Of a stretch of DNA of 64,000 nt, positions 1 through 64,000 are shown one piece after another. The notes beneath the pieces are model-generated. The model had not been told where the DNA came from. It did no database searches and saw only the letters and a program-made list of their open reading frames with translations. Origin of the DNA: Geodermatophilaceae bacterium NBWT11 (lineage in GTDB: Bacteria > Actinomycetota > Actinomycetes > Mycobacteriales > Geodermatophilaceae); assembly GCA_014218215.1 (NCBI GenBank), contig CP043652.1, positions 2,356,001 through 2,420,000 on the forward strand, in the 5' to 3' direction. The position numbers were made by a program, and so were the translations under genes. Position 1 is the first letter of the stretch. The number at the start of each line of letters is the position of its first letter.

Positions 1-1
1 C

Positions 2-109
2 GCGCAGGACGCCGTCGGCACCGTGAAGCAGGAGGGCCAGTCGGCCGCCTCGGACGTGCAGGGCCAGGCCCAGCAGTCCCGCGAGGCCGTGCAGGGCTCG
101 CAGGGCTGA
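2..109 (+). CDS. C-terminal end of an Ala/Gln/Ser-rich protein (cut by window edge)
   Basis: Only the last 35 residues and the TGA stop are inside the window. They are hydrophilic, without cysteine or aromatics, and rich in Q, A, S, V and G with a loose repeat (AVG-VKQEGQSAAS, VQGQAQQS, AVQGSQG). This resembles the low-complexity amphipathic tails of actinobacterial DUF3618-type or LEA-like proteins, but the fragment is too short to assign. The frame is supported by a strong hairpin just after the stop. Confidence 0.55.
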   Translation, partial: AQDAVGTVKQEGQSAASDVQGQAQQSREAVQGSQG

Positions 110-123
110 GCGCCCTGTAGGAC

Positions 124-156
124 CGGAGGGCGGGGGTCGAGGACCCCCGCCCTCCG
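124..156. terminator. 15-bp perfect GC hairpin
   Basis: Arms 124-138 and 142-156 are perfectly complementary around a 3-nt loop, 15 nt after the stop of the leftmost gene. There is no T-tract, as is usual for GC-rich actinobacterial terminators. It separates that gene from the GAF-ANTAR gene starting at 250. Confidence 0.75.
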
Positions 157-249
157 TCGCGCGCGGTGCCGGCGACGCTCGTCTACGGTGAGGACGCTTC
201 GCACGGATGCCTCCAGGGACGGGGGTGACCGCGACGGTGGAGGCACCGC

Positions 250-1263
250 ATGACCCGCCCGGCACCCGTCCACGACGGGCTCGCTGAACCGACGGCGTTC
301 GACGACAGCACGATCCTCGGGGCGCTGCACGACCTGCTCGTGGCCGCCGCCCAGGGGGCTCCCGGCGTCCTGAGCTGTGTGCTGACCCTGGTCAGCCCGC
401 AGGGTGAGGTCGCCGTGTCCTCCGCCGACCCGCTCGGCCGGGCCGCCCGGCTCACCGACGACGACCTCGGGGCGGGCCCCGGCCTGCAGTGCGCCCGGGA
501 CGGCGACGTGGTGTTGGTCGGCGACACCGCCGCGCAGGGCCCCTGGGGCGCCGCCGCGGAGCGGTCCGGCGTCCGGTCCAGCTCCTCGTACCCGCTGGCC
601 GTGGACGCCGGCACCCGGGGCGCGGTCACCTTCCTCTGCGCCGAGCCCCGCACCCCGGTCGACCCGGTGCACGCCGCGCACACCGCGGGGCGGGTGGCCG
701 GGCTGCTGACCGCCGCCGCCCGGCTCGCCGAGCACGACGACCAGATCGCCCAGCTCGGCCGGGCGCTGGAGAGCCGGACGGTGATCGGCCAGGCCGCCGG
801 CCTGCTCATGGCCCAGACCCGGTGCCGGTCCGACACCGCCATGGACGCGCTCAAGCGGCAGAGCCAGCACGCCAACCGCAAGGTGCGCGACATCGCCGTG
901 GAGCTCGTGCAGGCCCACGAGGACGCCGTCAGCAGGGCGGTCGCCGCGGCGGCTCCCGCGCCGGCCGAGCTGACGCCGGCGGCCTCCCCGGCGGTGGAGG
1001 CCGTGCCGCCGGCGGAGGCCCAGGACGAGACCGCGCGCACGCCGGCCCGGCCCCGGGAGGCCGCCCGCACGGCGCCCGTCGACCCCGGCGTCCTCGTGCT
1101 GCACCGCGGCGGCCCGCACGCCGGGCGGGTCCGCCGGGTGCCGGCCGAGATGTCCCGACAGGCCCTGGTCTACGAGCGCGACCTGGCCGTCTACCGCCCC
1201 GAGGTGCCGCCCCGGCTCCTGCCCACCCCCGAGGGCCCGGCCCAGGTGTGGGTCTGCACCTGA
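250..1263 (+). CDS. GAF and ANTAR domain regulator with long C-terminal extension
   Basis: Residues about 22-155 form a GAF-like sensor and residues about 165-222 an ANTAR domain (ESRTVIGQAAGLLMAQ, then SQHANRKVRDIAVEL). ANTAR domains bind dual-hairpin RNA and cause antitermination, so a cytoplasmic ligand-controlled RNA regulator is expected. The last ~115 residues are an Ala/Pro-rich linker and a short unrecognised tail (VLVLHRGGPHAGR), which most GAF-ANTAR proteins lack. The start is supported by GGAGG at 239-243, six bases before the ATG, and a TACGGT -10-like hexamer lies at 184-189. Confidence 0.85.
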   Translation: MTRPAPVHDGLAEPTAFDDSTILGALHDLLVAAAQGAPGVLSCVLTLVSPQGEVAVSSADPLGRAARLTDDDLGAGPGLQCARDGDVVLVGDTAAQGPWGAAAERSGVRSSSSYPLAVDAGTRGAVTFLCAEPRTPVDPVHAAHTAGRVAGLLTAAARLAEHDDQIAQLGRALESRTVIGQAAGLLMAQTRCRSDTAMDALKRQSQHANRKVRDIAVELVQAHEDAVSRAVAAAAPAPAELTPAASPAVEAVPPAEAQDETARTPARPREAARTAPVDPGVLVLHRGGPHAGRVRRVPAEMSRQALVYERDLAVYRPEVPPRLLPTPEGPAQVWVCT

Positions 1264-1423
1264 GCGCCCCGACCCCCCGAGTTCCACGCCCCGACTAGCC
1301 TCGACCCCACCCGGCGGGTCCCAGGACCGTCGCCGGGGGCGTCCAGACCCGGCGCCCCACTCCCGCCGTCGACCTCCCGCCGGCGGTACCGGCGTGGGCG
1401 TCGGACGCCTCGAGGAGGACCCC

Positions 1424-2128
1424 GTGGACACCCCAGCAGCAGACCCGACCCGCCGACCGGTGGAGCTGGGCGACGTGCGCCTGGCGGCCGAGTCGATGCA
1501 GTCCCTGCTGCACCGGGTGGCCGACCTCGCCGTCGCCACCGTGCCCGGGGTGGCCGAGGCGTCGGTGACGGTCATGGAGCGCACCCGGGCGCACACCGTG
1601 GCCGGCAGCGGGCTGCTGGCCTACGAGCTGGACGAGGCCCAGTACGGCCTCAACTACGGCCCGTGCCTGTTCGCGGCCACCAGCGGGCAGCCGGTGCTCA
1701 TCCGCGACCTCGCGACCGAGACCCGGTGGCCGGAGTTCTGCCGGCTGGCCTCCCGGCAGGGGGCGGTGAGCACCTGCTCGGTGCCGATCCTGATCGTGCA
1801 CGAGCTGCAGGCCGGGCTGAACGTCTACAGCACCGACCAGCCCCTCGACGAGGAGTCCCGGGCCGCCGCGCTGGACCTCGCCGGCGTCGTCGCGGTGACC
1901 ATCAGCAACATGCACGCCCTCGAGCGGGCGAACCGGACGGTCGGCGAGCTGCAGGAGGCCATCGCCTCCCGGGCGGTCATCGAGCAGGCCAAGGGCGTGC
2001 TCATGGTCCAGCTGGGGCTCTCGGCCGACGAGGCGTTCACGCAGTTGTCCCGGCGGTCGCAGAACACCAACCGCAAGCTCCGGGACATCGCGGTGGAGGT
2101 CGTCGACGGGGTCCTGCGGGGCAGCTGA
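1424..2128 (+). CDS. GAF and ANTAR domain regulator
   Basis: This 234-residue protein has a GAF domain at about 20-150 (GLNYGPCLF, VSTCSVPILI) and a canonical ANTAR domain at about 175-230 (ASRAVIEQAKGVLMVQ, RRSQNTNRKLRDIA). It is predicted to be a cytoplasmic sensor that binds nascent RNA. The GTG start at 1424 is chosen over GTG 1394 because GAGGAGG at 1412-1418 lies just upstream of it. It is closely related to the protein at 19326-20093: both share the LLAYELDEAQY segment, so they are probably paralogues. Confidence 0.88.
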   Translation: MDTPAADPTRRPVELGDVRLAAESMQSLLHRVADLAVATVPGVAEASVTVMERTRAHTVAGSGLLAYELDEAQYGLNYGPCLFAATSGQPVLIRDLATETRWPEFCRLASRQGAVSTCSVPILIVHELQAGLNVYSTDQPLDEESRAAALDLAGVVAVTISNMHALERANRTVGELQEAIASRAVIEQAKGVLMVQLGLSADEAFTQLSRRSQNTNRKLRDIAVEVVDGVLRGS

Positions 2129-2177
2129 CCCCGGTCGCTACCGTCGGTCGCTGCCCCTCCCGACCGAGAACAGGCCC

Positions 2178-2978
2178 GTGCTCCCCCTCGACCTCGTCCC
2201 GGCCGACCTCTCCGGGCTCGCCCTCCTGCTCCTCCTGGTCGCGGCGTTCGCCGCGGGCTGGGTCGACGCCGTGGTGGGCGGCGGTGGGCTGATCCAGCTG
2301 CCGGTCCTGCTCCTGGTCGGCGGGATGAGCCCGCTGCAGGCGCTGGGCACCAACAAGCTGGCGTCGGTCTTCGGCACGCTGACCAGCGCCACCACCTACT
2401 TCCGGCGGGCCCGACCGGCGGTGCGGACGGCGCTGCCGATGGCCGCCGGGGCGTTCGTGCTGGCCCTCGCCGGCGCCTCGGTCGCCTCCCGGCTGCCCGC
2501 CGAGGTGATCAAGCCGGTCATCGTGCTGGCCCTCGTCGCGGTCGCGGTGGTCACCGCGGCGCGGCCCTCCCTCGGTGACCTGGCCCGGACCCGGCGGGCC
2601 GCCGGCAGCCACTACCTGCTGGCGATGGTGCTGGCCGTCGTCATCGGCTTCTACGACGGCGTGCTGGGCCCGGGCACCGGCACCTTCCTGGTCATCGGCC
2701 TCATCGCCCTGCTGGGCTACGACTTCCTGCACGCCAGCGCGACCGCGAAGATCGTCAACGCCGCGACCAACCTGGGTGCGCTGGCCTTCTTCCTGCCCAC
2801 CGGCGCGGTGCTCGTCGGGCTCGGCGTCGTCCTCGGGCTGGCCAACGTGGCCGGCGCCTACCTGGGCTCACGGATGGCCATCGCGAAGGGCAACCGGTTC
2901 ATCCGGGTCGTGTTCCTCGTCGTCGCCACCGCGCTGATCGTGCGGCTGGGCGTCGACGTCGTCCGCGACCTGGCCTGA
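2178..2978 (+). CDS. TSUP (TauE/SafE) family membrane transporter
   Basis: This 266-residue protein has about eight hydrophobic segments and the TSUP hallmarks: an early AAFAAGWVDAVVGGGG-type glycine motif, then ALGTNKLASVFGTLTS, and in the second half FYDGVLGPGTG with ATAKIVNAATN. The family moves sulfur-containing or small organic anions (sulfite, sulfonates, sulfoacetate) across the membrane; the substrate here cannot be told from sequence. It starts with GTG. A TACCGT -10-like hexamer at 2139-2144 precedes it, so it may be transcribed separately from the GAF-ANTAR gene upstream. Confidence 0.9.
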   Translation: MLPLDLVPADLSGLALLLLLVAAFAAGWVDAVVGGGGLIQLPVLLLVGGMSPLQALGTNKLASVFGTLTSATTYFRRARPAVRTALPMAAGAFVLALAGASVASRLPAEVIKPVIVLALVAVAVVTAARPSLGDLARTRRAAGSHYLLAMVLAVVIGFYDGVLGPGTGTFLVIGLIALLGYDFLHASATAKIVNAATNLGALAFFLPTGAVLVGLGVVLGLANVAGAYLGSRMAIAKGNRFIRVVFLVVATALIVRLGVDVVRDLA

Positions 2979-2983
2979 CGGGG

Positions 2984-3415
2984 TCAGCCGGCGTACGGGG
3001 CGACGACGTCGAGCACCCACGTCACGCCGAAGCGGTCGGTGACCATGCCGTACAGCGGGGAGAACCCGGCCGGGCCGAGAGCCGCGCGTACGGTGCCGCC
3101 CTCGGCCAGCCCCTCGAAGAACCGGGTGACCTCCGCGGCGTCGTCTCCACGGACGGACACGTAGACGGCGTCGGTGCCCTGGTCGTAGGCCCTGCCCGGG
3201 GGCACGTCGAAGGCCATGACCGAGAACCCGGCGGGGGACTGCACGCCGCCCCACTTCAGCTGGTCGGCGGCCGCGCCGTCGGCGGTGTCCCGCTCGTCGC
3301 CGCCCTGGGCGAAGGTGAAGGCCTGGACCTCTCCGCCGAACACCGCGGCGTACAGGTCGAGCGCCGCGCGGGCCTGACCGCGGAAGTTCAGGTGGGTGGT
3401 GGTGGTGACGGCCAT
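2984..3415 (-). CDS. PhnB-like VOC (glyoxalase fold) protein
   Basis: This 143-residue protein has the YjdN/PhnB arrangement: HLNFRGQARAALDLYAAVFGGE near the N-terminus and FGVTWVLD at the C-terminus. Members are glyoxalase/bleomycin-resistance-fold proteins, often annotated as 3-demethylubiquinone 3-methyltransferase-like, with unproven activity. The ATG at 3415 has a GAGGAG ribosome site just upstream. It is divergent from the WYL regulator at 3518 across ~100 bp, which suggests control by that regulator. Confidence 0.87.
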   Translation of the reverse strand: MAVTTTTHLNFRGQARAALDLYAAVFGGEVQAFTFAQGGDERDTADGAAADQLKWGGVQSPAGFSVMAFDVPPGRAYDQGTDAVYVSVRGDDAAEVTRFFEGLAEGGTVRAALGPAGFSPLYGMVTDRFGVTWVLDVVAPYAG

Positions 3416-3517
3416 GTCGCTCTCCTCGGGTCTGCCGGCGCTCACCGCCGGCGATGGACCCACTGTGTCGGGGGTGGCGGACAGGTACGGTCCTCTACTC
3501 CAGGCATCCTGGCGGGC

Positions 3518-4480
3518 ATGACCGGGACGTCGGCGCGACTGCTCACCCTGCTGTCCCTGCTGCAGGCGCGTCGCGACTGGCCCGGCGCCATCCTGGCCGC
3601 CCGGCTCGACGTCACGCCGCGGACGGTGCGCCGCGACGTCGACCGGCTGCGCGCGCTGGGCTACCCGGTGCAGGCGTTCAAGGGCCCGGACGGCGGCTAC
3701 CGCCTGGACGCGGGCGCCGAGCTGCCGCCACTGCTCTTCGACGACGACCAGGCCGTCGCGCTCGCCGTCGCCCTGCAGCTGGCCGCGGTCAGCGGTGCCG
3801 GCATCGAGGAGGCGGCGGCCCGGGCGCTGACCACGGTGCGCCAGGTGCTCCCCGCCCGGCTGCGGCACCGGGTCGACGCGGTGCAGGTCACCGCCGTCCC
3901 GCACGGTCGGGACGCCGACGTCGACCCGGCCGTGCTGGTCGCGCTGACCTCCGCCGTCCGGGCGCGCGAGGTGCTGCGGATGGACCACGCGACCCCCGGC
4001 GCGCCCGAGGAGTGGGCGCCGCCGCGGCGGGTCGAGCCGCACCACCTGGTCACCCGGGCCGGCCGCTGGTACCTGGTCGCCTGGGACCTCGACCGCGCCG
4101 ACTGGCGCGTCTTCCGGGCCGACCGGATCACCCCGCGCACCCCCACCGGCCCGCGCTTCGTGCCCCGCGAGCTGCCCGGCGGGGACGTCGCCGGGTTCGT
4201 CGCCGCCCGGTTCAAGGGCTCGACCGGAGCCGACCAGTGGCCGTGCCGGGGCGTGGTCGAGCTGGCGGTGCCGGCCGCCGAGGTCGCCCCGTTCGTCGGG
4301 GACGGCGTCGTCGAGGCGATCGCCGCGGACCGCTGCCGGCTCACCCTGGGCGCCTGGTCCTGGAACGGGCTGGCGGCGTCCATCGGGCGGTTCGACGCCG
4401 ACGTCACGGTGCTCGGCCCGCCGGAGCTGGCGGCCGCCTTCCGGGTGCTGGCGGCCCGGTACGCGGTGGCCGGCGGCTGA
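3518..4480 (+). CDS. YafY-type transcriptional regulator (HTH plus WYL)
   Basis: This 320-residue protein carries an N-terminal winged helix at about 1-60 (LLSLLQARRDWPGAILAARLDVTPRTVRRDVDRL is the DeoR-like HTH region) and a WYL domain at about 140-215 (RWYLVAWDL, DWRVFRADRI). WYL domains sense small ligands or nucleic acids. It probably regulates the divergent VOC gene and itself. The ATG at 3518 starts right at the HTH; a TACGGT hexamer at 3486-3491 is a plausible -10. Confidence 0.9.
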   Translation: MTGTSARLLTLLSLLQARRDWPGAILAARLDVTPRTVRRDVDRLRALGYPVQAFKGPDGGYRLDAGAELPPLLFDDDQAVALAVALQLAAVSGAGIEEAAARALTTVRQVLPARLRHRVDAVQVTAVPHGRDADVDPAVLVALTSAVRAREVLRMDHATPGAPEEWAPPRRVEPHHLVTRAGRWYLVAWDLDRADWRVFRADRITPRTPTGPRFVPRELPGGDVAGFVAARFKGSTGADQWPCRGVVELAVPAAEVAPFVGDGVVEAIAADRCRLTLGAWSWNGLAASIGRFDADVTVLGPPELAAAFRVLAARYAVAGG

Positions 4481-4486
4481 GTGCGG

Positions 4487-5608
4487 TCAGCGGCGCAGCG
4501 CCCGGCCCACGTTGGCGAACAGCGTCCGGCGCCCGGACGGCGGCAGCGCGGCCGCGACGCGGGCCATGCTCGCCGCGACCGCGGCGGGGGAGGACCCCAC
4601 GTCCAGGTAGGCCGCCCACGCCCGGGGCGGCAGGGTGAAGAAGGCCCGGAAGAACGCGTCGGTCTGCGCCTCGTCCAGGCCGACCAGCACGTCGCGGCCC
4701 AGCCCCAGCAGCGCCAGGGTGGCCCGGCGGCGTCGCGACCGGACCAGCGCCCGCAGCTCGGCGGCCCCGGCCCCGCGGAGCACCGCGTCGGCGACCACCG
4801 GTCCCAGCCGCAGCGACGTGGCCACGCTGTAGCCGGTGGCCGGGTGCACCAGCCCGGCTGCGGCACCCACCGGGACCCCGCCGGTGCGAGCGGCCGGGGC
4901 GTCCAGCGGGATGGCCACCTTCTCGGGCTCGCCGACCGTGCGCAGGTCGTGCGCGGCGAGGAACACGTGCAGCCGGTCGCGCAGCTCGGGCAGCGGCACC
5001 GGGGGGCGGGCGGCCAGCGAGGTGGCCTCGAGCAGGGTGCTGCCGTCGTCCAGGCCCATGCCGTAGAGGAAGGCGACCGGCTGCGGGTCCGACGGGTCGC
5101 GCAGCGCGGCCCAGTCCATCAGCAGCGCGCTGCCGGCGGGGACGACGTCCTCGACCGGGCCGGTGACCCGCTCGCCCCAGGCCCGCTGCTGGGCGGTGCC
5201 CGGTCCGCTGCCACGGGCGTCGACCACGACGGCGCCGGTGAGCGCGGTGCCGTCGGTCAGCACGACGCTCCGGTCGTGCACCTCCGCCACCGACCCGGTG
5301 CGGGTCTCGCCGCCGGCGCGCACCCGGTCCAGGAACGCCGCGTGCACCGCCGCGTTGTCCAGCCGGGCGTAGGGCCGGCCCAGGTCGTGGTCGCCGGCGC
5401 CGGTGCGCACCAGGGTCGTCGGGTAGACCGTCCCGGCGACGGTCAGCTCGTCGGCCCACAGCCCGTAGGTGTGCGTCCAGGGCCGCAGCGCCGGGGCGAC
5501 GACGACCGTGGACAGCCCGCGGGCCACGCAGGCCGCGGCGACCGCGAGCCCGGCCGGCCCGGCGCCGGCGACGACGACGTCCCAGCGGTCGCGTCCGGGC
5601 GGGGCCAT
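4487..5608 (-). CDS. Lycopene beta-cyclase (FAD/NAD-binding, CrtL/CrtY type)
   Basis: This 373-residue protein has an N-terminal dinucleotide fold (VVVAGAGPAGLAVAAAC), the family signature YGLW about 50 residues in, and an FLYGMGLDDGSTLLEATSL segment corresponding to the cyclase FLEET region. It would cyclise lycopene to beta-carotene at the membrane. No other carotenoid gene (crtE, crtB, crtI) is in the window, so it is an isolated pathway gene. It is convergent with the WYL gene (6-bp gap) and downstream of the MerR gene on the same strand. Confidence 0.85.
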   Translation of the reverse strand: MAPPGRDRWDVVVAGAGPAGLAVAAACVARGLSTVVVAPALRPWTHTYGLWADELTVAGTVYPTTLVRTGAGDHDLGRPYARLDNAAVHAAFLDRVRAGGETRTGSVAEVHDRSVVLTDGTALTGAVVVDARGSGPGTAQQRAWGERVTGPVEDVVPAGSALLMDWAALRDPSDPQPVAFLYGMGLDDGSTLLEATSLAARPPVPLPELRDRLHVFLAAHDLRTVGEPEKVAIPLDAPAARTGGVPVGAAAGLVHPATGYSVATSLRLGPVVADAVLRGAGAAELRALVRSRRRRATLALLGLGRDVLVGLDEAQTDAFFRAFFTLPPRAWAAYLDVGSSPAAVAASMARVAAALPPSGRRTLFANVGRALRR

Positions 5609-5637
5609 GCCGACCAGCCAACCAGGTGTGCGCGGGG

Positions 5638-6045
5638 TCAGTCGGGCAGCCGGGCCTGCAGGTCGGCCGCGAAGCCCTCGGCGACCGCGAGCTGCTCGCG
5701 CAGCGCGGTGACCCGGGTGTCGGCGGCGGCGTGGAACATCCGCAGCCGGTCCTCCAGGGCCGGGCGGGTGGCGTCGTCGGCGGTGCTGAGTTGGTGCAGC
5801 ACGTCGAGCAGGGCGGCCATGTCCTCGAGGCTGAAGCCCAGCGGCTTCATCCGCTTGACCACCTCGAGCCGGGCGACGTCCTCGGCGCTGTAGAGCCGGA
5901 ACCCGCCCTCGGTCCGGGTGGTCGGTACGACGAGGCCGTTCTCCTCGTAGAAGCGGATGGTGCGCAGGCTGAGCCCGGTCTGCTCGGCCACCTGGCCGAT
6001 CTGCACCAGCTCGCCCCGGGCGACCGGGGTCACCCCGTCGACCAT
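5638..6045 (-). CDS. MerR family transcriptional regulator
   Basis: This 135-residue protein has the MerR HTH at about 14-80 (QIGQVAEQTGLSLRTIRFYEENGLV, then FRLYSAEDVARLEV) and a C-terminal helix for dimerisation. There are no conserved cysteine ligands, so metal sensing is unlikely. Its ATG overlaps the TGA of the SulP transporter by one base (TGATG), so it is translationally coupled to that gene and probably regulates it. The palindrome at 7646-7659 upstream of the transporter is a candidate target. Confidence 0.9.
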   Translation of the reverse strand: MVDGVTPVARGELVQIGQVAEQTGLSLRTIRFYEENGLVVPTTRTEGGFRLYSAEDVARLEVVKRMKPLGFSLEDMAALLDVLHQLSTADDATRPALEDRLRMFHAAADTRVTALREQLAVAEGFAADLQARLPD

Positions 6046-7520
6046 CAGTGGCCGCCGGTGAGCTGGCCGCTGTGCCGCGCGTAGCGGGTGGCCGAGTGCC
6101 CGGCCAGGCCGACGACCTCGACGGTCTTCCTGCGCAGCTCGTACTTGTGGGTGATCGCGTCCAGCGCGGCGACGGTCGAGGCGTCCCAGACGTGGGCGCC
6201 GGAGAGGTCCACGACCACGTGGTCGGGGTCCCCGGCGTAGTCGAACCGGGTGTACAGCTCGTTGCTGGAGGCGAAGAACAGCGCCCCGGTGACGGTGTAG
6301 ACGCGGGTGTCGCCGTCGGTGGTGGCGGTGACGTCGACGAGGTGGGCGACCCGGCGGGCGAAGAGCACGCAGGCGACGAGCACGCCGACGCCGACGCCGA
6401 TCGCGAGGTTGTGGGTGACCAGGGTGGTCGCGACGGTCGAGAGCATCACGACCGTCTCGCTGCGCGGCATCGTGTGGATGGTCCGCAGCGAGTGCCAGTC
6501 GAAGGTCGCGATCGACACGAAGACCATCACCGCGACGAGTGCGGCCATCGGGATGACCGCCACGACCGGCCCGAGGACGACGACGAGGACCAGCAGCAGC
6601 GCGCCGGCCAGGAAGGTCGAGAGCCGGGTGCGGGCCCCGGACTTCACGTTGATCATGGTCTGGCCGATCATCGCGCAGCCGCCCATGCCGCCGAAGAAGC
6701 CCGAGGCGATGTTGGCGACGCCCTGGCCCCAGGACTCGCGGGTCTTGTCCGAGCCTGTGTCGGTGAGGTCGTCGACCAGCTTGGCCGTCATCAGCGACTC
6801 CATCAGCCCGACGAAGGCCACGCCGAGGGCGTACGGCGCGATGATCGTCAGCGTCTCCAGCGTGAACGGCACCAGCGGGACGCCGAAGAACGGGATGCTG
6901 TCGGGCAGTGCGCCCTGGTCGCCCACCGTGGGCACCAGGATGCCGGCGGCCACGGTGAGCCCGGTCAGCACGACGATCGAGACCAGCGGGGCGGGCACGG
7001 CCTTGGTGAACCGGGGCAGCCCGAAGATGATCAGCAGGCCGGCGGCGACCATCGGGTAGACCAGCCACGGCACGTCGATGAGGTACGGCACCTGGGCGCT
7101 GAAGATGAGGATCGCCAGGGCGTTGACGAAGCCGACCATGACGCTGCGCGGGATGAACCGCATGAGCTTCGCGATGCCGCCGGCGGCCAGCAGCACCTGG
7201 AACACCCCGCCCAGGATCACGGCGGCGAAGAGGTACTCCACCCCGTGCTCCCGGGCCAGCGGGGCGACGACCAGCGCGATCGCGCCGGTGGCCGCGGTGA
7301 TCATCGCCGGGCGGCCGCCGGTGAAGGCGATGACCACGGCCATCACGAACGAGGAGTAGAGCCCGACGCGGGGGTCGACGCCGGCCAGGATGGAGAAGCT
7401 GATCGCCTCGGGGATCAGCGCCAGGGCCACGACGAGGCCGGCGAGCACCTCGGTCTTGGCCACCTTCGGGTCCAGCCAGGCGGGTCGGGTCAGGCGGGGT
7501 GGGGTCAGGGTGGAGGTCAT
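6045..7520 (-). CDS. SulP/SLC26 family anion transporter with STAS domain
   Basis: This 491-residue integral membrane protein carries the SulP signature near the N-terminus (ALIPEAISFSILAGVDPRVGLY), about ten to twelve membrane segments, and a cytoplasmic C-terminal STAS domain from about residue 385 (VYTVTGALFFASSNEL, HVVVDLSGAHVWDAS). The family transports sulfate, bicarbonate or dicarboxylates. No carbonic anhydrase or sulfate-assimilation gene is adjacent, so the substrate is open. It forms a two-gene operon with the MerR gene. The ATG at 7520 is chosen because the SulP fold begins shortly after it. Confidence 0.92.
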   Translation of the reverse strand: MTSTLTPPRLTRPAWLDPKVAKTEVLAGLVVALALIPEAISFSILAGVDPRVGLYSSFVMAVVIAFTGGRPAMITAATGAIALVVAPLAREHGVEYLFAAVILGGVFQVLLAAGGIAKLMRFIPRSVMVGFVNALAILIFSAQVPYLIDVPWLVYPMVAAGLLIIFGLPRFTKAVPAPLVSIVVLTGLTVAAGILVPTVGDQGALPDSIPFFGVPLVPFTLETLTIIAPYALGVAFVGLMESLMTAKLVDDLTDTGSDKTRESWGQGVANIASGFFGGMGGCAMIGQTMINVKSGARTRLSTFLAGALLLVLVVVLGPVVAVIPMAALVAVMVFVSIATFDWHSLRTIHTMPRSETVVMLSTVATTLVTHNLAIGVGVGVLVACVLFARRVAHLVDVTATTDGDTRVYTVTGALFFASSNELYTRFDYAGDPDHVVVDLSGAHVWDASTVAALDAITHKYELRRKTVEVVGLAGHSATRYARHSGQLTGGH

Positions 7521-7645
7521 GGTCCCGTTCCGGGTCGGGTGCCCGCGGGCGCCGTGGGTCGGCAGCTCCGTGCGGGCGTGGCGGGGGAGGAGGCTCGTGG
7601 TCGAGCCGGGCGACGGGGTGTCGCCATCCGCTGCACCTGACTCAA

Positions 7646-7659
7646 CCCTCACGTGAGGG
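7646..7659. promoter_or_regulatory. 14-bp perfect palindrome upstream of sulP-merR
   Basis: CCCTCACGTGAGGG is a perfect palindrome 126 bp before the SulP start. On the minus strand it lies between TGGACA (7668-7663) and TTGAGT (7645-7640), spaced 17 bp, which could be -35 and -10 elements. MerR proteins bind such palindromes inside promoter spacers, although their spacers are usually 19-20 bp. The location suggests autoregulation by the downstream MerR protein. Confidence 0.5.
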
Positions 7660-7679
7660 GAATGTCCACGTGCGTCGGG

Positions 7680-9104
7680 TCACAGTCGCTGCGGCACCGG
7701 CTCCGTGGGCCGCGGGGACAGCAGGGCGGCGACCGCCACGAGCCCCGGGAGGACCGCGCCGGCCAGCAGGGCCGGCCCGTAGCTGCCGGTGGCGTCCCGG
7801 ACCAGCGCGAACGCCACCGGCCCGAACGCCGTCGACCCGACGCTGACCGAGGCGACGACGCCGCGGATGGAGCCCAGGTGCGTCGTCCCGAAGTACCGGG
7901 GGAACGACCCGGCCTCCAGGGTGCGGATCGCTCCGCCGGCAGCCCCGATGGTCAGCCCGAAGCCCAGCGCGGACCACCCCGGGGTGACGACCGTGCCCCA
8001 CAGCAGGCCGCCGGCCAGCGGGAGCATGCAGGCGACGGCGAGCCGGCGGCCGTCGAACCGGTCGACCAGGGCCCCGACGGCCAGGGTGGACAGGAGCCCG
8101 GCCGCGGTCTGCGGCAGGAAGTTCGCCGCCGCCTCGGTGCTGCTCAGCCCGCGCTCCCCGAGCAGGTCGAGCTGGTGGAAGGTGACGCCGGTGGCCAGCA
8201 TCCCGGACACCGCGACCCCGGCGAGCACCACCCAGAAGAACGGGGTGCGGGCGGCCTGCCTGAGGGTGCGGCCCTCGACCGGTGGTGGTGCGGGACGGTC
8301 GGCGTCCACGCGGCCGTCGGGCACCTGCCCCAAGTCCGCGGGCCGGTCGAGCAGGCCGAGCACCGCCAGCGGGACGACGACCGCCCACACCACCAGCCCC
8401 TCGACCAGCCAGGCGGTCCGCCAGCCCTGCGTGGAGACGAGCACCTCCAGCCCGACCGGGGCCAGCGAGATCCCCGTCGCCCCGACGGCCGAGACGATCC
8501 CCAGCGCCAGGCCGCGGCGGCGGGTGAACCAGAACGCCACGGCGGTCGTGGCGGTCAACCCCAGTGCGCCCTGACCGGCCAGCCGGACGCCGACGAACCC
8601 CGCCGTCAGCCCGACCAGGCTGCTGACCAGGGACAACCCGACCAGGACGGCGCCGAACACCGCCCCGATGACGGCCATCGTCCGCCGGGCGCCGAACCGG
8701 TCCAGGGCCCTACCCACCAGGGGCATCGCAGCGGCGCCGGTGAGCGTGCCGACCAGGTAGGCGGTGGCGACCGCCGAGCGGCTGATGCCCAGCTCGGCGG
8801 TCACCGGGCCGATGAAGGCCGCGATGCCGGCGGTCTGGCCCGGGGCGGTCAGCGCCAGCGCGAGGGCCGAGACGCCGACGACGTGCCAGCCGTAGAACCC
8901 GCCGGGCGAGCGGCTGCGGAGCCTGGACGTGGGGTTCCTCCCGGGGTCGAGAGCCTCCGGGCAGGACCCTCGACGTACACCGTAAGCGTCTGCTTGACTC
9001 CTCGGGTGCGACCTGATGACGACGGGTTGCGCTCCTCGGTGCCGTCCCCGGCCGTGGGCGCCGACCTCGTCGTCCCCACGTCGGCCCGCGCCGGTGGGGC
9101 GCAC
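7680..9104 (-). CDS. MFS transporter (start uncertain)
   Basis: This is a twelve-helix major facilitator. The membrane part begins GGFYGWHVVGVSALALAL at about residue 67 and shows the loop motif GRALDRFGARRTMAV between helices 2 and 3. It is probably a small-molecule or monocarboxylate-type MFS protein; the substrate is unknown. The only ATG or GTG before the first helix is ATG 9104, which gives an odd ~65-residue Arg/Gly-rich leader. The true start may be non-standard or the 5' end may contain an indel. It is divergent from the LOV phosphatase gene. Confidence 0.82.
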   Translation of the reverse strand: MRPTGAGRRGDDEVGAHGRGRHRGAQPVVIRSHPRSQADAYGVRRGSCPEALDPGRNPTSRLRSRSPGGFYGWHVVGVSALALALTAPGQTAGIAAFIGPVTAELGISRSAVATAYLVGTLTGAAAMPLVGRALDRFGARRTMAVIGAVFGAVLVGLSLVSSLVGLTAGFVGVRLAGQGALGLTATTAVAFWFTRRRGLALGIVSAVGATGISLAPVGLEVLVSTQGWRTAWLVEGLVVWAVVVPLAVLGLLDRPADLGQVPDGRVDADRPAPPPVEGRTLRQAARTPFFWVVLAGVAVSGMLATGVTFHQLDLLGERGLSSTEAAANFLPQTAAGLLSTLAVGALVDRFDGRRLAVACMLPLAGGLLWGTVVTPGWSALGFGLTIGAAGGAIRTLEAGSFPRYFGTTHLGSIRGVVASVSVGSTAFGPVAFALVRDATGSYGPALLAGAVLPGLVAVAALLSPRPTEPVPQRL

Positions 9105-9149
9105 CGGGACGACGCGAGGGCCCCTGGGCGGGGTCCCTCAGCCGCGTCC

Positions 9150-11327
9150 GTGCACGCCCAGAGCGACGCGGTCGCCGCCGCCACGCAGGCCGCGGACCCC
9201 GCGTCCCCGGTGCCCAGTTCGGCCCTGCCGGCGATCCTCGGGGACGTGCCGGTCGCGGTGCTGCTCATCGACCAGTCCACCGGCGAGGTCACCTTCGCCA
9301 ACGGCGCGGCCATGGACCTGGCCGGCAAGGTGCCCCTGCCGGTGGCGACGGACAGCTGGGGCGCCGCCGCCGGGCTCACCGATCTCGACGGTCGCCCGCT
9401 CGCCGGCACCGATGCCCCGCTGTCCCGGGTGGCGGCGGGTCAGCCGCTGGCCGGGGAACCGGTCCGGTTGTCCCCGCGGCGCAGCGACGACCGCGAACGG
9501 GCCGGCGCCCACGACGGCCGGGACGACCAGCTGCTGTGGGTCACCGGGTTCCCGATGACCACGCCGGAGGCCTCCGCCACCGACCAGCAGGCGCTGTCGC
9601 TCGTGGTGTTCCTGCCGGTCGCCGACCCCGAGGCCCGCGACGGCGGGGTGCTGCTCCAGCGGCTGCGCGAGGGTGCGGTGGCCGCCACCGACATCTGCTT
9701 CACCATCAGCGACCCCCGGCAGCCCGACGACCCGCTGGTCTGGGTCAACCCCGCCTTCACCCGGGTCACCGGGTACTCGCTGGAGGAGGTGGTGGGCCGC
9801 AACTGCCGGTTCCTGCAGGGCCCGGCGACCGACCCTGCTGCCCTCGAGGAGCTGCGGGCCGGGCTGGCCGCGCGTCGTCCGGTGACCGTCACGCTGCTCA
9901 ACCACCGCAAGGACGGCACGGCGTTCTGGAACCAGCTGTCGGTGAGCCCGGTCCTCGACGGCGCCGGTGAGCTGGTCAGCTTCGTGGGCGTGCAGTCCGA
10001 CGTCTCCCAGCGGGTGGTCGCCGACGCCGAGCGGTCGCGGGCGCTGCGTGCGGAGACCGCGGCCCGGGAGACCGCCGAGCAGGCCCAGCAGCGGCTGCTG
10101 TTGATGGCCGAGGGCACCGGGCAGCTGTCGGCGACCCTGGACACCGGCGAGCTGCTCGACCGGCTCACCGGGATCTGCGTGCCGGGGCTGGGGGACTGGG
10201 CCTTCGCCGTGGGGCTGGACGACCACGGCCAGGTGGGCCGGGCGTCCGCCGCGCACCGGGACGGCGACCGGCCCGAGCTCGCCGGGCTCGTCGAGCTGGT
10301 CACCGGGCGGCCGCCGCCGTCCGGTTCGCCCGCCGCGGCCGCCATCGCCGACGGGACGGTGGGCCTCCTCGCCGACCTCACCCCGGAGGCGCTGGCCGGC
10401 CACGTCAGCACCGAGGCCGGTCGCCGGCTGATCGAGTCCCTCGGGATGCGGGCGCTGCTCACCGTGCCGATGACCGCGCGCGGTCGGACGCTCGGCGTGC
10501 TCAGCCTGGTGCGCACCGGCTCTCCCTTCGCCCCGGACGACGTCGAGGTGGCCACCGACCTCGGCCGCCGGGCGGCGATGGCGATGGACAACGCCCGGCT
10601 CTACCAGCTGGAGCAGTCGGTGGCCGAGACGCTGCAGCGCTCGCTGCTGCCCCAGCTGCCCGACGTCCCCGGGGTCACCGCGGTGGCGCACTACGAGGCC
10701 GCGTCCGCGGGGGCCGCGGTCGGTGGCGACTTCTACGACCTGATCGTGCTGCCGGACGGCGCGGTCGGGATCGCGATCGGTGACGTCGCCGGGCACGACA
10801 TCGACGCCGCGGCCGAGATGGGCCAGCTGCGCGGGCTGCTCCGGGCCTGCGCCTACGACGGTGGCAGCACCGAGCCCGGCCGGGTGCTCGACCGGCTGGA
10901 CCGGCTGGTGCTGGGTCTCGGGCTGCGCACCCTGGCGACCGTCACGTACGCCTGTGCCTGCCGGGCCGAGGACGGCAGCTGGACGCTGCACGTGGCCACC
11001 GCCGGGCACCCGCCGCTGCTCGTGCACGCACCGGACGGCGCCGTCCGGCAGCTGGACGACGTGCGCGGGCTGATGATCGGCGTGGCCGACGGCGCCTCAC
11101 GGGTCTCGGTGGCCCACCACCTGCCCGCCGGCAGCACGGTGCTCGCCTACACCGACGGGCTGGTCGAGCACCGCGGGCCGGACCTCGACGTGGGCACCGC
11201 CCAGCTGATGGCCGCCCTGGCCGCCGTCGGGCCGGTCACCGGACCGCAGGAGCTCTGCTCGACGGCGATGCGCCAGGTGGACGCCCGCCTCGACGACACC
11301 GCCTGCATCGGCGTCACCCTGCACTGA
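9150..11327 (+). CDS. PAS-LOV-GAF-PP2C (SpoIIE-type) blue-light phosphatase
   Basis: Domains for the 725-residue form: PAS at about 25-165; LOV at about 178-289 with GRNCRFLQ, its cysteine (Cys219) placed to form the flavin adduct, followed by NHRKDGTAFWN; GAF at about 322-494; and a SpoIIE/PP2C serine phosphatase at about 496-725 with metal-binding Asp in GGDFYD, IGDVAGHD, YTDGL and DDTACIGV. It should dephosphorylate an anti-sigma-antagonist (STAS) protein in response to blue light. GTG 9150 is used because it avoids overlap with the divergent MFS gene; in-frame GTG 9006 is an alternative. Confidence 0.88.
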   Translation: MHAQSDAVAAATQAADPASPVPSSALPAILGDVPVAVLLIDQSTGEVTFANGAAMDLAGKVPLPVATDSWGAAAGLTDLDGRPLAGTDAPLSRVAAGQPLAGEPVRLSPRRSDDRERAGAHDGRDDQLLWVTGFPMTTPEASATDQQALSLVVFLPVADPEARDGGVLLQRLREGAVAATDICFTISDPRQPDDPLVWVNPAFTRVTGYSLEEVVGRNCRFLQGPATDPAALEELRAGLAARRPVTVTLLNHRKDGTAFWNQLSVSPVLDGAGELVSFVGVQSDVSQRVVADAERSRALRAETAARETAEQAQQRLLLMAEGTGQLSATLDTGELLDRLTGICVPGLGDWAFAVGLDDHGQVGRASAAHRDGDRPELAGLVELVTGRPPPSGSPAAAAIADGTVGLLADLTPEALAGHVSTEAGRRLIESLGMRALLTVPMTARGRTLGVLSLVRTGSPFAPDDVEVATDLGRRAAMAMDNARLYQLEQSVAETLQRSLLPQLPDVPGVTAVAHYEAASAGAAVGGDFYDLIVLPDGAVGIAIGDVAGHDIDAAAEMGQLRGLLRACAYDGGSTEPGRVLDRLDRLVLGLGLRTLATVTYACACRAEDGSWTLHVATAGHPPLLVHAPDGAVRQLDDVRGLMIGVADGASRVSVAHHLPAGSTVLAYTDGLVEHRGPDLDVGTAQLMAALAAVGPVTGPQELCSTAMRQVDARLDDTACIGVTLH

Positions 11328-11341
11328 GGGTCTGCGCCTGC

Positions 11342-11911
11342 TCAGTGCAGGTGGGTGCGCTCGCCGCCGTGGTCGAAGATCGCGAGGATCTCGGCCGGGC
11401 CGCCCTCGGCGCCGAACGAGTGGGGGGTCATCGTGGAGAACGAGGCCGCCTCGCCCGCCTCGACCCGGATGGTCCGCTCGCCCAGGAACAGCACGACCGT
11501 GCCCGACAGCACCGTGAACCAGTCCCGGCCGGGGTGCACCGGGAGCTCGCCGGTACCGCGCGTCGGGGCCGGCCGGGTGAGCCGCAGCTTGGCCACGGTC
11601 ATGCCCTGCGGGCCGTTGTCGCCGTTGAGCTGCCAACTGGTGAAGCCCTGCTCCTCGTTGCGCTGCGGTCGGATGACCACGTCGTCGTCGGAGTCGGAGG
11701 CGACCAGCTGGTCCAGGGTGGTGTCCAGCGCCCGGGCGATGCCGCTGAGCTGGTCCAGGCTGATCCGGCGGGCGCCGGTCTCGATCCGGCTCAGCGTCGA
11801 GGCGCTCTGGTGGCACCGGCTGCCCAGGTCGTCGAGGGACCAGCCACGGGCCACCCGCAGACCGCGGATGCGCTGCCGGACGAGAGAGTCGACGTCACCG
11901 TCTTGCGTCAT
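11342..11911 (-). CDS. XRE-family regulator with C-terminal cupin
   Basis: This 189-residue protein has a Cro/C1 HTH at about 15-70 (RGWSLDDLGSRCHQSASTLSRIETG) and a small cupin at about 105-185 (PGRDWFTVLSGTVVLFLGE, TPHSFGAEGG) that would bind a small ligand. It is divergent from the methyltransferase pseudogene at 11959, with only 47 bp between starts. That gap holds an inverted repeat and several GCGCAA motifs, so it probably controls both. Confidence 0.92.
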   Translation of the reverse strand: MTQDGDVDSLVRQRIRGLRVARGWSLDDLGSRCHQSASTLSRIETGARRISLDQLSGIARALDTTLDQLVASDSDDDVVIRPQRNEEQGFTSWQLNGDNGPQGMTVAKLRLTRPAPTRGTGELPVHPGRDWFTVLSGTVVLFLGERTIRVEAGEAASFSTMTPHSFGAEGGPAEILAIFDHGGERTHLH

Positions 11912-11921
11912 GCGCAACAGC

Positions 11922-11949
11922 GTAGGACTTCGGCGCAAGGCCGTCCTAC
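11922..11949. promoter_or_regulatory. Inverted repeat in the XRE/methyltransferase divergent gap
   Basis: The 7-nt perfect arms GTAGGAC (11922-11928) and GTCCTAC (11943-11949) lie 14 nt apart between the two divergent starts. A second inverted repeat, TTGCG-TCATG-CGCAA (11904-11918), covers the XRE start codon, and GCGCAA recurs at 11933-11938. These are candidate binding sites for the XRE-cupin protein. Confidence 0.45.
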
Positions 11950-11952
11950 CGT
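11947..11952 (+). promoter_or_regulatory. -10 element TACCGT of a probable leaderless transcript
   Basis: TACCGT ends only 6 bases before the ATG at 11959, so transcription would start at or next to the A of the start codon. No ribosome-binding sequence fits in the gap. TAnnnT is the actinobacterial principal-sigma -10 pattern and leaderless mRNAs are common in this phylum. Confidence 0.5.
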
Positions 11953-11958
11953 CGGGGC

Positions 11959-12821
11959 ATGACCTCCCACGCGCACGGCCACGCCCACTCGCACGACCAC
12001 GGCTCGGCCCAGGGCGGCCTCGCCGAGCTGCTGGACCTGGATGCCGAGGTGCTCGGCGACCACCTGGACGACGTCCTCGGCTGGGTGGCCGCCGCGGTCG
12101 GTGACGGAGCGGTCCGGACCGTGCTGGACGTCGGCGCGGGCACCGGCACCGGAACCTTCGCCCTGCTGGAACGGTTCCCCGACGCCCGGGTGGTCGCGCT
12201 GGACGTGGACCCGGACATGCTCGCCCACCTGGCTGCCCGGGCAGCGGAGCGGGGCGTGGGGGACCGGGTCCGCGGGGTGCAGGCCGACCTGGACGGCGAC
12301 TGCCCGACGTCGGGCCGGTGGACCTGGTGTGGGCGTCCTCGTCGCTGCACCACATGGCCGACCCCGACCGGGCGTTGGGCCGGATGCGCGACGCGCTCGC
12401 CCCCGGCGGCCTGCTGGCGCTGACCGAGATGGACTCCTTCCCCCGCTTCCTGCCCGACGACGTCGGGGTGGGGGAGCCCGGCCTGGAGGCGCGCTGCCAC
12501 GCCGCAGCTGCTCAGGCCCGGGCCGAGCACCTGCCGCACCAGGGTGGTGACTGGGCGGCCCGGATCGCCCGCGCGGGTTTCACCGTCGAGGACGCCCGGG
12601 TGTCCGTGGTGGAGGTGCCGGCCCCGCTCTCGCCGACCGCCCGCCGGTACGCGTTGCTGTCCCTGCGGCAGATGCGTCGCGGCCTGGCCGAGCGGGTGGG
12701 TGCTGAGGACCTCGCCACCCTCGACGTCCTGCTGGACGACCACCGTCCGGAGGGCGTGGCGCAGCGCTCCGACCTCCGCGTCCGCGCCACCCGCGACGGC
12801 TGGCTCGCCCGCCGGCCCTGA
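11959..12821 (+). pseudogene. Class I SAM methyltransferase broken by a one-base frameshift
   Basis: The first frame (11959 to about 12302) encodes a His-rich start (HAHGHAHSHDHG) and methyltransferase motif I (VLDVGAGTGTGTFALL) with the acidic strand (VVALDVDPDM). After GGCGAC-TG at 12302 the reading continues cleanly one frame over (PDVGPVDLVWASSSLHHMADPD to the TGA at 12819-12821), with the rest of the Rossmann fold (LAPGGLLALTEMD). Restoring one base after 12302 gives an uninterrupted ~287-residue protein. It is either a real recent inactivation or a sequencing error in a GC-rich stretch. Confidence 0.8.
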
Positions 12822-12826
12822 GTCGC

Positions 12827-12850
12827 CCCGCCGCTCAGAAGGGCGGCGGG
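12827..12850. terminator. Small hairpin between convergent genes
   Basis: Arms CCCGCCGC (12827-12834) and GCGGCGGG (12843-12850) flank an 8-nt loop and overlap the stop of the HNH gene. It is a possible bidirectional terminator for the convergent methyltransferase and HNH genes. Confidence 0.4.
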
Positions 12851-14421
12851 TCGTCCGCGGGGTCGTCGGCGGGTGGGGGCAGTTCGGGCACGGCGGTCTC
12901 GAGTGGGTGGAGGAGGTCGTCGGGTCGGAGCCGGTGGTGAGTGCCCGGGGGTGCGCTCGTCCTGGTGACGCCGCTGGGTGTGGTGACCGACAGTCGTCCG
13001 TCGGGGGTCATGGAGTAGCGCCAGCCGGGTGCGTGGGTCTTGAGGCGGTGGTGTCTGCGGCAGAGGTTGCAGAGGTTGTCGCAGGACGTGGGTCCGCCGT
13101 CGTGGAAGGCGATGACGTGGTCGGCGTCGGTGAACCGGGCCGGTCTCTGGCAGCCGGGGTGGCGGCAGGTGCGGTCGCGGGCGTCGATGAACCGGTTCTG
13201 CTCGGCGGTGGGCCGGTAGGCGTCGGTTGGCGGTGGTGCGTCGAGCACGGGGCAGTCGCAGGGCAGGGCTGTCCCCTGGTGTTCCAGGCACCCCCTGCGG
13301 GCGAGGTGACGGAGCTGGTGGAGGGTCACCACTGCTCGCAGCGCCCCGGTCCCGGGGTCGGTGAGGGCCACGTCGACGGTCCCGCCCGGTGGGACGTCCA
13401 GTCCGGTGGCGGTGCAGAACCCGAGTTGGGTGAGCAGCTCGCGCAGGTGGGCGGCGGTGATGGGCTGGTTGCCGACCCGTCCGTCCTGGAGTCCTGACTC
13501 CTCCGGCGGGTCGGGCAGCGTCGCGAACAAGGTCAGGTGGGCGGTCACCGGCTCCCGCGTGGCGTCCCACGGCCGCAGGATCAGGTCCGAAGCGACCAAG
13601 GCCCGGAGCTCGCCGATGGGCCGGGCGTCGCCTTCGGCCTTGCGCATCCGGGCGTAGGTGTCGCAGGTGTCCCACGACGCGGCCGCGACCTCGGTGGGCA
13701 TCCGCACGACGAAGTCGGCGAACCCGTCGGCGGGGTTGCGGACGGTCACGTCGGTGAGCCTCCTCGCGGCCTTGCGCCGCCGGTCGGAGGCCTCCGCGTC
13801 GTACTGCAGCAACAGCGCGGCGGCCCGCTCTCTCAGTCGGTAGGGCCCCTCGCCGGAGATCGCCCAGTCCAGGGCCTCGTGTTCCACGGCCGCGACGACG
13901 TCGGGGTCCACAGCGGGGGCCTGCCACCCGAGAGCGGTGACCAGCGCCTGGGCCCGGGCCAGGTCGATGCGCCCGTCAGCCAGGGCGTGCCAGGTGTCCA
14001 CCAGCTGCTCCCTCAGCACCAGGGACAGGTTGGCCAGCGTGTCCGCGCGGACACGAGAGATCCCCAGGACGGTGGCGAGCTCGTCGGTGAAGAACTCGGT
14101 GACCCCGTTGAACGTCCGCCCGGACCCCCACCCCTCGACCTTCGCGGCCGGGTCGTCGGGGTTCAGGTCCCACAGGTCCGGGCGCACGTCGGCGAACCGC
14201 TTCACCACGTCGGCCCGGAACGCGGCCAGCTGGGAGTCCGCGTCGGCCAGCGCCTGTAGAGCCTGAGCGCACGCGGCGTCGTCCCAGTGGGACACGTCCA
14301 CGATCTCCGACAGACGGGTCCGTCGACGGGTCACCCCGGCGGGCAGCTCCTCGTCAGGCCACGGGTCGGGCACGGCCAGCGACGCCGACACCCCGACCTC
14401 CCACCGCAGCCCCGTCTCCAT
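12835..14421 (-). CDS. DUF222 / HNH endonuclease domain protein
   Basis: This 528-residue protein has an N-terminal DUF222 region (about 40-330) and a C-terminal HNH nuclease module around residues 420-470: CRHPGCQRPARFTDADHVIAF, then CDNLCNLCRRHHRLK, with the two CxxC-type zinc pairs and catalytic DADHV histidine. These 13E12-type proteins are multicopy in actinobacteria and thought to be mobile-element-associated nucleases, but their role is unproven. No flanking repeats or partner genes were seen. All HNH residues are intact. Confidence 0.92.
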   Translation of the reverse strand: METGLRWEVGVSASLAVPDPWPDEELPAGVTRRRTRLSEIVDVSHWDDAACAQALQALADADSQLAAFRADVVKRFADVRPDLWDLNPDDPAAKVEGWGSGRTFNGVTEFFTDELATVLGISRVRADTLANLSLVLREQLVDTWHALADGRIDLARAQALVTALGWQAPAVDPDVVAAVEHEALDWAISGEGPYRLRERAAALLLQYDAEASDRRRKAARRLTDVTVRNPADGFADFVVRMPTEVAAASWDTCDTYARMRKAEGDARPIGELRALVASDLILRPWDATREPVTAHLTLFATLPDPPEESGLQDGRVGNQPITAAHLRELLTQLGFCTATGLDVPPGGTVDVALTDPGTGALRAVVTLHQLRHLARRGCLEHQGTALPCDCPVLDAPPPTDAYRPTAEQNRFIDARDRTCRHPGCQRPARFTDADHVIAFHDGGPTSCDNLCNLCRRHHRLKTHAPGWRYSMTPDGRLSVTTPSGVTRTSAPPGTHHRLRPDDLLHPLETAVPELPPPADDPADDPPPF

Positions 14422-14542
14422 GCCACGAAGCTAGAGGAGGGGTCTGACAGAAACGGGGCCAGAACAGGCCCCCCAGCAGGACTTTCTCTGTCACCCTGCG
14501 ACTGCGCCGGGTCACGGCGCGGCCATCGACGGAGGGACACCC

Positions 14543-14872
14543 GTGAGCGACGTCGACGACTACATCGCCGGCTTCCCGGCACCCACCCGGGCCGCCTTGG
14601 AGGAGTTCCGGGCAGCCGTGCACCGAGCCGCCCCGGGGGTGACCGAGACCATCAGCTACCGCATGCCCACCTTCGTGCTCGACGGCCGACCGCTGGTGCA
14701 CCTGGCCGCGTGGAAGGAGCACATCGCGCTCTACCCGCTGCCCGACGGCGACCCCGAGCTGGATGCCCACCGCACGAAGGCCGCCACCGGCCGCTTCCCG
14801 CTGTCCCAGCCGGTGCCCGTCGCGGTGGTCGAGCGCGCGGTGCGCCTGCTCCTCGACCGACGGGCGGGGTGA
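14543..14872 (+). CDS. DUF1801 / YdhG-like protein
   Basis: This 109-residue protein matches the YdhG/DUF1801 pattern: DVDDYIAGFPAPTRAALEEFR, then ETISYRMPTF, LVHLAAWKEHIALYP and a C-terminal KAATGRFPLSQPVP. The Bacillus relative Fra (YdhG) is an iron chaperone, but most members are uncharacterised. The GTG start has GGAGGG at 14531-14536. It is convergent with the aldo/keto reductase (7-bp gap). Confidence 0.88.
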   Translation: MSDVDDYIAGFPAPTRAALEEFRAAVHRAAPGVTETISYRMPTFVLDGRPLVHLAAWKEHIALYPLPDGDPELDAHRTKAATGRFPLSQPVPVAVVERAVRLLLDRRAG

Positions 14873-14879
14873 CCCCGCG

Positions 14880-15908
14880 TCAGAGGCTCTCGCCGACCGG
14901 CGCCGCGTACGGCGCGATCGCCGCGAGCTCGTCGGCGGACAGGTCGGGGCCGGCGAGGGCCTGCAGGTTGGCCTCGAGCTGGGCGACCGAGCTGGCGCCG
15001 ATGATCGCCGTCGTCACCCGGTCGTCGCGCAGCACCCAGCGCAGCGCGAGCTGGGCCAGGGTCTGGCCGCGGCCGGCCGCGATCTCGTTCAGCGCGCGGG
15101 CCCGGGTGACCAGGTCGTCGGTGACGTCCTCGGCCGACAGGTAGGCGCTGCGGGTGGCCCGGGAACCGGCCGGGACGCCGTCCAGGTACCGGTCGGTGAG
15201 CCGGCCCTGGGCCAGCGGGGAGAACACGGCCACCCCGGCGCCGGCGGTCGCGGCTGCCTCGAGCACGCCGCCCTCGGGGCTGCGGTCGAAGACCGAGTAG
15301 CGGGGCTGGTGCAGGGTCAGCGGGGTGCCCAGGTCGGCGAGCAGCTCGGCGGCGCGGGCGGTGTCGGCGGGGGAGTAGTTCGAGATGCCGACGTACAGCG
15401 CCTTGCCGGCCCGGACGATCGCGTCGAGGGCGCCCATCGTCTCCTCGAGCGGGGTGTCGACGTCCCGCCGGTGGGAGTAGAACACGTCGACGTAGTCCAG
15501 CCCGGTGCGCCGGAGCGACTGGTCGAGGCTGGCCACCAGGTACTTGCGCGACCCGCCGTCGCCGTACGGGCCGGGCCACATGTCGTAGCCGGCCTTGGTG
15601 GAGATCAGCAGCTCGTCGCGGAAGGGCCGCAGGTCGCTGGCCAGCACCGCGCCGAACGTCGTCTCGGCCGAGCCGTAGGGCGGGCCGTAGTTGTTGGCCA
15701 GGTCGATGTGGGTGACCCCGAGGTCGAAGGCCCGGCGCAGGATCGCCCGCGGGGTGGCCAGCGGCCGGTCGGCGCCGAAGTTCTGCCAGAGGCCCAGCGA
15801 CACCGGCGGCAGCAGCAGCCCGCTGCGCCCGGCCCGGCGGTAGGCGGTGCTGGCGTAGCGGTCGGCAGCGGGGGCCCAGCCGGAGTCGGTCCGGTCGTCG
15901 GTGATCAC
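14880..15908 (-). CDS. Aldo/keto reductase (YghZ/Gpr-like)
   Basis: This 342-residue TIM-barrel NADPH reductase shows the catalytic tyrosine region THIDLANNYGPPYGSAE, the lysine in LLISTKAGYDMWPGPYG, HRRDVDTPLEETM in place of the usual HxxD, and the cofactor end TTAIIGASSVAQLEAN. The GPYG segment is typical of the YghZ (L-glyceraldehyde 3-phosphate/methylglyoxal reductase) branch. It would reduce toxic aldehydes in the cytoplasm. It stands alone, 31 bp upstream of the psuG stop side. Confidence 0.9.
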   Translation of the reverse strand: MITDDRTDSGWAPAADRYASTAYRRAGRSGLLLPPVSLGLWQNFGADRPLATPRAILRRAFDLGVTHIDLANNYGPPYGSAETTFGAVLASDLRPFRDELLISTKAGYDMWPGPYGDGGSRKYLVASLDQSLRRTGLDYVDVFYSHRRDVDTPLEETMGALDAIVRAGKALYVGISNYSPADTARAAELLADLGTPLTLHQPRYSVFDRSPEGGVLEAAATAGAGVAVFSPLAQGRLTDRYLDGVPAGSRATRSAYLSAEDVTDDLVTRARALNEIAAGRGQTLAQLALRWVLRDDRVTTAIIGASSVAQLEANLQALAGPDLSADELAAIAPYAAPVGESL

Positions 15909-15939
15909 GTCCGGATCATCGCAGGGCCCCCGCGGTCGG

Positions 15940-16863
15940 TCAGCGGCGCTCGACCAGGGCCCGGGCGACCTGGGCGGCGATCGCGGCGTTGTTCTCGGCG
16001 AGCGCCAGGTTGGCCGGGATCGACTCCCCGTCGGTCTCCTCCTCGATCCGCGCGAGCACGAACGGGGTGACCTTCGGCCCGGTCACGCCGGCCTGCTCGC
16101 TGGCCTGCAGGGCGCGGACCATCTTGGCCTCGATGTCGGCGGCCGGGATCTCGGCGGCCTCGGGGATCGGCACGCTCAGCAGCACCCCGGTCTCCTCGCG
16201 CAGCCGCGCGCGCAGCACCCCGGCCACCTCGGCGGCGGTCTCCACCCGGTGCGGGACGGGCAGCCCGCTGGAGCGGGAGTAGAACGCCGGGAAGTCGTCG
16301 TGCTGCCAGCCGAGCACGGGCACGCCCGCGCCCTCGAGGAACTCCAGCGTGCGGGGCAGGTCCAGGAAGGCCTTGGCGCCGGCGCAGACGGTGACGACGG
16401 GGTGGTTGGCCAGCGCGTCGAGGTCGGCGGAGACGTCGCCGGTCAGCTCGACCCCGCGGTGCACGCCGCCGATCCCGCCGGTGGCGAAGACCTCGATGCC
16501 GGCGGCGTGCGCGAGCGCGACCGAGGCGGACACGGTGGTCATGCCCTCGGCCCAGCCCTGCGCGATCGCCACCGGCACGTCGCGCTCGGCGACCTTGTTG
16601 CTGCCCTCGAGCACCCGGTCGACCTGCGCGGCGTCCAGCCCGACGCGGGGCTTCCCGTCGAGCACCGCGGTCACCGCGGCGACGGCGCCCGCGGCCCGGA
16701 CGGCGGCGACGCAGCGCTCGTAGGCCTCCCGGTTGCCCGGGGCGGGCAGCCCGAGGTTCGAGAAGATCGTCGACTCCATCGCGACGACGGGCGTGCCGGA
16801 GGCGAGGGCGTCGGCCACCTCGTCGCCGATCACGAGTCCGATGCGCTGGGCCAGGGGGGTCAT
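15940..16863 (-). CDS. psuG: Pseudouridine-5'-phosphate glycosidase
   Basis: This 307-residue, full-length protein splits pseudouridine 5'-phosphate into uracil and ribose 5-phosphate. Family marks are VVAMESTIFSNLGLPAP near the N-terminus, DGKPRVGL, the lysine/aspartate core around KVAERDVPVAIAQG, VFATGGIGGVHRG, DVSADLDAL, and VCAGAKAFLDLPRTLEFLE. Its ATG overlaps the TGA of the upstream kinase (ATGA), so the kinase and glycosidase are coupled and work in sequence. The operon is probably repressed by the LacI protein encoded directly upstream. Confidence 0.95.
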   Translation of the reverse strand: MTPLAQRIGLVIGDEVADALASGTPVVAMESTIFSNLGLPAPGNREAYERCVAAVRAAGAVAAVTAVLDGKPRVGLDAAQVDRVLEGSNKVAERDVPVAIAQGWAEGMTTVSASVALAHAAGIEVFATGGIGGVHRGVELTGDVSADLDALANHPVVTVCAGAKAFLDLPRTLEFLEGAGVPVLGWQHDDFPAFYSRSSGLPVPHRVETAAEVAGVLRARLREETGVLLSVPIPEAAEIPAADIEAKMVRALQASEQAGVTGPKVTPFVLARIEEETDGESIPANLALAENNAAIAAQVARALVERR

Positions 16864-17762
16864 GGGGTCTCCTCGTTCGGGGTGGGGACGGTGCGGGTGA
16901 GGCTGGCGCCGGGGTGGGAGAGCACGGCGGCGGCGAGGTCGTGCCCCGCGGTCACCGCCTGCTCCGGGGAGGCGTTGCGCAGGGTGGCGGCGAGGAAGCC
17001 GGCGGCGAAGGCGTCGCCGGCCCCGGTGGTGTCCCGGACGTCGGCCACCGGCGCGACGGCGACCCGGGTGCGGACGCCGTCCGGCGAGGTGATGGTCACC
17101 GGGTCCGCGCCGGCCTTGACCACCACGGAGGTGCCGGGCAGGGACTCCTCGACGAGGGAGAGCGCGGCGGCCTCGTCGGCGTTGGCGAACAGGACGTCGG
17201 GGGCCAGGGCGCGCAGCGTCGCCAGGACGGCGTCGGCCCCCACCCGCAGGATCAGGTCGACCGAGGACGCGTCGACCGAGACCAGCGCACCCGCGGCGCG
17301 GCCGGCCGCGAACAGGTCGAGCGTCGCGGCGGCGCAGGTCGGTGTCGCCCAGGAGTAGGCCGGGGCGTGCACCACCCCGGCGTCGGCGACCCAGCCGGGC
17401 GGCACGTCGGCGAGCAGGGCGGCGGCACCGCGGTCGGGGAACATCGTGCGCTCGCCGTCGGGGGCCACGAGGATGACGTTGCTGCCGGTCCGGCCCTCGC
17501 GCTGCACCCGGACCTCGACGCCGGCGTCGGTCATCTGCCGCTCGAGGTGGCGGCCCAGCTCGTCGTCCCCCAGCCGGCCGATGAAGCGCGAGGCGGCGCC
17601 CGTGGAGGCGGCCAGCGCGGACACGTTGGCGGCGCTGCCGCCGCGCACCCGGGTGATGGTCGCCGGGTTGTCCGTCCCGTGGGCCAGCGGCCCGGACGGC
17701 CAGACGATGACGTCCTGGATGAGGTCGCCGATGCACACGAGCACCTGTCCGGGCACCGTCAC
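16860..17762 (-). CDS. psuK: PfkB-family carbohydrate kinase, probable pseudouridine kinase
   Basis: This 300-residue ribokinase-fold protein has the first PfkB motif (GGSAANVSALAAS at about 35-48) and the second with catalytic Asp (DTTGAGDAFAAGFLA at about 242-256). Fusion-like coupling to psuG indicates that it phosphorylates pseudouridine. The GTG at 17762 is used; an in-frame GTG at 17756 has better spacing from GAGGGA and could be the true start. A LacI-type operator lies 18 bp upstream, overlapping the end of the lacI gene. Confidence 0.88.
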   Translation of the reverse strand: MTVPGQVLVCIGDLIQDVIVWPSGPLAHGTDNPATITRVRGGSAANVSALAASTGAASRFIGRLGDDELGRHLERQMTDAGVEVRVQREGRTGSNVILVAPDGERTMFPDRGAAALLADVPPGWVADAGVVHAPAYSWATPTCAAATLDLFAAGRAAGALVSVDASSVDLILRVGADAVLATLRALAPDVLFANADEAAALSLVEESLPGTSVVVKAGADPVTITSPDGVRTRVAVAPVADVRDTTGAGDAFAAGFLAATLRNASPEQAVTAGHDLAAAVLSHPGASLTRTVPTPNEETP

Positions 17763-17779
17763 TCCCTCGTCCTGCGCTG

Positions 17780-17797
17780 GGTTAGGCGCTTAACCTA
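17780..17797 (-). promoter_or_regulatory. LacI-type operator overlapping a -10 element, upstream of psuK-psuG
   Basis: The 16-bp near-palindrome GGTTAGGCGCTTAACC (17780-17795) matches the LacI-family pattern of a symmetric site with central GCGC: arms GGTTA/TAACC are perfect with one mismatched pair inside. On the minus strand it overlaps TAGGTT (17797-17792), a TAnnnT -10 hexamer, and the TAA stop of lacI (17790-17792). Binding would block a promoter for psuK-psuG. Confidence 0.75.
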
Positions 17798-18776
17798 GCA
17801 GCGTGGAGGGCGCTCCGGTGCTCTCCCGGACGACGAGTCCCACCGGCAGGACGACCTGCCCGCGCGCGGGCCCGCCGTCGATGAGCTCGCCCAGCAGCTC
17901 CGCCGCCCGCCGTCCCAGCTCGTGGGCCGGCAGCCGCACCGTGGTCAGCGCCGGGCCGGCCACCGCGGCGAAGGCGATGTCGTCGAAGGAGCCCAGCGAG
18001 ACGTCCCCGGGGACGGCCACCCCCAGCTGGGTCAGCCCGGACAGCACGCCCAGGGTCTGGATGTCGGTGGCGCCGACGACGGCGGTCACGCCGTCGCGTC
18101 GCCAGTGGTCCCAGCGGGCCAGGGTCAGCTCGCGGGCGGCCTGCAGGTCGATGCCGCACCGCTCGGTCTGCACCTCGGCGCCGGCGCGGGTCAGCTCCTC
18201 GGTCAGCGCCGTCCGGCGGCGGGTGAAGGTCGCCCAGGGACGGGCGGCGTCGAGGTAGCGCACCCGCCGGTGCCCGAGGTCGAGCAGGTGCCGGGCCAGG
18301 GCGCGGGCGCCGGCCTCGACGTCGAAGCACACCCCGGGCCCGGGGGCGTCGGGGTCGTCCAGGTGCACCACCGGGGTGCCGGTCGCGACCGTGGCGCCCC
18401 CGGGCCAGTTCAGCAGCACCCCGTCGACGGTGGAGGCAGTGGCGTCGGTGAACGCCGGCGCCTGGTCCCCGGTGGACAGCGCCAGCACCAGGCTCGCCCG
18501 CCCGGCCAGCGCCGCGGCGACCCCGGCGGCGACCTCGGCGGTGAACGGGTTCGTCATGTCGTGGGCCAGCAGCGCGATGCTGTGTCCCCGGCCGGTGGCC
18601 AGTGCGCGCGCGGTCTCGTTCGCCACGTAGCCCAGCTCGGCGACGGCGGCCCGCACGCGCTCCTGGGTGGCCTCCGAGACCCGGCCCCGCGCCTTGCCGT
18701 TGACCACGAACGACACCGTGGCGACCGAGACCCCGGCCCGGGCGGCGACGTCGCTCGCCCGTGCCCGTCCCACCAC
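17790..18776 (-). CDS. LacI-family repressor, probable regulator of pseudouridine catabolism
   Basis: This 328-residue protein has the LacI HTH at about 6-55 (ASDVAARAGVSVATVSFVVNGK, RVRAAVAELGYVAN) and a periplasmic-binding-like ligand domain (GHSIALLAHDMTNPF to GSFDDIAFA, then LTTVRLPAHELGRRAA). GTG 18776 or the adjacent GTG 18773 starts just before the HTH. It lies directly upstream of psuK-psuG, whose operator overlaps its stop codon, so pseudouridine or a phosphorylated sugar is the likely inducer. Confidence 0.92.
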   Translation of the reverse strand: MVGRARASDVAARAGVSVATVSFVVNGKARGRVSEATQERVRAAVAELGYVANETARALATGRGHSIALLAHDMTNPFTAEVAAGVAAALAGRASLVLALSTGDQAPAFTDATASTVDGVLLNWPGGATVATGTPVVHLDDPDAPGPGVCFDVEAGARALARHLLDLGHRRVRYLDAARPWATFTRRRTALTEELTRAGAEVQTERCGIDLQAARELTLARWDHWRRDGVTAVVGATDIQTLGVLSGLTQLGVAVPGDVSLGSFDDIAFAAVAGPALTTVRLPAHELGRRAAELLGELIDGGPARGQVVLPVGLVVRESTGAPSTLLG

Positions 18777-18806
18777 GGCACCAGTAGAGCAGCGCGTGTC
18801 GGTTCG

Positions 18807-19169
18807 ATGTGCAAACCTCCGGCCGTGGTCGTCCTGTCCGAGCTCCCCGGCCGCCCCTGCTCGATCGCCGCCGCGCTGGAGGTGGTCGGGGACCGGTGGG
18901 CGTTGCTGGCCGTCCGTGAGGTCCACCTCGGTGCGCACCGCTTCTCCGACGTGCTGGCCGGCACCGGCGCGCCCCGCGACCGGTTGGCGGCGCGGTTGAA
19001 GGACCTGGTGGCCGCCGGCGTGCTGGAACGCCGTCCCTACCAGGACGCCCCGCCCCGCTCGGACTACCACCTGACCGAGGCCGGGCGGGAGCTCGTCCCC
19101 GTGCTCGCTGCGCTGAGGACGTGGGGACGGCGCTGGGCCGTCGAGGACGAGGACGCCTCGACCGGCTGA
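18807..19169 (+). CDS. HxlR-family transcriptional regulator
   Basis: This 120-residue winged-helix protein has the HxlR signature CSIAAALEVVGDRWALLAVREVHLGAHRFSD, then RLAARLKDLVAAGVLERR and YHLTEAGREL. The cysteine in RPCSIAAAL occupies the position that senses electrophiles or redox in several HxlR proteins. It is divergent from lacI with about 30 bp between starts. No obvious target gene adjoins it. Confidence 0.9.
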   Translation: MCKPPAVVVLSELPGRPCSIAAALEVVGDRWALLAVREVHLGAHRFSDVLAGTGAPRDRLAARLKDLVAAGVLERRPYQDAPPRSDYHLTEAGRELVPVLAALRTWGRRWAVEDEDASTG

Positions 19170-19325
19170 CCCGTCGTCCCCGACCCCCCGGTGGGGCGGG
19201 ACGCGGCTACGGTGGACCGACCGGTCTCGACCGGTCGCGCGTCCAACAGCGGGCGTCCGCTGGGGTGTCGTCGGTCCCGCCGCCGCGCCCCACTGTGCAG
19301 GCACGTGCCTGCCGAGGGGCCCCGC

Positions 19326-20093
19326 ATGAGCTCCACCGCGCACGACCCCACCCCGCACGACCCCACCCCGCACGACGACACCGCGCCGGAGGGTCCCGAG
19401 CTCCTCCTGGTGACCGACCACACCACGACCGCGCTGCTGGAGCAGCTCTCCAGGACGGCCCGCCGGCGCGTCCCCGGCGTGGCCGAGGCGTCGGTCACGC
19501 TGCTGCAGGACGGCCGGGTCTCCTCGGTCGGCTGGACCGGCCTGCTGGCCTACGAGCTGGACGAGGCGCAGTACGTGGCGGGCCACGGGCCCTGCGTGGA
19601 CGCTGCCCGCTCGGGCGTGGCCCGGTGGGTCCAGGACAGCAGCGTGGACCGGAGGTGGCCGGTCTACCTCGACGCCGCGGTGGCCCGGGGCGCGCTGAGC
19701 TCGTTCTCGGTGCCGATCCCGATCACGACCGACGACGGCTTCCGGGCGGGGCTGAACCTGTACAGCACCGTCGCCGACGGGTTCTCCGTCCAGGCCCGGG
19801 AGACCGCCGTCGAGGTCGTGGTGGCCGCGGCCCCGGCGGTGGCCAACCGGCACGTCTACGACCTCGTGGTCACCCAGGTGGAGCACCTGCACCGGGCCAT
19901 GGAGACGCGCTCGGTGATCGACATGGCCAAGGGCGTGCTGGCGTTCGGTCTGGGGCTGTCCGCCGACGAGGCGTTCGCGGTGCTGGCCCGCCGGTCCCAG
20001 AACACCAACGTCAAGGTGCTGGAGCTGGCGGCGCAGTTGCTGGCCGCCGTCGCGGCCGGGGAGGGGGCGGCAGCGGTGGCGGTGTACCGCTGA
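19326..20093 (+). CDS. GAF and ANTAR domain regulator
   Basis: This 255-residue protein has an N-terminal tandem repeat HDPTP-HDPTP-HDD, a GAF domain at about 30-165 (YVAGHGPCVDAARSG, LSSFSVPIPIT) and an ANTAR domain at about 190-240 (METRSVIDMAKGVLAFGLG, RRSQNTNVKVLELA). It is predicted to be an RNA-binding antiterminator. It shares the LLAYELDEAQY segment with the protein at 1424-2128. The ATG follows GAGGGGCC; TACGGT at 19208-19213 could be the -10 with a leader of ~110 nt. Confidence 0.88.
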   Translation: MSSTAHDPTPHDPTPHDDTAPEGPELLLVTDHTTTALLEQLSRTARRRVPGVAEASVTLLQDGRVSSVGWTGLLAYELDEAQYVAGHGPCVDAARSGVARWVQDSSVDRRWPVYLDAAVARGALSSFSVPIPITTDDGFRAGLNLYSTVADGFSVQARETAVEVVVAAAPAVANRHVYDLVVTQVEHLHRAMETRSVIDMAKGVLAFGLGLSADEAFAVLARRSQNTNVKVLELAAQLLAAVAAGEGAAAVAVYR

Positions 20094-20099
20094 CCGGGA

Positions 20100-20810
20100 T
20101 CAGCCGGTGGGGAGCTCGCCGGCGAGCACCAGCTCCGCTGCCCGCTCCAGGTCCAGGTCGTGGGTGAAGGCGTGCGCCCGGAGCAGGGCGAGGGCGTCCG
20201 ACGTGGTGCAGGCCCGCTGGCCGGCCAGGTAGCCGACGGCGATCCAGACCTTCTCCCGCGCCTCGGCGGAGGGTCCGGTGAGCCAGCTCGGGGTGCCCGC
20301 CAGACGGTCGTCGGCGGTGGCCAGGTCGTCGGCCAGGGCCGCGCCGACCAGGTCGGCCACGGTCTGGACGTCGTCCGCGGGGAGGGTCGCGACCGCGTCG
20401 GGTGACCGGACGTACAGGTCGATCCCGGCGACGCCGCCCAGCGGTCCCCCCACCGGGACGGCGACGACGCCGCGGAACGGGGTCCCGGTGACCAGCTGTC
20501 CGGCGTAGACCGGCCAGGAACCCTGCAGCTCGGGCAGCGCGGCCCGGACCAGGCGGTGCTGTCGCTGCGCGGTCAGGCAGGGTCCCTCGCCCAGGGCGAA
20601 CTGCAGCCGTTCGGCGGTGGCCGCCACCGGGTCGCTGGCGCCCACGGGCAGCCGGCGGTCGGAGGTGAAGGTGTAGCTGAGCCCGGCGCCGTCGACCTGG
20701 GGCAGCGCCGCGACGCAGGCGCGGGCCAACCGGTCGGGCAGGAGGGCGGGCTCGGCGGAGGAGGTCTCGAGGTGGCCGAGCGCGGCGGCGAAGACGTCGG
20801 CGGTCGTCAC
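20100..20810 (-). CDS. GAF domain protein with divergent ANTAR-like C-terminus
   Basis: This 236-residue protein has a GAF domain at about 20-160 (FALGEGPCLTAQRQ, FRGVVAVPVGGPLGG) and a C-terminal helical region (AREKVWIAVGYLAGQRAC, ALALLRAHAFTHDLDLERAAELV) with the ANTAR spacing but a poorly conserved sequence. It is convergent with the GAF-ANTAR gene at 19326 (6-bp gap), giving a tail-to-tail pair of related regulators. The start is GTG at 20810. RNA binding is less certain than in the other three. Confidence 0.8.
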   Translation of the reverse strand: MTTADVFAAALGHLETSSAEPALLPDRLARACVAALPQVDGAGLSYTFTSDRRLPVGASDPVAATAERLQFALGEGPCLTAQRQHRLVRAALPELQGSWPVYAGQLVTGTPFRGVVAVPVGGPLGGVAGIDLYVRSPDAVATLPADDVQTVADLVGAALADDLATADDRLAGTPSWLTGPSAEAREKVWIAVGYLAGQRACTTSDALALLRAHAFTHDLDLERAAELVLAGELPTG

Positions 20811-20959
20811 CGCCCGCGCTCCGGGCAGGGCAGGACGGCAGGCGGGACGGGGAACGACACGGGGGGTCCTCGAGGCAGTACCGGAACACGGACCCCCGTT
20901 GTTCGAGGCCGCCCGTCAGTGTGCCCCTGTCGGCGTCCCCCGTCGCGCCGGGGGCGGGG

Positions 20960-21499
20960 TCAGCCGGGGCCGTAGACCAGGTGGGCCACACCGTTGCTGA
21001 GCCGGTCGGCCGCCACCAGGGTCAGCGGCGTCTGCGGCGCCCCCTCCGGGAACAGCCGGGTGCCGGTGCCCACCGCCACCGGGTAGACGAACAGGTGCAG
21101 CTCGTCGACCAGCCGGTCGGCCAGCAGGGCGCGGACCAGGGTGGTGCTGCCGCTGACGTAGAGGTCGCCGCGGGTGGTCAGCTCCCGGATGCGGTCGGGG
21201 TCGTAGCCGCCCAGCACCTCGGTGTTCGACCACGTGGGGTCGGTCAGGGTGGTGGAGACGACGTGCTTGGGGCTGTCGTTGAAGAACGGGGCACCCGGGT
21301 CGTCCTCGACGGTGCGGGTCGACCAGGCCGGCGCGAACATCTCGTACGTCCGGCGGCCCAGCAGGATGCCCGCCGCGTCGGCGGTGAGCGCACCCACGGC
21401 CGCGGAGAGGTCCTCGGGGAACCCGTACGGGAACGTCCAGGTGGGGGTGTCGACGACCCCGTCGACGGTGGTGAACTCGTGGACCTTGATGGCGCCCAT
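20960..21499 (-). CDS. Dihydrofolate reductase-fold (RibD C-terminal) protein
   Basis: This 179-residue protein has the DHFR/RibD-C pattern: VHEFTTVDGVVDTPTW at the N-terminus, GILLGRRTYEMFAPAW, KHVVSTTLTDPTW, LYVSGSTTLVRALLADRLVDELHLFVYPVAVGTGTRLF. It is likely to be an NADPH-dependent reductase of unknown substrate; many such paralogues occur in actinobacteria outside riboflavin operons. The ATG at 21499 has AGGAG just upstream. Confidence 0.9.
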   Translation of the reverse strand: MGAIKVHEFTTVDGVVDTPTWTFPYGFPEDLSAAVGALTADAAGILLGRRTYEMFAPAWSTRTVEDDPGAPFFNDSPKHVVSTTLTDPTWSNTEVLGGYDPDRIRELTTRGDLYVSGSTTLVRALLADRLVDELHLFVYPVAVGTGTRLFPEGAPQTPLTLVAADRLSNGVAHLVYGPG

Positions 21500-21800
21500 G
21501 GCTGCTCCTGGGGGAGTGGTCGATCCGGGCGTGGAGGAGGACTCCGCCGACGGTCGGGACTCATCGTCTCCCGCGCGGGGCGGCACGGGGGTGCGGGGCG
21601 TGGTGGGTCGGTCGGTGTGCACGACGGCTGCTCGGGTGGGGGTGTGCCGTCAGCGCCGCCCCGGACGCCGTCGCCGTCCTGCTGCTGGGCCTGCTGCGGG
21701 GGCTCGCCGCCTACTGAGCGGTCGACGGGCCGGGGCCGGGCCGAGGGTGCAGGGTCGGCACCGTGCACCGCCGGGTGCCGACGACCCCCGAGGAGAACCC
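21500..21800. other. 301-bp intergenic region upstream of the cis-CaaD-like gene
   Basis: No convincing gene is present. A short open stretch (21649-21714) reads PDAVAVLLLGLLRGLAAY before a stop but has no start codon in frame, so it may be a gene remnant. Near the right edge, the 9-nt perfect arms GTCGGCACC (21754-21762) and GGTGCCGAC (21774-21782) form a hairpin just before the ribosome site of the 21801 gene. It could be an operator or an attenuator. Confidence 0.5.
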
Positions 21801-22238
21801 GTGCCCACGTACACCTGCTGGTCGGAGTCCGGGCTGGTCGGCCCCGAGCAGAAGCAGGCCGTCGCGACCGCGCTCACCGAGATCCACCACGAGGTCGCGG
21901 TCGCGCCCCGCTACTTCGTGCAGGTGCTCTTCACCGAGCTGGTGCCCGGGTCGGTGTTCCTGGCCGGGCAGCCGGCGACCCGGGGCCACGTCTGGATCCG
22001 GGCCGACATCCGCGCCGGGCGGACGGTCGAGCAGAAGCGTGCCCTGCTGGAGCGGATCACCGTGGAGGTCGGCGCGATCCTGGGTCTGCCCCCGGAGGAG
22101 GTCTGGGTCTACGTCTGCGACATCCCGGGGTCCAGCATCGCCGAGCACGGCCGGGTGCTGCCCGAGCCCGGGGGCGAGGACGCCTGGTTCGACGCGCTCC
22201 CGCCCGACCTGCAGGAGCGGCTGGCCGCGCTGCGCTGA
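21801..22238 (+). CDS. cis-3-chloroacrylic acid dehalogenase (cis-CaaD/Cg10062)-like tautomerase
   Basis: This 145-residue protein belongs to the cis-CaaD branch of the tautomerase superfamily, in which two beta-alpha-beta units are fused. Counting the residue after Met as Pro1, all six catalytic positions known in cis-CaaD are present: Pro1, His28, Arg70, Arg73, Tyr103 and Glu114 (WVYVCDIPGSSIAEHGR). The enzyme would hydrate or dehalogenate 3-carbon acrylates. The GTG start is supported by AGGAGA at 21791-21796 and by the need for an N-terminal proline. Members with the same residues range from true dehalogenases to weak ones. Confidence 0.88.
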   Translation: MPTYTCWSESGLVGPEQKQAVATALTEIHHEVAVAPRYFVQVLFTELVPGSVFLAGQPATRGHVWIRADIRAGRTVEQKRALLERITVEVGAILGLPPEEVWVYVCDIPGSSIAEHGRVLPEPGGEDAWFDALPPDLQERLAALR

Positions 22239-22248
22239 GCGGGCGCGG

Positions 22249-23613
22249 TCACCCGGTCTCGGTGCCGTGCGGGTGCAGCCGCGGGGCCCAGGTGCCGGCC
22301 AGGGCGTCCTCCACCGACCGGCGCCAGACCGCGGTCTCCTCGGTGGGCACCGAGGTGGTCTCCGCGGCGACCCGGCAGACCCGCTCGACGCCCTCCCGGA
22401 CGGCGTCGTCCACGGTGCCCTCCGGGGCCCGCCAGGCCAGCTCGCGCAACAGCCCGGCCAACCGGCGGAGCACCGCGGGGGAGCCGCCGGCGTACTCCAG
22501 CGGCTCCTCCAGGGCCACGTGCAGCAGGGCCGGCAGGTCCCACTGGGGGACGACGACGCGCAGCACGCCGTCCTCGTCGTGCGCCTCCACCGGCTCCAGA
22601 CGGCGGTGCACCAGGTCCCCCAGCAGGGCCGAGACGTGCGACAGGGCGTGCACCGCGGTGGTGGGGTCGTTGATGCCGCTGCTCAGGGCGCGGGCGGCGA
22701 TGTCGACGACCTTGCGCAGGCTGTAGGCGACGTCGGAGCGGGTGGCCCGCTCGAAGTCCAGCTCGACGGCGGTGCCCAGCGCCCGCCGGAGCGGGTCGAG
22801 GTCGGTGCCGGGCGGGGCCCAGGCGTGCGCCAGGGGCGTGCCGGCGACGACGGAGTCCCCGATCCGCAGGTCCAGCACCACCAGGGCGTCGCACCCCCGG
22901 GCAGCGGCCGCCAGGGCCTGCTCGTCGACCTCGACGAGGAACCCGCTTGACGTCGCGGCCAGCGGGGTGGCGGGCCCCTCGGGGAGCCGCACGGCAGACC
23001 GCGGCCCGGGGGGATCGGTGCCGAGCACGTCGTCGTAGGTGTCCACCGCCTCGTCGTGGACGTCGCGCAGCATCGTCTCCACCCGCAGCGACCGGGCCAG
23101 GTGGCCCAGGAAGAGCACCAGGGCGACGACGGCGCCCAGCGTCAGCAGGTAGGCCACGGTGATGGACAGCCGGGGCACGAAGGCGTAGTCGAACTCCGAG
23201 GCGTCCTGGGTGCGCACCGTGCGCAGCACGGTGAGGGCGTAGACGAAGGTGAGCACCAGCTGGGCCAGGGTCAGCTGGACGACCCGGTCGGTGACGAAGG
23301 TGGCCAGCAGGCGCGGGGAGTACTGGGAGCTGCCCAGCTGCAGGGCGACCACGGTCAGGGAGAACACCAGCCCGGTCACCGAGATCAGCGACCCGGCGAT
23401 GGCGGCCAGCAGGTCGCGGGCGGCCGACGGGCCACCGCCGAAGACGAACGTCAGCGGGCTGGCGCCGCCGCCGTCCTCGAGCACCTCGTCGACCGCCGGG
23501 AGCCCGACGCCCAGCGCGATGGCCACGACCACGCCCAGCAGCGGGATCGGCCACAGGGAGCCGCGCATCCCCCGCCACAGCCGCTTCGCCGGGCCCGGAC
23601 GCCGTCGTCTCAC
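22249..23613 (-). CDS. DUF2254 membrane protein
   Basis: This 454-residue protein has four hydrophobic segments in its first ~185 residues (PIPLLGVVVAIALGVGL, LLAAIAGSLISVTGLVFSLTVVALQ, LAQLVLTFVYALTVL, VAYLLTLGAVVALVLFLG), followed by a soluble C-terminal half. The SSQYSPRLL and SGINDPTTAVHAL segments are characteristic of DUF2254. Function is unknown; some predictions place it as a cyclic-nucleotide or ion channel-like protein. The start is GTG at 23613. Confidence 0.9.
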   Translation of the reverse strand: MRRRRPGPAKRLWRGMRGSLWPIPLLGVVVAIALGVGLPAVDEVLEDGGGASPLTFVFGGGPSAARDLLAAIAGSLISVTGLVFSLTVVALQLGSSQYSPRLLATFVTDRVVQLTLAQLVLTFVYALTVLRTVRTQDASEFDYAFVPRLSITVAYLLTLGAVVALVLFLGHLARSLRVETMLRDVHDEAVDTYDDVLGTDPPGPRSAVRLPEGPATPLAATSSGFLVEVDEQALAAAARGCDALVVLDLRIGDSVVAGTPLAHAWAPPGTDLDPLRRALGTAVELDFERATRSDVAYSLRKVVDIAARALSSGINDPTTAVHALSHVSALLGDLVHRRLEPVEAHDEDGVLRVVVPQWDLPALLHVALEEPLEYAGGSPAVLRRLAGLLRELAWRAPEGTVDDAVREGVERVCRVAAETTSVPTEETAVWRRSVEDALAGTWAPRLHPHGTETG

Positions 23614-23756
23614 GAGGTGATCACCGCGCGCCCCTTCCCCGGCCGTCCTCCGTCAAACCCCGAGGGCGCGGAAGACGTGCTGCTCACAGGGGGGTTCGGG
23701 GGGCGGTGGCCGGGTAGCCGTGGGCGGTCCGTCCCCCCGTCGTCCCAGGAGTCACC

Positions 23757-24290
23757 GTGCGTCGTCGTCCCGTCCTCGTCAGCCTCGCCGCCGTCGGCGT
23801 CCTCGCCCTGAGCGCCTGCTCCGACGAGGCGCAGACCCGGCCCAGCGGTGAGGTGGTCGGCGGGAACGCCGGCGTCGACGAGCGGGTCGGGGACGACCTG
23901 ACCGTCGCCGACGTGGAGCTGGAGTTCCCCGACGACGGCGAGGGCTACGCCGAGGGCGACGACGCCGACCTCTACCTGGCGATCACCAACAGCGGCCCGG
24001 CCGACGACACCCTGGTCGAGGTGCGTGCCGCCGAGGCCGACTCGGTCGGCGGTGACCTGCCGATCGACGTGCCGGCGGACGACAACGTCTACGTCGGTGC
24101 CGAGGGCGGGCCCGAGCTGGTCCTGGAGGACCTGCAGACGGCGCTGCGTTCCTCCCAGTCCACCGAGGTCACCTTCGTGTTCGAGAACGCCGGCGAGGTC
24201 ACCGTCGAGGTGCCCGTCGCGGCCTCCCCGCGCACCGACTCCGACGAGGACTTCTCCGGCGTCGACGGGGAGACCGGCAGCGAGGGCTGA
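23757..24290 (+). CDS. Secreted lipoprotein with PCu(A)C-like fold lacking copper ligands
   Basis: The 177-residue precursor has a lipoprotein signal (RRRPVLVSLAAVGVLALSACS, Cys about 21). The mature part follows the copper chaperone PCu(A)C layout: YLAITNSGPADDTLVEV, then FVFENAGEVTVEVPV at the end. However, the mature protein has no histidine or methionine, so the usual H/M copper site is absent. It is very acidic (many D/E), so another ligand or a structural role is likely. AGGAG precedes the GTG. Confidence 0.72.
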   Translation: MRRRPVLVSLAAVGVLALSACSDEAQTRPSGEVVGGNAGVDERVGDDLTVADVELEFPDDGEGYAEGDDADLYLAITNSGPADDTLVEVRAAEADSVGGDLPIDVPADDNVYVGAEGGPELVLEDLQTALRSSQSTEVTFVFENAGEVTVEVPVAASPRTDSDEDFSGVDGETGSEG

Positions 24291-24300
24291 GCCGCACCGC

Positions 24301-25722
24301 TCAGCGGTACCACCGGTCGACCTGCTCGAAGGCCCGCATCGCGTGGTCGGCACGGAAGTGCTCGTGGTCGGCCTGCACCCGGTCCCGGGCCTCGAGGGCG
24401 AAGCGCAGGACGTCGTCGACGAACAGCTCGCGCGGGCCGACCGCGGCGATGACGTCGGGTTCGACGTCGTGGTCGACCAACCCGGCCTCGTCGGACAGTG
24501 CGTGGGCGTGGGCGAGTACCGCCCCGCAGATGCCGGCGTAGTCCGACCAGTCGGCCTTGGACAGCCCGGCGAGGTCGACGTCGTTCTTGTACGGCGAGCG
24601 CTCCCGGACCATGAAGCTGACCCCCTCGGCGTCGACGCTGCCGAAGAAGGCGTCCCCGCCGACCAGCTGTACGCGCTGGGCGTGCGCGACCCGGTCGGCC
24701 TCGCCGATCAGCTCGAACTCCGAGGGCGGCACCAGTCCGCGCAGCGCTGAGCGGCGGGCCTGCTTGAACTCCAGGACCACGTCGTCGGTGGCGTCGCCGG
24801 CCGGGCCCTCGATGAGCACGTAGTACCGCTGCAGGCCCAGCGAGGCCACGCCCTGCCCGTGCCGCAGGCAGACGTCCTTGACCCGCATGGCACCCGCCCG
24901 GGCCGGCGGCGTCAGCCGGTTGACCTCGACGTACCGCTGCACCAGGGCCTGGAACTCGGGCACCCGGTGGGTGACCGGCTCCAGCCTCGCCGAGGACGCG
25001 AAGCCCCGGCCGCTCTCGTCCAGGTACTTCTTCCGCAGCCACCGGGCCCGGGACCGCGCGGCGGACTCCTGGAGCACCGCGGCGACCAGGGGCGGGGCGT
25101 CGGCCAGGCCCATCTGGCCGGCGGTCTCGTCCAGCTCGCCGGCGTAGCGGTCCATCGCGTCGAGGTAGCCGGCCAGGAAGGCCCGCACGGTGCGCCGCTG
25201 CGTCTTCGGTCCGTACCCGCCATCGGCCACGCCGAGGAGGAAGCCGACCGCGCCGCGCTTGAGGTCCCAGGTGAACGGGGCGTAGAACGCCTCGTCGAAG
25301 TCGTTGACCCCGAACACCGGGACGTCGTCGGCGTTCGGCATCACCCCGAAGTTGTCCGGGTGCACGTCGCCCAGGGTGAGCACGGTCGGCATCCACGCGT
25401 CCTCGCCGGCCAGGTCGCGGTAGAAGAGCAGGCACGAGCCGCGGAAGAAGGCGAACAGCGAGTCGGCCATGACCTGGAACTTCGCTGCGGCGTCGGCGGC
25501 CCCGGTGACGATCCGGTTCTCGTGGTCCTCCCGGACGGTCTGCCGGACGTGGATGCGCCGGTCGTGCCCGGTGAGCATCCGAGGCAGCAGCACCATCTCC
25601 CCGCGCCCGCGCGCCCGGGCCAGCTCGGCGAAGGCCTCGATCCGGTCACCGACCGGCGTGGGGGAGCCGTCGTCGGCGGTGGCGGCGCCGGGGCCGCGGG
25701 GGCGGGTGGGGGTGCGGGTCAC
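24301..25722 (-). CDS. DUF2252 family protein
   Basis: This 473-residue protein has the DUF2252 pattern, which resembles a kinase-like fold: MVLLPRMLTGHDRRIHVRQT, FFRGSCLLFYRDLA, LGDVHPDNFGVM (like the HGDxHxxN catalytic loop), FGVNDFDEAFYAPFTWDLKR (like DFE/DFD), and YVLIEGPAGDATDD later. Its activity is unknown. GTG 25722 is preferred over ATG 25755 because AGAGGGG lies just before it, while the ATG has no ribosome site. Confidence 0.9.
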   Translation of the reverse strand: MTRTPTRPRGPGAATADDGSPTPVGDRIEAFAELARARGRGEMVLLPRMLTGHDRRIHVRQTVREDHENRIVTGAADAAAKFQVMADSLFAFFRGSCLLFYRDLAGEDAWMPTVLTLGDVHPDNFGVMPNADDVPVFGVNDFDEAFYAPFTWDLKRGAVGFLLGVADGGYGPKTQRRTVRAFLAGYLDAMDRYAGELDETAGQMGLADAPPLVAAVLQESAARSRARWLRKKYLDESGRGFASSARLEPVTHRVPEFQALVQRYVEVNRLTPPARAGAMRVKDVCLRHGQGVASLGLQRYYVLIEGPAGDATDDVVLEFKQARRSALRGLVPPSEFELIGEADRVAHAQRVQLVGGDAFFGSVDAEGVSFMVRERSPYKNDVDLAGLSKADWSDYAGICGAVLAHAHALSDEAGLVDHDVEPDVIAAVGPRELFVDDVLRFALEARDRVQADHEHFRADHAMRAFEQVDRWYR

Positions 25723-25786
25723 GGACCCCTCTTCCCCCGTCCGGACGGCGGTCATGCAGGAGCGGTGCGCGCAGTCCCTCCCGGGG

Positions 25787-26227
25787 TCAGACCGGCGCGG
25801 TCGGCATGAGCGCCCAGACCGTCTTCACGTCGTCCTGGGGCACCCAGCCGCAGGCCGAGGCCACGTGGGCGACCATGCCCAGGCCCATGCCGCCCTGGCC
25901 GGGGTCGCGGGTCGACGTGGGCATCAGCGGGGTCGAGGCAGCCCGGTCGCTGACCAGGAGCAGCAGGCCGTCGGCGGCGGCGCGCACCTCGACGTGGACC
26001 GGCGGCCGCCCGTGCCGCAGGCCGTTGGACATCAGCTCGTCCAGGGCCAGCACCGACTCCTCGACCCGGTCGGCCGGCAGCACGGGACCGGGCAGGTCGT
26101 CCCCGCTGATGTTCGTCCGGAACTCCCGGCGGACCGCGGCGAGCTCCTGCAGCCCGGACGGCGCCCAGGTCCAGCAGGTGTCGCCCTCGGGTGGGGGGGT
26201 CATCTCCCACGCACGTGCTCGGTCCAC
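25787..26227 (-). CDS. RsbW-like ATP-binding protein (anti-sigma factor type)
   Basis: This 146-residue single-domain GHKL ATPase has the N-box (LALDELMSNGLRHG) and the G-box (GQGGMGLGMVAHVA). Such proteins are serine kinases or anti-sigma factors partnered with STAS antagonists and PP2C phosphatases; possible partners in the window are the STAS protein at 40881 and the PP2C at 9150. GTG 26227 is chosen because GGAGGG lies 5 bases before it, giving a shorter protein than the ATG at 26290. Confidence 0.85.
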   Translation of the reverse strand: MDRARAWEMTPPPEGDTCWTWAPSGLQELAAVRREFRTNISGDDLPGPVLPADRVEESVLALDELMSNGLRHGRPPVHVEVRAAADGLLLLVSDRAASTPLMPTSTRDPGQGGMGLGMVAHVASACGWVPQDDVKTVWALMPTAPV

Positions 26228-26320
26228 GACGGCCCTCCGGTCGGACGCACCGGGCCGACGGGCCCGACCCGCTGGTGATGCCCGCTCCACCGGGCTCCGA
26301 CACCCCGCGGTGCGCGTGGC

Positions 26321-26326
26321 TACCGT
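26321..26326 (+). promoter_or_regulatory. -10 element TACCGT of a probable leaderless transcript (nei)
   Basis: TACCGT ends 8 bases before the ATG at 26335, and no Shine-Dalgarno sequence fits between them. The pattern matches leaderless actinobacterial promoters. Confidence 0.5.
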
Positions 26327-26334
26327 GGGTCCTC

Positions 26335-27141
26335 ATGCCTGAAGGTGACACGATCTACCGCCTCGCCCGCCGCCTGGGTGTGCTGACCGGCACCGAGGTC
26401 CAGAAGAGCGACTTCCGCGTCGCCCGGCACGCCACCGCCGACCTCCGCGGGGCGCGGGTGCTGGGCACGACGTCGCGGGGCAAGCACCTGCTCACCCGGT
26501 TCGACCACGGCGGCGAGCTGATCACGCTGCACACCCACCTCCGGATGGACGGCGAGTGGAGCATCGTCGGGGCCGGCAAGACCCTGCCCCGACGGCTGAT
26601 GGGCGAGGCCCGGCTGGTGCTCATGACCACCGGGGCGACCGCCACCGCGCTGCGGATGCCCGTCGTCGAGCTGCTGCCCACCAGCGCCGAGGACACCGTG
26701 GTCGGCCACCTGGGCCCGGACCTCCTCGACGACCGCCGGGACGTCGGCGAGCTGATCGCCGAGGCGACCCGCAACCTCGAGGCACAGCCGGACCGCCCGC
26801 TGATCGCGGCGCTGCTGGACCAGCGGGTGCTGACCGGGCTGGGCAACGTGTGGGTCAACGAGCTGTGCTTCCTGCGCGGGCACCTGCCGCTCACCCCGGT
26901 CGGCGAGGTCGAGGTCGAACCGCTGGTGCGGCTGGCGGCCCGGGCGATGCGGTTCGCGGTGCAGCCCACCGGCGTCGGCCGGGTGACCACCGGGAACACC
27001 CGCCCCGGCCAGCGCTACTACGTCTACGGGCGGGGCAACGAGGCCTGTCGCCGCTGCGGCACACCGCTGCTGTTCTCCGCGGAGATCCCGAACGACCCGG
27101 AGGTCCGGCACACCTGGTGGTGCCCCAGCTGCCAGACCTGA
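26335..27141 (+). CDS. Fpg/Nei-family DNA glycosylase (endonuclease VIII type)
   Basis: This 268-residue enzyme begins MPEGDTIYRLARRL, with catalytic Pro2-Glu3 and the Nei-type PEGDT motif. It has the H2TH region with conserved NVWVNELCFLRGHLPLTP and the C-terminal zinc finger (CRRCGTPL to CPSCQT, four cysteines). It would excise oxidised pyrimidines in base excision repair. The ATG at 26335 is fixed by the requirement for Pro2. Divergent to the RsbW-like gene. Confidence 0.93.
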   Translation: MPEGDTIYRLARRLGVLTGTEVQKSDFRVARHATADLRGARVLGTTSRGKHLLTRFDHGGELITLHTHLRMDGEWSIVGAGKTLPRRLMGEARLVLMTTGATATALRMPVVELLPTSAEDTVVGHLGPDLLDDRRDVGELIAEATRNLEAQPDRPLIAALLDQRVLTGLGNVWVNELCFLRGHLPLTPVGEVEVEPLVRLAARAMRFAVQPTGVGRVTTGNTRPGQRYYVYGRGNEACRRCGTPLLFSAEIPNDPEVRHTWWCPSCQT

Positions 27142-27185
27142 GCGGTTCCGGCTCCGGGCCGGGCAGGAGTACCTGTGACACCGGG

Positions 27186-27214
27186 TTGCACACGACCACC
27201 CTGCGGCGTACCAA
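27186..27214 (+). promoter_or_regulatory. Promoter of the asparagine synthetase gene
   Basis: TTGCAC (27186-27191) and TACCAA (27209-27214) are separated by exactly 17 bp, close to the consensus for the principal sigma factor. The region is unusually AT-rich for this genome. The predicted start of transcription would lie inside the palindrome that follows. Confidence 0.55.
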
Positions 27215-27238
27215 TCAGTTGGCAAAGACAACTGGTTG
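27212..27238. promoter_or_regulatory. Palindromic operator candidate upstream of asnB
   Basis: CAATCAGTTG and CAACTGGTTG form 10-bp inverted arms with one mismatch and a 7-bp spacer. The site begins at the -10 hexamer and ends 22 bp before the start codon. A dimeric repressor bound here would block asnB transcription. Confidence 0.55.
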
Positions 27239-27259
27239 TGCCACAGAGAGGTGGTCGAC

Positions 27260-29107
27260 GTGTGCGGCATCGCGGGATGGGTCTCCTTCGACGGGGACCT
27301 GAGGACAGAACGGGCCACCGCTGCGGCGATGACCGACACCATGGCCTGCCGGGGGCCCGACGACGTCGGGCTGTACCTGCGCCCGCACGTCGCGCTGGGG
27401 CACCGCCGCCTGGCGGTCATCGACGTCGCGCACGGCCGCCAGCCGATGGCCCTGGCCGCCGACGGCGGGCTGGCCGCCGGCCCGGACGTGGAGCGGGTGA
27501 CCGACGAGGACCTGGCGCTGGTCTACTCCGGTGAGGTCTACGACTTCCGCGAGCACCGCGCCCGCCTGGGCGGCCGGTTCGACACCGACAGCGACACCGA
27601 GGTCGTGCTGCGCGCCCACCGCGCCGGCCGCGGCCGGGACCCCCGCGAGGTCGTCGCCGGGTTCAACGGCATGTTCGCCTACGCGCTGTGGGACGCCCGC
27701 GCCCAGGAGCTGCTCCTGGTCCGCGACCGGCTCGGCGTGAAGCCGCTGTACTACCGGCAGACCGCCGACGGCGTGCTCTTCGGCTCCGAGCCCAAGGCCG
27801 TGCTGGCCCACCCCGACGTCCCCCGGGTCGTCGACGCCGCCGGGCTGCGCCAGGTGTTCGGCCTGGTCGCCGACCCCGCACACACCCCGTTCGCCGGGCT
27901 GCGCGAGGTGCCCCCGGGCCACGTCGTCCGGGTGACCCGCACCGGCGTGCAGGAGCTGCGGTACTGGCAGCTGGAGTCCACCCCGCACACCGACGACGTG
28001 GACGCCACGGTGCGCACCGTCCGCGAGCTGCTCGACGACACCGCCGCCCGCCAGCTCGTCGCCGACGTCCCGCTGTGCACCCTGCTGTCGGGTGGGCTGG
28101 ACTCCTCGGCGCTCACCGCGCTGGCCGCCCGCCAGCTCGGGGCCGCCGGTCAGGGCCCCGTCCGCTCGTTCTCGGTCGACTTCGCCGGCAACGACGCCGA
28201 CTTCGTGCCCGACGAGGTGCGCGGCACCCAGGACGCGCCCTACGTCGTCGACGTCGCGCGGCACGTGGCCAGCGACCACACCGACGTCGTGCTGGACGAC
28301 GCCCGGCTGCTGGACGACGCCGCCCGGGCCGCCGTCCTGCGGGCCCGGGACACCCCGGGCATGGGGGAGATCGACACCTCGCTGTACCTGCTCTTCGCCG
28401 CCGTCCGGAAGAGCTCGACGGTCGCGCTGAGCGGGGAGAGCGCCGACGAGGTGTTCGGCGGCTACATCGACTTCCACGACCCCGCCGCCGTCGGCGCGGG
28501 CACCTTCCCCTGGCTGGCCGGGCGGATGGTGCGCGGGCACCGCCTGGGTGACCTCCTGCACGAGCGGGTCGCCAAGGAGCTCGACCTCACCGGGCACGTC
28601 GCCGACGCCTACGCCGCGACCATGGCCGAGGTGCCCCGGCTGGCCGGGGAGACCGGGCACGACGCCCGGATGCGCGAGGTCTCCTACGCCTACCTGACCC
28701 GCTTCCTCCCGGTGCTGCTGGACCGCAAGGACCGGATGAGCATGGCCGTGGGCCTCGAGGTGCGGGTGCCGTTCTGCGACCACCGGCTGGTGCAGTACGT
28801 GTTCAACGCACCCTGGCACCTGAAGACCTTCGACGGCCGGGAGAAGAGCCTGCTGCGGGCCGCGACGGCCGACCTGCTGCCGCGGTCGGTGGTGGAGCGG
28901 GTCAAGAGCCCCTACCCCTCCACCCAGGACCCGCGGTACGGCGCCGAGATCGCCCGCCGGTTCGGCGTCCTGGCCGACGACGGGACGACGCCGCTGGGCG
29001 AGCTGGTCGACCTCGAGGCCGCCCGCAGCGCAGGGCGGGACGTGCAGGACCGGCTGCTCTACGTCGACGCCTGGCTGCGCGAGTACGACGTCGAGGTGCA
29101 GCTGTAG
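27260..29107 (+). CDS. asnB: Asparagine synthetase, glutamine-hydrolysing
   Basis: This 615-residue enzyme starts GTG-TGC (fMet-Cys-Gly-Ile-Ala). Cys2 is the glutaminase nucleophile after Met removal, which fixes the start at 27260, and AGAGAGG at 27245-27251 supports it. The N-terminal class II amidotransferase domain (GHRRLAVIDVAHGRQPM, EVYDFREHRARL) is followed by the synthetase domain with the pyrophosphate loop LLSGGLDSSAL at about 275-285 and LSGESADEVFGGY. It makes asparagine from aspartate, ATP and glutamine. The length matches the AsnB family. Confidence 0.93.
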   Translation: MCGIAGWVSFDGDLRTERATAAAMTDTMACRGPDDVGLYLRPHVALGHRRLAVIDVAHGRQPMALAADGGLAAGPDVERVTDEDLALVYSGEVYDFREHRARLGGRFDTDSDTEVVLRAHRAGRGRDPREVVAGFNGMFAYALWDARAQELLLVRDRLGVKPLYYRQTADGVLFGSEPKAVLAHPDVPRVVDAAGLRQVFGLVADPAHTPFAGLREVPPGHVVRVTRTGVQELRYWQLESTPHTDDVDATVRTVRELLDDTAARQLVADVPLCTLLSGGLDSSALTALAARQLGAAGQGPVRSFSVDFAGNDADFVPDEVRGTQDAPYVVDVARHVASDHTDVVLDDARLLDDAARAAVLRARDTPGMGEIDTSLYLLFAAVRKSSTVALSGESADEVFGGYIDFHDPAAVGAGTFPWLAGRMVRGHRLGDLLHERVAKELDLTGHVADAYAATMAEVPRLAGETGHDARMREVSYAYLTRFLPVLLDRKDRMSMAVGLEVRVPFCDHRLVQYVFNAPWHLKTFDGREKSLLRAATADLLPRSVVERVKSPYPSTQDPRYGAEIARRFGVLADDGTTPLGELVDLEAARSAGRDVQDRLLYVDAWLREYDVEVQL

Positions 29108-29118
29108 GTCCCCGGGGG

Positions 29119-29150
29119 TGGCGCCCGGTGGCCCGGCACACTGGGCGCCA
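29119..29150. repeat. Inverted repeat abutting the start of the small gene at 29150
   Basis: TGGCGCCC (29119-29126) and GGGCGCCA (29143-29150) are perfectly complementary with a 16-nt loop. The right arm includes the A of the start codon at 29150. It could end asnB transcription or shield the start codon. Confidence 0.4.
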
Positions 29151-29362
29151 TGACCCTCGACGACCTCGGCCTCGGCCCCGTCCTGACCGCCACCGTCTAC
29201 CTGGCCCCGGTCGGCCTCAGCGACCAGGTCGCCGTGCTGAAGGACCGCAAGGTCGTGCTGCGCGAGGGCTTCACCCACGTGCAGACGACGACCGGCGGGC
29301 AGACCGTGGTCAGCGCCTACCCGGCCAGCCGGGTGGTCAAGGTCGAGGACCTGCGGAGCTGA
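29150..29362 (+). CDS. Small protein of unknown function
   Basis: This 70-residue protein starts with ATG 42 bp after asnB on the same strand. It is soluble, predicted mostly beta-strand (TATVYLAPVGL, KVVLREGFTHVQTTTGG, QTVVSAYPASRVVKVEDL), without cysteine. The amino-acid pattern and third-position GC fit a real gene. Its last 26 bases overlap the end of the SGNH hydrolase gene on the other strand. I do not recognise a family. Confidence 0.65.
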   Translation: MTLDDLGLGPVLTATVYLAPVGLSDQVAVLKDRKVVLREGFTHVQTTTGGQTVVSAYPASRVVKVEDLRS

Positions 29363-30503
29363 GGTCCCGCACCGCGTCGGCGAACCGGCCGGCGACGGTG
29401 TGGTGGCCGGCGGCGCTGAGGTGCAGCCCGTCGGGCAGCGGGTCGGCGTCGTGGTCGGCCGGGCCGTAGAGCCCGAGGCCGTCGACCAGGTGCAGGTGCG
29501 GGTCCCGCCGGACGGCGAGGACGGCGGCCAGCGCGGTGCGGACGACGGTGAGCGTGAGCTTGCCGGCGGCCACCTCGGCCGGGTCGCCGGTGGCCAGGAA
29601 CCGCACCCGGCCGGTCGTGTACGAGGCGGGGTCGACCGCGCCCGGGCCGGGGGTGTCCTCGTGGAGCGGGCAGAACAGCGGGGTCACCACCAGCAACGGG
29701 GTCGTGGGGTGCGCGTCGCGCAGGGTGTCCAGGAACCCGTGCACCGCCGGGCCGAACGCACGCAGCCGCATCAGGTCGGTGTTCACCAGGTTGATGCCGA
29801 CCTTGACGCTGAGCAGGTCCGCGGGCGCGGCGGCCATCGTCCGGGCGGTGAACGGGTCCAGCAGCGCGCTGCCGCCGAAGCCGAGGTTCACCAGCGACAG
29901 CCCGGCTGCCGCGGCGGCCAGCGCGGGCCAGGTCTCCGTCGGGCCCTCGGCGTTCGTGCCGTGGCTCAGCGAGCTGCCGTGGTGCACCCAGACCGGCCGG
30001 GGGTCCGGCGCCGCAGGGCGGACGGGGGCGTCGGTGTGCAGCTCCAGCAGCTCGGTGGTCTCGGTGTGCGGCAGCCACACCTCGACCTCCTTGTCGCCGG
30101 GCGGCAGGGCCGGGAAGACGACCGGGCCGGGCTCGCCGTCGACCACGGTGCGGCTGCCGTCGCGCAGGTCGATCACGAGCTGCCGGCCGCCCGAGCTGTG
30201 CGCCCGGGCGGTGCGCACCCCGTCGACCAGCAGGTCGTAGGCGCCGTCCGGGCGGTCGGGGGTGCCGGCGTAGCCGACCCGGGTGCGCCGGGTGACCAGG
30301 GTGAGCGCGGTCGACGTGGTGCCGAACACGACCCGGACGCCGGAGGGCTGGGACTCGGCCATCAGCAGCTGGGGGTCCTCGTGCCGCTCGCGCACCCAGC
30401 CGGGGAGGCGGTGTGGGACCAGTCCGTCCGCGGTGGTCTCGACGTCGACGGCGCCACGCAGCATCGCGGCGGTGACGGGTGTGCGGACGGGGGTGCTGGT
30501 CAC
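29337..30503 (-). CDS. SGNH/GDSL-type hydrolase
   Basis: This 388-residue protein has an N-terminal beta-rich half (about 1-175) and a C-terminal SGNH domain: block I HHGSSLSHG with the nucleophile serine, NLGFGGSALLDPF (Gly block), VGINLVNTD (Asn block) and DGLHLSAAGHH with catalytic Asp and His. It is likely to be an esterase or carbohydrate acetylesterase; no signal peptide is visible. GTG 30503 overlaps the TGA of the upstream TetR gene (GTGA) and has GAGGAG before it, so the two are coupled. Confidence 0.87.
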   Translation of the reverse strand: MTSTPVRTPVTAAMLRGAVDVETTADGLVPHRLPGWVRERHEDPQLLMAESQPSGVRVVFGTTSTALTLVTRRTRVGYAGTPDRPDGAYDLLVDGVRTARAHSSGGRQLVIDLRDGSRTVVDGEPGPVVFPALPPGDKEVEVWLPHTETTELLELHTDAPVRPAAPDPRPVWVHHGSSLSHGTNAEGPTETWPALAAAAAGLSLVNLGFGGSALLDPFTARTMAAAPADLLSVKVGINLVNTDLMRLRAFGPAVHGFLDTLRDAHPTTPLLVVTPLFCPLHEDTPGPGAVDPASYTTGRVRFLATGDPAEVAAGKLTLTVVRTALAAVLAVRRDPHLHLVDGLGLYGPADHDADPLPDGLHLSAAGHHTVAGRFADAVRDLSSAGPRP

Positions 30504-31084
30504 GGGTGCTCCTCGGGGGTGGGGGTCCAGGAGCGGACGAGGGCGTCGAGGGACGCCAGGCACCGCTCCCAGCTGAGCTCGGGCGCGGGCTCGCTGTGCC
30601 CGAAGGCGCCGGCCCGCTCCAGGGCGACGAATCCGGCGACGAGGCTGCCGAACAGCCGGACGGCGTGCACCTGGTCCTCGGCGCCGAGGGCGAACCCGCG
30701 CAGCGCGGCCCGGACGAAGGCGGCGTGCTCGGGGCCGGCGCTGCCCGCGGCGGTCGCCGGGTCCACCGGGAACGTCGAGGCGTCGTACCGGCCGGGGTGG
30801 GCCCGGGCGAAGTCCCGGTAGGCACCGGCCAGGGCGGCGAGGGCGTCCGCGCCGGCGCGGCCACCGATGGCGTCCCGGGCGAGGTCGGCCATCTCGCGCA
30901 GCGCGGCGACCGCCATCCGGGTGCGCAGGGCGTCCAGGCCGGCGACGTGGGCGTAGAGGCTGGGGGTGGCGACGCCGAACCGCCGGGCCAGCGCCGACAG
31001 GGTCACCGCCGTCGCCCCGACCTCGTCGGCCAGCTCGAGGGCGGCCCTCGTCAGGCCGTCCGCCGTCACACCGCTGCGAGCCAC
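30500..31084 (-). CDS. TetR-family regulator
   Basis: This 194-residue protein has an N-terminal TetR HTH (TLSALARRFGVATPSLYAHV) and a helical ligand domain (AYRDFARAHPGRYDA, FGSLVAGFVALERAGAF) of the WHG type. It is translationally coupled to the SGNH hydrolase gene, its probable target. The GTG start follows a TAGGTT -10 by only 6 bases, so the message is probably leaderless. Confidence 0.92.
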   Translation of the reverse strand: MARSGVTADGLTRAALELADEVGATAVTLSALARRFGVATPSLYAHVAGLDALRTRMAVAALREMADLARDAIGGRAGADALAALAGAYRDFARAHPGRYDASTFPVDPATAAGSAGPEHAAFVRAALRGFALGAEDQVHAVRLFGSLVAGFVALERAGAFGHSEPAPELSWERCLASLDALVRSWTPTPEEHP

Positions 31085-31090
31085 GACCGG

Positions 31091-31129
31091 AACCTACACC
31101 CATTAGGCTGATGACTCGGACGTGTAGGT
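31091..31129 (-). promoter_or_regulatory. Promoter and inverted repeat upstream of tetR-SGNH operon
   Basis: ACCTACAC (31092-31099) and GTGTAGGT (31122-31129) are perfect 8-nt inverted arms 22 nt apart. The left arm covers TAGGTT on the minus strand (31096-31091), the likely -10 of the TetR gene. A TetR dimer or pair of dimers binding here would autoregulate the operon. Confidence 0.55.
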
Positions 31130-31205
31130 GCGTGGCCCACCCCGTGCGGGGGGCCGTCCCCGCCGAGGGCTCAACGGCGCCGCCCACCGCGCCGACAGCA
31201 GCAGG

Positions 31206-33461
31206 GTGACCGGAACGCCCCCTTCCGCCGACGTCCACGCCGTGCTCGCCGCGCGGGCCGTGACCAGCGTCTTCCAGCCCATCGTCGACCTCGACAGCGG
31301 CCGGGTCGTCGCCTACGAGGCGCTGGCGCGCGGCCCGGAGGGCGCCCTGCGCAGCCCCGACGCGCTGTTCGCCGCCGCCCGCGAGGCCGGCGTGCTGGCC
31401 GAGCTGGACGCCGCCTGCCGGGTGGCCGCGTTCCGCGGCGCGGTCGACGAGCACCTCCTCGCGCCCCTCACCGTCTTCGTCAACGTCGAGCCCGAGGTGC
31501 TCGACGGCGCCCCGCTCGACGAGCTGCTGGCGATCGCCCAGGGGGCCCCGGCCGAGCTCCGGGTCGTCGTGGAGATCACCGAGCGGGCGCTGGCCGCCCG
31601 GCCGGCCGAGCTGCTGCAGACCGTCCGGCGGGTCCGGGAGGTCGGCTGGGGCGTGGCCCTGGACGACGTCGGCGCCGACGCGGTCTCCCTGGCCTTCATG
31701 CCCCTGCTGCGCCCCGACGTCGTCAAGCTCGACCTGCGGCTGGTGCAGGACCGCCCGGGTCCGGCGGTCGCCGAGATCATGAACGCGGTCAACGCCTACG
31801 CCGAGCGCACCGGGGCCCTGGTGCTCGCCGAGGGCATCGAGACCCCGGAGCACCTCACCGCCGCGCTCGCCCTGGGCGCCACCCTCGGGCAGGGCTGGCT
31901 CTTCGGGCGCCCGGAGGCGGGCCCGGCCCCGCAGTTCGAGACCGCCGAGCTCGTGCTGCCCCCCGCGGCCGCGGCCGTCCCCGCGGTCGACGTCTCGCCC
32001 TTCGCCTGCCTGCCCCCGGGCACCCCGCTGCGCCGCTCGCCCAAGCTGCTGCTGATCGAGCTGAGCAAGCAGCTCGAGCGGCAGGCCATGCGGCTGGGGG
32101 AGACCTGCGTGGTCGCCGCGACCTTCCAGGAGGCCCGGCACCTCACCCCGTCCACCGTGCAGCGCTACCGCGAGCTGGCCGCCCGCACCGCCTTCGTCGC
32201 CGCCCTCGGCGACGGGCTGTCCACCGAGCCGGTCCCCGGTGTCCGTGGCGCCACGCTGGCCACCACCGACGAGGTCCGCGGCGAGTGGGACGTCGCCGTC
32301 CTCAGCCCGCACTTCAGCGCGGCGCTGCTGGCCCGCGACCTGGGCGACGACGGTCCGGAGCTGGAACGCACCTTCGAGTTCGCGCTCACCTACGACCGCG
32401 ACGTCGTCGCCCGCGCCACCCACGCCCTGGTCTCCCGGGTGGCCCCCCGGGAGACCCGGCTGCCGGTGGCCCGCCGGGCCGCGGCGGTCACCGCCCCCCG
32501 GGTCCCGGAGATCACGGTGACCGCGCCCGGCGCGGAGGGCCTGCTGCACCGGGCGATGGCCGCCACCAGCAGCGGCGTCGTCATCGTCGACATGCAGCTG
32601 CCCGACCAGCCGATGGTCTTCGTCAACCGCGCCTTCGAGCGGCTCTCCGGCTTCTCCCGCGACGAGGTGCTGGGCCGCAACTGCCGGTTCCTGCAGACCC
32701 CGGACACCGACCTGGCCGCCGTGGCCCGCATCCGGTCGGCCATCGCCGAGGGCCGGGAGTGCCGGGAGACCGTGCTCAACCACCGCGGCCCCGACCAGGT
32801 GCCCTGGTGGAACGAGCTGCACCTGGCGCCGGTGACCGACTCCGCCGGTCGGGTCGTGCAGTACATCGGCGTGCAGGACGACGTCACCGGCCGGGTGGAG
32901 GCCGAGCGCCGGCTGGCCCGCGAGCAGGACCGCACCCGGCAGCACCTGGGCCGGATCGAGCAGCTGGCCTACACCGACCCGCTCACCGGTCTGCCCAACC
33001 GGCGCCGGCTGCAGGAGCAGGTGGAGCTGGCGATGTGGGAGTCCGAGACCGCGGGCACCGCGGTGGGGCTGCTCTTCCTGGACCTCAACGGCTTCAAGGC
33101 CGTCAACGACCGCTTCGGCCACGCGGTGGGCGACGAGCTGCTCGTGGTCGTCAGCCGCCGGGTGCGCAGCCTGCTCCGGCGCACCGACCTGCTCGCCCGG
33201 CTCGGTGGGGACGAGTTCCTCGTCGCCCTGCCCGGTCTGGACCCCTCCCGCGCGCAGGCGGAGGCGGCCCGGGTCGTCGACACCCTCGTCGCCGGGGTCG
33301 CCCTGCCGATCGAGCTGGACGGCGAGGTGGTGACGGTGGGGGCGAGCATCGGTGCCGCGGTGTCCCCGACCGACGGCGTCGACTTCGCCACCCTCCTGCA
33401 CGCCGCGGACCTGCGGATGTACGCCCTCAAGGAGCAGCGCCGGGAGGCCGTGGGCGTCTGA
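31206..33461 (+). CDS. EAL-DICT-LOV-GGDEF cyclic-di-GMP enzyme with blue-light domain
   Basis: The order of the 751-residue protein is EAL phosphodiesterase (about 15-245; VAYEALARG with Glu38-Ala-Leu, VVEITERAL, LDDVGADAV, VKLDL, LAEGIE), DICT (about 263-400; KLLLIELSKQLERQAM), LOV (about 440-560; GRNCRFLQ with Cys493) and GGDEF cyclase (about 575-750; RLGGDEF at 667-671). The inhibitory RxxD (RRTD) sits five residues before GGDEF. All key residues appear intact, so it could both make and break cyclic-di-GMP under light control. EAL-first order is unusual. GTG 31206 is chosen; GTG 31128 is possible. Confidence 0.88.
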   Translation: MTGTPPSADVHAVLAARAVTSVFQPIVDLDSGRVVAYEALARGPEGALRSPDALFAAAREAGVLAELDAACRVAAFRGAVDEHLLAPLTVFVNVEPEVLDGAPLDELLAIAQGAPAELRVVVEITERALAARPAELLQTVRRVREVGWGVALDDVGADAVSLAFMPLLRPDVVKLDLRLVQDRPGPAVAEIMNAVNAYAERTGALVLAEGIETPEHLTAALALGATLGQGWLFGRPEAGPAPQFETAELVLPPAAAAVPAVDVSPFACLPPGTPLRRSPKLLLIELSKQLERQAMRLGETCVVAATFQEARHLTPSTVQRYRELAARTAFVAALGDGLSTEPVPGVRGATLATTDEVRGEWDVAVLSPHFSAALLARDLGDDGPELERTFEFALTYDRDVVARATHALVSRVAPRETRLPVARRAAAVTAPRVPEITVTAPGAEGLLHRAMAATSSGVVIVDMQLPDQPMVFVNRAFERLSGFSRDEVLGRNCRFLQTPDTDLAAVARIRSAIAEGRECRETVLNHRGPDQVPWWNELHLAPVTDSAGRVVQYIGVQDDVTGRVEAERRLAREQDRTRQHLGRIEQLAYTDPLTGLPNRRRLQEQVELAMWESETAGTAVGLLFLDLNGFKAVNDRFGHAVGDELLVVVSRRVRSLLRRTDLLARLGGDEFLVALPGLDPSRAQAEAARVVDTLVAGVALPIELDGEVVTVGASIGAAVSPTDGVDFATLLHAADLRMYALKEQRREAVGV

Positions 33462-33596
33462 GCAGCGGAACCACCGCTGACCGGAACCAGGAGGACCGTC
33501 GACTCGGCGCGAGCCCGACCGGGACCTGTCGAACGTCCGGTGAGGGACGACGTCGTGACCACGGCGGACGGCACCCCGCCTCGCTCAGGAGTCCCC

Positions 33597-35012
33597 GTGT
33601 TCACCGCCCTGCACCGCCCCCGCCCCACGTCCGCCGCCGGGCCGACCGGACCCGGAGCCGGAGCCGATGCCGACATCGACGCGGTCACCGCGGTCGTCAC
33701 CGGGCTGGCCCGCGCGCGATCGGCCGAGGAGGCCGTCGACCTCGCCCTGCAGGCGGTGCGCACCGCGTTCGGCTGGGGCCACGGGTCCTACCGGACCGTG
33801 GAGCCGGCCGAGGGCTCGGCCGGGCGGGCGTGGGCGACCGGTGAGCTGGTGCACGCGCCCGACGAGGCCGTGGTCTGCCTCCCGCTGACCGCCGCCGGGG
33901 TCGTCGTCGGCGTCCTGGAGTTCCCCGGCGCCGGCCCGCTCGGCGGCCGCCGCCTCGCCACGCTGCGGTGCGTGGGCGTGCTGGTGTCCCAGGCGCTGGA
34001 GCGTGCCGCCCTCGCCGAGGAACAGGACCGGACCGCCCAGGACGTCGCCGCCGTCACCGGGGTGCTGGAGCTGCTGACCGCGGCGACCGACGCCGACGCC
34101 GCCCTCGGCGTGGCCCTGGACACCGTCCGCCGGGACTTCGGCTGGGCCTACGGCTCCTTCTGGCGGGTGGACCCCGCTGCCGGGGTGCTGCGCTTCGAGC
34201 GGGAGTCCGGGGACGCCGGCCCGGAGTTCCGCGCCGTCACCCTCGCGGCCACCTTCGCCCCCGGGGTCGGGTTGGCCGGGCGGGCCTGGCAGGCCGACGA
34301 CCTGGTCTCCGTCGCCGACCTGGGCGAGCTCACCGACTGCGTGCGGGCGCCGGCCGCCCAGCGCGCCGGTGTCCGGTCCGGGGTGTGCCTGCCCGTGCGG
34401 GTCGGGGGTCGGGTGGTCGGCACGATGGACTTCTTCGCGCTGACGACCCTGACCCTCTCCGCGGGCCGGCGGGCCGCGCTGCGCAACACCGCCTTCCTGC
34501 TCGGCAGCGCCCTGGACCGGATCGCCGCGACCGAGCAGCTGGCCTCCGCCGGCCGGGAGCTGGTCGCCTCCATCGAGGAGGTGGAGCGCAACGTGCTGTC
34601 CGCGACCTCGGTGGCCGGCGAGGGCCGGCGGCTGGCCGAGGCCGCCCACGAGGTGGTCGCCCAGCTCGGGGACTCCAGCCGCCAGGTCGGACAGGTCGCC
34701 GTCACGATCGGCACCATCGCCGGGCAGACCAACCTGCTGGCCCTCAACGCCACCATCGAGGCCGCCCGGGCGGGGGAGGCCGGCCGCGGCTTCGCCGTGG
34801 TCGCCAACGAGGTGAAGGAGCTGGCCCGGGAGACCGCGACCGCCACCACCGACGTCACCGCGAGGATCACCGCCATCCAGGAGCAGGTGGACGCCGTCGT
34901 GGCCACCCTGGGCGGCATCGGCGCGGTGATCGAGCAGATCAACGAGACCCAGGCCGTGATCGGCGGCGTGCTGACCGAACAGGTGGCCGTCACCCGGGGG
35001 ATCCTGGACTGA
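33597..35012 (+). CDS. Soluble GAF-GAF methyl-accepting chemotaxis-type protein
   Basis: This 471-residue protein has no membrane segment. Two GAF-like repeats (about 25-140 and 155-310; both contain [24 protein letters not shown]) are followed by a short MCP signalling region with the hairpin tip [33 protein letters not shown] at about 375-410. The signalling domain is shorter than in standard chemoreceptors. No che genes are nearby, so it may signal to a distant or non-chemotactic system. GTG 33597 is chosen because CAGGAG lies 5 bases upstream. Confidence 0.87.
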
Positions 35013-35092
35013 GCAGGGGCGTTGCCTTCCGGGCCGGTGGTCGACACGCTGTCCCCCTGCGGGGCGCACCCGCGGGCGACGAGGGGGACACC

Positions 35093-37447
<2,355 letters not shown>

Positions 37448-37468
37448 CGTCGGGCACCCCGTGACCGA

Positions 37469-37482
37469 TCGGACAGGTCCGA
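37469..37482. promoter_or_regulatory. 14-bp palindrome upstream of the P450 gene
   Basis: TCGGAC-AG-GTCCGA has perfect 6-bp arms and lies between the UvrA-like stop and the P450 start. It is a candidate regulator site for the P450 gene. Confidence 0.35.
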
Positions 37483-37534
37483 CGTGCATGGTGGACGGCG
37501 AGACACCCCCGAGCCACCCAGGAGCCCGTCGCCC

Positions 37535-38740
37535 GTGTCCGTCGAACCGCCCCCCGACCTGCAGCCCGACGACGTCTTCGGCCCCCTCACCCGGGTCGAC
37601 GTCGACCCGCTGCCGTGGCTGGCCACCCACCGCGAGGCCGGCCCGGTGGCCCGGCTCGACCTGTTCGGCAACCCGGTCTGGCTGGTCACCCGGCACGCCG
37701 ACGTCCGGGCCGTGCTGGGGGACACCGCGACCTTCAGCAACGACTTCGCCCACCTGGCCGCGGCCGACGACGACGGCGACCTGGGCCTCTCCGACCCCGG
37801 TGGCCTGGGCTTCCGCGACCCGCCCGACCACACCCGGCTGCGCCGCATGCTGGCCCCGGCCTTCACCGCCCGGTCGATCGCCGCGCTGGAGCCCGCCGTC
37901 CGCCGGGTCGTCGACGAGTGCCTGGACGCCGTCGCCGCGGCCGGACCGGGCGTGGACCTGGTCAGCGTGTTCGCCGACCAGGTGCCGGCACTGGTGATCG
38001 GCGAGCTGCTGGGCGTGCCGCGCGCGGACCAGGTGGACTTCGCGGCCCTGGCGGCCGGTCGCTTCGACCTGCTGCAGAGCATCGTGGCCCCGCTGGACTC
38101 CGCCGCCCAGTCGCTGGTGCTGCTGCGCGACCTGGTGGCCCGGGAACGCAAGGACCCGGGCACCGGCCTGCTCGGGGACCTGGTGCGCGAGCACGGGGAC
38201 ACCGTGGACGACGAGGAGCTCGCCGGGCTGGTCGACGGCCTGCTCGTCGGTGGGCACGAGACCACGGCGAGCATGCTGGCCCTGTCGACCCTGCTGCTGC
38301 TGCGTGACCCCGCCGCAGCCGACCGGCTGCGCCGGGACCCGGCGGCGGTGCAGGGTGCGGTCGAGGAGCTGCTGCGGCACCTGACCGTCGTCCAGGTGGC
38401 GTTCCCGCGGTTCGCCCGTGCCGACACGGTGCTGGCCGGTCAGCCGGTCGCGGCCGGTGAGCTGGTGCTCTGCTCGCTGGCCGGCGCCGACCGCGACCCG
38501 CGGTGGGCCGCCGACCTGGAGGAGCTGGACCTCTCCCGTCCGGCCCTGCAGCACCTGGCCTTCGGGCACGGCATCCACCACTGCCTGGGTGCGCCGCTGG
38601 CCCGGCTGGAGCTGCAGGTCGCGCTCCCCGCGCTGCTCGCCCGCTTCCCCGACCTGCAGGTCGCCGACCCTGCCTGGCAGCCGGCCTTCCGGCAACGCTC
38701 CATCGTGTTCGGGCTGGAGTCGCTGCAGGTCAGCTGGTGA
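37535..38740 (+). CDS. Cytochrome P450
   Basis: This 401-residue bacterial class I P450 has the oxygen-binding I-helix GLLVGGHETTAS, the K-helix equivalent VEELLRHLT, and the heme loop AFGHGIHHCLGAPLARLEL with axial Cys at about 350. It would need ferredoxin and reductase from elsewhere. The substrate is unknown. GTG 37535 gives the usual family length; an upstream GTG at 37484 would add a Pro-rich leader. A TetR gene lies convergent downstream. Confidence 0.93.
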   Translation: MSVEPPPDLQPDDVFGPLTRVDVDPLPWLATHREAGPVARLDLFGNPVWLVTRHADVRAVLGDTATFSNDFAHLAAADDDGDLGLSDPGGLGFRDPPDHTRLRRMLAPAFTARSIAALEPAVRRVVDECLDAVAAAGPGVDLVSVFADQVPALVIGELLGVPRADQVDFAALAAGRFDLLQSIVAPLDSAAQSLVLLRDLVARERKDPGTGLLGDLVREHGDTVDDEELAGLVDGLLVGGHETTASMLALSTLLLLRDPAAADRLRRDPAAVQGAVEELLRHLTVVQVAFPRFARADTVLAGQPVAAGELVLCSLAGADRDPRWAADLEELDLSRPALQHLAFGHGIHHCLGAPLARLELQVALPALLARFPDLQVADPAWQPAFRQRSIVFGLESLQVSW

Positions 38741-38759
38741 GACGCCCCCACCCTGCCGC

Positions 38760-39641
38760 TCAGGCGCCCGCGGGGTCCTGCAGGGTCTCCGGCGGCAGGT
38801 GGTGTGCGCCGGTGTCGAGCATCGTCGTCAGCCGGTCGAGCAGGCTCTCCAGGGCCTCCTCGAACTCCGTCACCGTCTCGTCCAGGGACAGCAGCGGCTG
38901 CAGCTCGACGATCAACGGGTAGGCGTCCAGGTCGCTGACCCGGGCGGTGGAGGACCCGTTCGGGTCGTCGATGGCGTTCATCGCGATGCCCCGCTGGGCG
39001 ACCTCGAGCAGCAGGTGACCCAGCAGGAAGCTGGTGTAGGCGCGATACGCGACCACCGCCTGCACGCTGGTGAAGCCGTTGGTGTGCAGCGCCCGCAGCA
39101 GCGACTCCACCCACCTCAGGCTGCGCAGTGGCGGTCGCACCCAGGGTGCCGCCGGCGGGCGGGTGGCCACCAGCGGGAAGAGCGCCGGGTGGGCGAGGGC
39201 GATCCGCCGCACCCCGTGCGCCAGTCGCTGCAGGTAGTCCTGCCAGCCGAAGCGCGGCTCGAAGAACACGTCCGCGTCGCCGAACAGCTCGTCGACCACG
39301 GCGTCGACGACACCGTCGAGCAGGTCGTCCCGACCGGGGACGTAGCGGTAGAGGCTCATCGCCTCCACGCCCAGGGCGGTGCCCAGCCGACGCATCGTCA
39401 GGGCCGGCAGGCCGTGCGAGTCGATGAAGTCGATGGCACCGGAGATGATCCGGTCCCGGTCGAGCGGGATGCGGGTGCCCAGGTCCGGCGGGCCCACCGG
39501 GTCCTCGGCCGGTCGCAGCCCGCGGTTCTCCGGCAGGTCGGGGTCGTCGGGGTGGTCGGGGCTGTCGATGCCCCCCTGGCCGACGGCGCCCACCTCGTTG
39601 CGGGGGACCTCGTCGGCCGCCTCGTCGGTGGTCGCGGGCAC
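38760..39641 (-). CDS. TetR-family regulator with long N-terminal leader
   Basis: This 293-residue protein has an acidic, Pro-rich N-terminal ~55 residues, then the TetR HTH (ALTMRRLGTALGVEAMSLYRYV at about 75-97) and a C-terminal TetR_C domain (VVAYRAYTSFLLGHLLLEVAQRG). It is convergent with the P450 gene (19-bp gap). GTG 39641 has GGAGGAAC upstream. A perfect 7+7 palindrome 23 bp before the start is probably its own operator. Confidence 0.9.
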   Translation of the reverse strand: MPATTDEAADEVPRNEVGAVGQGGIDSPDHPDDPDLPENRGLRPAEDPVGPPDLGTRIPLDRDRIISGAIDFIDSHGLPALTMRRLGTALGVEAMSLYRYVPGRDDLLDGVVDAVVDELFGDADVFFEPRFGWQDYLQRLAHGVRRIALAHPALFPLVATRPPAAPWVRPPLRSLRWVESLLRALHTNGFTSVQAVVAYRAYTSFLLGHLLLEVAQRGIAMNAIDDPNGSSTARVSDLDAYPLIVELQPLLSLDETVTEFEEALESLLDRLTTMLDTGAHHLPPETLQDPAGA

Positions 39642-39663
39642 GCTGTTCCTCCGCTCGCCGTTC

Positions 39664-39680
39664 GGTTGACGCCGTCAACC
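39664..39680. promoter_or_regulatory. Perfect TetR operator candidate
   Basis: GGTTGAC-GCC-GTCAACC (17 bp, perfect 7-bp arms) sits 23 bp upstream of the TetR start. Size and spacing fit a TetR homodimer; TTGAC within it may also be the -35 hexamer, so binding would be autorepressive. Confidence 0.65.
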
Positions 39681-39747
39681 CTTGCACCGGCTCCACCCAG
39701 CGGCACGTCGAAGCCGCATGTCACCCCCCAGGGGGTTTGGGGCGTTG

Positions 39748-39792
39748 CCTTACGGCGTACACCTCCCCTCGACGACGCGCCCTTACGACGTA
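39748..39792. promoter_or_regulatory. Two direct copies of a TACGNCGTA palindrome upstream of csbD
   Basis: CCTTACGGCGTA (39748-39759) and CCTTACGACGTA (39781-39792) are 12-nt direct repeats differing at one base. Each contains the palindrome TACG-N-CGTA. Their starts are 33 bp apart, about three helical turns. They lie in the gap between the TetR gene and the stress gene csbD and may bind a stress regulator. Confidence 0.45.
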
Positions 39793-39903
39793 GGAAGCGC
39801 GGGGTCACACCGGATGGTGCGCAATGCACCGTCCGGGAACCGATCGCCCGGGCAGCTGCCCGGACGGCCCCGGCGCTCCGGCGCCCGACACGAGGAGATC
39901 CCC

Positions 39904-40074
39904 ATGAGCGGCATCGACAAGATCAAGAACGCTGCGGAAGAGGCCCTGGGCAAGGCCAAGGAGGCCGTCGGCGGCGCGACCGACAACGAGAAGCTGCAGG
40001 CCGAGGGTCAGAAGGACCAGGCCTCGGCGAACACCAAGCAGGCCGGCGAGAACGTCAAGGACGTCTTCAAGTAG
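39904..40074 (+). CDS. CsbD-family stress protein
   Basis: This 56-residue hydrophilic helical protein has the CsbD pattern: MSGIDKIKNAAEEALGKAKEAVG, then NEKLQAEGQKDQA and AGENVKDVFK. CsbD is a general-stress protein controlled by sigma B in Bacillus; its molecular role is unknown. ATG 39904 has a GAGGAG site. The hairpin at 40085-40114 ends its transcript. Confidence 0.93.
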   Translation: MSGIDKIKNAAEEALGKAKEAVGGATDNEKLQAEGQKDQASANTKQAGENVKDVFK

Positions 40075-40084
40075 GTCGTCCCCG

Positions 40085-40114
40085 GGGCCGGGCGTCCACC
40101 GCGACGCCCGGCCC
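40085..40114. terminator. 12-bp perfect hairpin after csbD
   Basis: GGGCCGGGCGTC (40085-40096) pairs perfectly with GACGCCCGGCCC (40103-40114) around a 6-nt loop, 10 nt after the csbD stop. Confidence 0.75.
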
Positions 40115-40189
40115 GGCGCGTCCCCGGCCCCACCTGCACCCCCCCCTCATCGACACCCGGCCACCGGTCGCGCACTCCAGGAGCACCGC

Positions 40190-40834
40190 ATGAGCACCGA
40201 CCCGAACACCCGCGCCGACACGACGGCCGGCGCGACGCCGGCCTCGGCCGTCACCGCCGACCGGCACGTCGACCGCAAGGACGTCGTCGCCCTCGAGAAG
40301 TCCCGCGTCGGCGGCGTGAAGATCGGCTCGGCCTTCTTCGGCTGGCTGACCGCCACCGGCATGAGCATCCTGCTCATCGCCCTGGTCGCCGCCGCCGGCA
40401 CCGCGGTCGGGCTCAGCAACGACGTCGACCTCTCCGAGGCGGCCGACCAGGCCGCCCAGGACCCGCAGTCGGTGGGCCTCGTCGGCGGCATCGCGCTGCT
40501 GGTCATCCTCTTCATCGCCTACTACTGCGGTGGCTACGTCGCCGGCCGGATGGCCCGCTTCCACGGCGCCCGCCAGGGCATCGCCGTCTGGGGCTGGGCC
40601 GTCGTCATCGCCGTCGTCATCGCGATCGTGGCCGCCGTCGCCGGTGACCAGTACGACGTGCTCGGCCAGCTCAACGTCTTCCCCCGCCTGCCGGTCAACG
40701 AGGGCGACCTGACCACCACCGCCCTGATCGTCGCCGGGATCGTCGCCCTGACCGCCCTCGTGGGTGCCGTCCTCGGTGGTCTGGCCGGCATGCGGTTCCA
40801 CCGCAAGGCCGACAAGGCCGGTCTGGGCGCCTGA
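40190..40834 (+). CDS. Four-helix membrane protein of unknown function
   Basis: This 214-residue protein has a hydrophilic N-terminal ~45 residues and four hydrophobic segments (about 48-75, 98-125, 132-152, 178-202; e.g. GMSILLIALVAAAGTAVG, LLVILFIAYYCGGYVAGRMA). YYCGGYVAGRMARF resembles the glycine-rich helices of the actinobacterial YrzE/TIGR04086-type membrane proteins. It follows csbD on the same strand, so it may belong to the same stress group. The start is ATG with GGAG-type site. Confidence 0.82.
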   Translation: MSTDPNTRADTTAGATPASAVTADRHVDRKDVVALEKSRVGGVKIGSAFFGWLTATGMSILLIALVAAAGTAVGLSNDVDLSEAADQAAQDPQSVGLVGGIALLVILFIAYYCGGYVAGRMARFHGARQGIAVWGWAVVIAVVIAIVAAVAGDQYDVLGQLNVFPRLPVNEGDLTTTALIVAGIVALTALVGAVLGGLAGMRFHRKADKAGLGA

Positions 40835-40859
40835 CCCACCCGGGCACCGCACCCGCCCC

Positions 40860-40876
40860 GCACCGTCCGACGGTGC
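40860..40876. promoter_or_regulatory. 17-bp palindrome before the STAS gene
   Basis: GCACCGTC-C-GACGGTGC is a perfect 8+8 palindrome with a single central base, ending 4 bp before GTG 40881. Without a loop it looks more like an operator than a terminator. Confidence 0.35.
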
Positions 40877-40880
40877 AGCA

Positions 40881-41321
40881 GTGACCCACCCCCGCCCGGG
40901 CGACGAGCCCGGGCGGGGGGCCTCGGCCCCCCGAGACGTCGCGCCCCTGGACTCGGAGCTGACCAGCCCCACCGACCCCGCCGCCGTCCTCCCCGACCCC
41001 GAACGGGGCCCGGCAGCCGGCACCGTGCGCGGACGGGCCGCCGTCGTCGACGGCGTCCTGGTCCTCACCGGCGAGATCGACGGTGACCTCCGTCGACTCT
41101 GGGACGACGAGGCCCCCGCCGGCCTCGACGTGGTTGCCGTGGACGCCCGGTCCGTCACCTACCTCGGCACCGCCGGTCTGGCGTTGTTGTCCGAGCTGTC
41201 CGGCACCTCCGCCGAGCCGATCCCGCTGTGGACGGCGAGCCGGGCGGTGCTGCACGCCCTCCGAGCGGTCGGCCTGGACTCCGGGTTCGACCTGCACGAC
41301 CCGTCGTCCCCCACCGGCTGA
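40881..41321 (+). CDS. STAS-domain protein (anti-anti-sigma type), start uncertain
   Basis: The STAS fold occupies the C-terminal ~95 residues (VRGRAAVVDGVLVLTGEIDGD, VVAVDARSVTYLGTAGLALLSEL). In SpoIIAA-like proteins the segment would read DSSGL with the phosphorylated serine; here it reads LGTAGL, so threonine is the only candidate acceptor. From GTG 40881 the protein has 146 residues with a disordered Pro-rich leader. GTG 41025 would give a bare 98-residue domain and would avoid translating through the hairpin at 40889-40919. Partners may be the RsbW-like and PP2C proteins. Confidence 0.72.
   Translation: MTHPRPGDEPGRGASAPRDVAPLDSELTSPTDPAAVLPDPERGPAAGTVRGRAAVVDGVLVLTGEIDGDLRRLWDDEAPAGLDVVAVDARSVTYLGTAGLALLSELSGTSAEPIPLWTASRAVLHALRAVGLDSGFDLHDPSSPTG
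40889..40919. terminator. 13-bp perfect hairpin, 55 nt after the membrane-protein gene
   Basis: CCCCCGCCCGGGC (40889-40901) pairs with GCCCGGGCGGGGG (40907-40919) around a 5-nt loop. It looks like the terminator of the 40190-40834 gene. It lies inside the longest form of the STAS reading frame, which argues that the STAS gene starts further downstream. Confidence 0.65.
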
Positions 41322-41361
41322 GCGTCCGCTCCCCGGCCCCCTGATCGGAAGGAACCCCGCC

Positions 41362-41601
41362 GTGTGGGTCCTGCTCTCCAGCAAGCTGCGCACCTGGGTG
41401 CTGCTGTCCGTCGCCGTCCCCCTCGTCTCGCGGCTGCTGCGCACCGTGGCCGCCTCCCTCGAGAAGCGCACCGGTCACACCGTGATCACCCGCGTGCTCG
41501 CCAAGGCCGGTGACCTGACCGGTCGCGTCGCCCGCAAGGGCGCCTCGAAGGCCGCGACCACCGCGACCGACGCCGCCTCGGGTCAGAAGCGCGCGGCGTG
41601 A
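41362..41601 (+). CDS. Small basic protein with one hydrophobic segment
   Basis: This 79-residue protein has a hydrophobic N-terminal stretch (VWVLLSSKLRTWVLLSVAVPLVSRLL) followed by a basic helical region and an Ala/Thr/Lys-rich tail. It is probably membrane-attached; no function is known to me. GTG 41362 has AAGGAA upstream. Its TGA overlaps the GTG of the aquaporin gene (GTGA), so the two are co-translated. Confidence 0.72.
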   Translation: MWVLLSSKLRTWVLLSVAVPLVSRLLRTVAASLEKRTGHTVITRVLAKAGDLTGRVARKGASKAATTATDAASGQKRAA

Positions 41602-42425
41602 GCACCGCCCGGTCGACCGCACCGGCCCAGCCGGCGCTGCCGATCCGCGGTCTCGCCGAGTTCCTCGGCACCGCGCTGCTCGTCATCGGCGGTGTCGGCA
41701 CCGCCGTCGCCGCCCCGGACACCGGCACCGTCGGGATCGCCCTGGCCTTCGGCCTGAGCCTGCTGGTGCTGGCGTACACGATCGGCCCGGTCTCGGGCTG
41801 TCACGTCAACCCTGCCGTCACCCTCGGCGCGCTCGTCGCGGGCCGGATCGCCCCGGCCGCGGCGGGCGTCTACGTCCTCGCCCAGCTCCTGGGCGGACTC
41901 GCCGGTGCCGGCGTGGTGTTCGGCATCCGCTCGGCCGACCCGACGTTCCGCCTCTCCGTCGACGGCCTGGGCACGAACGGCTGGGGCGAGGCCTCGACCG
42001 GCGGCTACGGCATCGGCGCCGCGCTGATCGTCGAGTTCGTGCTCACGCTGCTGCTGGTGCTCACCGTGCTCACCGCGACCGCCCGGACGACGAACGCCGC
42101 CGTCGCCGGCCTGCCGATCGGGTTCGCCCTGGTCGTGGCGCACCTCGTCGCGGTCCCGATCGACGGCACCTCGGTCAACCCGGCCCGCAGCCTCGGTCCG
42201 GCGCTGATCTCGGGGGGCACCGCGCTGAGCCAGGTCTGGCTCTTCCTGCTCGTCCCGCTCGTCGGCGCACTCGCCGCCGCGCTGCTCTACAAGGTGCTGT
42301 GGCCCGCCGGGTCCGAGCAGGCCGGCGACGACGCCCCCGCCGAGGGTGGCGCCCGGGGCCGGGCCGCGCGGAACCGCACCCAGCCCGACCCCACCACCGG
42401 TCCGGCGGGCAAGCGCCGCCGCTGA
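41598..42425 (+). CDS. Aquaporin / MIP family channel
   Basis: This 275-residue six-helix channel carries both NPA boxes (HVNPAVTLG at about 72 and SVNPARSLG at about 193) and the MIP start GLAEFLGTALLVIGG. The Arg after the second NPA is the selectivity-filter arginine. Residues 240-275 are a charged tail. It is likely to be a water-specific (AqpZ-like) rather than a glycerol channel, because the second box is NPAR without the GlpF Asp. It is coupled to the small gene upstream. Confidence 0.92.
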   Translation: MSTARSTAPAQPALPIRGLAEFLGTALLVIGGVGTAVAAPDTGTVGIALAFGLSLLVLAYTIGPVSGCHVNPAVTLGALVAGRIAPAAAGVYVLAQLLGGLAGAGVVFGIRSADPTFRLSVDGLGTNGWGEASTGGYGIGAALIVEFVLTLLLVLTVLTATARTTNAAVAGLPIGFALVVAHLVAVPIDGTSVNPARSLGPALISGGTALSQVWLFLLVPLVGALAAALLYKVLWPAGSEQAGDDAPAEGGARGRAARNRTQPDPTTGPAGKRRR

Positions 42426-42432
42426 CCAACCC

Positions 42433-42470
42433 GTCCCACGGAGCGGGAACACCGTTCCGCTCCGTGGGAC
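42433..42470. terminator. Long hairpin between aquaporin and methyltransferase genes
   Basis: GTCCCACGGAGCGG-G-AA (42433-42449) pairs with TTCCGCTCCGTGGGAC (42455-42470): 16 pairs with one bulged G and a 5-nt loop. It starts 8 nt after the aquaporin stop and ends 20 nt before GTG 42490. It serves as a terminator and may also act as a leader structure for the next gene. Confidence 0.7.
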
Positions 42471-42489
42471 ACCGGTGCATGCTGCCGGT

Positions 42490-43287
42490 GTGGACACCTA
42501 CACCCACGGCCACGCCGACGCAGTCCTGCAGTCCCACCGCTGGCGCACCGCGGAGAACTCTGCCGGGTACCTGCTGCCGCACCTGCGCCCCGGCCTGGAC
42601 GTCCTCGACGTCGGCTGCGGGCCCGGCACGATCACCGTCGACCTGGCCCGGCTGGTGGCACCCGGCGGCCGGGTGACCGGTCTGGACCTCTCCCCGGCCC
42701 CGCTGGACGAGGCCCGGGCGCTGGCGGCCGAGCGTGGGGTCGACGTGGGCTTCGCCGTCGGCGACGTCTACGCCCTGGACCTCCCCGACGACAGCGTCGA
42801 CGTGGTGCACGCCCACCAGGTGCTGCAGCACCTCACCGACCCGGTCGCTGCGCTGCGCGAGATGGTGCGGGTCTGCCGGCCCGGGGGCGTGGTCGCCGTC
42901 CGGGACGTCGACTACGCCGCCACCACCTGGTTCCCGGCCGACGACGGGCTGGACCGCTGGCTGGCGCTCTACTCCCGGGTCGCCCGGGCCAACGACGCCG
43001 AACCCGACGCCGGACGGCGGCTGCGTTCCTGGGCGCACGCCGCCGGACTGCGCGACCACACCGCGACCACCTCGGCCTGGTGCTACGCCGGCGACGCCGA
43101 GCGCGAGTGGTGGGGCACCTCGTGGGCCGGCCGGGCGACGGCGTCCGCCTTCGCCGAGCAGGCCGTGTCCTACGGGCTGGCCACCCCGGCCGACCTGGAC
43201 GACGTCGCCGCGGCCTGGTCGCGCTGGGCCGCGGCCGACGACGGCTGGCTCGCCCTGCTGCACGGCGAGCTGCTGATCCGGGTCTGA
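42490..43287 (+). CDS. Class I SAM-dependent methyltransferase (UbiE/Methyltransf_11 type)
   Basis: This 265-residue protein has motif I VLDVGCGPGTITVDLA at about 37-52, the acidic strand VTGLDLS, the motif II region VDVVHAHQVLQHLTDP and motif III CRPGGVVAVRDVDY. The substrate is unknown. The start GTG 42490 follows the hairpin at 42433-42470 closely. It is convergent with the FUSC gene (4-bp gap). Confidence 0.9.
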   Translation: MDTYTHGHADAVLQSHRWRTAENSAGYLLPHLRPGLDVLDVGCGPGTITVDLARLVAPGGRVTGLDLSPAPLDEARALAAERGVDVGFAVGDVYALDLPDDSVDVVHAHQVLQHLTDPVAALREMVRVCRPGGVVAVRDVDYAATTWFPADDGLDRWLALYSRVARANDAEPDAGRRLRSWAHAAGLRDHTATTSAWCYAGDAEREWWGTSWAGRATASAFAEQAVSYGLATPADLDDVAAAWSRWAAADDGWLALLHGELLIRV

Positions 43288-43291
43288 GCGC

Positions 43292-44377
43292 TCACGCCTC
43301 CTGCGGGTGCCGGACCTGTGCCTCGAGGGCCTGCAGCGAGCGGCGGACCCCCACGGTCACCGCGCCCAGGGCGAAGAACCCCTCGTCGTCGGGGATCTCC
43401 GAGGCGCGCAGCAGGTGGGTCAGCCGGTCCAGCGCCCCGACGGCGGCGACGATGGCCGCATCGCGACCGTCGGGGTCGTCCCCGTCGTGGTACGGGGTGC
43501 GGACGACGCCGGCCAGCCCCTCGAGCGCGTCGGCGAGCACGTAGCCCGTGCCGTCGTCCACCCGGTCCAGGCCGCGGCGGTGCGGCTGGAACTCCACCAC
43601 GAGCGTGGTCAGGTCGTCGATCAGGACCGCGACCCGGTCCAGCGCGCGGGACTGCTCGCGGATGCTGCCGGCCCGGCCCTGCCAGCGGTGCGCCCGCGGG
43701 TTGGCCCGCCGGGCCCGCTCGACCTGCTGCTCGTCCCGGCGCAGCCGGTCCAGCGCGGCGTCGAGCACCTCGCCGCGCTGGTCCCAGTCGGCGGGGCTGG
43801 GCACCCGCCCGACCCGGAGGGCGACGGCGACGTCCTCGAGGTGGGCGGCCAGCAGCGAGCGGGTGACGGCGAGCTGCTCGACGGCCCGGGTGAGCAGCAT
43901 CGGCGGGAAGAGGAGCGTGGTCACCACGACCCCGACCGCGGCCCCGAGCAGGGTCAGCCCGCCGTAGCGGAGCACGTAGGACGCCGGGTCGTCGGTGCCG
44001 ACGGTGATCATCAGGACCGCCGCGAAGCTCACCCAGCTGGCCTGCTCGCGCAGCAGCCGCCACTGCTCGACCACCACGGCGATCCCGACGATGAGCGCGA
44101 TGGTCAGTGCGTTCGGCACCCCGCGGGTCAGCTCGTAGACCCCGACGGCCAGGCCGAAGCCCAGGAACATCGCGGCCACGGTCCGCCAGGCCGCCGAGAC
44201 CGAGTCGGCCACCGTCGGGTGCACGGCGATCACCGCGCCCAGCGGGGCGTAGTAGGCGTAGTCGCTCAGCGTCGGCGGCAGCAGGAGCGCGATCTGCCAG
44301 GCCAGTCCCGCCGCCACCGCTGCCCTGATCCCACGCTGCACCCACGGCCGGCGCAGCAGGTCGACCGCCTGCCTCAC
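43292..44377 (-). CDS. FUSC-family (aromatic acid exporter-like) membrane protein
   Basis: This 361-residue protein has an N-terminal membrane half with about five to six helices (IRAAVAAGLAWQIALLLPP, YYAPLGAVIAVHPTVADSV, AMFLGFGLAVGVYELTRG, ALIVGIAVVVEQW, GGLTLLGAAVGVVVTTLLFPP) and a soluble coiled-coil-like C-terminal half. The order matches the FUSC/ArAE family. The substrate is unknown. GTG 44377 begins just before the first helix. Confidence 0.87.
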   Translation of the reverse strand: MRQAVDLLRRPWVQRGIRAAVAAGLAWQIALLLPPTLSDYAYYAPLGAVIAVHPTVADSVSAAWRTVAAMFLGFGLAVGVYELTRGVPNALTIALIVGIAVVVEQWRLLREQASWVSFAAVLMITVGTDDPASYVLRYGGLTLLGAAVGVVVTTLLFPPMLLTRAVEQLAVTRSLLAAHLEDVAVALRVGRVPSPADWDQRGEVLDAALDRLRRDEQQVERARRANPRAHRWQGRAGSIREQSRALDRVAVLIDDLTTLVVEFQPHRRGLDRVDDGTGYVLADALEGLAGVVRTPYHDGDDPDGRDAAIVAAVGALDRLTHLLRASEIPDDEGFFALGAVTVGVRRSLQALEAQVRHPQEA

Positions 44378-44420
44378 CGGGTCATGATGGGACAGCCCCC
44401 GTCGTGGCCCGCCGCCGGGT

Positions 44421-44738
44421 TCAGCGGGCGGCGGCGGCGCCGGCCCGCCCGGTCTCGACCCACCCGCGCAGCGCGGCCTCGTCCTCCAGCTGCTCGGCCT
44501 GCACCACCAGCCAGCCGGCCATCTCACGGTCCCGCATGACCATCCGGGTCACCCCGGGTCGGGCGAGCAGGTCCTCGGCCCGGGCGGGGTCGCAGCGGAC
44601 CATGAGCACGCCGGCGCGGTTGGCGGCCAGCACCATCCGGCCCCCCACGAGGAAGGCCAGTCCGCCGAACATCGCCTTCTCGCTCGCCCCGGGCAGCGCG
44701 GCGCGCAGGCGGTCGGCGAGGTCCCGGTCGTAGGCCAT
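44421..44738 (-). CDS. TfoX N-terminal domain protein
   Basis: This 105-residue protein has the TfoX_N pattern: RLRAALPGASEKAMFGGLAFLVGGRMVLAAN, VLMVRCDPARAEDLL, then MRDREMAGWLVV. Stand-alone TfoX_N proteins in actinobacteria are uncharacterised and not linked to competence. The ATG follows TACGGT by 5 bases, so the transcript is probably leaderless. Confidence 0.92.
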   Translation of the reverse strand: MAYDRDLADRLRAALPGASEKAMFGGLAFLVGGRMVLAANRAGVLMVRCDPARAEDLLARPGVTRMVMRDREMAGWLVVQAEQLEDEAALRGWVETGRAGAAAAR

Positions 44739-44743
44739 GCGGC

Positions 44744-44749
44744 ACCGTA
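44744..44749 (-). promoter_or_regulatory. -10 element TACGGT of a leaderless transcript (TfoX-like gene)
   Basis: On the minus strand TACGGT (44749-44744) ends 5 bases before the ATG at 44738. No ribosome site can fit. Confidence 0.5.
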
Positions 44750-44769
44750 CTGGCTGTCGGTGCCGGTGG

Positions 44770-45228
44770 TCAGGCGTCGAGCCGGTAGCCGACCCGGTTG
44801 ACCGTGACGAGCTGGCCGGCCGCGGGCCCGAGCTTGGCGCGCACCCGCATGAGGAAGACGTCGACGGTCCGCCGTCCGGGCTCGGGGCCCGCGCCCCACA
44901 CCCGGCGCAGCAGGTCGGCGCGGGTGAGCACCTCGCCGGGCTGCCGGGCCAGCACCTCGAGCACCTCGAACTCCCGGGCGGTGAGCTGCAGCTCCTCGCC
45001 GTCCACCCAGGCCCGGTACCCCGCCGGGGCCATGGTGAGCCGGCCGACGCGGACCAGGTCGTCGGTGGGCAGGGCGGGGCTGGTCGCGTGCGCGTCCAGG
45101 GTGCGGGCCAGGGCGGCCACCTCCGCGGGGGTGGCCTCGTGCACCGAGCCGTCGTCGGCGTGCACGGACACCGCCAGCGAACCCGGTTCGTCCTCCCGCT
45201 GGTGCACCGTGATCACGGTGATGGTCAT
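44770..45228 (-). CDS. Orphan OmpR/PhoB-type winged-helix DNA-binding protein
   Basis: This 152-residue protein has no receiver domain. Residues about 60-150 are a complete OmpR/PhoB winged helix: LTAREFEVLEVLARQPGEVLTRADLLRRVWG, then RTVDVFLMRVRAKLG and VNRVGYRLD. The N-terminal ~55 residues (TVITVHQREDEPGSL) form an unrecognised small domain. It lies 100 bp downstream of pstS on the same strand and may be a phosphorylation-independent regulator of phosphate or stress genes. ATG 45228 has CTGGAG upstream. Confidence 0.85.
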   Translation of the reverse strand: MTITVITVHQREDEPGSLAVSVHADDGSVHEATPAEVAALARTLDAHATSPALPTDDLVRVGRLTMAPAGYRAWVDGEELQLTAREFEVLEVLARQPGEVLTRADLLRRVWGAGPEPGRRTVDVFLMRVRAKLGPAAGQLVTVNRVGYRLDA

Positions 45229-45328
45229 CGTCGTCTCCAGGTGACCGGGGCGGGTACGCCGACGGCCGGGGTCCACGACGGTGCGTGGGCCCCGGCCGCC
45301 GGGCCGTGCCGTTCTGCGGTGCGGTGGG

Positions 45329-46444
45329 TCAGCCGGCGTTGATCGCGTCGACGGCGGTCTGGCCCTCCTCGCGGAGGGTGTCGGAGATCGGGGCGGAGCC
45401 GGCGGCGTCGGCCGCGGCCTGCTGGCCGTCCTCGCTGATCACGTAGCCCATGAAGGCCTTGACGAGCTCGCCCTGGGCGGCGTCCTCGTAGTCGATGCAG
45501 CCGATGTGGTAGCTGACCAGCACGATCGGGTACTCGCCGGACTCCTCGGTCTGCCGGTTGACCTCGATGGCGAAGTCGTACTCGCCGCGGCCCTCGACGT
45601 TCTCGGAGTTCTCGACGACGGCGGCGGCGGCCTCGGCGGACGGGGCGACGAAGTCGTCCCCGACACCGATGTTGGCCACGCCGAGGTCGCCGGCCTGCGA
45701 GGCGTCGGCGTAGCCGATGGCGCCGGCACCGGCCTCGACGGCGGAGATGACGCCCGAGGTGCCGTTGGCGGCCTCGCCACCGGACAGCGGCCACTCGCCG
45801 TCGGCCTCGTCGGTCCAGACGTCGGGAGCGGTCTGGCCGAGGTAGTCGGTGAAGTTCTCGGTGGTGCCCGAGTCGTCACCGCGGTGCACGGGGGTGATGG
45901 CGGTCGAGGGCAGGTCGGCGTCCGGGTTGTCCGCGGCGATCTCGGCGGCGTCCCAGGTGGTGATGGAGCCGTTGAAGATCCCGGCCAGCACGGTGGGGGA
46001 GAGGTTCAGGTCGTCGACGCCGTCGAGGTTGTAGACCACGGCGATGGGCGAGATGTAGTTCGGCAGCTCGAAGACCTCGCCGCCGCCGCACCGCTCCTGC
46101 GCCGCGGCCAGCTCCTCGTCGTCCAGGTAGGCGTCGGAGCCGGCGAACGCGGTGCCGCCGTCGATGAACTGCTCACGACCGCCGCCGGAGCCGACCGGGT
46201 CGTAGTTGACCGTCACGTCGGGGGCGACGGAGGTGAAGCCGGCGGCCCAGCCCTGCATGGCGGCCTGCTGGCTGGAGGCCCCGGCGCCGACGAGCTCGCC
46301 GGAGAGGTCGGCCGAGGCGGAGTCGCCGCCGGCGGCGGTGTCGGAGCCGCCGCCCTCGTTCGAGGCGCCACAGGCGGACAGGGCCAGGGTGCTGACCAGG
46401 GCCGCGGAGAGGGCCCAGGTGCGCGTGGTGGTGCTGAGCTTCAC
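45329..46444 (-). CDS. pstS: Phosphate ABC transporter substrate-binding lipoprotein PstS
   Basis: This 371-residue lipoprotein has signal LSAALVSTLALSACG (lipobox LSAC) and the phosphate-binding fold: GAGASSQQAAMQGW, GSGGGREQFIDGGTAFAGSDAYL, PVHRGDDSGTTENFTDYL (the SGTT loop contacting phosphate) and NGTSGVISAVEAGAGAIGYAD. It captures phosphate outside the membrane. GTG 46444 is used because GAGGT lies just before it and it yields a normal signal peptide. The permease and ATPase genes (pstCAB) are not in the window. Confidence 0.93.
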   Translation of the reverse strand: MKLSTTTRTWALSAALVSTLALSACGASNEGGGSDTAAGGDSASADLSGELVGAGASSQQAAMQGWAAGFTSVAPDVTVNYDPVGSGGGREQFIDGGTAFAGSDAYLDDEELAAAQERCGGGEVFELPNYISPIAVVYNLDGVDDLNLSPTVLAGIFNGSITTWDAAEIAADNPDADLPSTAITPVHRGDDSGTTENFTDYLGQTAPDVWTDEADGEWPLSGGEAANGTSGVISAVEAGAGAIGYADASQAGDLGVANIGVGDDFVAPSAEAAAAVVENSENVEGRGEYDFAIEVNRQTEESGEYPIVLVSYHIGCIDYEDAAQGELVKAFMGYVISEDGQQAAADAAGSAPISDTLREEGQTAVDAINAG

Positions 46445-46533
46445 GAGTGACCTCATCTTGTGTTCCGGGCTCACAAGCCCGACGGGGACCGCCCGGGATC
46501 CCCCGGGTCGCTGTCGGGTGGAACGGTCCGGTC

Positions 46534-46588
46534 AGCCGGTGAGCGGACGGGTGCCGTTCGGTGGACCCCCGGTGAACGAACGGTCAAG
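46534..46588 (-). promoter_or_regulatory. PHO-box-like array of 11-nt direct repeats upstream of pstS
   Basis: Reading the minus strand, 46588 to 46534 divides into five contiguous 11-mers: CTTGACCGTTC, GTTCACCGGGG, GTCCACCGAAC, GGCACCCGTCC and GCTCACCGGCT. Units 2, 3 and 5 match the actinobacterial PhoP unit G(T)TCACC-N4; units 1 and 4 are degenerate. The array ends about 90 bp before the pstS start, the right place for PhoP activation during phosphate starvation. Confidence 0.65.
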
Positions 46589-46686
46589 AAGAGGTCACGG
46601 ACCTGTGACGACGACGGCTGCTCGCCCGCCGGCCACCCGGCGTTCACCCGCGGCGTGACGAGGGTCTCGGGGCGCCCGCCCGGACC

Positions 46687-46780
46687 CGGCGTCGATCAGC
46701 TCCGACGAGGAGAGTGCGTCCTCCTCCACCGGCGTCGGTGGAGGAGGACGCACGGTGGTCGTCCCAGCTGATCGACGCCG
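46687..46780. repeat. 94-nt nested inverted repeat between merR and pstS
   Basis: The outer arms CGGCGTCGATCAGCT (46687-46701) and AGCTGATCGACGCCG (46766-46780) are perfect over 15 nt. Nested inside is a second perfect pair of 17 nt, GTGCGTCCTCCTCCACC (46714-46730) and GGTGGAGGAGGACGCAC (46737-46753), with a 6-nt loop. The outer arm ends 8 nt before the MerR stop, so it probably ends that transcript. Its size and two-tier symmetry also resemble a miniature mobile or REP-type element. Confidence 0.75.
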
Positions 46781-46787
46781 ACGAGGG

Positions 46788-47549
46788 TCAGGTCGCGGGG
46801 TGCTCGGCGTTGGCGACGACGGCGGTGCTGACGTACTGCGCGAGGCCGGGGGCGATCGCGTCGTAGTACCGGGTGAACCGGTCGTCCTCCACGTACATCC
46901 GGCCCAGGCAGGCGTGCAGCTCCGGCGGGCAGTCGTACCAGCGGGTGGTGATCTGCTGGCGGTGCTCCTCGGCCAGGTCCCGTGCCCGCTGCCCGTCGGC
47001 GGGGGCGCCCTCGGCCAGTGCGGCGGCGAAGCGGGCCTCCAGGTCGGCGGTCTCGGCCTTGACGTCGAGCCAGTCCTGCTTGCTCATCGCCTGCTGCCGC
47101 CCTTGCGACTGCGCCCAGGCGTCGGTGTCGCCCCAGCGCTCCTGGGCCTCGTCGGCGTACTGCTCGGGCAGCCAGTCGCCGAACACCTCGAACCGCTCCT
47201 CCGGGGTCAACGAGATCCCCATCTGCCGTGCCTCCATCTCCTTCTCGACGGCCGCGACCATCTGGTGCGTCCGGTCCAGCTGCTCGGTGAGCAGCCGGTG
47301 CTGTCGACGCAGGTGTTCCCCCGCGTCGACGTCCGGGTCGTCCAGCAGTGCGCCGATCTCCTCGAGGCCGAAGCCGAGCCCGCGGTAGAGCAGCACGCGC
47401 TGCAGCCGGTCGACGTCGGGCACGTCGTAGACGCGGTACCCCGCCGACGTACGGCCGGACGGCGTCAGCAGCCCGATCCGGTCGTAGTGGTGCAGCGTGC
47501 GCACCGTGACCCCGGCCAGCCGGGCGAGCTCTCCCACCGTGTGGCTCAC
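46788..47549 (-). CDS. MerR-family regulator with TipAS-type ligand domain
   Basis: This 253-residue protein has a MerR HTH at about 1-70 (HTVGELARLAGVTVRTLHHYDRIGLLTP, YRVYDVPDVDRLQRVLLYR), a coiled coil at about 75-115, and a C-terminal TipAS domain (RFEVFGDWLPEQYADEAQERWGDT, CPPELHACLGRMYVEDDRFTRYYDAIAPGLAQY). TipAS domains bind thiopeptide or other antibiotics, making the protein a drug-responsive activator. GTG 47549 has GAGGAGGGG upstream. It probably controls its own promoter (47576-47606). Confidence 0.92.
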   Translation of the reverse strand: MSHTVGELARLAGVTVRTLHHYDRIGLLTPSGRTSAGYRVYDVPDVDRLQRVLLYRGLGFGLEEIGALLDDPDVDAGEHLRRQHRLLTEQLDRTHQMVAAVEKEMEARQMGISLTPEERFEVFGDWLPEQYADEAQERWGDTDAWAQSQGRQQAMSKQDWLDVKAETADLEARFAAALAEGAPADGQRARDLAEEHRQQITTRWYDCPPELHACLGRMYVEDDRFTRYYDAIAPGLAQYVSTAVVANAEHPAT

Positions 47550-47575
47550 GGCCCCTCCTCTCTCTGACGATCTCG

Positions 47576-47606
47576 ACTGAAGCGCCTGACGTCGCGTCAG
47601 GGTCAA
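47576..47606 (-). promoter_or_regulatory. MerR-type promoter with 19-bp spacer and internal palindrome
   Basis: On the minus strand TTGACC (47606-47601) and TTCAGT (47581-47576) are separated by 19 bp, the overlong spacing diagnostic of MerR-activated promoters. The spacer contains CCTGACG-CGA-CGTCAGG (47601-47585), a perfect 7+7 palindrome. It lies 27 bp upstream of the merR start, indicating autoactivation on ligand binding. Confidence 0.75.
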
Positions 47607-47613
47607 CCCCGCT

Positions 47614-47672
47614 CCCGACGAGAAACGCCCTTCTCGTCAGCGTCCCTGACGAGAAGGGCGCTTCTCGTCGGG
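47614..47672. repeat. Hairpin with 27-bp arms upstream of the haloalkane dehalogenase gene
   Basis: Arms 47614-47640 and 47646-47672 are complementary over 27 nt with one mismatch, around a 5-nt loop. The right arm contains GACGAGAAG-GGCG-CTTCTCGTC, a smaller palindrome that recurs almost unchanged at 55791-55814. It lies in the gap between divergent merR and the dehalogenase gene, so it is not simply a terminator of either. Confidence 0.7.
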
Positions 47673-47704
47673 CGTGGGCGGGGGGACGGGGCCAGGATCG
47701 GGGC

Positions 47705-48586
47705 GTGCTGCCCTCCCCGGACGACCGCTTCCCCCGCTCCCGCGTCAGCATCCGCGGCAAGGAGATGGCCTACGTCGACACCGGGTCCGGGGAGACGATC
47801 CTGTTCCTGCACGGCAACCCGACGTCGTCCTACCTGTGGCGCAACGTCATCCCGCACCTCACCGACCAGGGCCGGTGCGTGGCGCCGGACCTGATCGGCA
47901 TGGGCGAGTCGGACAAGCTCGAGGACCCCGGCCGCGGCACCTACTCCTTCGCCACGCACGCGGCGTACCTGGAGGACCTGCTCGAGGACCTGCAGCTCGG
48001 CGACCGGATCACCCTGGTGCTGCACGACTGGGGCTCCGCGCTCGGGTTCGACTGGGCCTCCCGGCACCCCGAGCGGGTGCGGGCGATCGCGTTCACCGAG
48101 GCCATCGTCAGCCCGCTGCTCTGGGCGGACTGGCCCCGGGCGGCCAAGGGGGTCTTCCAGGGCATGCGCTCGGACGCCGGGGAGTCCCTGGTCCTGGACC
48201 GCAACACCTTCGTCGAGCGGATCCTCCCCGCCTCGACCCTGCACGGGCTGACCCCGGAGGCCCACGACCGGTACCGGCAGCCGTTCCTGGAGCGGGAGGA
48301 CCGCTGGCCCACGCTGGAGTGGCCGCGGCAGATCCCGATCGAGCACGTGCCGCCGGACGTGCACGACGTCGTCGACCACTACGGGCAGTGGCTGGCGCAC
48401 TCCGAGGTGCCCAAGCTGTTCCTGGACGCCGACCCGGGCTCGATCCTCACCGGGCGGCTGCGGCACCTGGTGCGTCGGTGGCCGGCGCTGACCGAGGTCA
48501 CCGTGCCGGGCTCGCACTTCGTGCCCGAGGACTCCCCGCACGAGCTGGGGACGGCGATCGCGGACTGGCTGCGCAGCCTGCCCTGA
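47705..48586 (+). CDS. Haloalkane dehalogenase (LinB/DhaA group)
   Basis: This 293-residue alpha/beta hydrolase shows the complete active site of subfamily II at LinB numbering: Asn38 (HGNPTSSYLW), nucleophile Asp108 and halide-binding Trp109 (LHDWGSALGFDW), acid Glu132 (FTEAIVSP) and base His271 (PGSHFVPEDSP). It hydrolyses carbon-halogen bonds of haloalkanes to alcohol and halide without cofactor. GTG 47705 is supported because it places Asn38, Asp108 and Glu132 at LinB positions. It is divergent from the TipA-type merR. Confidence 0.92.
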   Translation: MLPSPDDRFPRSRVSIRGKEMAYVDTGSGETILFLHGNPTSSYLWRNVIPHLTDQGRCVAPDLIGMGESDKLEDPGRGTYSFATHAAYLEDLLEDLQLGDRITLVLHDWGSALGFDWASRHPERVRAIAFTEAIVSPLLWADWPRAAKGVFQGMRSDAGESLVLDRNTFVERILPASTLHGLTPEAHDRYRQPFLEREDRWPTLEWPRQIPIEHVPPDVHDVVDHYGQWLAHSEVPKLFLDADPGSILTGRLRHLVRRWPALTEVTVPGSHFVPEDSPHELGTAIADWLRSLP

Positions 48587-48629
48587 AACCGGTGGCCCGA
48601 CGGCGGGCGGGGCTGGCAGGGTCGGGCCG

Positions 48630-49562
48630 GTGAGCGCACCGGCCCGCCAGGAGTCCGCCGTCGCCGCTGCCGTGGCGGCCGCCCGCACGCTGGGGCTGGT
48701 CGTCGAGGAGCCCCGGGTGCTCTACGACGGGTTCTCCGTCGTCGTCCACCTCGCACCGTCCCCGGTGGTCGCGCGGGTGCCCACGGTGCTCGGGCGGACG
48801 GTGCTGGCCGACCGGAGCGCGCAGCTGCGCCAGATGCGGCTGGAGCTGCAGGCCACGGCGTGGCTGGCCGGCACCGGGTTCCCGTGCGTCCGCCCCGCGC
48901 ACCCCGAGCCGCTGCAGGCCGGCGGGCACGCGCTGACCCTGTGGGAGCTCGTCGAGCAGCTGCCCGACCCGGTCACCGAGGCCGAGAGCGGTGCCGTGGT
49001 GGCCCGGCTGCAGGCAGCGCTGGCCACGTGCCCCGTCGACCTGGACTGGCTGGTGCCCCTGGACCCCTCGGTGCCCGACGGGATCGTCCAGCTCGCCGAC
49101 ACCAGGCCCGGCCACGTCACCGCCGACGACGTCGAGCGCGCCCTCGCCGAGTGGGCGGTGCTCGAGCCGTGGGCCACCGACCCGACCGTGCACGCCGCGG
49201 TCTTCCCCGACGTGCCGGTGCAGCCGGTGCACGGCGACGCCCCGTTCTACAACGTGATCGTGACCGCCGACGGGGTGCTCAGCTCGGACTTCGAGCACGT
49301 CGGGCTGGGCCCGCGGGAGTGGGACGTGGCCGGGGTGCCCGCCGGCGTGCGGGCCGGGTACGACGAGGCCGCCGCCGAGCTGGGCCTGCCCGGGCTCGAC
49401 CCGCAGGTGCTGGCGCTGTGCGAGCGGGGCCGGCTGCTGCAGCTGCTCGCGGTCTTCCCGCTGGCCGACGCCGTGCCGGGCATGGTCGACGCGCTGGAGC
49501 CGCTGGTCGCAGGATGGCGGGACTCGCCCCCGCTCACCGACCTGCGGACGCCGCTGACCTGA
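48630..49562 (+). CDS. Aminoglycoside phosphotransferase-like (APH) kinase
   Basis: This 310-residue protein has the protein-kinase-like APH fold: VVARVPTV in the ATP-binding lobe, catalytic loop PVHGDAPFYNVIV (HGDxxxxN at about 195-203) and metal-binding SSDFEHVGLGP. Many such proteins phosphorylate small alcohols or sugars rather than aminoglycosides, so resistance should not be assumed. It follows the dehalogenase by 43 bp on the same strand and may be co-transcribed. Confidence 0.87.
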   Translation: MSAPARQESAVAAAVAAARTLGLVVEEPRVLYDGFSVVVHLAPSPVVARVPTVLGRTVLADRSAQLRQMRLELQATAWLAGTGFPCVRPAHPEPLQAGGHALTLWELVEQLPDPVTEAESGAVVARLQAALATCPVDLDWLVPLDPSVPDGIVQLADTRPGHVTADDVERALAEWAVLEPWATDPTVHAAVFPDVPVQPVHGDAPFYNVIVTADGVLSSDFEHVGLGPREWDVAGVPAGVRAGYDEAAAELGLPGLDPQVLALCERGRLLQLLAVFPLADAVPGMVDALEPLVAGWRDSPPLTDLRTPLT

Positions 49563-49567
49563 GGGCG

Positions 49568-50443
49568 TCAGACGCCCGCGGGCTCCAGGACGGCGTCGCA
49601 GACGGCCAGCAGGCGCTCGCGGAGGGCCGCGCCGCGGGCGGCGAAGCCGCGTTGGGCGGCGGCGTACTCGGCCTTGCCGGCGGCGGTCTCGATGCGCACG
49701 GGGGACCAGCCGTGGTCGGCCAGGTCGTACGGGCTGGCCCGCATGTCGAGCTCGCGGACGTCGGCGGCGAGCACGAAGCCGTCGGCCAGCAGCTCGCCGG
49801 GCACGGCGGGGGAGAGCTTGTAGGCCCACTTGTAGAGGTCCATGGTGGCGTGCAGGCAGCCCGGCTGCTCCAGCTCGGACTGGGTCTCCCGGGTGGGCGT
49901 GAGGCTGTTGCGCCCCACGGCCGGCTCGGTGAAGAAGCGGAACGCGTCGATGTGCGTGCACTGCAGCCGGTGCCCCTCGACGACGGCGTCGGTGCCCGCC
50001 GACCCCAGCCGCAGCGGCACCGCGCCGTGCCGGACGTCGTCCCCGGAGCGGTAGACCATCGCCCACTCGTGCAGCCCGAAGCATCCGAACTGTCCGGCCC
50101 GGGACGCCGTCCGCTCGAGCAGGGACGCCGTCCAGCCGGCCGCCGTCCCCCGCTTGGCCCGGAACGCGGCGACGTCGAGGCCGACCGACCCGTCCCCGAG
50201 TCGGGCGTACATCGGCCAGCCCAGCCGCTCCTCGGCGAGCTCGCCGGTCACCGCCGTCCCCACGCCGGGGTGCCAGCGCAGCAGCTTGGCGGGCGACTCG
50301 GAGTAGTAGGTGAAGAGGAAGTCCCAGACCGGGTGCGCCTCGCGCCGGCTGCGGCGCTCCTGGTGCGGGCCCACCCAGGGCAGCAGCCGCTCGCGGTGCG
50401 CGGCGGCCCGGGCGGCCGCGACGTCGGGCGGCAGCACGGTCAC
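49568..50443 (-). CDS. Conserved actinobacterial protein, often labelled 3-methyladenine DNA glycosylase
   Basis: This 291-residue soluble protein has distinctive conserved segments: HPVWDFLFTYYSESPAKLLRWHPGVG, GCFGLHEWAMVYRSGDDVRHG, CTHIDAFRFFTEPAVGRNSLTPTRETQ and CLHATMDLYKWAYKLSP. Public annotation frequently calls such proteins 3-methyladenine DNA glycosylase, but none of the AlkA, Tag or AAG motifs is visible, so I treat the function as unknown. Conserved His, Asp and Trp suggest an enzyme. Divergent from the flavin monooxygenase. Confidence 0.78.
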   Translation of the reverse strand: MTVLPPDVAAARAAAHRERLLPWVGPHQERRSRREAHPVWDFLFTYYSESPAKLLRWHPGVGTAVTGELAEERLGWPMYARLGDGSVGLDVAAFRAKRGTAAGWTASLLERTASRAGQFGCFGLHEWAMVYRSGDDVRHGAVPLRLGSAGTDAVVEGHRLQCTHIDAFRFFTEPAVGRNSLTPTRETQSELEQPGCLHATMDLYKWAYKLSPAVPGELLADGFVLAADVRELDMRASPYDLADHGWSPVRIETAAGKAEYAAAQRGFAARGAALRERLLAVCDAVLEPAGV

Positions 50444-50468
50444 GGCTCGAGGGTAGAGCGGGGCTCCC

Positions 50469-50497
50469 TTGACAGTGGTCGCGCGTTCAACGATCGT
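50469..50497 (+). promoter_or_regulatory. Promoter of the flavin monooxygenase gene
   Basis: A consensus -35 TTGACA (50469-50474) is followed after 17 bp by GATCGT (50492-50497), a partial -10. A consensus -35 is rare in this DNA. TTGA and TCAA (50469-50472 and 50487-50490) also form a weak inverted repeat. Confidence 0.5.
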
Positions 50498-50544
50498 CCG
50501 ACCCAGCCGTGACCGCGGTCACCACCCCAGCTGAGGAGACACCC

Positions 50545-52305
50545 GTGCCCGTGGAGACCGACGTCCTGGTGGTGGGCACCGGCCCCGCCGGCGCGTCCGC
50601 CGCGCTGTTCCTAACCACCTACGGCACGCGCGTCCTCGTCGTCACCAAGTACGGCCGGCTGTCCCAGGAGCCGCGGGCGCACATCACCAACCAGCGGGCC
50701 ATGGAGACCCTGCGCGACATGGGCGTCGAGCAGACGCTCACCGCGCTGGCCACCCCGTGGGAGCTGATGGGCACCACCACGTTCTGCACCAGCCTGGCGG
50801 GGGAGGAGCTCGGCCGGATCCCCTCGTGGGGGACCGACACCGTGCGGCACGCCGACTACGAGCTGGCCAGCCCCTGCACGATGCTCGACGCCCCGCAGAC
50901 GATCACCGAGCCGGTGATCGTGAAGGCCGCCCAGGACCGGGGTGCCCGGGTGCGGTTCGAGACCGAGTACGTCTCCCACGTCCAGGACGACGACGGCGTC
51001 ACCACCACGCTGCGGGACCGGATGACCGGCGTGGAGTACGAGGTGCGCTCCCGCTACCTGGTGGGTGCCGACGGCGCCCGCAGTGCGGTCGCCGCCGACC
51101 TCGAGCTGCCCTTCGAGGTCCCCGGCGCGGTGGGCGGTGCGCTGGGCATCGTGTTCCGCGCCGACCTGACGCACCTGGTCGCGCACCGGCCCTCGGTCCT
51201 CTACTGGATGCTCCAGCCGGGCGCGGAGAAGGAGGGCGTCGGGCTGGGCGTGCTGCGGATGATCAAGCCCTGGACCGAGTGGATGCTGATGTGGGGCTAC
51301 GCGGTCGCCGACGGCCCGCCGGAGCTGACCGACGCGTTCGTCCGTGAGCTCGCCGTGGGCCTGGTGGGCACCGACGACTTCGAGATGGAGGTGCTGTCCG
51401 GGTCGCCGTGGACGGTCAACCACCACTTCGCGACGACGATCTCGAAGGGCCGGGTCTTCTGCGCCGGGGACGCCGTGCACCGGCACCCGCCGACCAACGG
51501 CCTGGGCTCCAACACCTCGATCCAGGACGCCTACAACCTGGCCTGGAAGCTCGCCCACGTCATCGCCGGGACCGCCGACCCCGCGCTGCTGGACTCCTAC
51601 GACGCCGAGCGCGCCCCCATCGCCCGGCAGGTCGTCGAGCGGGCCAACCAGTCCATCGCCGACACCGGCCGGATCATGGCGGCGCTGGAGCTGACCGACA
51701 CCACCGACGTCGAGGTGCTCGAGCGCCAGCTCGCGCTGCGCCGGGCACCGGGCCCCGAGGGCGACCGCATCCGGGCCGCCGTCCGGGACGCGATCGCGCA
51801 CAAGGCCTACGAGTTCGACGCGCACGGCGTGGAGCACAACCAGCGCTACGCCTCGGGCGCGGTGGTCCCCGACGGGACGCCGATGCCGGCCTACGAGCGG
51901 GACGCCGAGCTGTACGCCCGGCCCACCACCTGGCCCGGCGCCAAGCTGCCGCACACCTGGGTCACCCGCGACGGCCGGGAGGTCTCCACCCTGGACCTGG
52001 TCGGGAAGGGCCGGTTCGCCGTCGTCACCGGCGTCGGCGGCGAGGCCTGGGTGGAGGCCGCCGCCGAGCTCGGTGCCGAGCGCGGGCTGCAGCTCACCGC
52101 CGTCCCGATCGGGCCCGGGCTGCCCTACGACGACCCGTACGGCACCTGGGCCGCGCTGCGCGAGACCGCGGACGGCGGGGTGCTGCTGGTCCGCCCCGAC
52201 GGGTACGTCGCGGCCCGGCAGCTGACCGCCCCGGCCTCGGCGGAGCAGGCCCGGGAGTGGCTGGCGACCGCGCTGGACGCCGTCCTGGGGCGTCGTCCGG
52301 CCTGA
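50545..52305 (+). CDS. FAD-dependent aromatic monooxygenase (TfdB / 2,4-dichlorophenol 6-monooxygenase type)
   Basis: This 586-residue group A flavoprotein has the ADP-binding GxGxxG (VVGTGPAGASAA), the GD motif (FCAGDAVHRHPPTNGLGSN) and QDAYNLAWKLA, with the early RAHITNQRAMETLRDMGVE of the phenol-hydroxylase/TfdB branch. It would hydroxylate a phenol, possibly a chlorophenol, with NADPH and oxygen. GTG 50545 is chosen because GAGGAGA (50533-50539) lies five bases before it, rather than GTG 50509, which lacks a site. A consensus-like promoter precedes it. Confidence 0.88.
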   Translation: MPVETDVLVVGTGPAGASAALFLTTYGTRVLVVTKYGRLSQEPRAHITNQRAMETLRDMGVEQTLTALATPWELMGTTTFCTSLAGEELGRIPSWGTDTVRHADYELASPCTMLDAPQTITEPVIVKAAQDRGARVRFETEYVSHVQDDDGVTTTLRDRMTGVEYEVRSRYLVGADGARSAVAADLELPFEVPGAVGGALGIVFRADLTHLVAHRPSVLYWMLQPGAEKEGVGLGVLRMIKPWTEWMLMWGYAVADGPPELTDAFVRELAVGLVGTDDFEMEVLSGSPWTVNHHFATTISKGRVFCAGDAVHRHPPTNGLGSNTSIQDAYNLAWKLAHVIAGTADPALLDSYDAERAPIARQVVERANQSIADTGRIMAALELTDTTDVEVLERQLALRRAPGPEGDRIRAAVRDAIAHKAYEFDAHGVEHNQRYASGAVVPDGTPMPAYERDAELYARPTTWPGAKLPHTWVTRDGREVSTLDLVGKGRFAVVTGVGGEAWVEAAAELGAERGLQLTAVPIGPGLPYDDPYGTWAALRETADGGVLLVRPDGYVAARQLTAPASAEQAREWLATALDAVLGRRPA

Positions 52306-52380
52306 GTGACCCCCGGGGGTGGCAGCGCGACTACCGTGGCTGGCTCTCGTCCAGCGCCACCCCCAGGGAGTCTGCGAACC

Positions 52381-54696
52381 GTGCCGAGCGCCACCCCTGA
52401 GGTCCCGACCGATCCCGTGCTCGCTGCCGAGCAGGAGCACGTCACGGGGCTGTACGCCCGGCTCGACGCCGCCCGCGAGCTCGCCGTCACCCGCCGGCAG
52501 CAGGCCATCTCGGCCCCGCTGGTGGACAACGCGCAGGCAATGGGGGAGAAGGAGGCCGCGGTCCGCTTCCACGGCACCCGGATCGTGCAGCTGGACGCCG
52601 CGGAGGCCGGCCTGGTGCTCGGGCGCCTGGACCGGGAGTCCACCCCGCAGCCGCTCTACGTGGGCCGCACCGGGCTGCCCGCCGACGACGCCGGCGGCGA
52701 CCCCGCGCTGGTCGACTGGCGGGCCCCGGCGAGCCGGCCGTTCTACACCGCCACCCCGTTCCGGCCCGAGGGCGTCACCCGGCGTCGGCACATCCGCACG
52801 CTGGGCCGCACCGTCACCGACGTCGACGACGAGGTGCTGGTGCTCGCCGAGGGCGAGGAGGCCGACGAGCACGGGCTGACCGGCGAGGCCGCGCTGCTGC
52901 GGGCGCTGACCGCCGACCGCACCGGCCGGATGACCGACATCGTGCGCACGATCCAGGCCGAGCAGGACCAGATCATCCGCTCGGACTCGCGCGGGATCCT
53001 CGTCGTCCAGGGCGGGCCGGGCACCGGCAAGACCGCCGTCGCCCTGCACCGTGCTGCCTACCTGCTCTACACCCACCGCGACCGGCTGGCCCGCAGCGGG
53101 CTGCTGGTCGTGGGCCCCACCCCGACCTTCCTGCGCTACATCGCCGACGTGCTGCCCGCCCTCGGCGAGACCGGCGTCGTGATGGCCGGGCTGGGCCAGC
53201 TGCGCCCCGGCCTGGACGCGACCGCGCTGGACGGCCCCGAGACCGCCGAGGTCAAGGGCCGCCTGGACATGGCCGCCGTGATCGCCGCGGCGGTCAAGGA
53301 GCGGCAGGGCGTGCTGCGCGGCACCCGCGAGGTCGTCGTGGACCGGGAGCGGATCCGGCTGCGTGCCGGCGACATCAGCCGGGTGCGCACCCAGGCGCGG
53401 CGGGCGTCGCGGCTGCACAACCTGGCCCGGCCGGCGTTCTACCGCGGCCTGGTCGACCTCATCGCGCAGCGGGTGGCCGACCGGCTGGGCTCCGACGTCC
53501 GCGGCGGGGAGAACCTGATGGACGCCGAGGACCGGCGCGCGTTGCGCCAGGAGATCGCCGGCGAGCCCGCGGTGGCCGACCTGGTGGAGGAGCTGTGGCC
53601 GCTGCTCACCCCCGAGGAGCTGCTGCGCGACCTGTTCTCCTCGGCCGACCGGCTCGCCCGGGCCGGCCGCGACCTCTCCGAGGCCGACCGGGCGCTGCTT
53701 CTGCGCCCCGCGGACGCGCCGTGGACCGTGGCCGACGTGCCGCTGCTGGAGGAGGCCGACGAGCTGCTCGGGGTGGACGACAGCGCCGAGCGCGCCGCGG
53801 CCGCCCGCCGCCGCCAGGCCGGGGTCGACGACGCCCAGCGCACCCTGGACCTGCTGCACGGTTCCCGCTCGCACGACGCGGACGACGACGAGGAGTCCGA
53901 GGAGCTCACCGCCGCCGACCTGCTCGACGCCGAGGGGCTGGCCGACCGCGAGGAGGAGGCCGACTACCGGTCCACCTCCGAGCGGGCCGCCGCCGACCGC
54001 ACCTGGACCTTCGGGCACGTGGTGGTCGACGAGGCGCAGGAGCTGTCGGCGATGGCGTGGCGGGTGCTGGCCCGCAAGTGCCCGACCCTGTCGATGACCG
54101 TGGTCGGCGACCTGGCCCAGACCGGCTCGCTGGCCGGTGCCTCGAGCTGGTCGGAGGTGCTCACCCCGCACGCCCGCACCCAGTGGCGGCTGGCCCAGCT
54201 GACCGTCAACTACCGCACGCCGACCGAGATCATGGACGTCGCCGCCGACGTGCTGGCCGCTTCGGGCTCGGAGCTGGAGGCGCCCCGTTCGGTGCGCAGC
54301 AGCGGCGAGCACCCGCGCGCCGAGCGGGTGGACGAGCGCGAGCTGCTCGACCGGGTGGTCATGGTGACCTCGGACCTGTCCGGCAAGGGCGGGACGACGG
54401 CGGTCATCACCCCGGTCAGCCGGTTCGACGCGGTGCTCGCCGCCGTCTCGGCCGAGCTGTCCTCGGTCACCGCCGGCGCCGGCGCGGACTCCTCGGCCGG
54501 CACCGTGGTGCTGCGCCCGGCCGAGGCGAAGGGCCTGGAGTTCGACTCCGTCGTCCTCGTCGAGCCCGAGCGGGTGCTCACCGAGGGCGTCCGCGGTGAC
54601 AGCGACCTCTACGTGGCGCTCACCCGGGCCACCCAACGGCTGGCCGTGCTGCACACCGGCGACCTCCCCGAGAGCCTGCACCGGCTCACCGACTGA
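52381..54696 (+). CDS. HelD/HelR-like RNA polymerase-associated ATPase (UvrD-like superfamily 1)
   Basis: This 771-residue protein has a charged N-terminal arm (about 15-65, EQEHVTGLYARLDAARELAVTRRQQ), Walker A GGPGTGKTAVAL at about 211, DEAQELS Walker B at about 550 and a C-terminal UvrD motif (VALTRATQRLAVLH). It lacks nuclease domains. The layout with a N-terminal coiled-coil arm and an acidic insertion (DADDDEESEEL at about 500) fits HelD-type RNA polymerase recyclers; the actinobacterial HelR members give rifamycin tolerance. A TACCGT -10 lies at 52332-52337. The helicase label in databases is probably misleading. Confidence 0.85.
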   Translation: MPSATPEVPTDPVLAAEQEHVTGLYARLDAARELAVTRRQQAISAPLVDNAQAMGEKEAAVRFHGTRIVQLDAAEAGLVLGRLDRESTPQPLYVGRTGLPADDAGGDPALVDWRAPASRPFYTATPFRPEGVTRRRHIRTLGRTVTDVDDEVLVLAEGEEADEHGLTGEAALLRALTADRTGRMTDIVRTIQAEQDQIIRSDSRGILVVQGGPGTGKTAVALHRAAYLLYTHRDRLARSGLLVVGPTPTFLRYIADVLPALGETGVVMAGLGQLRPGLDATALDGPETAEVKGRLDMAAVIAAAVKERQGVLRGTREVVVDRERIRLRAGDISRVRTQARRASRLHNLARPAFYRGLVDLIAQRVADRLGSDVRGGENLMDAEDRRALRQEIAGEPAVADLVEELWPLLTPEELLRDLFSSADRLARAGRDLSEADRALLLRPADAPWTVADVPLLEEADELLGVDDSAERAAAARRRQAGVDDAQRTLDLLHGSRSHDADDDEESEELTAADLLDAEGLADREEEADYRSTSERAAADRTWTFGHVVVDEAQELSAMAWRVLARKCPTLSMTVVGDLAQTGSLAGASSWSEVLTPHARTQWRLAQLTVNYRTPTEIMDVAADVLAASGSELEAPRSVRSSGEHPRAERVDERELLDRVVMVTSDLSGKGGTTAVITPVSRFDAVLAAVSAELSSVTAGAGADSSAGTVVLRPAEAKGLEFDSVVLVEPERVLTEGVRGDSDLYVALTRATQRLAVLHTGDLPESLHRLTD

Positions 54697-54716
54697 ACCC
54701 CCCGCCCCCCTCGGCA

Positions 54717-54768
54717 AAGGAAGCTCTACACCCCCATCGGGGCCGCGGATGGGGTGCAGAGCTTCCTT
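54717..54768. terminator. Long hairpin after the HelR-like gene
   Basis: AAGGAAGCTCTACACCCC (from 54717) pairs with GGGGTGCAGAGCTTCCTT (to 54768) with one mismatch. The loop region also pairs in part. It lies 20 nt after the stop and precedes the next start by 32 nt. Confidence 0.75.
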
Positions 54769-54800
54769 CGCCGGAGGGGCGAGCGAGGGAGACTCCTCGA

Positions 54801-55793
54801 GTGACCACGGACGACGAGGTGCTGGCCGCCGCCCACGCGGTGGCGGGCGAGGACGAGGACCGGGCCGGCGTGGCGATGCTGGTCGCGCTGCACGGCGGGG
54901 CCCCGGGGACGGGTACCGACGACGACCGGGCGCTCGCCGAGGACCTCGACCGGGCCTGGCGGGTGCTCCGGGCCGCCGCCCCCGACACCACCGTGCAGGA
55001 CGCCCTCGCCGCCCTGGCCCACCTGCGTTTCCGGCCGCCCGGTCCTGCGGCGGAGCCCTCCGCCGCTCCACTGGCCGCATGGCGCCCGGCCGACACCGGC
55101 CGCGGCGACCGGGACGCCGAGGCCGCGCGGGTGCACGACGCCGTCCTCGCCGGCCGGCACCTGCGGGTCGTGAACTGGCACAACACCCCCGCCTCGCACG
55201 CGGCCGAGCTGCGGCGCGAGCTCACCTGGTACGCCGAGCGGTTCGCCCCGGTCACCGAGGCCGAGCTGCACACCGCGCTGGACACCGGCCGCTGGACCGA
55301 CCCGCGGCCCGGCGTCGTCCCGGCCTTCTTCGACGGGTTCGCCAGCGCCGCCGAGGTGGCCGCGCCGCTGTGCGAGGAGCTGGGCCTCGTCGGCTGGTTC
55401 TACCCGCCGACGGAGTTCCTGGACTGCCCCGCCGGCGAGCAGCGCGCCTTCGCCGCCGAGCACGACCTGGGCGTGCTCGACGAGGACCTGCCCGGCGACG
55501 CACCGCTGGCGATGAGCTGGGACGCGCTGGCCGACCTCGCCACCCGGCACGTCGTCTGCGGGCACTCGGCCACCCACGCCAGCTCGGCGTCGGTGCGGAC
55601 CCCGGCCGACGTCGACCGGCAGGTGCACCGCCCCCTGGCCCGGCTCACCGAGGTGATCGGCCGTCGTCCGGCCGCCTGGGCCTGGCTGGGCGGCACCCCC
55701 TTCGACCCGGCCGCCCCCGGCGACGCCGCCGTCGCCGCGTCCGGCGTCCGGCTCTGGACCTCCAACGCCGCCGTCGAGCGCCTCCACCCCTGA
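54801..55793 (+). CDS. Polysaccharide deacetylase-like protein
   Basis: This 330-residue protein has a helical N-terminal ~120 residues and a NodB-like deacetylase region: VVNWHNTPASHAAELRRELTWYAERF, PAFFDGFASAAEVAAPLCEELGLVGWFYPPTEFLD, then MSWDALADLATRHVVCGHSATHASS. The HxxxH (HSATH) metal site is present; the usual FDDG is FFDG, with one aspartate. Without a signal peptide it would act in the cytoplasm or may not be a true deacetylase. It directly precedes a sugar ABC transporter operon. Confidence 0.75.
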   Translation: MTTDDEVLAAAHAVAGEDEDRAGVAMLVALHGGAPGTGTDDDRALAEDLDRAWRVLRAAAPDTTVQDALAALAHLRFRPPGPAAEPSAAPLAAWRPADTGRGDRDAEAARVHDAVLAGRHLRVVNWHNTPASHAAELRRELTWYAERFAPVTEAELHTALDTGRWTDPRPGVVPAFFDGFASAAEVAAPLCEELGLVGWFYPPTEFLDCPAGEQRAFAAEHDLGVLDEDLPGDAPLAMSWDALADLATRHVVCGHSATHASSASVRTPADVDRQVHRPLARLTEVIGRRPAAWAWLGGTPFDPAAPGDAAVAASGVRLWTSNAAVERLHP

Positions 55794-55815
55794 CGACAAG
55801 GGCGCTTCTCGTCAG
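55790..55815. repeat. Short hairpin overlapping the stop codon, same family as 47614-47672
   Basis: CTGACGACAAG (55790-55800) and CTTCTCGTCAG (55805-55815) pair with one mismatch around GGCG. The sequence matches the right arm of the 47646-47672 hairpin at all but two positions of its 22-nt core. It covers the TGA of the deacetylase-like gene. Confidence 0.65.
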
Positions 55816-55844
55816 CGGGGGACCAAGATCGACTCGCGTGTGAC

Positions 55845-57176
55845 GTGCGGAACCCCGACTGTTCAGCGGTGATCGACTCACGACGTAGTCGCGGGTTCTC
55901 GCGACGGTCCTTCCTGGCCGCCTCGGGGGCCGGTGCGCTGGCCCTCGCCGGGTGCGGCACCGGGTTCGAGCTGCAGCGCGGGGACGGCACGGCCAGCCGC
56001 GAGGGCCGGCTCAGCTTCACGCTGTGGGCGGGGGACGCCGAGCTGACCGCGTTCACCACCGTCGCCGAGGAGTGGTCGCGCACCAGCGGCATCCCGGTGG
56101 TCTTCAACGTCGTCCCGTTCGGCGAGGCGTTGACCGGCATCGACGCGGGCCTGGCCAGCAGTCGGGCGCCGGACCTGTTCCGGGTGACCTACCAGGACAT
56201 CGGCATCTACGCCGCCGGCGACGCCCTGCTCGACCTCACCGACCTGCTGCCCAGCGGGTTCGTCGACGGGTTCGGCCCGGCATTCGTCTCCGCGGTGCAG
56301 TCCGAGGGCCGGGTCTACGGCGTGCCGCACCACACCGACACCTCCCTGGTCCTCTACGACACCGAGGCACTCGCGGGGGCCCGCATCCCCGAGAGCCTGG
56401 ACGACGCCTGGACCTGGGAGGAGTTCGGCTCGATCGCCCGGTCGCTGCCGACCGGGGAGGTCCAGTTCGCCTTCGGGGTCAACTGGCAGCTCGCCGGGGC
56501 CTACCGCTGGCTCAACTGGGTCGACCAGCTCGGCGGCCGGCTGCTCACCGAGGACCTCACCGGGCCCGCGATCGACAGCCGGGCGGGCCGGGACGCCCTG
56601 GCCTTCACCCAGTCCTTCTTCGCCGACGGCCTGGTGCCGCGGACGACGTCGACCAAGGGCGCCTACGTCGACGAGCTGTTCACCGCCGGCACCATCGCGA
56701 TGGTGTTCGCCGGGGACTTCCTGCTGCCCACCATCGACCCGGCCTTCCTCAGCGCCGGCCGCGAGTACGGCGCGACGTTCCTGCCCCGGGACGAGCGGGC
56801 CTCGGCCGACCTGGGCGGCAACGCCGTGGTCGCCACCTCGCAGTCGAAGAACCCCGAGGCCGCCGCGGACTTCCTGGCCTACCTGTCCGGGGACGAGGCC
56901 CAGGCGCTGTTCTGCGCGCAGGCCACCGTGCTGCCCACCCGGACGGCGCTGCTGGACCAGCAGCTGGACTACGCCGTCCGCCCCGATCTCATGGAGCTCT
57001 TCGTGCAGCAGGCCACCACGATCACCCCGGAGCTGTCCGCCCAGGTCACCGTGCCGCAGTTCAACGCGGTCAACGCCTCGATGGTCGACCGGCTGGAGCA
57101 GGCGTTCCTCTCCGGGGACGACCCGGCCGGGGTGCTCGCCGACCTCTCCGACGACATCGCCGGCCGGCTCTCGTGA
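55845..57176 (+). CDS. Sugar ABC transporter substrate-binding lipoprotein (Tat-type signal)
   Basis: This 443-residue family 1 extracellular binding protein has a twin-arginine signal (SRRSFLAASGAGAL) ending in lipobox LAGC (Cys about 37). The mature protein shows the SBP_bac_1 pattern: LSFTLWAGDAELTAFTTVAEEW, VYGVPHHTDTSLVLYDTEAL, GGNAVVATSQSKNPEAAADFLAYL. It would capture an oligosaccharide or glycerol-phosphate-like ligand outside. GTG 55845 or GTG 55869 may be the start; neither has a good ribosome site. Its stop overlaps the first permease gene. Confidence 0.92.
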   Translation: MRNPDCSAVIDSRRSRGFSRRSFLAASGAGALALAGCGTGFELQRGDGTASREGRLSFTLWAGDAELTAFTTVAEEWSRTSGIPVVFNVVPFGEALTGIDAGLASSRAPDLFRVTYQDIGIYAAGDALLDLTDLLPSGFVDGFGPAFVSAVQSEGRVYGVPHHTDTSLVLYDTEALAGARIPESLDDAWTWEEFGSIARSLPTGEVQFAFGVNWQLAGAYRWLNWVDQLGGRLLTEDLTGPAIDSRAGRDALAFTQSFFADGLVPRTTSTKGAYVDELFTAGTIAMVFAGDFLLPTIDPAFLSAGREYGATFLPRDERASADLGGNAVVATSQSKNPEAAADFLAYLSGDEAQALFCAQATVLPTRTALLDQQLDYAVRPDLMELFVQQATTITPELSAQVTVPQFNAVNASMVDRLEQAFLSGDDPAGVLADLSDDIAGRLS

Positions 57177-58123
57177 CTACGACGGCCCCGGCGGCGGTCA
57201 CCGCGCCCCTGCCCGAGGACGACGAGGAGCAGCGGCCCACCAGGAAGCGGCGCGGCGCGTGGAAGGACTCCGCCGCCGCCTGGGCGATGCTCTCGCCGAA
57301 CCTGCTGGTGTTCGGGCTGTTCCTGCTGCTCCCGCTGCTGGCCACGTTCTGGCTCTCGCTGTACTCCTCCTCGGGGTTCGGGCCGAGGGAGTTCATCGGG
57401 TTCGAGAACTACAGCGAGCTGTTCGGCGACGACACGTTCTGGCGGGCCACGCTCAACACCGGGGTCTACGCGCTGCTCACCGTGCCGGTGTCGCTGGTGC
57501 TCGGCCTCGGCGTGGCGCTGGCGATCAACAGGCCGATGCGCGGTCGCGGGCTGCTGCGCGGCATCTACTACGTGCCCTACGTGATCAGCGGCGTGGTCAT
57601 CGCCGTCGCCGGCCGGTGGGTGTTCAACGAGAACGTCGGGGTGGTCAACCGGCTGCTGCGCGGGGCGGGTCTGGACGGCGTGCCCTGGCAGTCCGACGGC
57701 GTCGGCGCGATGGCCTCGCTGGTGCTGATCAGCGTGTGGACCAAGATCGGCTTCTGCATGGTCGTCTACCTGGCCGGGCTGCAGTCGATCCCGACCGAGT
57801 ACCTGGAGGCCGCCCAGATGGACGGCGCCGGGCGGTGGACCCGGCTGCGGCACGTCATCGTGCCGCTGCTCAAGCCGACGACGGTGTTCCTCGTCGTCCT
57901 GGGCGTGATCGAGAGCTTCCAGGTGTTCGACATCGTCTACGTGCTCACCGGCGGTGGCCCGGGCAACGCCACCGAGATGCTCGTGACCTACGCCTACGCC
58001 GAGGGCTTCGACGCCCGCCGGCAGGGCTACGCGGCGACGATCGGCGTGGTCACCTACCTGCTGATCGCGGTGCTGACGGCGCTGTGGTGGCGCCGCCAGA
58101 AGGCGACGGAGGCCGACCAGTGA
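57173..58123 (+). CDS. Sugar ABC transporter permease (MalF/UgpA type)
   Basis: This 316-residue permease has six membrane segments, with a soluble Thr/Glu/Arg-rich ~35-residue start. The EAA loop is EYLEAAQMDGAGRWTRLRHVIVPLLKPT. The TGGGPGNATEML segment is typical of MalF/UgpA subunits. GTG overlaps the binding-protein TGA (GTGA). It pairs with the permease at 58120. Confidence 0.93.
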   Translation: MTTTAPAAVTAPLPEDDEEQRPTRKRRGAWKDSAAAWAMLSPNLLVFGLFLLLPLLATFWLSLYSSSGFGPREFIGFENYSELFGDDTFWRATLNTGVYALLTVPVSLVLGLGVALAINRPMRGRGLLRGIYYVPYVISGVVIAVAGRWVFNENVGVVNRLLRGAGLDGVPWQSDGVGAMASLVLISVWTKIGFCMVVYLAGLQSIPTEYLEAAQMDGAGRWTRLRHVIVPLLKPTTVFLVVLGVIESFQVFDIVYVLTGGGPGNATEMLVTYAYAEGFDARRQGYAATIGVVTYLLIAVLTALWWRRQKATEADQ

Positions 58124-58986
58124 CCACCCTGCAGACCAAGCCCGAGGCGCTGCGGCGGACCCCGAAGCGCGGTGGGGCCGGATGGATCTCCGGGCGCAAG
58201 GTCGCGCTGGTCCTGGGCGCGGTGGTGATGCTCTTCCCGCTGTACTGGATGGTCGTCACCGCCTTCAGCGGGCAGGGCTCCCTCACCAGCGGCCCGCTGC
58301 GCTGGTTCCCGGAGAACCCCACCCTGGACGGGTTCCGCCGGGCCTTCGAGCTGCTGCCCTTCGGCAGCTTCTTCGTCAACTCCCTGGCCATCGCGCTGGT
58401 GGCCATGGCGCTGTCGGTGACGCTGAACCTGATGGCCGGCTACGTGCTGGCCAAGTACCGGTTCCGCGGCCGGCAGGCGGTCTTCGTCGTCATCGTCTCG
58501 ACGCTGATGATCCCGGTGCAGGTCGTGATGGTGCCGCAGTTCCAGCTGGTCGCCGGGCTGGGCTGGATCGACTCCTACTGGGCGGTGATCGTGCCGCGCG
58601 CGGCGGAGGCGTTCGGCATCTTCCTGTGCCGGCAGTTCATGCTCGCCATCCCCGACGAGATCCTCGAGGCCGCCCGGATGGACGGCGCCGGGCACCTGCG
58701 GGTGTTCTGGTCCGTCGTGCTCCCGATGTGCCGGCCGCTGATCGCGGTGCTGGTGATCCTCACGTTCATGTACCGCTGGAACGAGTTCGCCTGGCCGCTG
58801 ATCGTGCTCAACGACCAGCAGCTGTTCACCGTGCCGATCGGGCTGGCGTTCCTGCAGGGCGAGTACGGCACCGACTACCCGGCGCTGATGGGCATGGCGC
58901 TGCTGTCGACGCTGCCGGTGCTCGTGGTGTTCGCGCTGTTCCAGAAGCAGTTCGTGGAGGGCGTGGCCCGCAGCGGCCTGCGCTGA
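58120..58986 (+). CDS. Sugar ABC transporter permease (MalG/UgpE type)
   Basis: This 288-residue six-helix permease has EAA loop [27 protein letters not shown] and [10 protein letters not shown]. Its GTG overlaps the TGA of the previous permease. No ATPase gene follows, so the complex probably shares a MsiK/UgpC-like ATPase encoded elsewhere, as is usual for actinobacterial CUT1 transporters. Confidence 0.93.
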
Positions 58987-59041
58987 CCCGTCCGGGGTGG
59001 CCCAGCGGACGGACCGCCGGAGGGCGCGGGAGACTGACCCC

Positions 59042-61063
59042 ATGGGGTTCACCTCGCTGTACACGCACGGGTTCGCCCGGGTCGCCGCGTGCACCCAGCG
59101 CACCGCGCTGGCCGACCCGCCGGCCAACGCCGCGGCCGTGCTGCGCCAGGCGCGGGCCTGCCACGACGACGGTGTCGCGGTCGCGGTGTTCCCCGAGCTG
59201 ACCCTGTCCGGCTACTCGATCGAGGACCTGCTGCTGCAGGACCCGCTGCTCGACGCGGTCGAGGGGGCGCTGCAGACCGTGGTCGAGGGCAGCCGCGACC
59301 TCCTGCCCGTGCTCGTCGTCGGCGCCCCGCTGCGGCACCGCAACCGGGTCTACAACTGCGCGGTGGTGGTGCACCGCGGCCGGGTGCTCGGTGTCGCGCC
59401 GAAGTCCTACCTGCCGACCTACCGGGAGTTCTACGAGCGCCGTCAGCTCGCCCCCGGCGACGACCAGACCGGCACGATCCGGGTGGCGGGCGAGGACGTG
59501 CCCTTCGGCCCCGACCTGCTCTTCGCCGCCACCGACGTGCCGGGTCTGGTGCTGCACGCCGAGGTCTGCGAGGACGTCTGGGTGCCGATCCCGCCGAGCG
59601 CGCAGGCCGCGCTGGCCGGGGCCACCGTGCTGGTCAACCTGTCCGGCTCGCCGATCACCGTCGGCCGGGCCGAGGACCGCCGGCTGCTGGTGCGCAGTGC
59701 GTCCTCCCGCTGCCTGGCGGCCTACGTCTACGCCGCCGCGGGGGAGGGCGAGTCGACCACCGACCTGTCCTGGGACGGGCAGACCCTGGTCTACGAGAAC
59801 GGCGTCCTGCTGGCCGAGACCGACCGGTTCCCCGACGGGGACCGGCGCGCGGTGGCCGACGTCGACCTGGACCTGCTCCGCCAGGAGCGGGCCCGGATGG
59901 GCACGTTCGACGACAACCGCCGGCACCACGATCCCGTCACCCGGACGATCGACTTCACGCTGGCCCCGCCGGATGCGGACCTCGGCCTGCGCCGGGAGCT
60001 GGAGCGGTTCCCGTTCGTGCCCAGCGACGACGCCCGGCTGGCCCAGGACTGCTACGAGGCCTACAACATCCAGGTCGCCGGCCTCGCCCAGCGCCTCGGT
60101 GCGATCGGCGACCCGAAGGTGGTCATCGGGGTCTCCGGCGGGCTGGACTCCACCCACGCGCTGATCGTGGCCGCCCAGGTGATGGACCGGGTCGGCCGCC
60201 CGCGCAGCGACGTCCTGGCCTACACGTTGCCCGGCTTCGCCACGAGCGACCACACCAGGGGCAACGCCTGGGCCCTGATGCGCGCCCTGGGCGTCACCGC
60301 CGCCGAGCTGGACATCACGCCCACCGCCCGGCTGATGCTCGAGGAGATCGACCACCCGTTCTCCGACGGGCAGGACGTCTACGACGTGACGTTCGAGAAC
60401 GTGCAGGCCGGGCTGCGGACGGACTACCTGTTCCGGATCGCCAACCACCGCGGCGGGATCGTGCTGGGCACCGGCGACCTGTCCGAGCTGGCGCTGGGGT
60501 GGTCCACCTACGGCGTGGGCGACCAGATGAGCCACTACAACGTCAACGGCGGGGTGCCCAAGACCCTCATCCAGCACCTGATCCGCTGGGTGATCGGCTC
60601 CGGCCAGTTCGACGACGAGGTCGGCGGCATCCTGCAGGCGATCGTGGACACCGAGATCAGCCCCGAGCTGGTGCCGGGGGAGACCGCGCAGTCCACCGAG
60701 GCGTCGATCGGGCCGTACGCGCTGCAGGACTTCACCCTGTTCCACGTGCTGCGCTACGGGTTCCGGCCCTCCAAGATCGCGTTCCTGGCCTGGCACGCCT
60801 GGCGGGACGCCGAGGCCGGCGACTGGCCGCACGGCTTCCCCGAGGCCAAGCGGACGGCGTACGACCTGGCCGAGATCCGCCGCTGGATGGAGGTCTTCTG
60901 CCAGCGGTTCTTCGGGTTCAGCCAGTTCAAGCGCTCGGCGATGCCCAACGGGCCCAAGGTGTCGGCCGGCGGCTCGCTGTCCCCGCGCGGGGACTGGCGG
61001 GCCCCCTCGGACGGCTCGGCCGCACTCTGGCTGGCCGAGCTGCGGGACAACGTCCCGGGGTGA
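59042..61063 (+). CDS. nadE: Glutamine-dependent NAD+ synthetase
   Basis: This 673-residue enzyme is close to the length of mycobacterial NadE. The N-terminal nitrilase domain has Glu ([15 protein letters not shown]), Lys ([16 protein letters not shown]) and nucleophile Cys ([10 protein letters not shown]). The C-terminal synthetase has the P-loop [12 protein letters not shown] at about 363-374, [13 protein letters not shown], and [27 protein letters not shown]. It makes NAD+ from nicotinate adenine dinucleotide, glutamine and ATP. The stop overlaps the next gene (GTGA). Confidence 0.96.
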
Positions 61064-61581
61064 GCATCCGCCCGACGGCCGCCGAGGTGGCGGCGACGCT
61101 GCCCGGGGACGACCTGGTCCCCGACGCCGCCGTCGTGATGGACACCGCGTTCTCGCTGCCCGCGCCCCCGGCCGCGGTCTGGCCGTGGTTCGTGCAGCTG
61201 GGCAAGCGGCGCGGCGGGTACTACCTGCCGCGGTGGGTCGAGGCGCTCACCCCGCCCGCCCGGCGGGGCCTGCGGCACCTGGAGCCCCGGCTGCTGGACC
61301 TCGCCGTCGGCGACACCATCCCCGACTGGGGCGGCCGGCACGCGACCTTCACCGCCGCCGTCCTGGAGCCGCCGCACACCCTGGTGCACCGCTCCACCCG
61401 CGGCGCCGTCCGGCTGACCTGGGCGATCGCGCTGCGCGCGGAGGGACCGGGCACCCGCGTTCAGCTGCGGTTGCGGCTGGCCGGGGTGCGCCGGCAGCGG
61501 CTGGCCCGGCTCGTCGGCGGGGCCGCGGACCGGCTGACCGTGGCGGGTCTGGCCATCGGGTTGCGGGAACGCCTCCGATGA
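61060..61581 (+). CDS. SRPBCC-superfamily protein
   Basis: This 173-residue protein has the START/Bet v 1-like outline: [61 protein letters not shown], and a C-terminal strand-helix end ([15 protein letters not shown]). It would bind a hydrophobic ligand. GTG 61060 overlaps the nadE stop, so it is translated with nadE, though a metabolic link is not obvious. Confidence 0.82.
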
Positions 61582-61597
61582 GGAGCAGGATGGTTCG

Positions 61598-62044
61598 ATG
61601 GCCACCGTCGAACGACACGTCTCCGCCGAGCCCGCCGCCGTCTGGGCCGTGCTGGCCGACGGCTGGGCCTACAGCAACTGGGTGGTGGGCGCCTCGCACG
61701 TGCGCGCCGTCGAGGCGGCGTGGCCTGCCGTCGGCACCCGCATCCACCACGCCCAGGGCAACTGGCCGGTGACCCTGGACGACGAGGCGGTCGTCGAGCA
61801 GAGCGAGCCCGGGCGCCGGCTGGTGCTGCTGGCCAAGGGCCGCCCGCTCGGCTCGGCTCGGGTGGAGGTCGTCCTGCACCCCGCCGACGGCGGCACCCGC
61901 GTGGTCTTCACCGAGACCCCGGTGTCCGGGCCGGGCAGCTGGCTGCACAACCCGGTCAGCGAGGCGGTGCTGGTCAAGCGGAACGTCGAGGCGCTGTCCC
62001 GGCTGGCCGCGATCGCCGAGCGCCGGACCACGCCTCAGGACTGA
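61598..62044 (+). CDS. SRPBCC-family protein (polyketide cyclase/dehydrase-like)
   Basis: This 148-residue protein has TVERHVSAEPAAVWAVLADGWAYSNWVVGASHVRAV, the SRPBCC entry pattern, and GGTRVVFTETPVSGPGSW and a C-terminal long helix (RNVEALSRLAAIAE). It follows another SRPBCC gene by 16 bp, forming a tandem pair. ATG 61598 follows AGGAG-type sequence. Its end overlaps the end of the YcaO gene by 10 bp. Confidence 0.9.
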   Translation: MATVERHVSAEPAAVWAVLADGWAYSNWVVGASHVRAVEAAWPAVGTRIHHAQGNWPVTLDDEAVVEQSEPGRRLVLLAKGRPLGSARVEVVLHPADGGTRVVFTETPVSGPGSWLHNPVSEAVLVKRNVEALSRLAAIAERRTTPQD

Positions 62045-63462
62045 GCGAGCCGCTGGGGTGCGTGCCGGGTGGGCTCCCGGTACAGCGGGTACAGCTCGCC
62101 GACCGTGCGGGCCACGGCGGCGACGTCGAGCCAGGCCGGCCCGCCGACCCGCTCGGTGGCCTCGGGGGTGAGCCGCACGGGCCGGCGGTCCGGGCCCTCG
62201 GCGACCCCCAGCCCCACGAGGTCGCTGCCCCTCGCCAGCAGCCGCCGCAGCACTCGCTCGCCGATCCGGCCGTAGGACAGCGTCTCCACCTCCAGGCCCG
62301 GGACCAGCACCTTGGCCACGTGCACCCCGCGCACCCCGGTCGCGGCGACGAGCAGGTCGAACCCGGCCAGCCGCTCCCGGTACAGCGCCAGCGTCTCCGC
62401 CGGCCCGTGCACCGCCGACGTGGGCAGTCCGGCGAAGGGCACCTCGGTGCGGCGCGCCCACAGCGGGGCGAGCAGGTCCGTCAGCTCGGCGGTGCCCAGG
62501 CCGGTCCAGGCGGTCATCGCCGCCAGCGCCCGGGGCTCCTGCTCGGGGAGCGGGGTGGCCAGCTCGTCGGCCAGGTAGTCCGGGTGCCGGGCCCGCACCC
62601 CGGCCAGCGGGCCGAACGCGAACGCCCGCCGGGCTCGGGAGGACGCCAGCTCCAGCACGGCCTTGCGCACCGCCTCCGCCCGGTCGGGGGCGGCGGCCTC
62701 GCCGATCGCGCTGACCACCACCGGCACCTCGGCCGCCGGGTCGGTGGCCACCGCGTGCACGACGACGGCGAACTCCGTGCTGGCCAGCTTCACCGTCACC
62801 TGCAGCCCGGCCGCCTCCAGCGCGGCGATCGCGGCGAGGGCCTGGGGGTCGTCGATGCCGGTGACCACCCGGCCGGTGTCCAGGGCGCGGAAGTCCACGG
62901 TGTTGCCGTGCCGCTGGAGCAGCTCCCCGATGCCGTGGCCCACGGCCCGCTCGATCGTGTCCCCGGCGCCCATGCCGTTGGTGATCGGGGTGACCAGCCA
63001 GCCCCCGGCCGGGGGAGGAGCGGCGATGCCGGCGGCGTGCGGGGCGACGAACTCGGCCGGCACCAGCACCTCCTCCCCGGTCGCCCAGCGGGTGGTGGGC
63101 AGCCAGCGCAGCGGCCGGTCCGGGTCGTCGTCCACGCCGGCGGGGAGCACCAGCGTGCGCGGGTCGGCCACCCGGTCGGCCCCGCGCTCGGCCACCAGCT
63201 CGCGGAAGGAGGCGGTGCGCGGCTCCCGGGCCAGCAGCGCGTCGTCGAGCAGCACCTGCTCGGCCAGCTCGCCCCACGCGCCGATCGCCGCGGCCTCCTC
63301 GGTCGCCCCGTAACCCACGCCGTGCCCCGACCGGGTGCCGTCGGCAGCCCGCCACACCGTGGCGGTGACCGGGATGCCGGTGCGGTCGTAGCCGCGCAGG
63401 TCCAGCTCGGTGGTGCGGCCCTCGGGCAGGGCGGCGCGGTAGGCGGCAGCGGGGTCGGTCAC
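62035..63462 (-). CDS. Stand-alone YcaO-domain protein
   Basis: This 475-residue protein has YcaO signatures: HGVGYGATEEAAAIGAWGELAEQVL, GWLVTPITNGMGAGDTIERAVGHGIGELLQRHGNTV, FAVVVHAVATD, and AVRKAVLELASSRARRAFAF. The conserved glutamates and arginine of the ATP-binding region appear present. YcaO enzymes activate peptide amides for azoline or thioamide formation, usually with a precursor peptide and E1-like or TfuA partner; none is visible nearby. Function is open. GTG 63462 is the start. Confidence 0.82.
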   Translation of the reverse strand: MTDPAAAYRAALPEGRTTELDLRGYDRTGIPVTATVWRAADGTRSGHGVGYGATEEAAAIGAWGELAEQVLLDDALLAREPRTASFRELVAERGADRVADPRTLVLPAGVDDDPDRPLRWLPTTRWATGEEVLVPAEFVAPHAAGIAAPPPAGGWLVTPITNGMGAGDTIERAVGHGIGELLQRHGNTVDFRALDTGRVVTGIDDPQALAAIAALEAAGLQVTVKLASTEFAVVVHAVATDPAAEVPVVVSAIGEAAAPDRAEAVRKAVLELASSRARRAFAFGPLAGVRARHPDYLADELATPLPEQEPRALAAMTAWTGLGTAELTDLLAPLWARRTEVPFAGLPTSAVHGPAETLALYRERLAGFDLLVAATGVRGVHVAKVLVPGLEVETLSYGRIGERVLRRLLARGSDLVGLGVAEGPDRRPVRLTPEATERVGGPAWLDVAAVARTVGELYPLYREPTRHAPQRLAQS

Positions 63463-63497
63463 GCACCCACGGTGCCCGGCCGGCCGGCCCGGCACAC

Positions 63498-64000
63498 TCA
63501 GTCCCGGCGGGGGCGCCCGCGCTTGACCACGTACATCGCCTCGTCGGCCGCGGTCAGCATGGTCTCCGGGGTCGACGCGGGCCCGCTGAGCGCGACGCCG
63601 ACGCTGACCCCGACCTGGTGCCGGCCGGCGCTGGACCACAGCGGATCGGTCATCGCCTCGGTCACCCGCTCGGCGAGCGCGGCCGCCACGGCGGGGTCGG
63701 CGACCTCGGGGCACATGAGCACGAACTCGTCGCCCCCGATGCGGGCGGCGGTGTCGCCGGGCCGGACGACGGCGGCGAGCCGGACCGCGGCCTGGGCCAG
63801 CACCTCGTCCCCGGCGGCGTGCCCGTGCGCGTCGTTGACGGCCTTGAACCCGTCGAGGTCGCAGTACAGCAGGGCCACCTGGTCACCCCGGCGGGCGGCG
63901 GCGACCAGGGCGTGGTCGAGCCGGTCGACCAGCAGGCTGCGGTTGGGCAGCCCGGTCAGCGGGTCGTGCAGCGCCGCGGTGCGCAGCTGCTCCTCCAGCT
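63498..64000 (-). CDS. GGDEF diguanylate cyclase, C-terminal part (cut by window edge)
   Basis: The visible ~167 C-terminal residues form a complete GGDEF domain: LHDPLTGLPNRSLLVDRLDHAL, LLYCDLDGFKAVNDAHGHAAGDE, IGGDEFVLMCPE, VGVSVGVAL and AADEAMYVVKRG. The product-inhibition RxxD (RPGD) lies five residues before GGDEF. The N-terminal sensor is outside the window, so the signal is unknown. It makes cyclic-di-GMP. It ends 36 bp before the YcaO start on the same strand. Confidence 0.92.
   Translation of the reverse strand, partial: LEEQLRTAALHDPLTGLPNRSLLVDRLDHALVAAARRGDQVALLYCDLDGFKAVNDAHGHAAGDEVLAQAAVRLAAVVRPGDTAARIGGDEFVLMCPEVADPAVAAALAERVTEAMTDPLWSSAGRHQVGVSVGVALSGPASTPETMLTAADEAMYVVKRGRPRRD

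Follow-up and report, generated by a model that had tools for sequence, protein, structure and literature searches.

The gene at positions 31206..33461 on the forward strand of the analysed 64,000-nt stretch of Geodermatophilaceae bacterium NBWT11 DNA (the window) encodes a protein that combines, in this order, an EAL, a DICT, a LOV and a GGDEF domain. In our view it represents a variant of the light-regulated cyclic-di-GMP enzymes that is conserved in actinobacteria; most likely, a tether joins a light-switched cyclase to a phosphodiesterase linked to DICT. No description of the EAL-DICT-LOV-GGDEF architecture was found in the accessible parts of the open-access literature; it may appear in the LOV survey Glantz 2016. 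The unusual and conserved layout makes the protein well suited for examining how switches of this kind are constructed.

Translation starts with a GTG codon at 31206, the stop codon ends at 33461, and the product comprises 751 aa. The extent of the gene was delineated by translation, Pfam and full-length relatives. In a Pfam search of the 751-aa protein, EAL (145 bits), DICT (PF10069, 43.2 bits compared with a cut-off of 23.8), PAS_9 (58.1 bits), the Pfam family that includes LOV, and GGDEF (147.4 bits) each exceeded the curated cut-off. This search detected all four domains and bears out the order given in a preliminary description of this DNA, including the DICT-like region between EAL and LOV. 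The EAL domain comprises residues 15-236 (31248..31913). The DICT domain spans residues 265-415 (31998..32450) as folded in an AlphaFold2 model, with the Pfam match at 278-378. LOV extends over residues 443-561 (32532..32888; PAS_9 match at 458-561) and GGDEF, delimited by Pfam and motif columns, over residues 588-747 (32967..33446); all features are on the forward strand. Among the best 25 of 32 matched NCBIfam models, no curated family for the whole protein was seen and the GGDEF domain model alone passed its cut-off.

The preliminary description had considered all motifs intact, which is correct for the LOV core, the GGDEF motif, the RxxD site and the EAL catalytic residues and incorrect for EAL loop 6. 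The LOV domain contains the core GRNCRFLQ with the adduct cysteine C493 (32682-32684) and the Asn, Asn and Gln at the flavin positions. In the GGDEF domain the GG(D/E)EF motif (33204-33218), the metal Asp and an I-site RxxD of the sequence RRTD (33177-33188) are all present. The EAL domain possesses E38, N93, E123, E126, D153, D154, K174, E209, E212 and Q229, which we take to be the catalytic residues, and all eleven metal, substrate and catalytic-base positions checked are kept. Its loop 6 (residues 153-162, 31662..31691) is atypical, reading DDVGADAVSL instead of the usual DDFG(T)GYSS type, and thus deviates from the conserved loop 6.

Within the 4.59 Mb genome, a single contig, 27 GGDEF and 19 EAL matches were obtained. 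Both domains occur together in 17 frames; comparison by hand of the separate GGDEF and EAL searches placed GGDEF first in 16 of them and EAL first only in the gene described here, consistent with the earlier statement that GGDEF before EAL is the usual order of hybrids. GGDEF also precedes EAL in all 17 other hybrid frames among L228-L250 of a class-wide LOV-GGDEF search, which were picked by similarity and are not a random sample. Moreover, the gene product is the sole DICT protein of the genome.

Among relatives the situation is different. We collected 128 distinct EAL-DICT proteins, a set biased to close relatives, to which the homologue search contributed the best 80 of 431. Since the four-domain layout recurs in 86 of them, the EAL-first order is not due to chance; it is standard in a conserved family of actinobacterial proteins, rare in its own genome and not a one-off. 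The remaining proteins are 27 EAL-DICT, 9 EAL-DICT-GGDEF and 6 EAL-DICT-LOV, and 36 of the 128 are without LOV. Outside the set are L073, with EAL and DICT in different frames, and seven proteins found later (L204-L206, L211-L214), all with 21-residue linkers by reading. The nearest named relative of the gene, among the best 80 of 431, stems from a Klenkia MAG of the Geodermatophilaceae (90% identity, L002). The four-domain form is present in Klenkia, Modestobacter, Blastococcus, Geodermatophilus, Goekera, Trujillonella, Kineococcus, Motilibacter and Cellulomonas, among others. A class-wide sample of 394 genomes contained 47 with a DICT match. By hand count the 64 matches comprise 14 four-domain proteins (including the present one), 20 EAL-DICT proteins, 3 with DICT and GGDEF without EAL, 21 with DICT and none of the other three domains, 5 that were not recognised by the local models and 1 (G425:C142) that was not fetched.

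Two further observations concern the distribution. A contig labelled Candidatus Melainabacteria (L052) carries a four-domain relative with 57% identity that is placed among the actinobacterial ones in the tree; it is either a misbinned contig or a transfer. Three genomes of the same genus as NBWT11 encode EAL-LOV-GGDEF proteins that have a 21-residue linker and no DICT (L204, L205, L206).

That the enzymes flank the sensors, as previously emphasised, is true as a description of the layout, but LOV directly adjoins GGDEF, which makes these two domains an ordinary sensor-effector pair. The linker between them, measured as defined in PMC10396304, runs for 35 residues from D559 of DVT to L593 of DPLT (32880..32984). 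Its length is 35 residues in 79 of 84 measurable relatives and 21 residues in the other 5; L054 and L066, which have lost the LOV residues, were excluded from the 84 and have linkers of 33 and 35 residues by alignment. The adduct cysteine and the Asn, Asn and Gln are kept in 87 of 89 LOV-bearing relatives. These domains, residues, linker lengths and their conservation are established by the sequence.

LOV-activated diguanylate cyclases (LadC) have two linker lengths, 35 and 21 residues (PMC10396304). All four LadC proteins assayed were stimulated by blue light, those with short linkers about 15-fold and those with long linkers more than 10,000-fold (PMC10396304, PMC12805367). The filters described for LadC in PMC10396304 were compared with our protein. 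It has one LOV and one C-terminally linked GGDEF according to the Pfam order, its GRNCRFLQ matches the core motif Gx(N/D)C(R/H)(F/I)L(Q/A), and its distance from D(I/V)(T/S) to the L of DxLT is 35, one of the two lengths admitted (35 or 21). The motifs FxxxT(G/E)Y and N(Y/F)xxx(G/D)xx(F/L)xN do not occur literally, the protein reading FERLSGF and NHRGPDQVPWWN instead. These are conservative variants, yet the protein is not classed as a LadC because it does not match two of the three LOV motifs as literally written.

Light control, as proposed in the preliminary description, is therefore to be divided. For the GGDEF half, the photochemical residues and the length of the linker, 35 residues, lend it good support. 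Control of both enzymes by this one sensor is no more than possible in view of the disordered tether described below and the many EAL-DICT proteins that do without LOV, and the relatives argue both ways. Furthermore, the right parts alone do not prove light control, since, according to the accessible text of PMC10396304, no light-regulated synthesis was seen with LOV-GGDEF fragments from two LOV-GGDEF-EAL proteins whose linkers have 21 residues.

The dark state might also differ. When the PDB sequence alignment was read by eye with an inferred numbering offset of 7, the inhibitory-interface residues D44, E46 and R174 of MsLadC were found to be S, D, and T or A here, i.e. they are not kept. The position of MsLadC K140 is occupied by L in 69 of 79 relatives, and K140V had the highest dark activity among the MsLadC variants tested (PMC10396304). 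Hence, a dark state leakier than that of MsLadC appears plausible. At the position of Q122, 69 of 79 relatives have R, as do most LadC proteins (PMC10396304). Separate fusion origins of the 35- and 21-residue classes were not supported in approximately unbiased (AU) tests, in which one joint clade was not rejected (p 0.934 for the GGDEF tree with 65 rows, p 0.727 for the LOV tree with 35 rows), a result that does not prove a single origin.

The AlphaFold2 model of the full-length protein has a mean pLDDT of 92.4 and a pTM of 0.63, hence the packing of the domains is unsure. It contains one clear break between DICT and LOV, where residues 421-440 within the tether (residues 416-442, 32451..32531) have a pLDDT <50, while an unbroken predicted helix (residues 561-589) bridges LOV and GGDEF. 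Because of this break and this continuous helix, the protein appears to consist of two modules, EAL-DICT and LOV-GGDEF, joined by a flexible tether. In a Foldseek search with the whole model, MsLadC (PDB 8c05, E 4.6e-25) ranked first, and it was also the second-best PDB match by sequence; 8c05 is the dark structure of this long-linker LadC (PMC10396304).

The explanation that we favour, though with confidence that does not exceed an even balance, is a cytosolic two-module cyclic-di-GMP switch composed of an EAL-DICT phosphodiesterase and a blue-light-switched LOV-GGDEF diguanylate cyclase. For this we infer that the protein binds flavin and forms dimers, that both halves are catalytic, that light acts in the direction described here and that DICT senses a signal. 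EAL-DICT would be the phosphodiesterase module, probably set by whatever DICT senses. Blue light would lead to a flavin-cysteine adduct at C493, upon which the 35-residue signal helix would change register and the two GGDEF domains of a dimer would become aligned, so that cyclic-di-GMP could be made; over-production would be limited by the RxxD I-site. In darkness, breakdown of cyclic-di-GMP would prevail. If both halves work as read, one polypeptide would set the level of cyclic-di-GMP by weighing light against a second signal.

What this second signal might be depends on DICT, which a 2022 review counted among the domains without discernible physiological purpose (PMC8846402). A separate AlphaFold2 model of residues 250-417 (31953-32456) reached a pLDDT of 93.1 and a pTM of 0.87. 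Foldseek against the PDB returned three matches with E <=0.001, namely 4urj (human BJ-TSA-9), the sugar-binding domain of TrmB (2f5t, E 7.3e-4) and Zucchini (4gel, E 9.9e-4), followed by polyphosphate kinases and phospholipase D. Presumably, 4urj is a phospholipase-D-like domain as well. The first six matches in a viral structure library included a polyphosphate-kinase domain, a NucT-like nuclease and PLD-like proteins. TM-scores by query were moderate, with 0.41-0.43 for the matches with E <=0.001 and 0.39-0.55 over the first eleven, 0.55 being reached by the polyphosphate kinase 1xdo; therefore the likeness is a lead only. The HxKxxxxD (HKD) motif was found in none of 71 DICT sequences. By eye, the HxK hairpin of phospholipase D corresponds to the conserved residues E360-W361 of DICT (E in 69/71, W in 70/71). 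Searches of PDB and Pfam with the DICT sequence found no relative of the phospholipase-D/TrmB type. We take this as a lead towards a phospholipase-D/TrmB-type fold, with DICT at most a non-catalytic relative, and as a hint at what kind of sensor DICT may be.

Other sequence matches of DICT were weak. The single sequence gave one weak PDB match (2r5v, E 0.0096), and a DICT profile gave one match to a designed repeat protein (7on7) whose stretches fail singly; both were taken as chance. Pfam CHASE6_C was weakly matched by 23 of the 71 DICT sequences (best E 0.0013), and the DICT and CHASE6_C sensor families may be related.

In a tentative extension of the two-module switch, possible but doubtful in our view, the protein would act as a two-input comparator. 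DICT would be a non-catalytic ligand binder of the phospholipase-D/TrmB type whose small-molecule signal governs breakdown, blue light sensed by LOV would govern synthesis, and the balance within one molecule would decide the response. In that case, the 35/21 linker rule known from stand-alone LOV cyclases would apply to a protein with the reverse domain order as well.

The natural domain losses among the relatives bear on the question which enzyme LOV acts upon. They were counted in 125 of the 128 proteins, after L047, L049 and L068, whose EAL or GGDEF is incomplete or off-frame, had been dropped. Both LOV and GGDEF are intact in 74 proteins, LOV is intact with a degenerate GGDEF in 7 and without any GGDEF in 6, GGDEF is degenerate with LOV absent in 9 and with the LOV residues lost in 2, and 27 have neither domain. 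Accordingly, among the members that possess a GGDEF domain, it is degenerate in all 11 with a missing or degenerate LOV and intact in 74 of the 81 with an intact LOV. As no intact GGDEF was found once LOV is gone or degenerate, this suggests that keeping GGDEF pays off only when LOV controls it. On the best EAL-DICT tree, from which L047, L049, L068 and L197 were left out, the association corresponds to three independent events, two of them on well supported branches; a sign test on two or three events cannot reach 0.05, and we attach no significance to the decay of GGDEF with the loss of LOV. However, the relatives also argue in the other direction. LOV outlives GGDEF in the 13 members with a degenerate (7) or absent (6) GGDEF, which suggests a role beyond driving the cyclase, namely that in those proteins LOV also acts on EAL-DICT, either directly or through the dead GGDEF.

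Taken further, these losses would fit a light-regulated phosphodiesterase, in which LOV acts mainly on EAL via the packing of the dimer, whereas GGDEF serves as a helper, either GTP-sensing or structural, and is lost in some cases. A precedent exists in SL2 of Synechococcus elongatus (PMC8846402). All seven members with a degenerate GGDEF and all six EAL-DICT-LOV members have intact LOV residues, and EAL is degenerate in none of the 98 fused members, compared with 18 of the 92 GGDEF domains. Nevertheless, we consider this rather unlikely for the protein at 31206-33461, because its GGDEF domain and I-site are intact, the disordered tether separates LOV from EAL-DICT, the linker ahead of GGDEF is fixed at 35 or 21 residues, and GGDEF has decayed in all 11 members that possess it with a missing or degenerate LOV.

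Some of the deviating relatives deserve mention. In Blastococcus (L010, L011, L030, L062, L072), a LOV-less EAL-DICT-GGDEF paralogue with degenerate GGDEF lies within ~640 bases after the full gene. L194 has no LOV and has kept a helix-like linker, which fits a trace of LOV loss. The Modestobacter EAL-DICT-LOV proteins L058, L059, L060, L064, L071 and L081, with intact LOV residues and no GGDEF, stop soon past the LOV helix and share a DSPG-like ending.

Clearly less probable is that the protein is a light-switched cyclase in which the EAL half, owing to its altered loop 6, serves as a cyclic-di-GMP-binding receptor or feedback domain and not as an enzyme. Loop 6 reads DDVGAD or DDVGAE in 106 of the 128 family members, whereas the 15 other EAL frames of the genome caught by the pattern have DDFG in 14 cases and DDVG in one, and, according to the accessible text of PMC5845226, activity requires the EAL motif as well as loop 6. 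Moreover, GGDEF-EAL tandems commonly have one inactive half, though bifunctional ones exist (PMC9587094). Among the 27 unfused EAL-DICT relatives the catalytic set is intact in 19 and incomplete in 8, one of these a partial frame. In contrast, every one of the 98 members fused to LOV and/or GGDEF retains the metal, substrate and catalytic-base residues, a stricter conservation than mere binding ought to require. The dN/dS of EAL, 0.10-0.30 with respect to four relatives by the Nei-Gojobori method, also speaks against a non-enzyme. The other ratios were 0.18, 0.35, 0.34 and 0.41 for the whole protein, 0.23-0.50 for GGDEF and 0.52-1.18 for the short helix, the latter noisy due to few synonymous changes and all of them a rough guide given a simple method on very G+C-rich DNA. 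We lean towards an active enzyme because all metal- and substrate-binding residues are present, and regard EAL-DICT as a probable phosphodiesterase.

That the flavin domain reports redox state or oxygen instead of light we hold to be highly improbable: a LOV-like PAS domain of Pseudomonas RmcA has been tied to both light and phenazines (PMC8846402), and the Kineococcus paralogues L054 and L066 persist after loss of the cysteine and its companion residues, but a pure redox sensor would not need the adduct cysteine that nearly all LOV-bearing relatives have kept together with its Asn and Gln partners.

A gene encoding a GAF-GAF-MCP protein (33540-35012, forward strand) follows 78 bases downstream of the EAL-DICT-LOV-GGDEF gene. 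A conserved operon was considered and rejected. Among the loci of the 80 best of 431 relatives, the TetR, hydrolase and asparagine-synthase neighbours had no match, the GAF-MCP gene at least one (L017) and the ABC-type gene at least two (L002, L016), these counts of 0, 1 and 2 being lower bounds as some of the loci are short. In L002, an ABC-type gene stands at ~90 bases after the EAL gene in place of the GAF-MCP gene. Three PilZ matches make it probable that cyclic-di-GMP receptors exist in the genome. Four further LOV proteins with GRNC motifs are encoded in the genome, one of them within the window. This second LOV protein of the window (7653-11327, forward strand) combines PAS_9, GAF and a C-terminal SpoIIE phosphatase domain, with LOV at 9666-10022 and the core GRNCRFLQ. 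The window also encodes a YcaO-family protein (62035-63714, reverse strand, 142 bits).

Several known systems are close to the protein reported here. The two-domain EAL-DICT proteins of actinobacteria (27 of the 128) share the EAL-DICT module and the type of loop 6 but are without LOV or GGDEF. If both halves work as read, the relatives would constitute a natural domain-deletion series for testing the role of each part. With SL2, which contains LOV, GGDEF and EAL and hydrolyses cyclic-di-GMP in blue light (PMC8846402), our protein has in common a single LOV domain plus both cyclic-di-GMP domains in one polypeptide. It differs in that SL2 is a blue-light-activated phosphodiesterase for which the accessible text of PMC8846402 names no DICT, whereas in the present protein GGDEF is the domain coupled to LOV, and EAL with DICT stands at the front. 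Like LadC, the protein has LOV followed by GGDEF through a heptad-like 35-residue linker, the adduct cysteine and the DxLT and GGDEF motifs are shared, and the linkers of the family likewise fall into classes of 35 and 21 residues. Unlike in stand-alone LadC proteins, an EAL-DICT part of ~415 residues precedes LOV-GGDEF, and the linkers extend the rule of the stand-alone LOV cyclases to an EAL-first hybrid.
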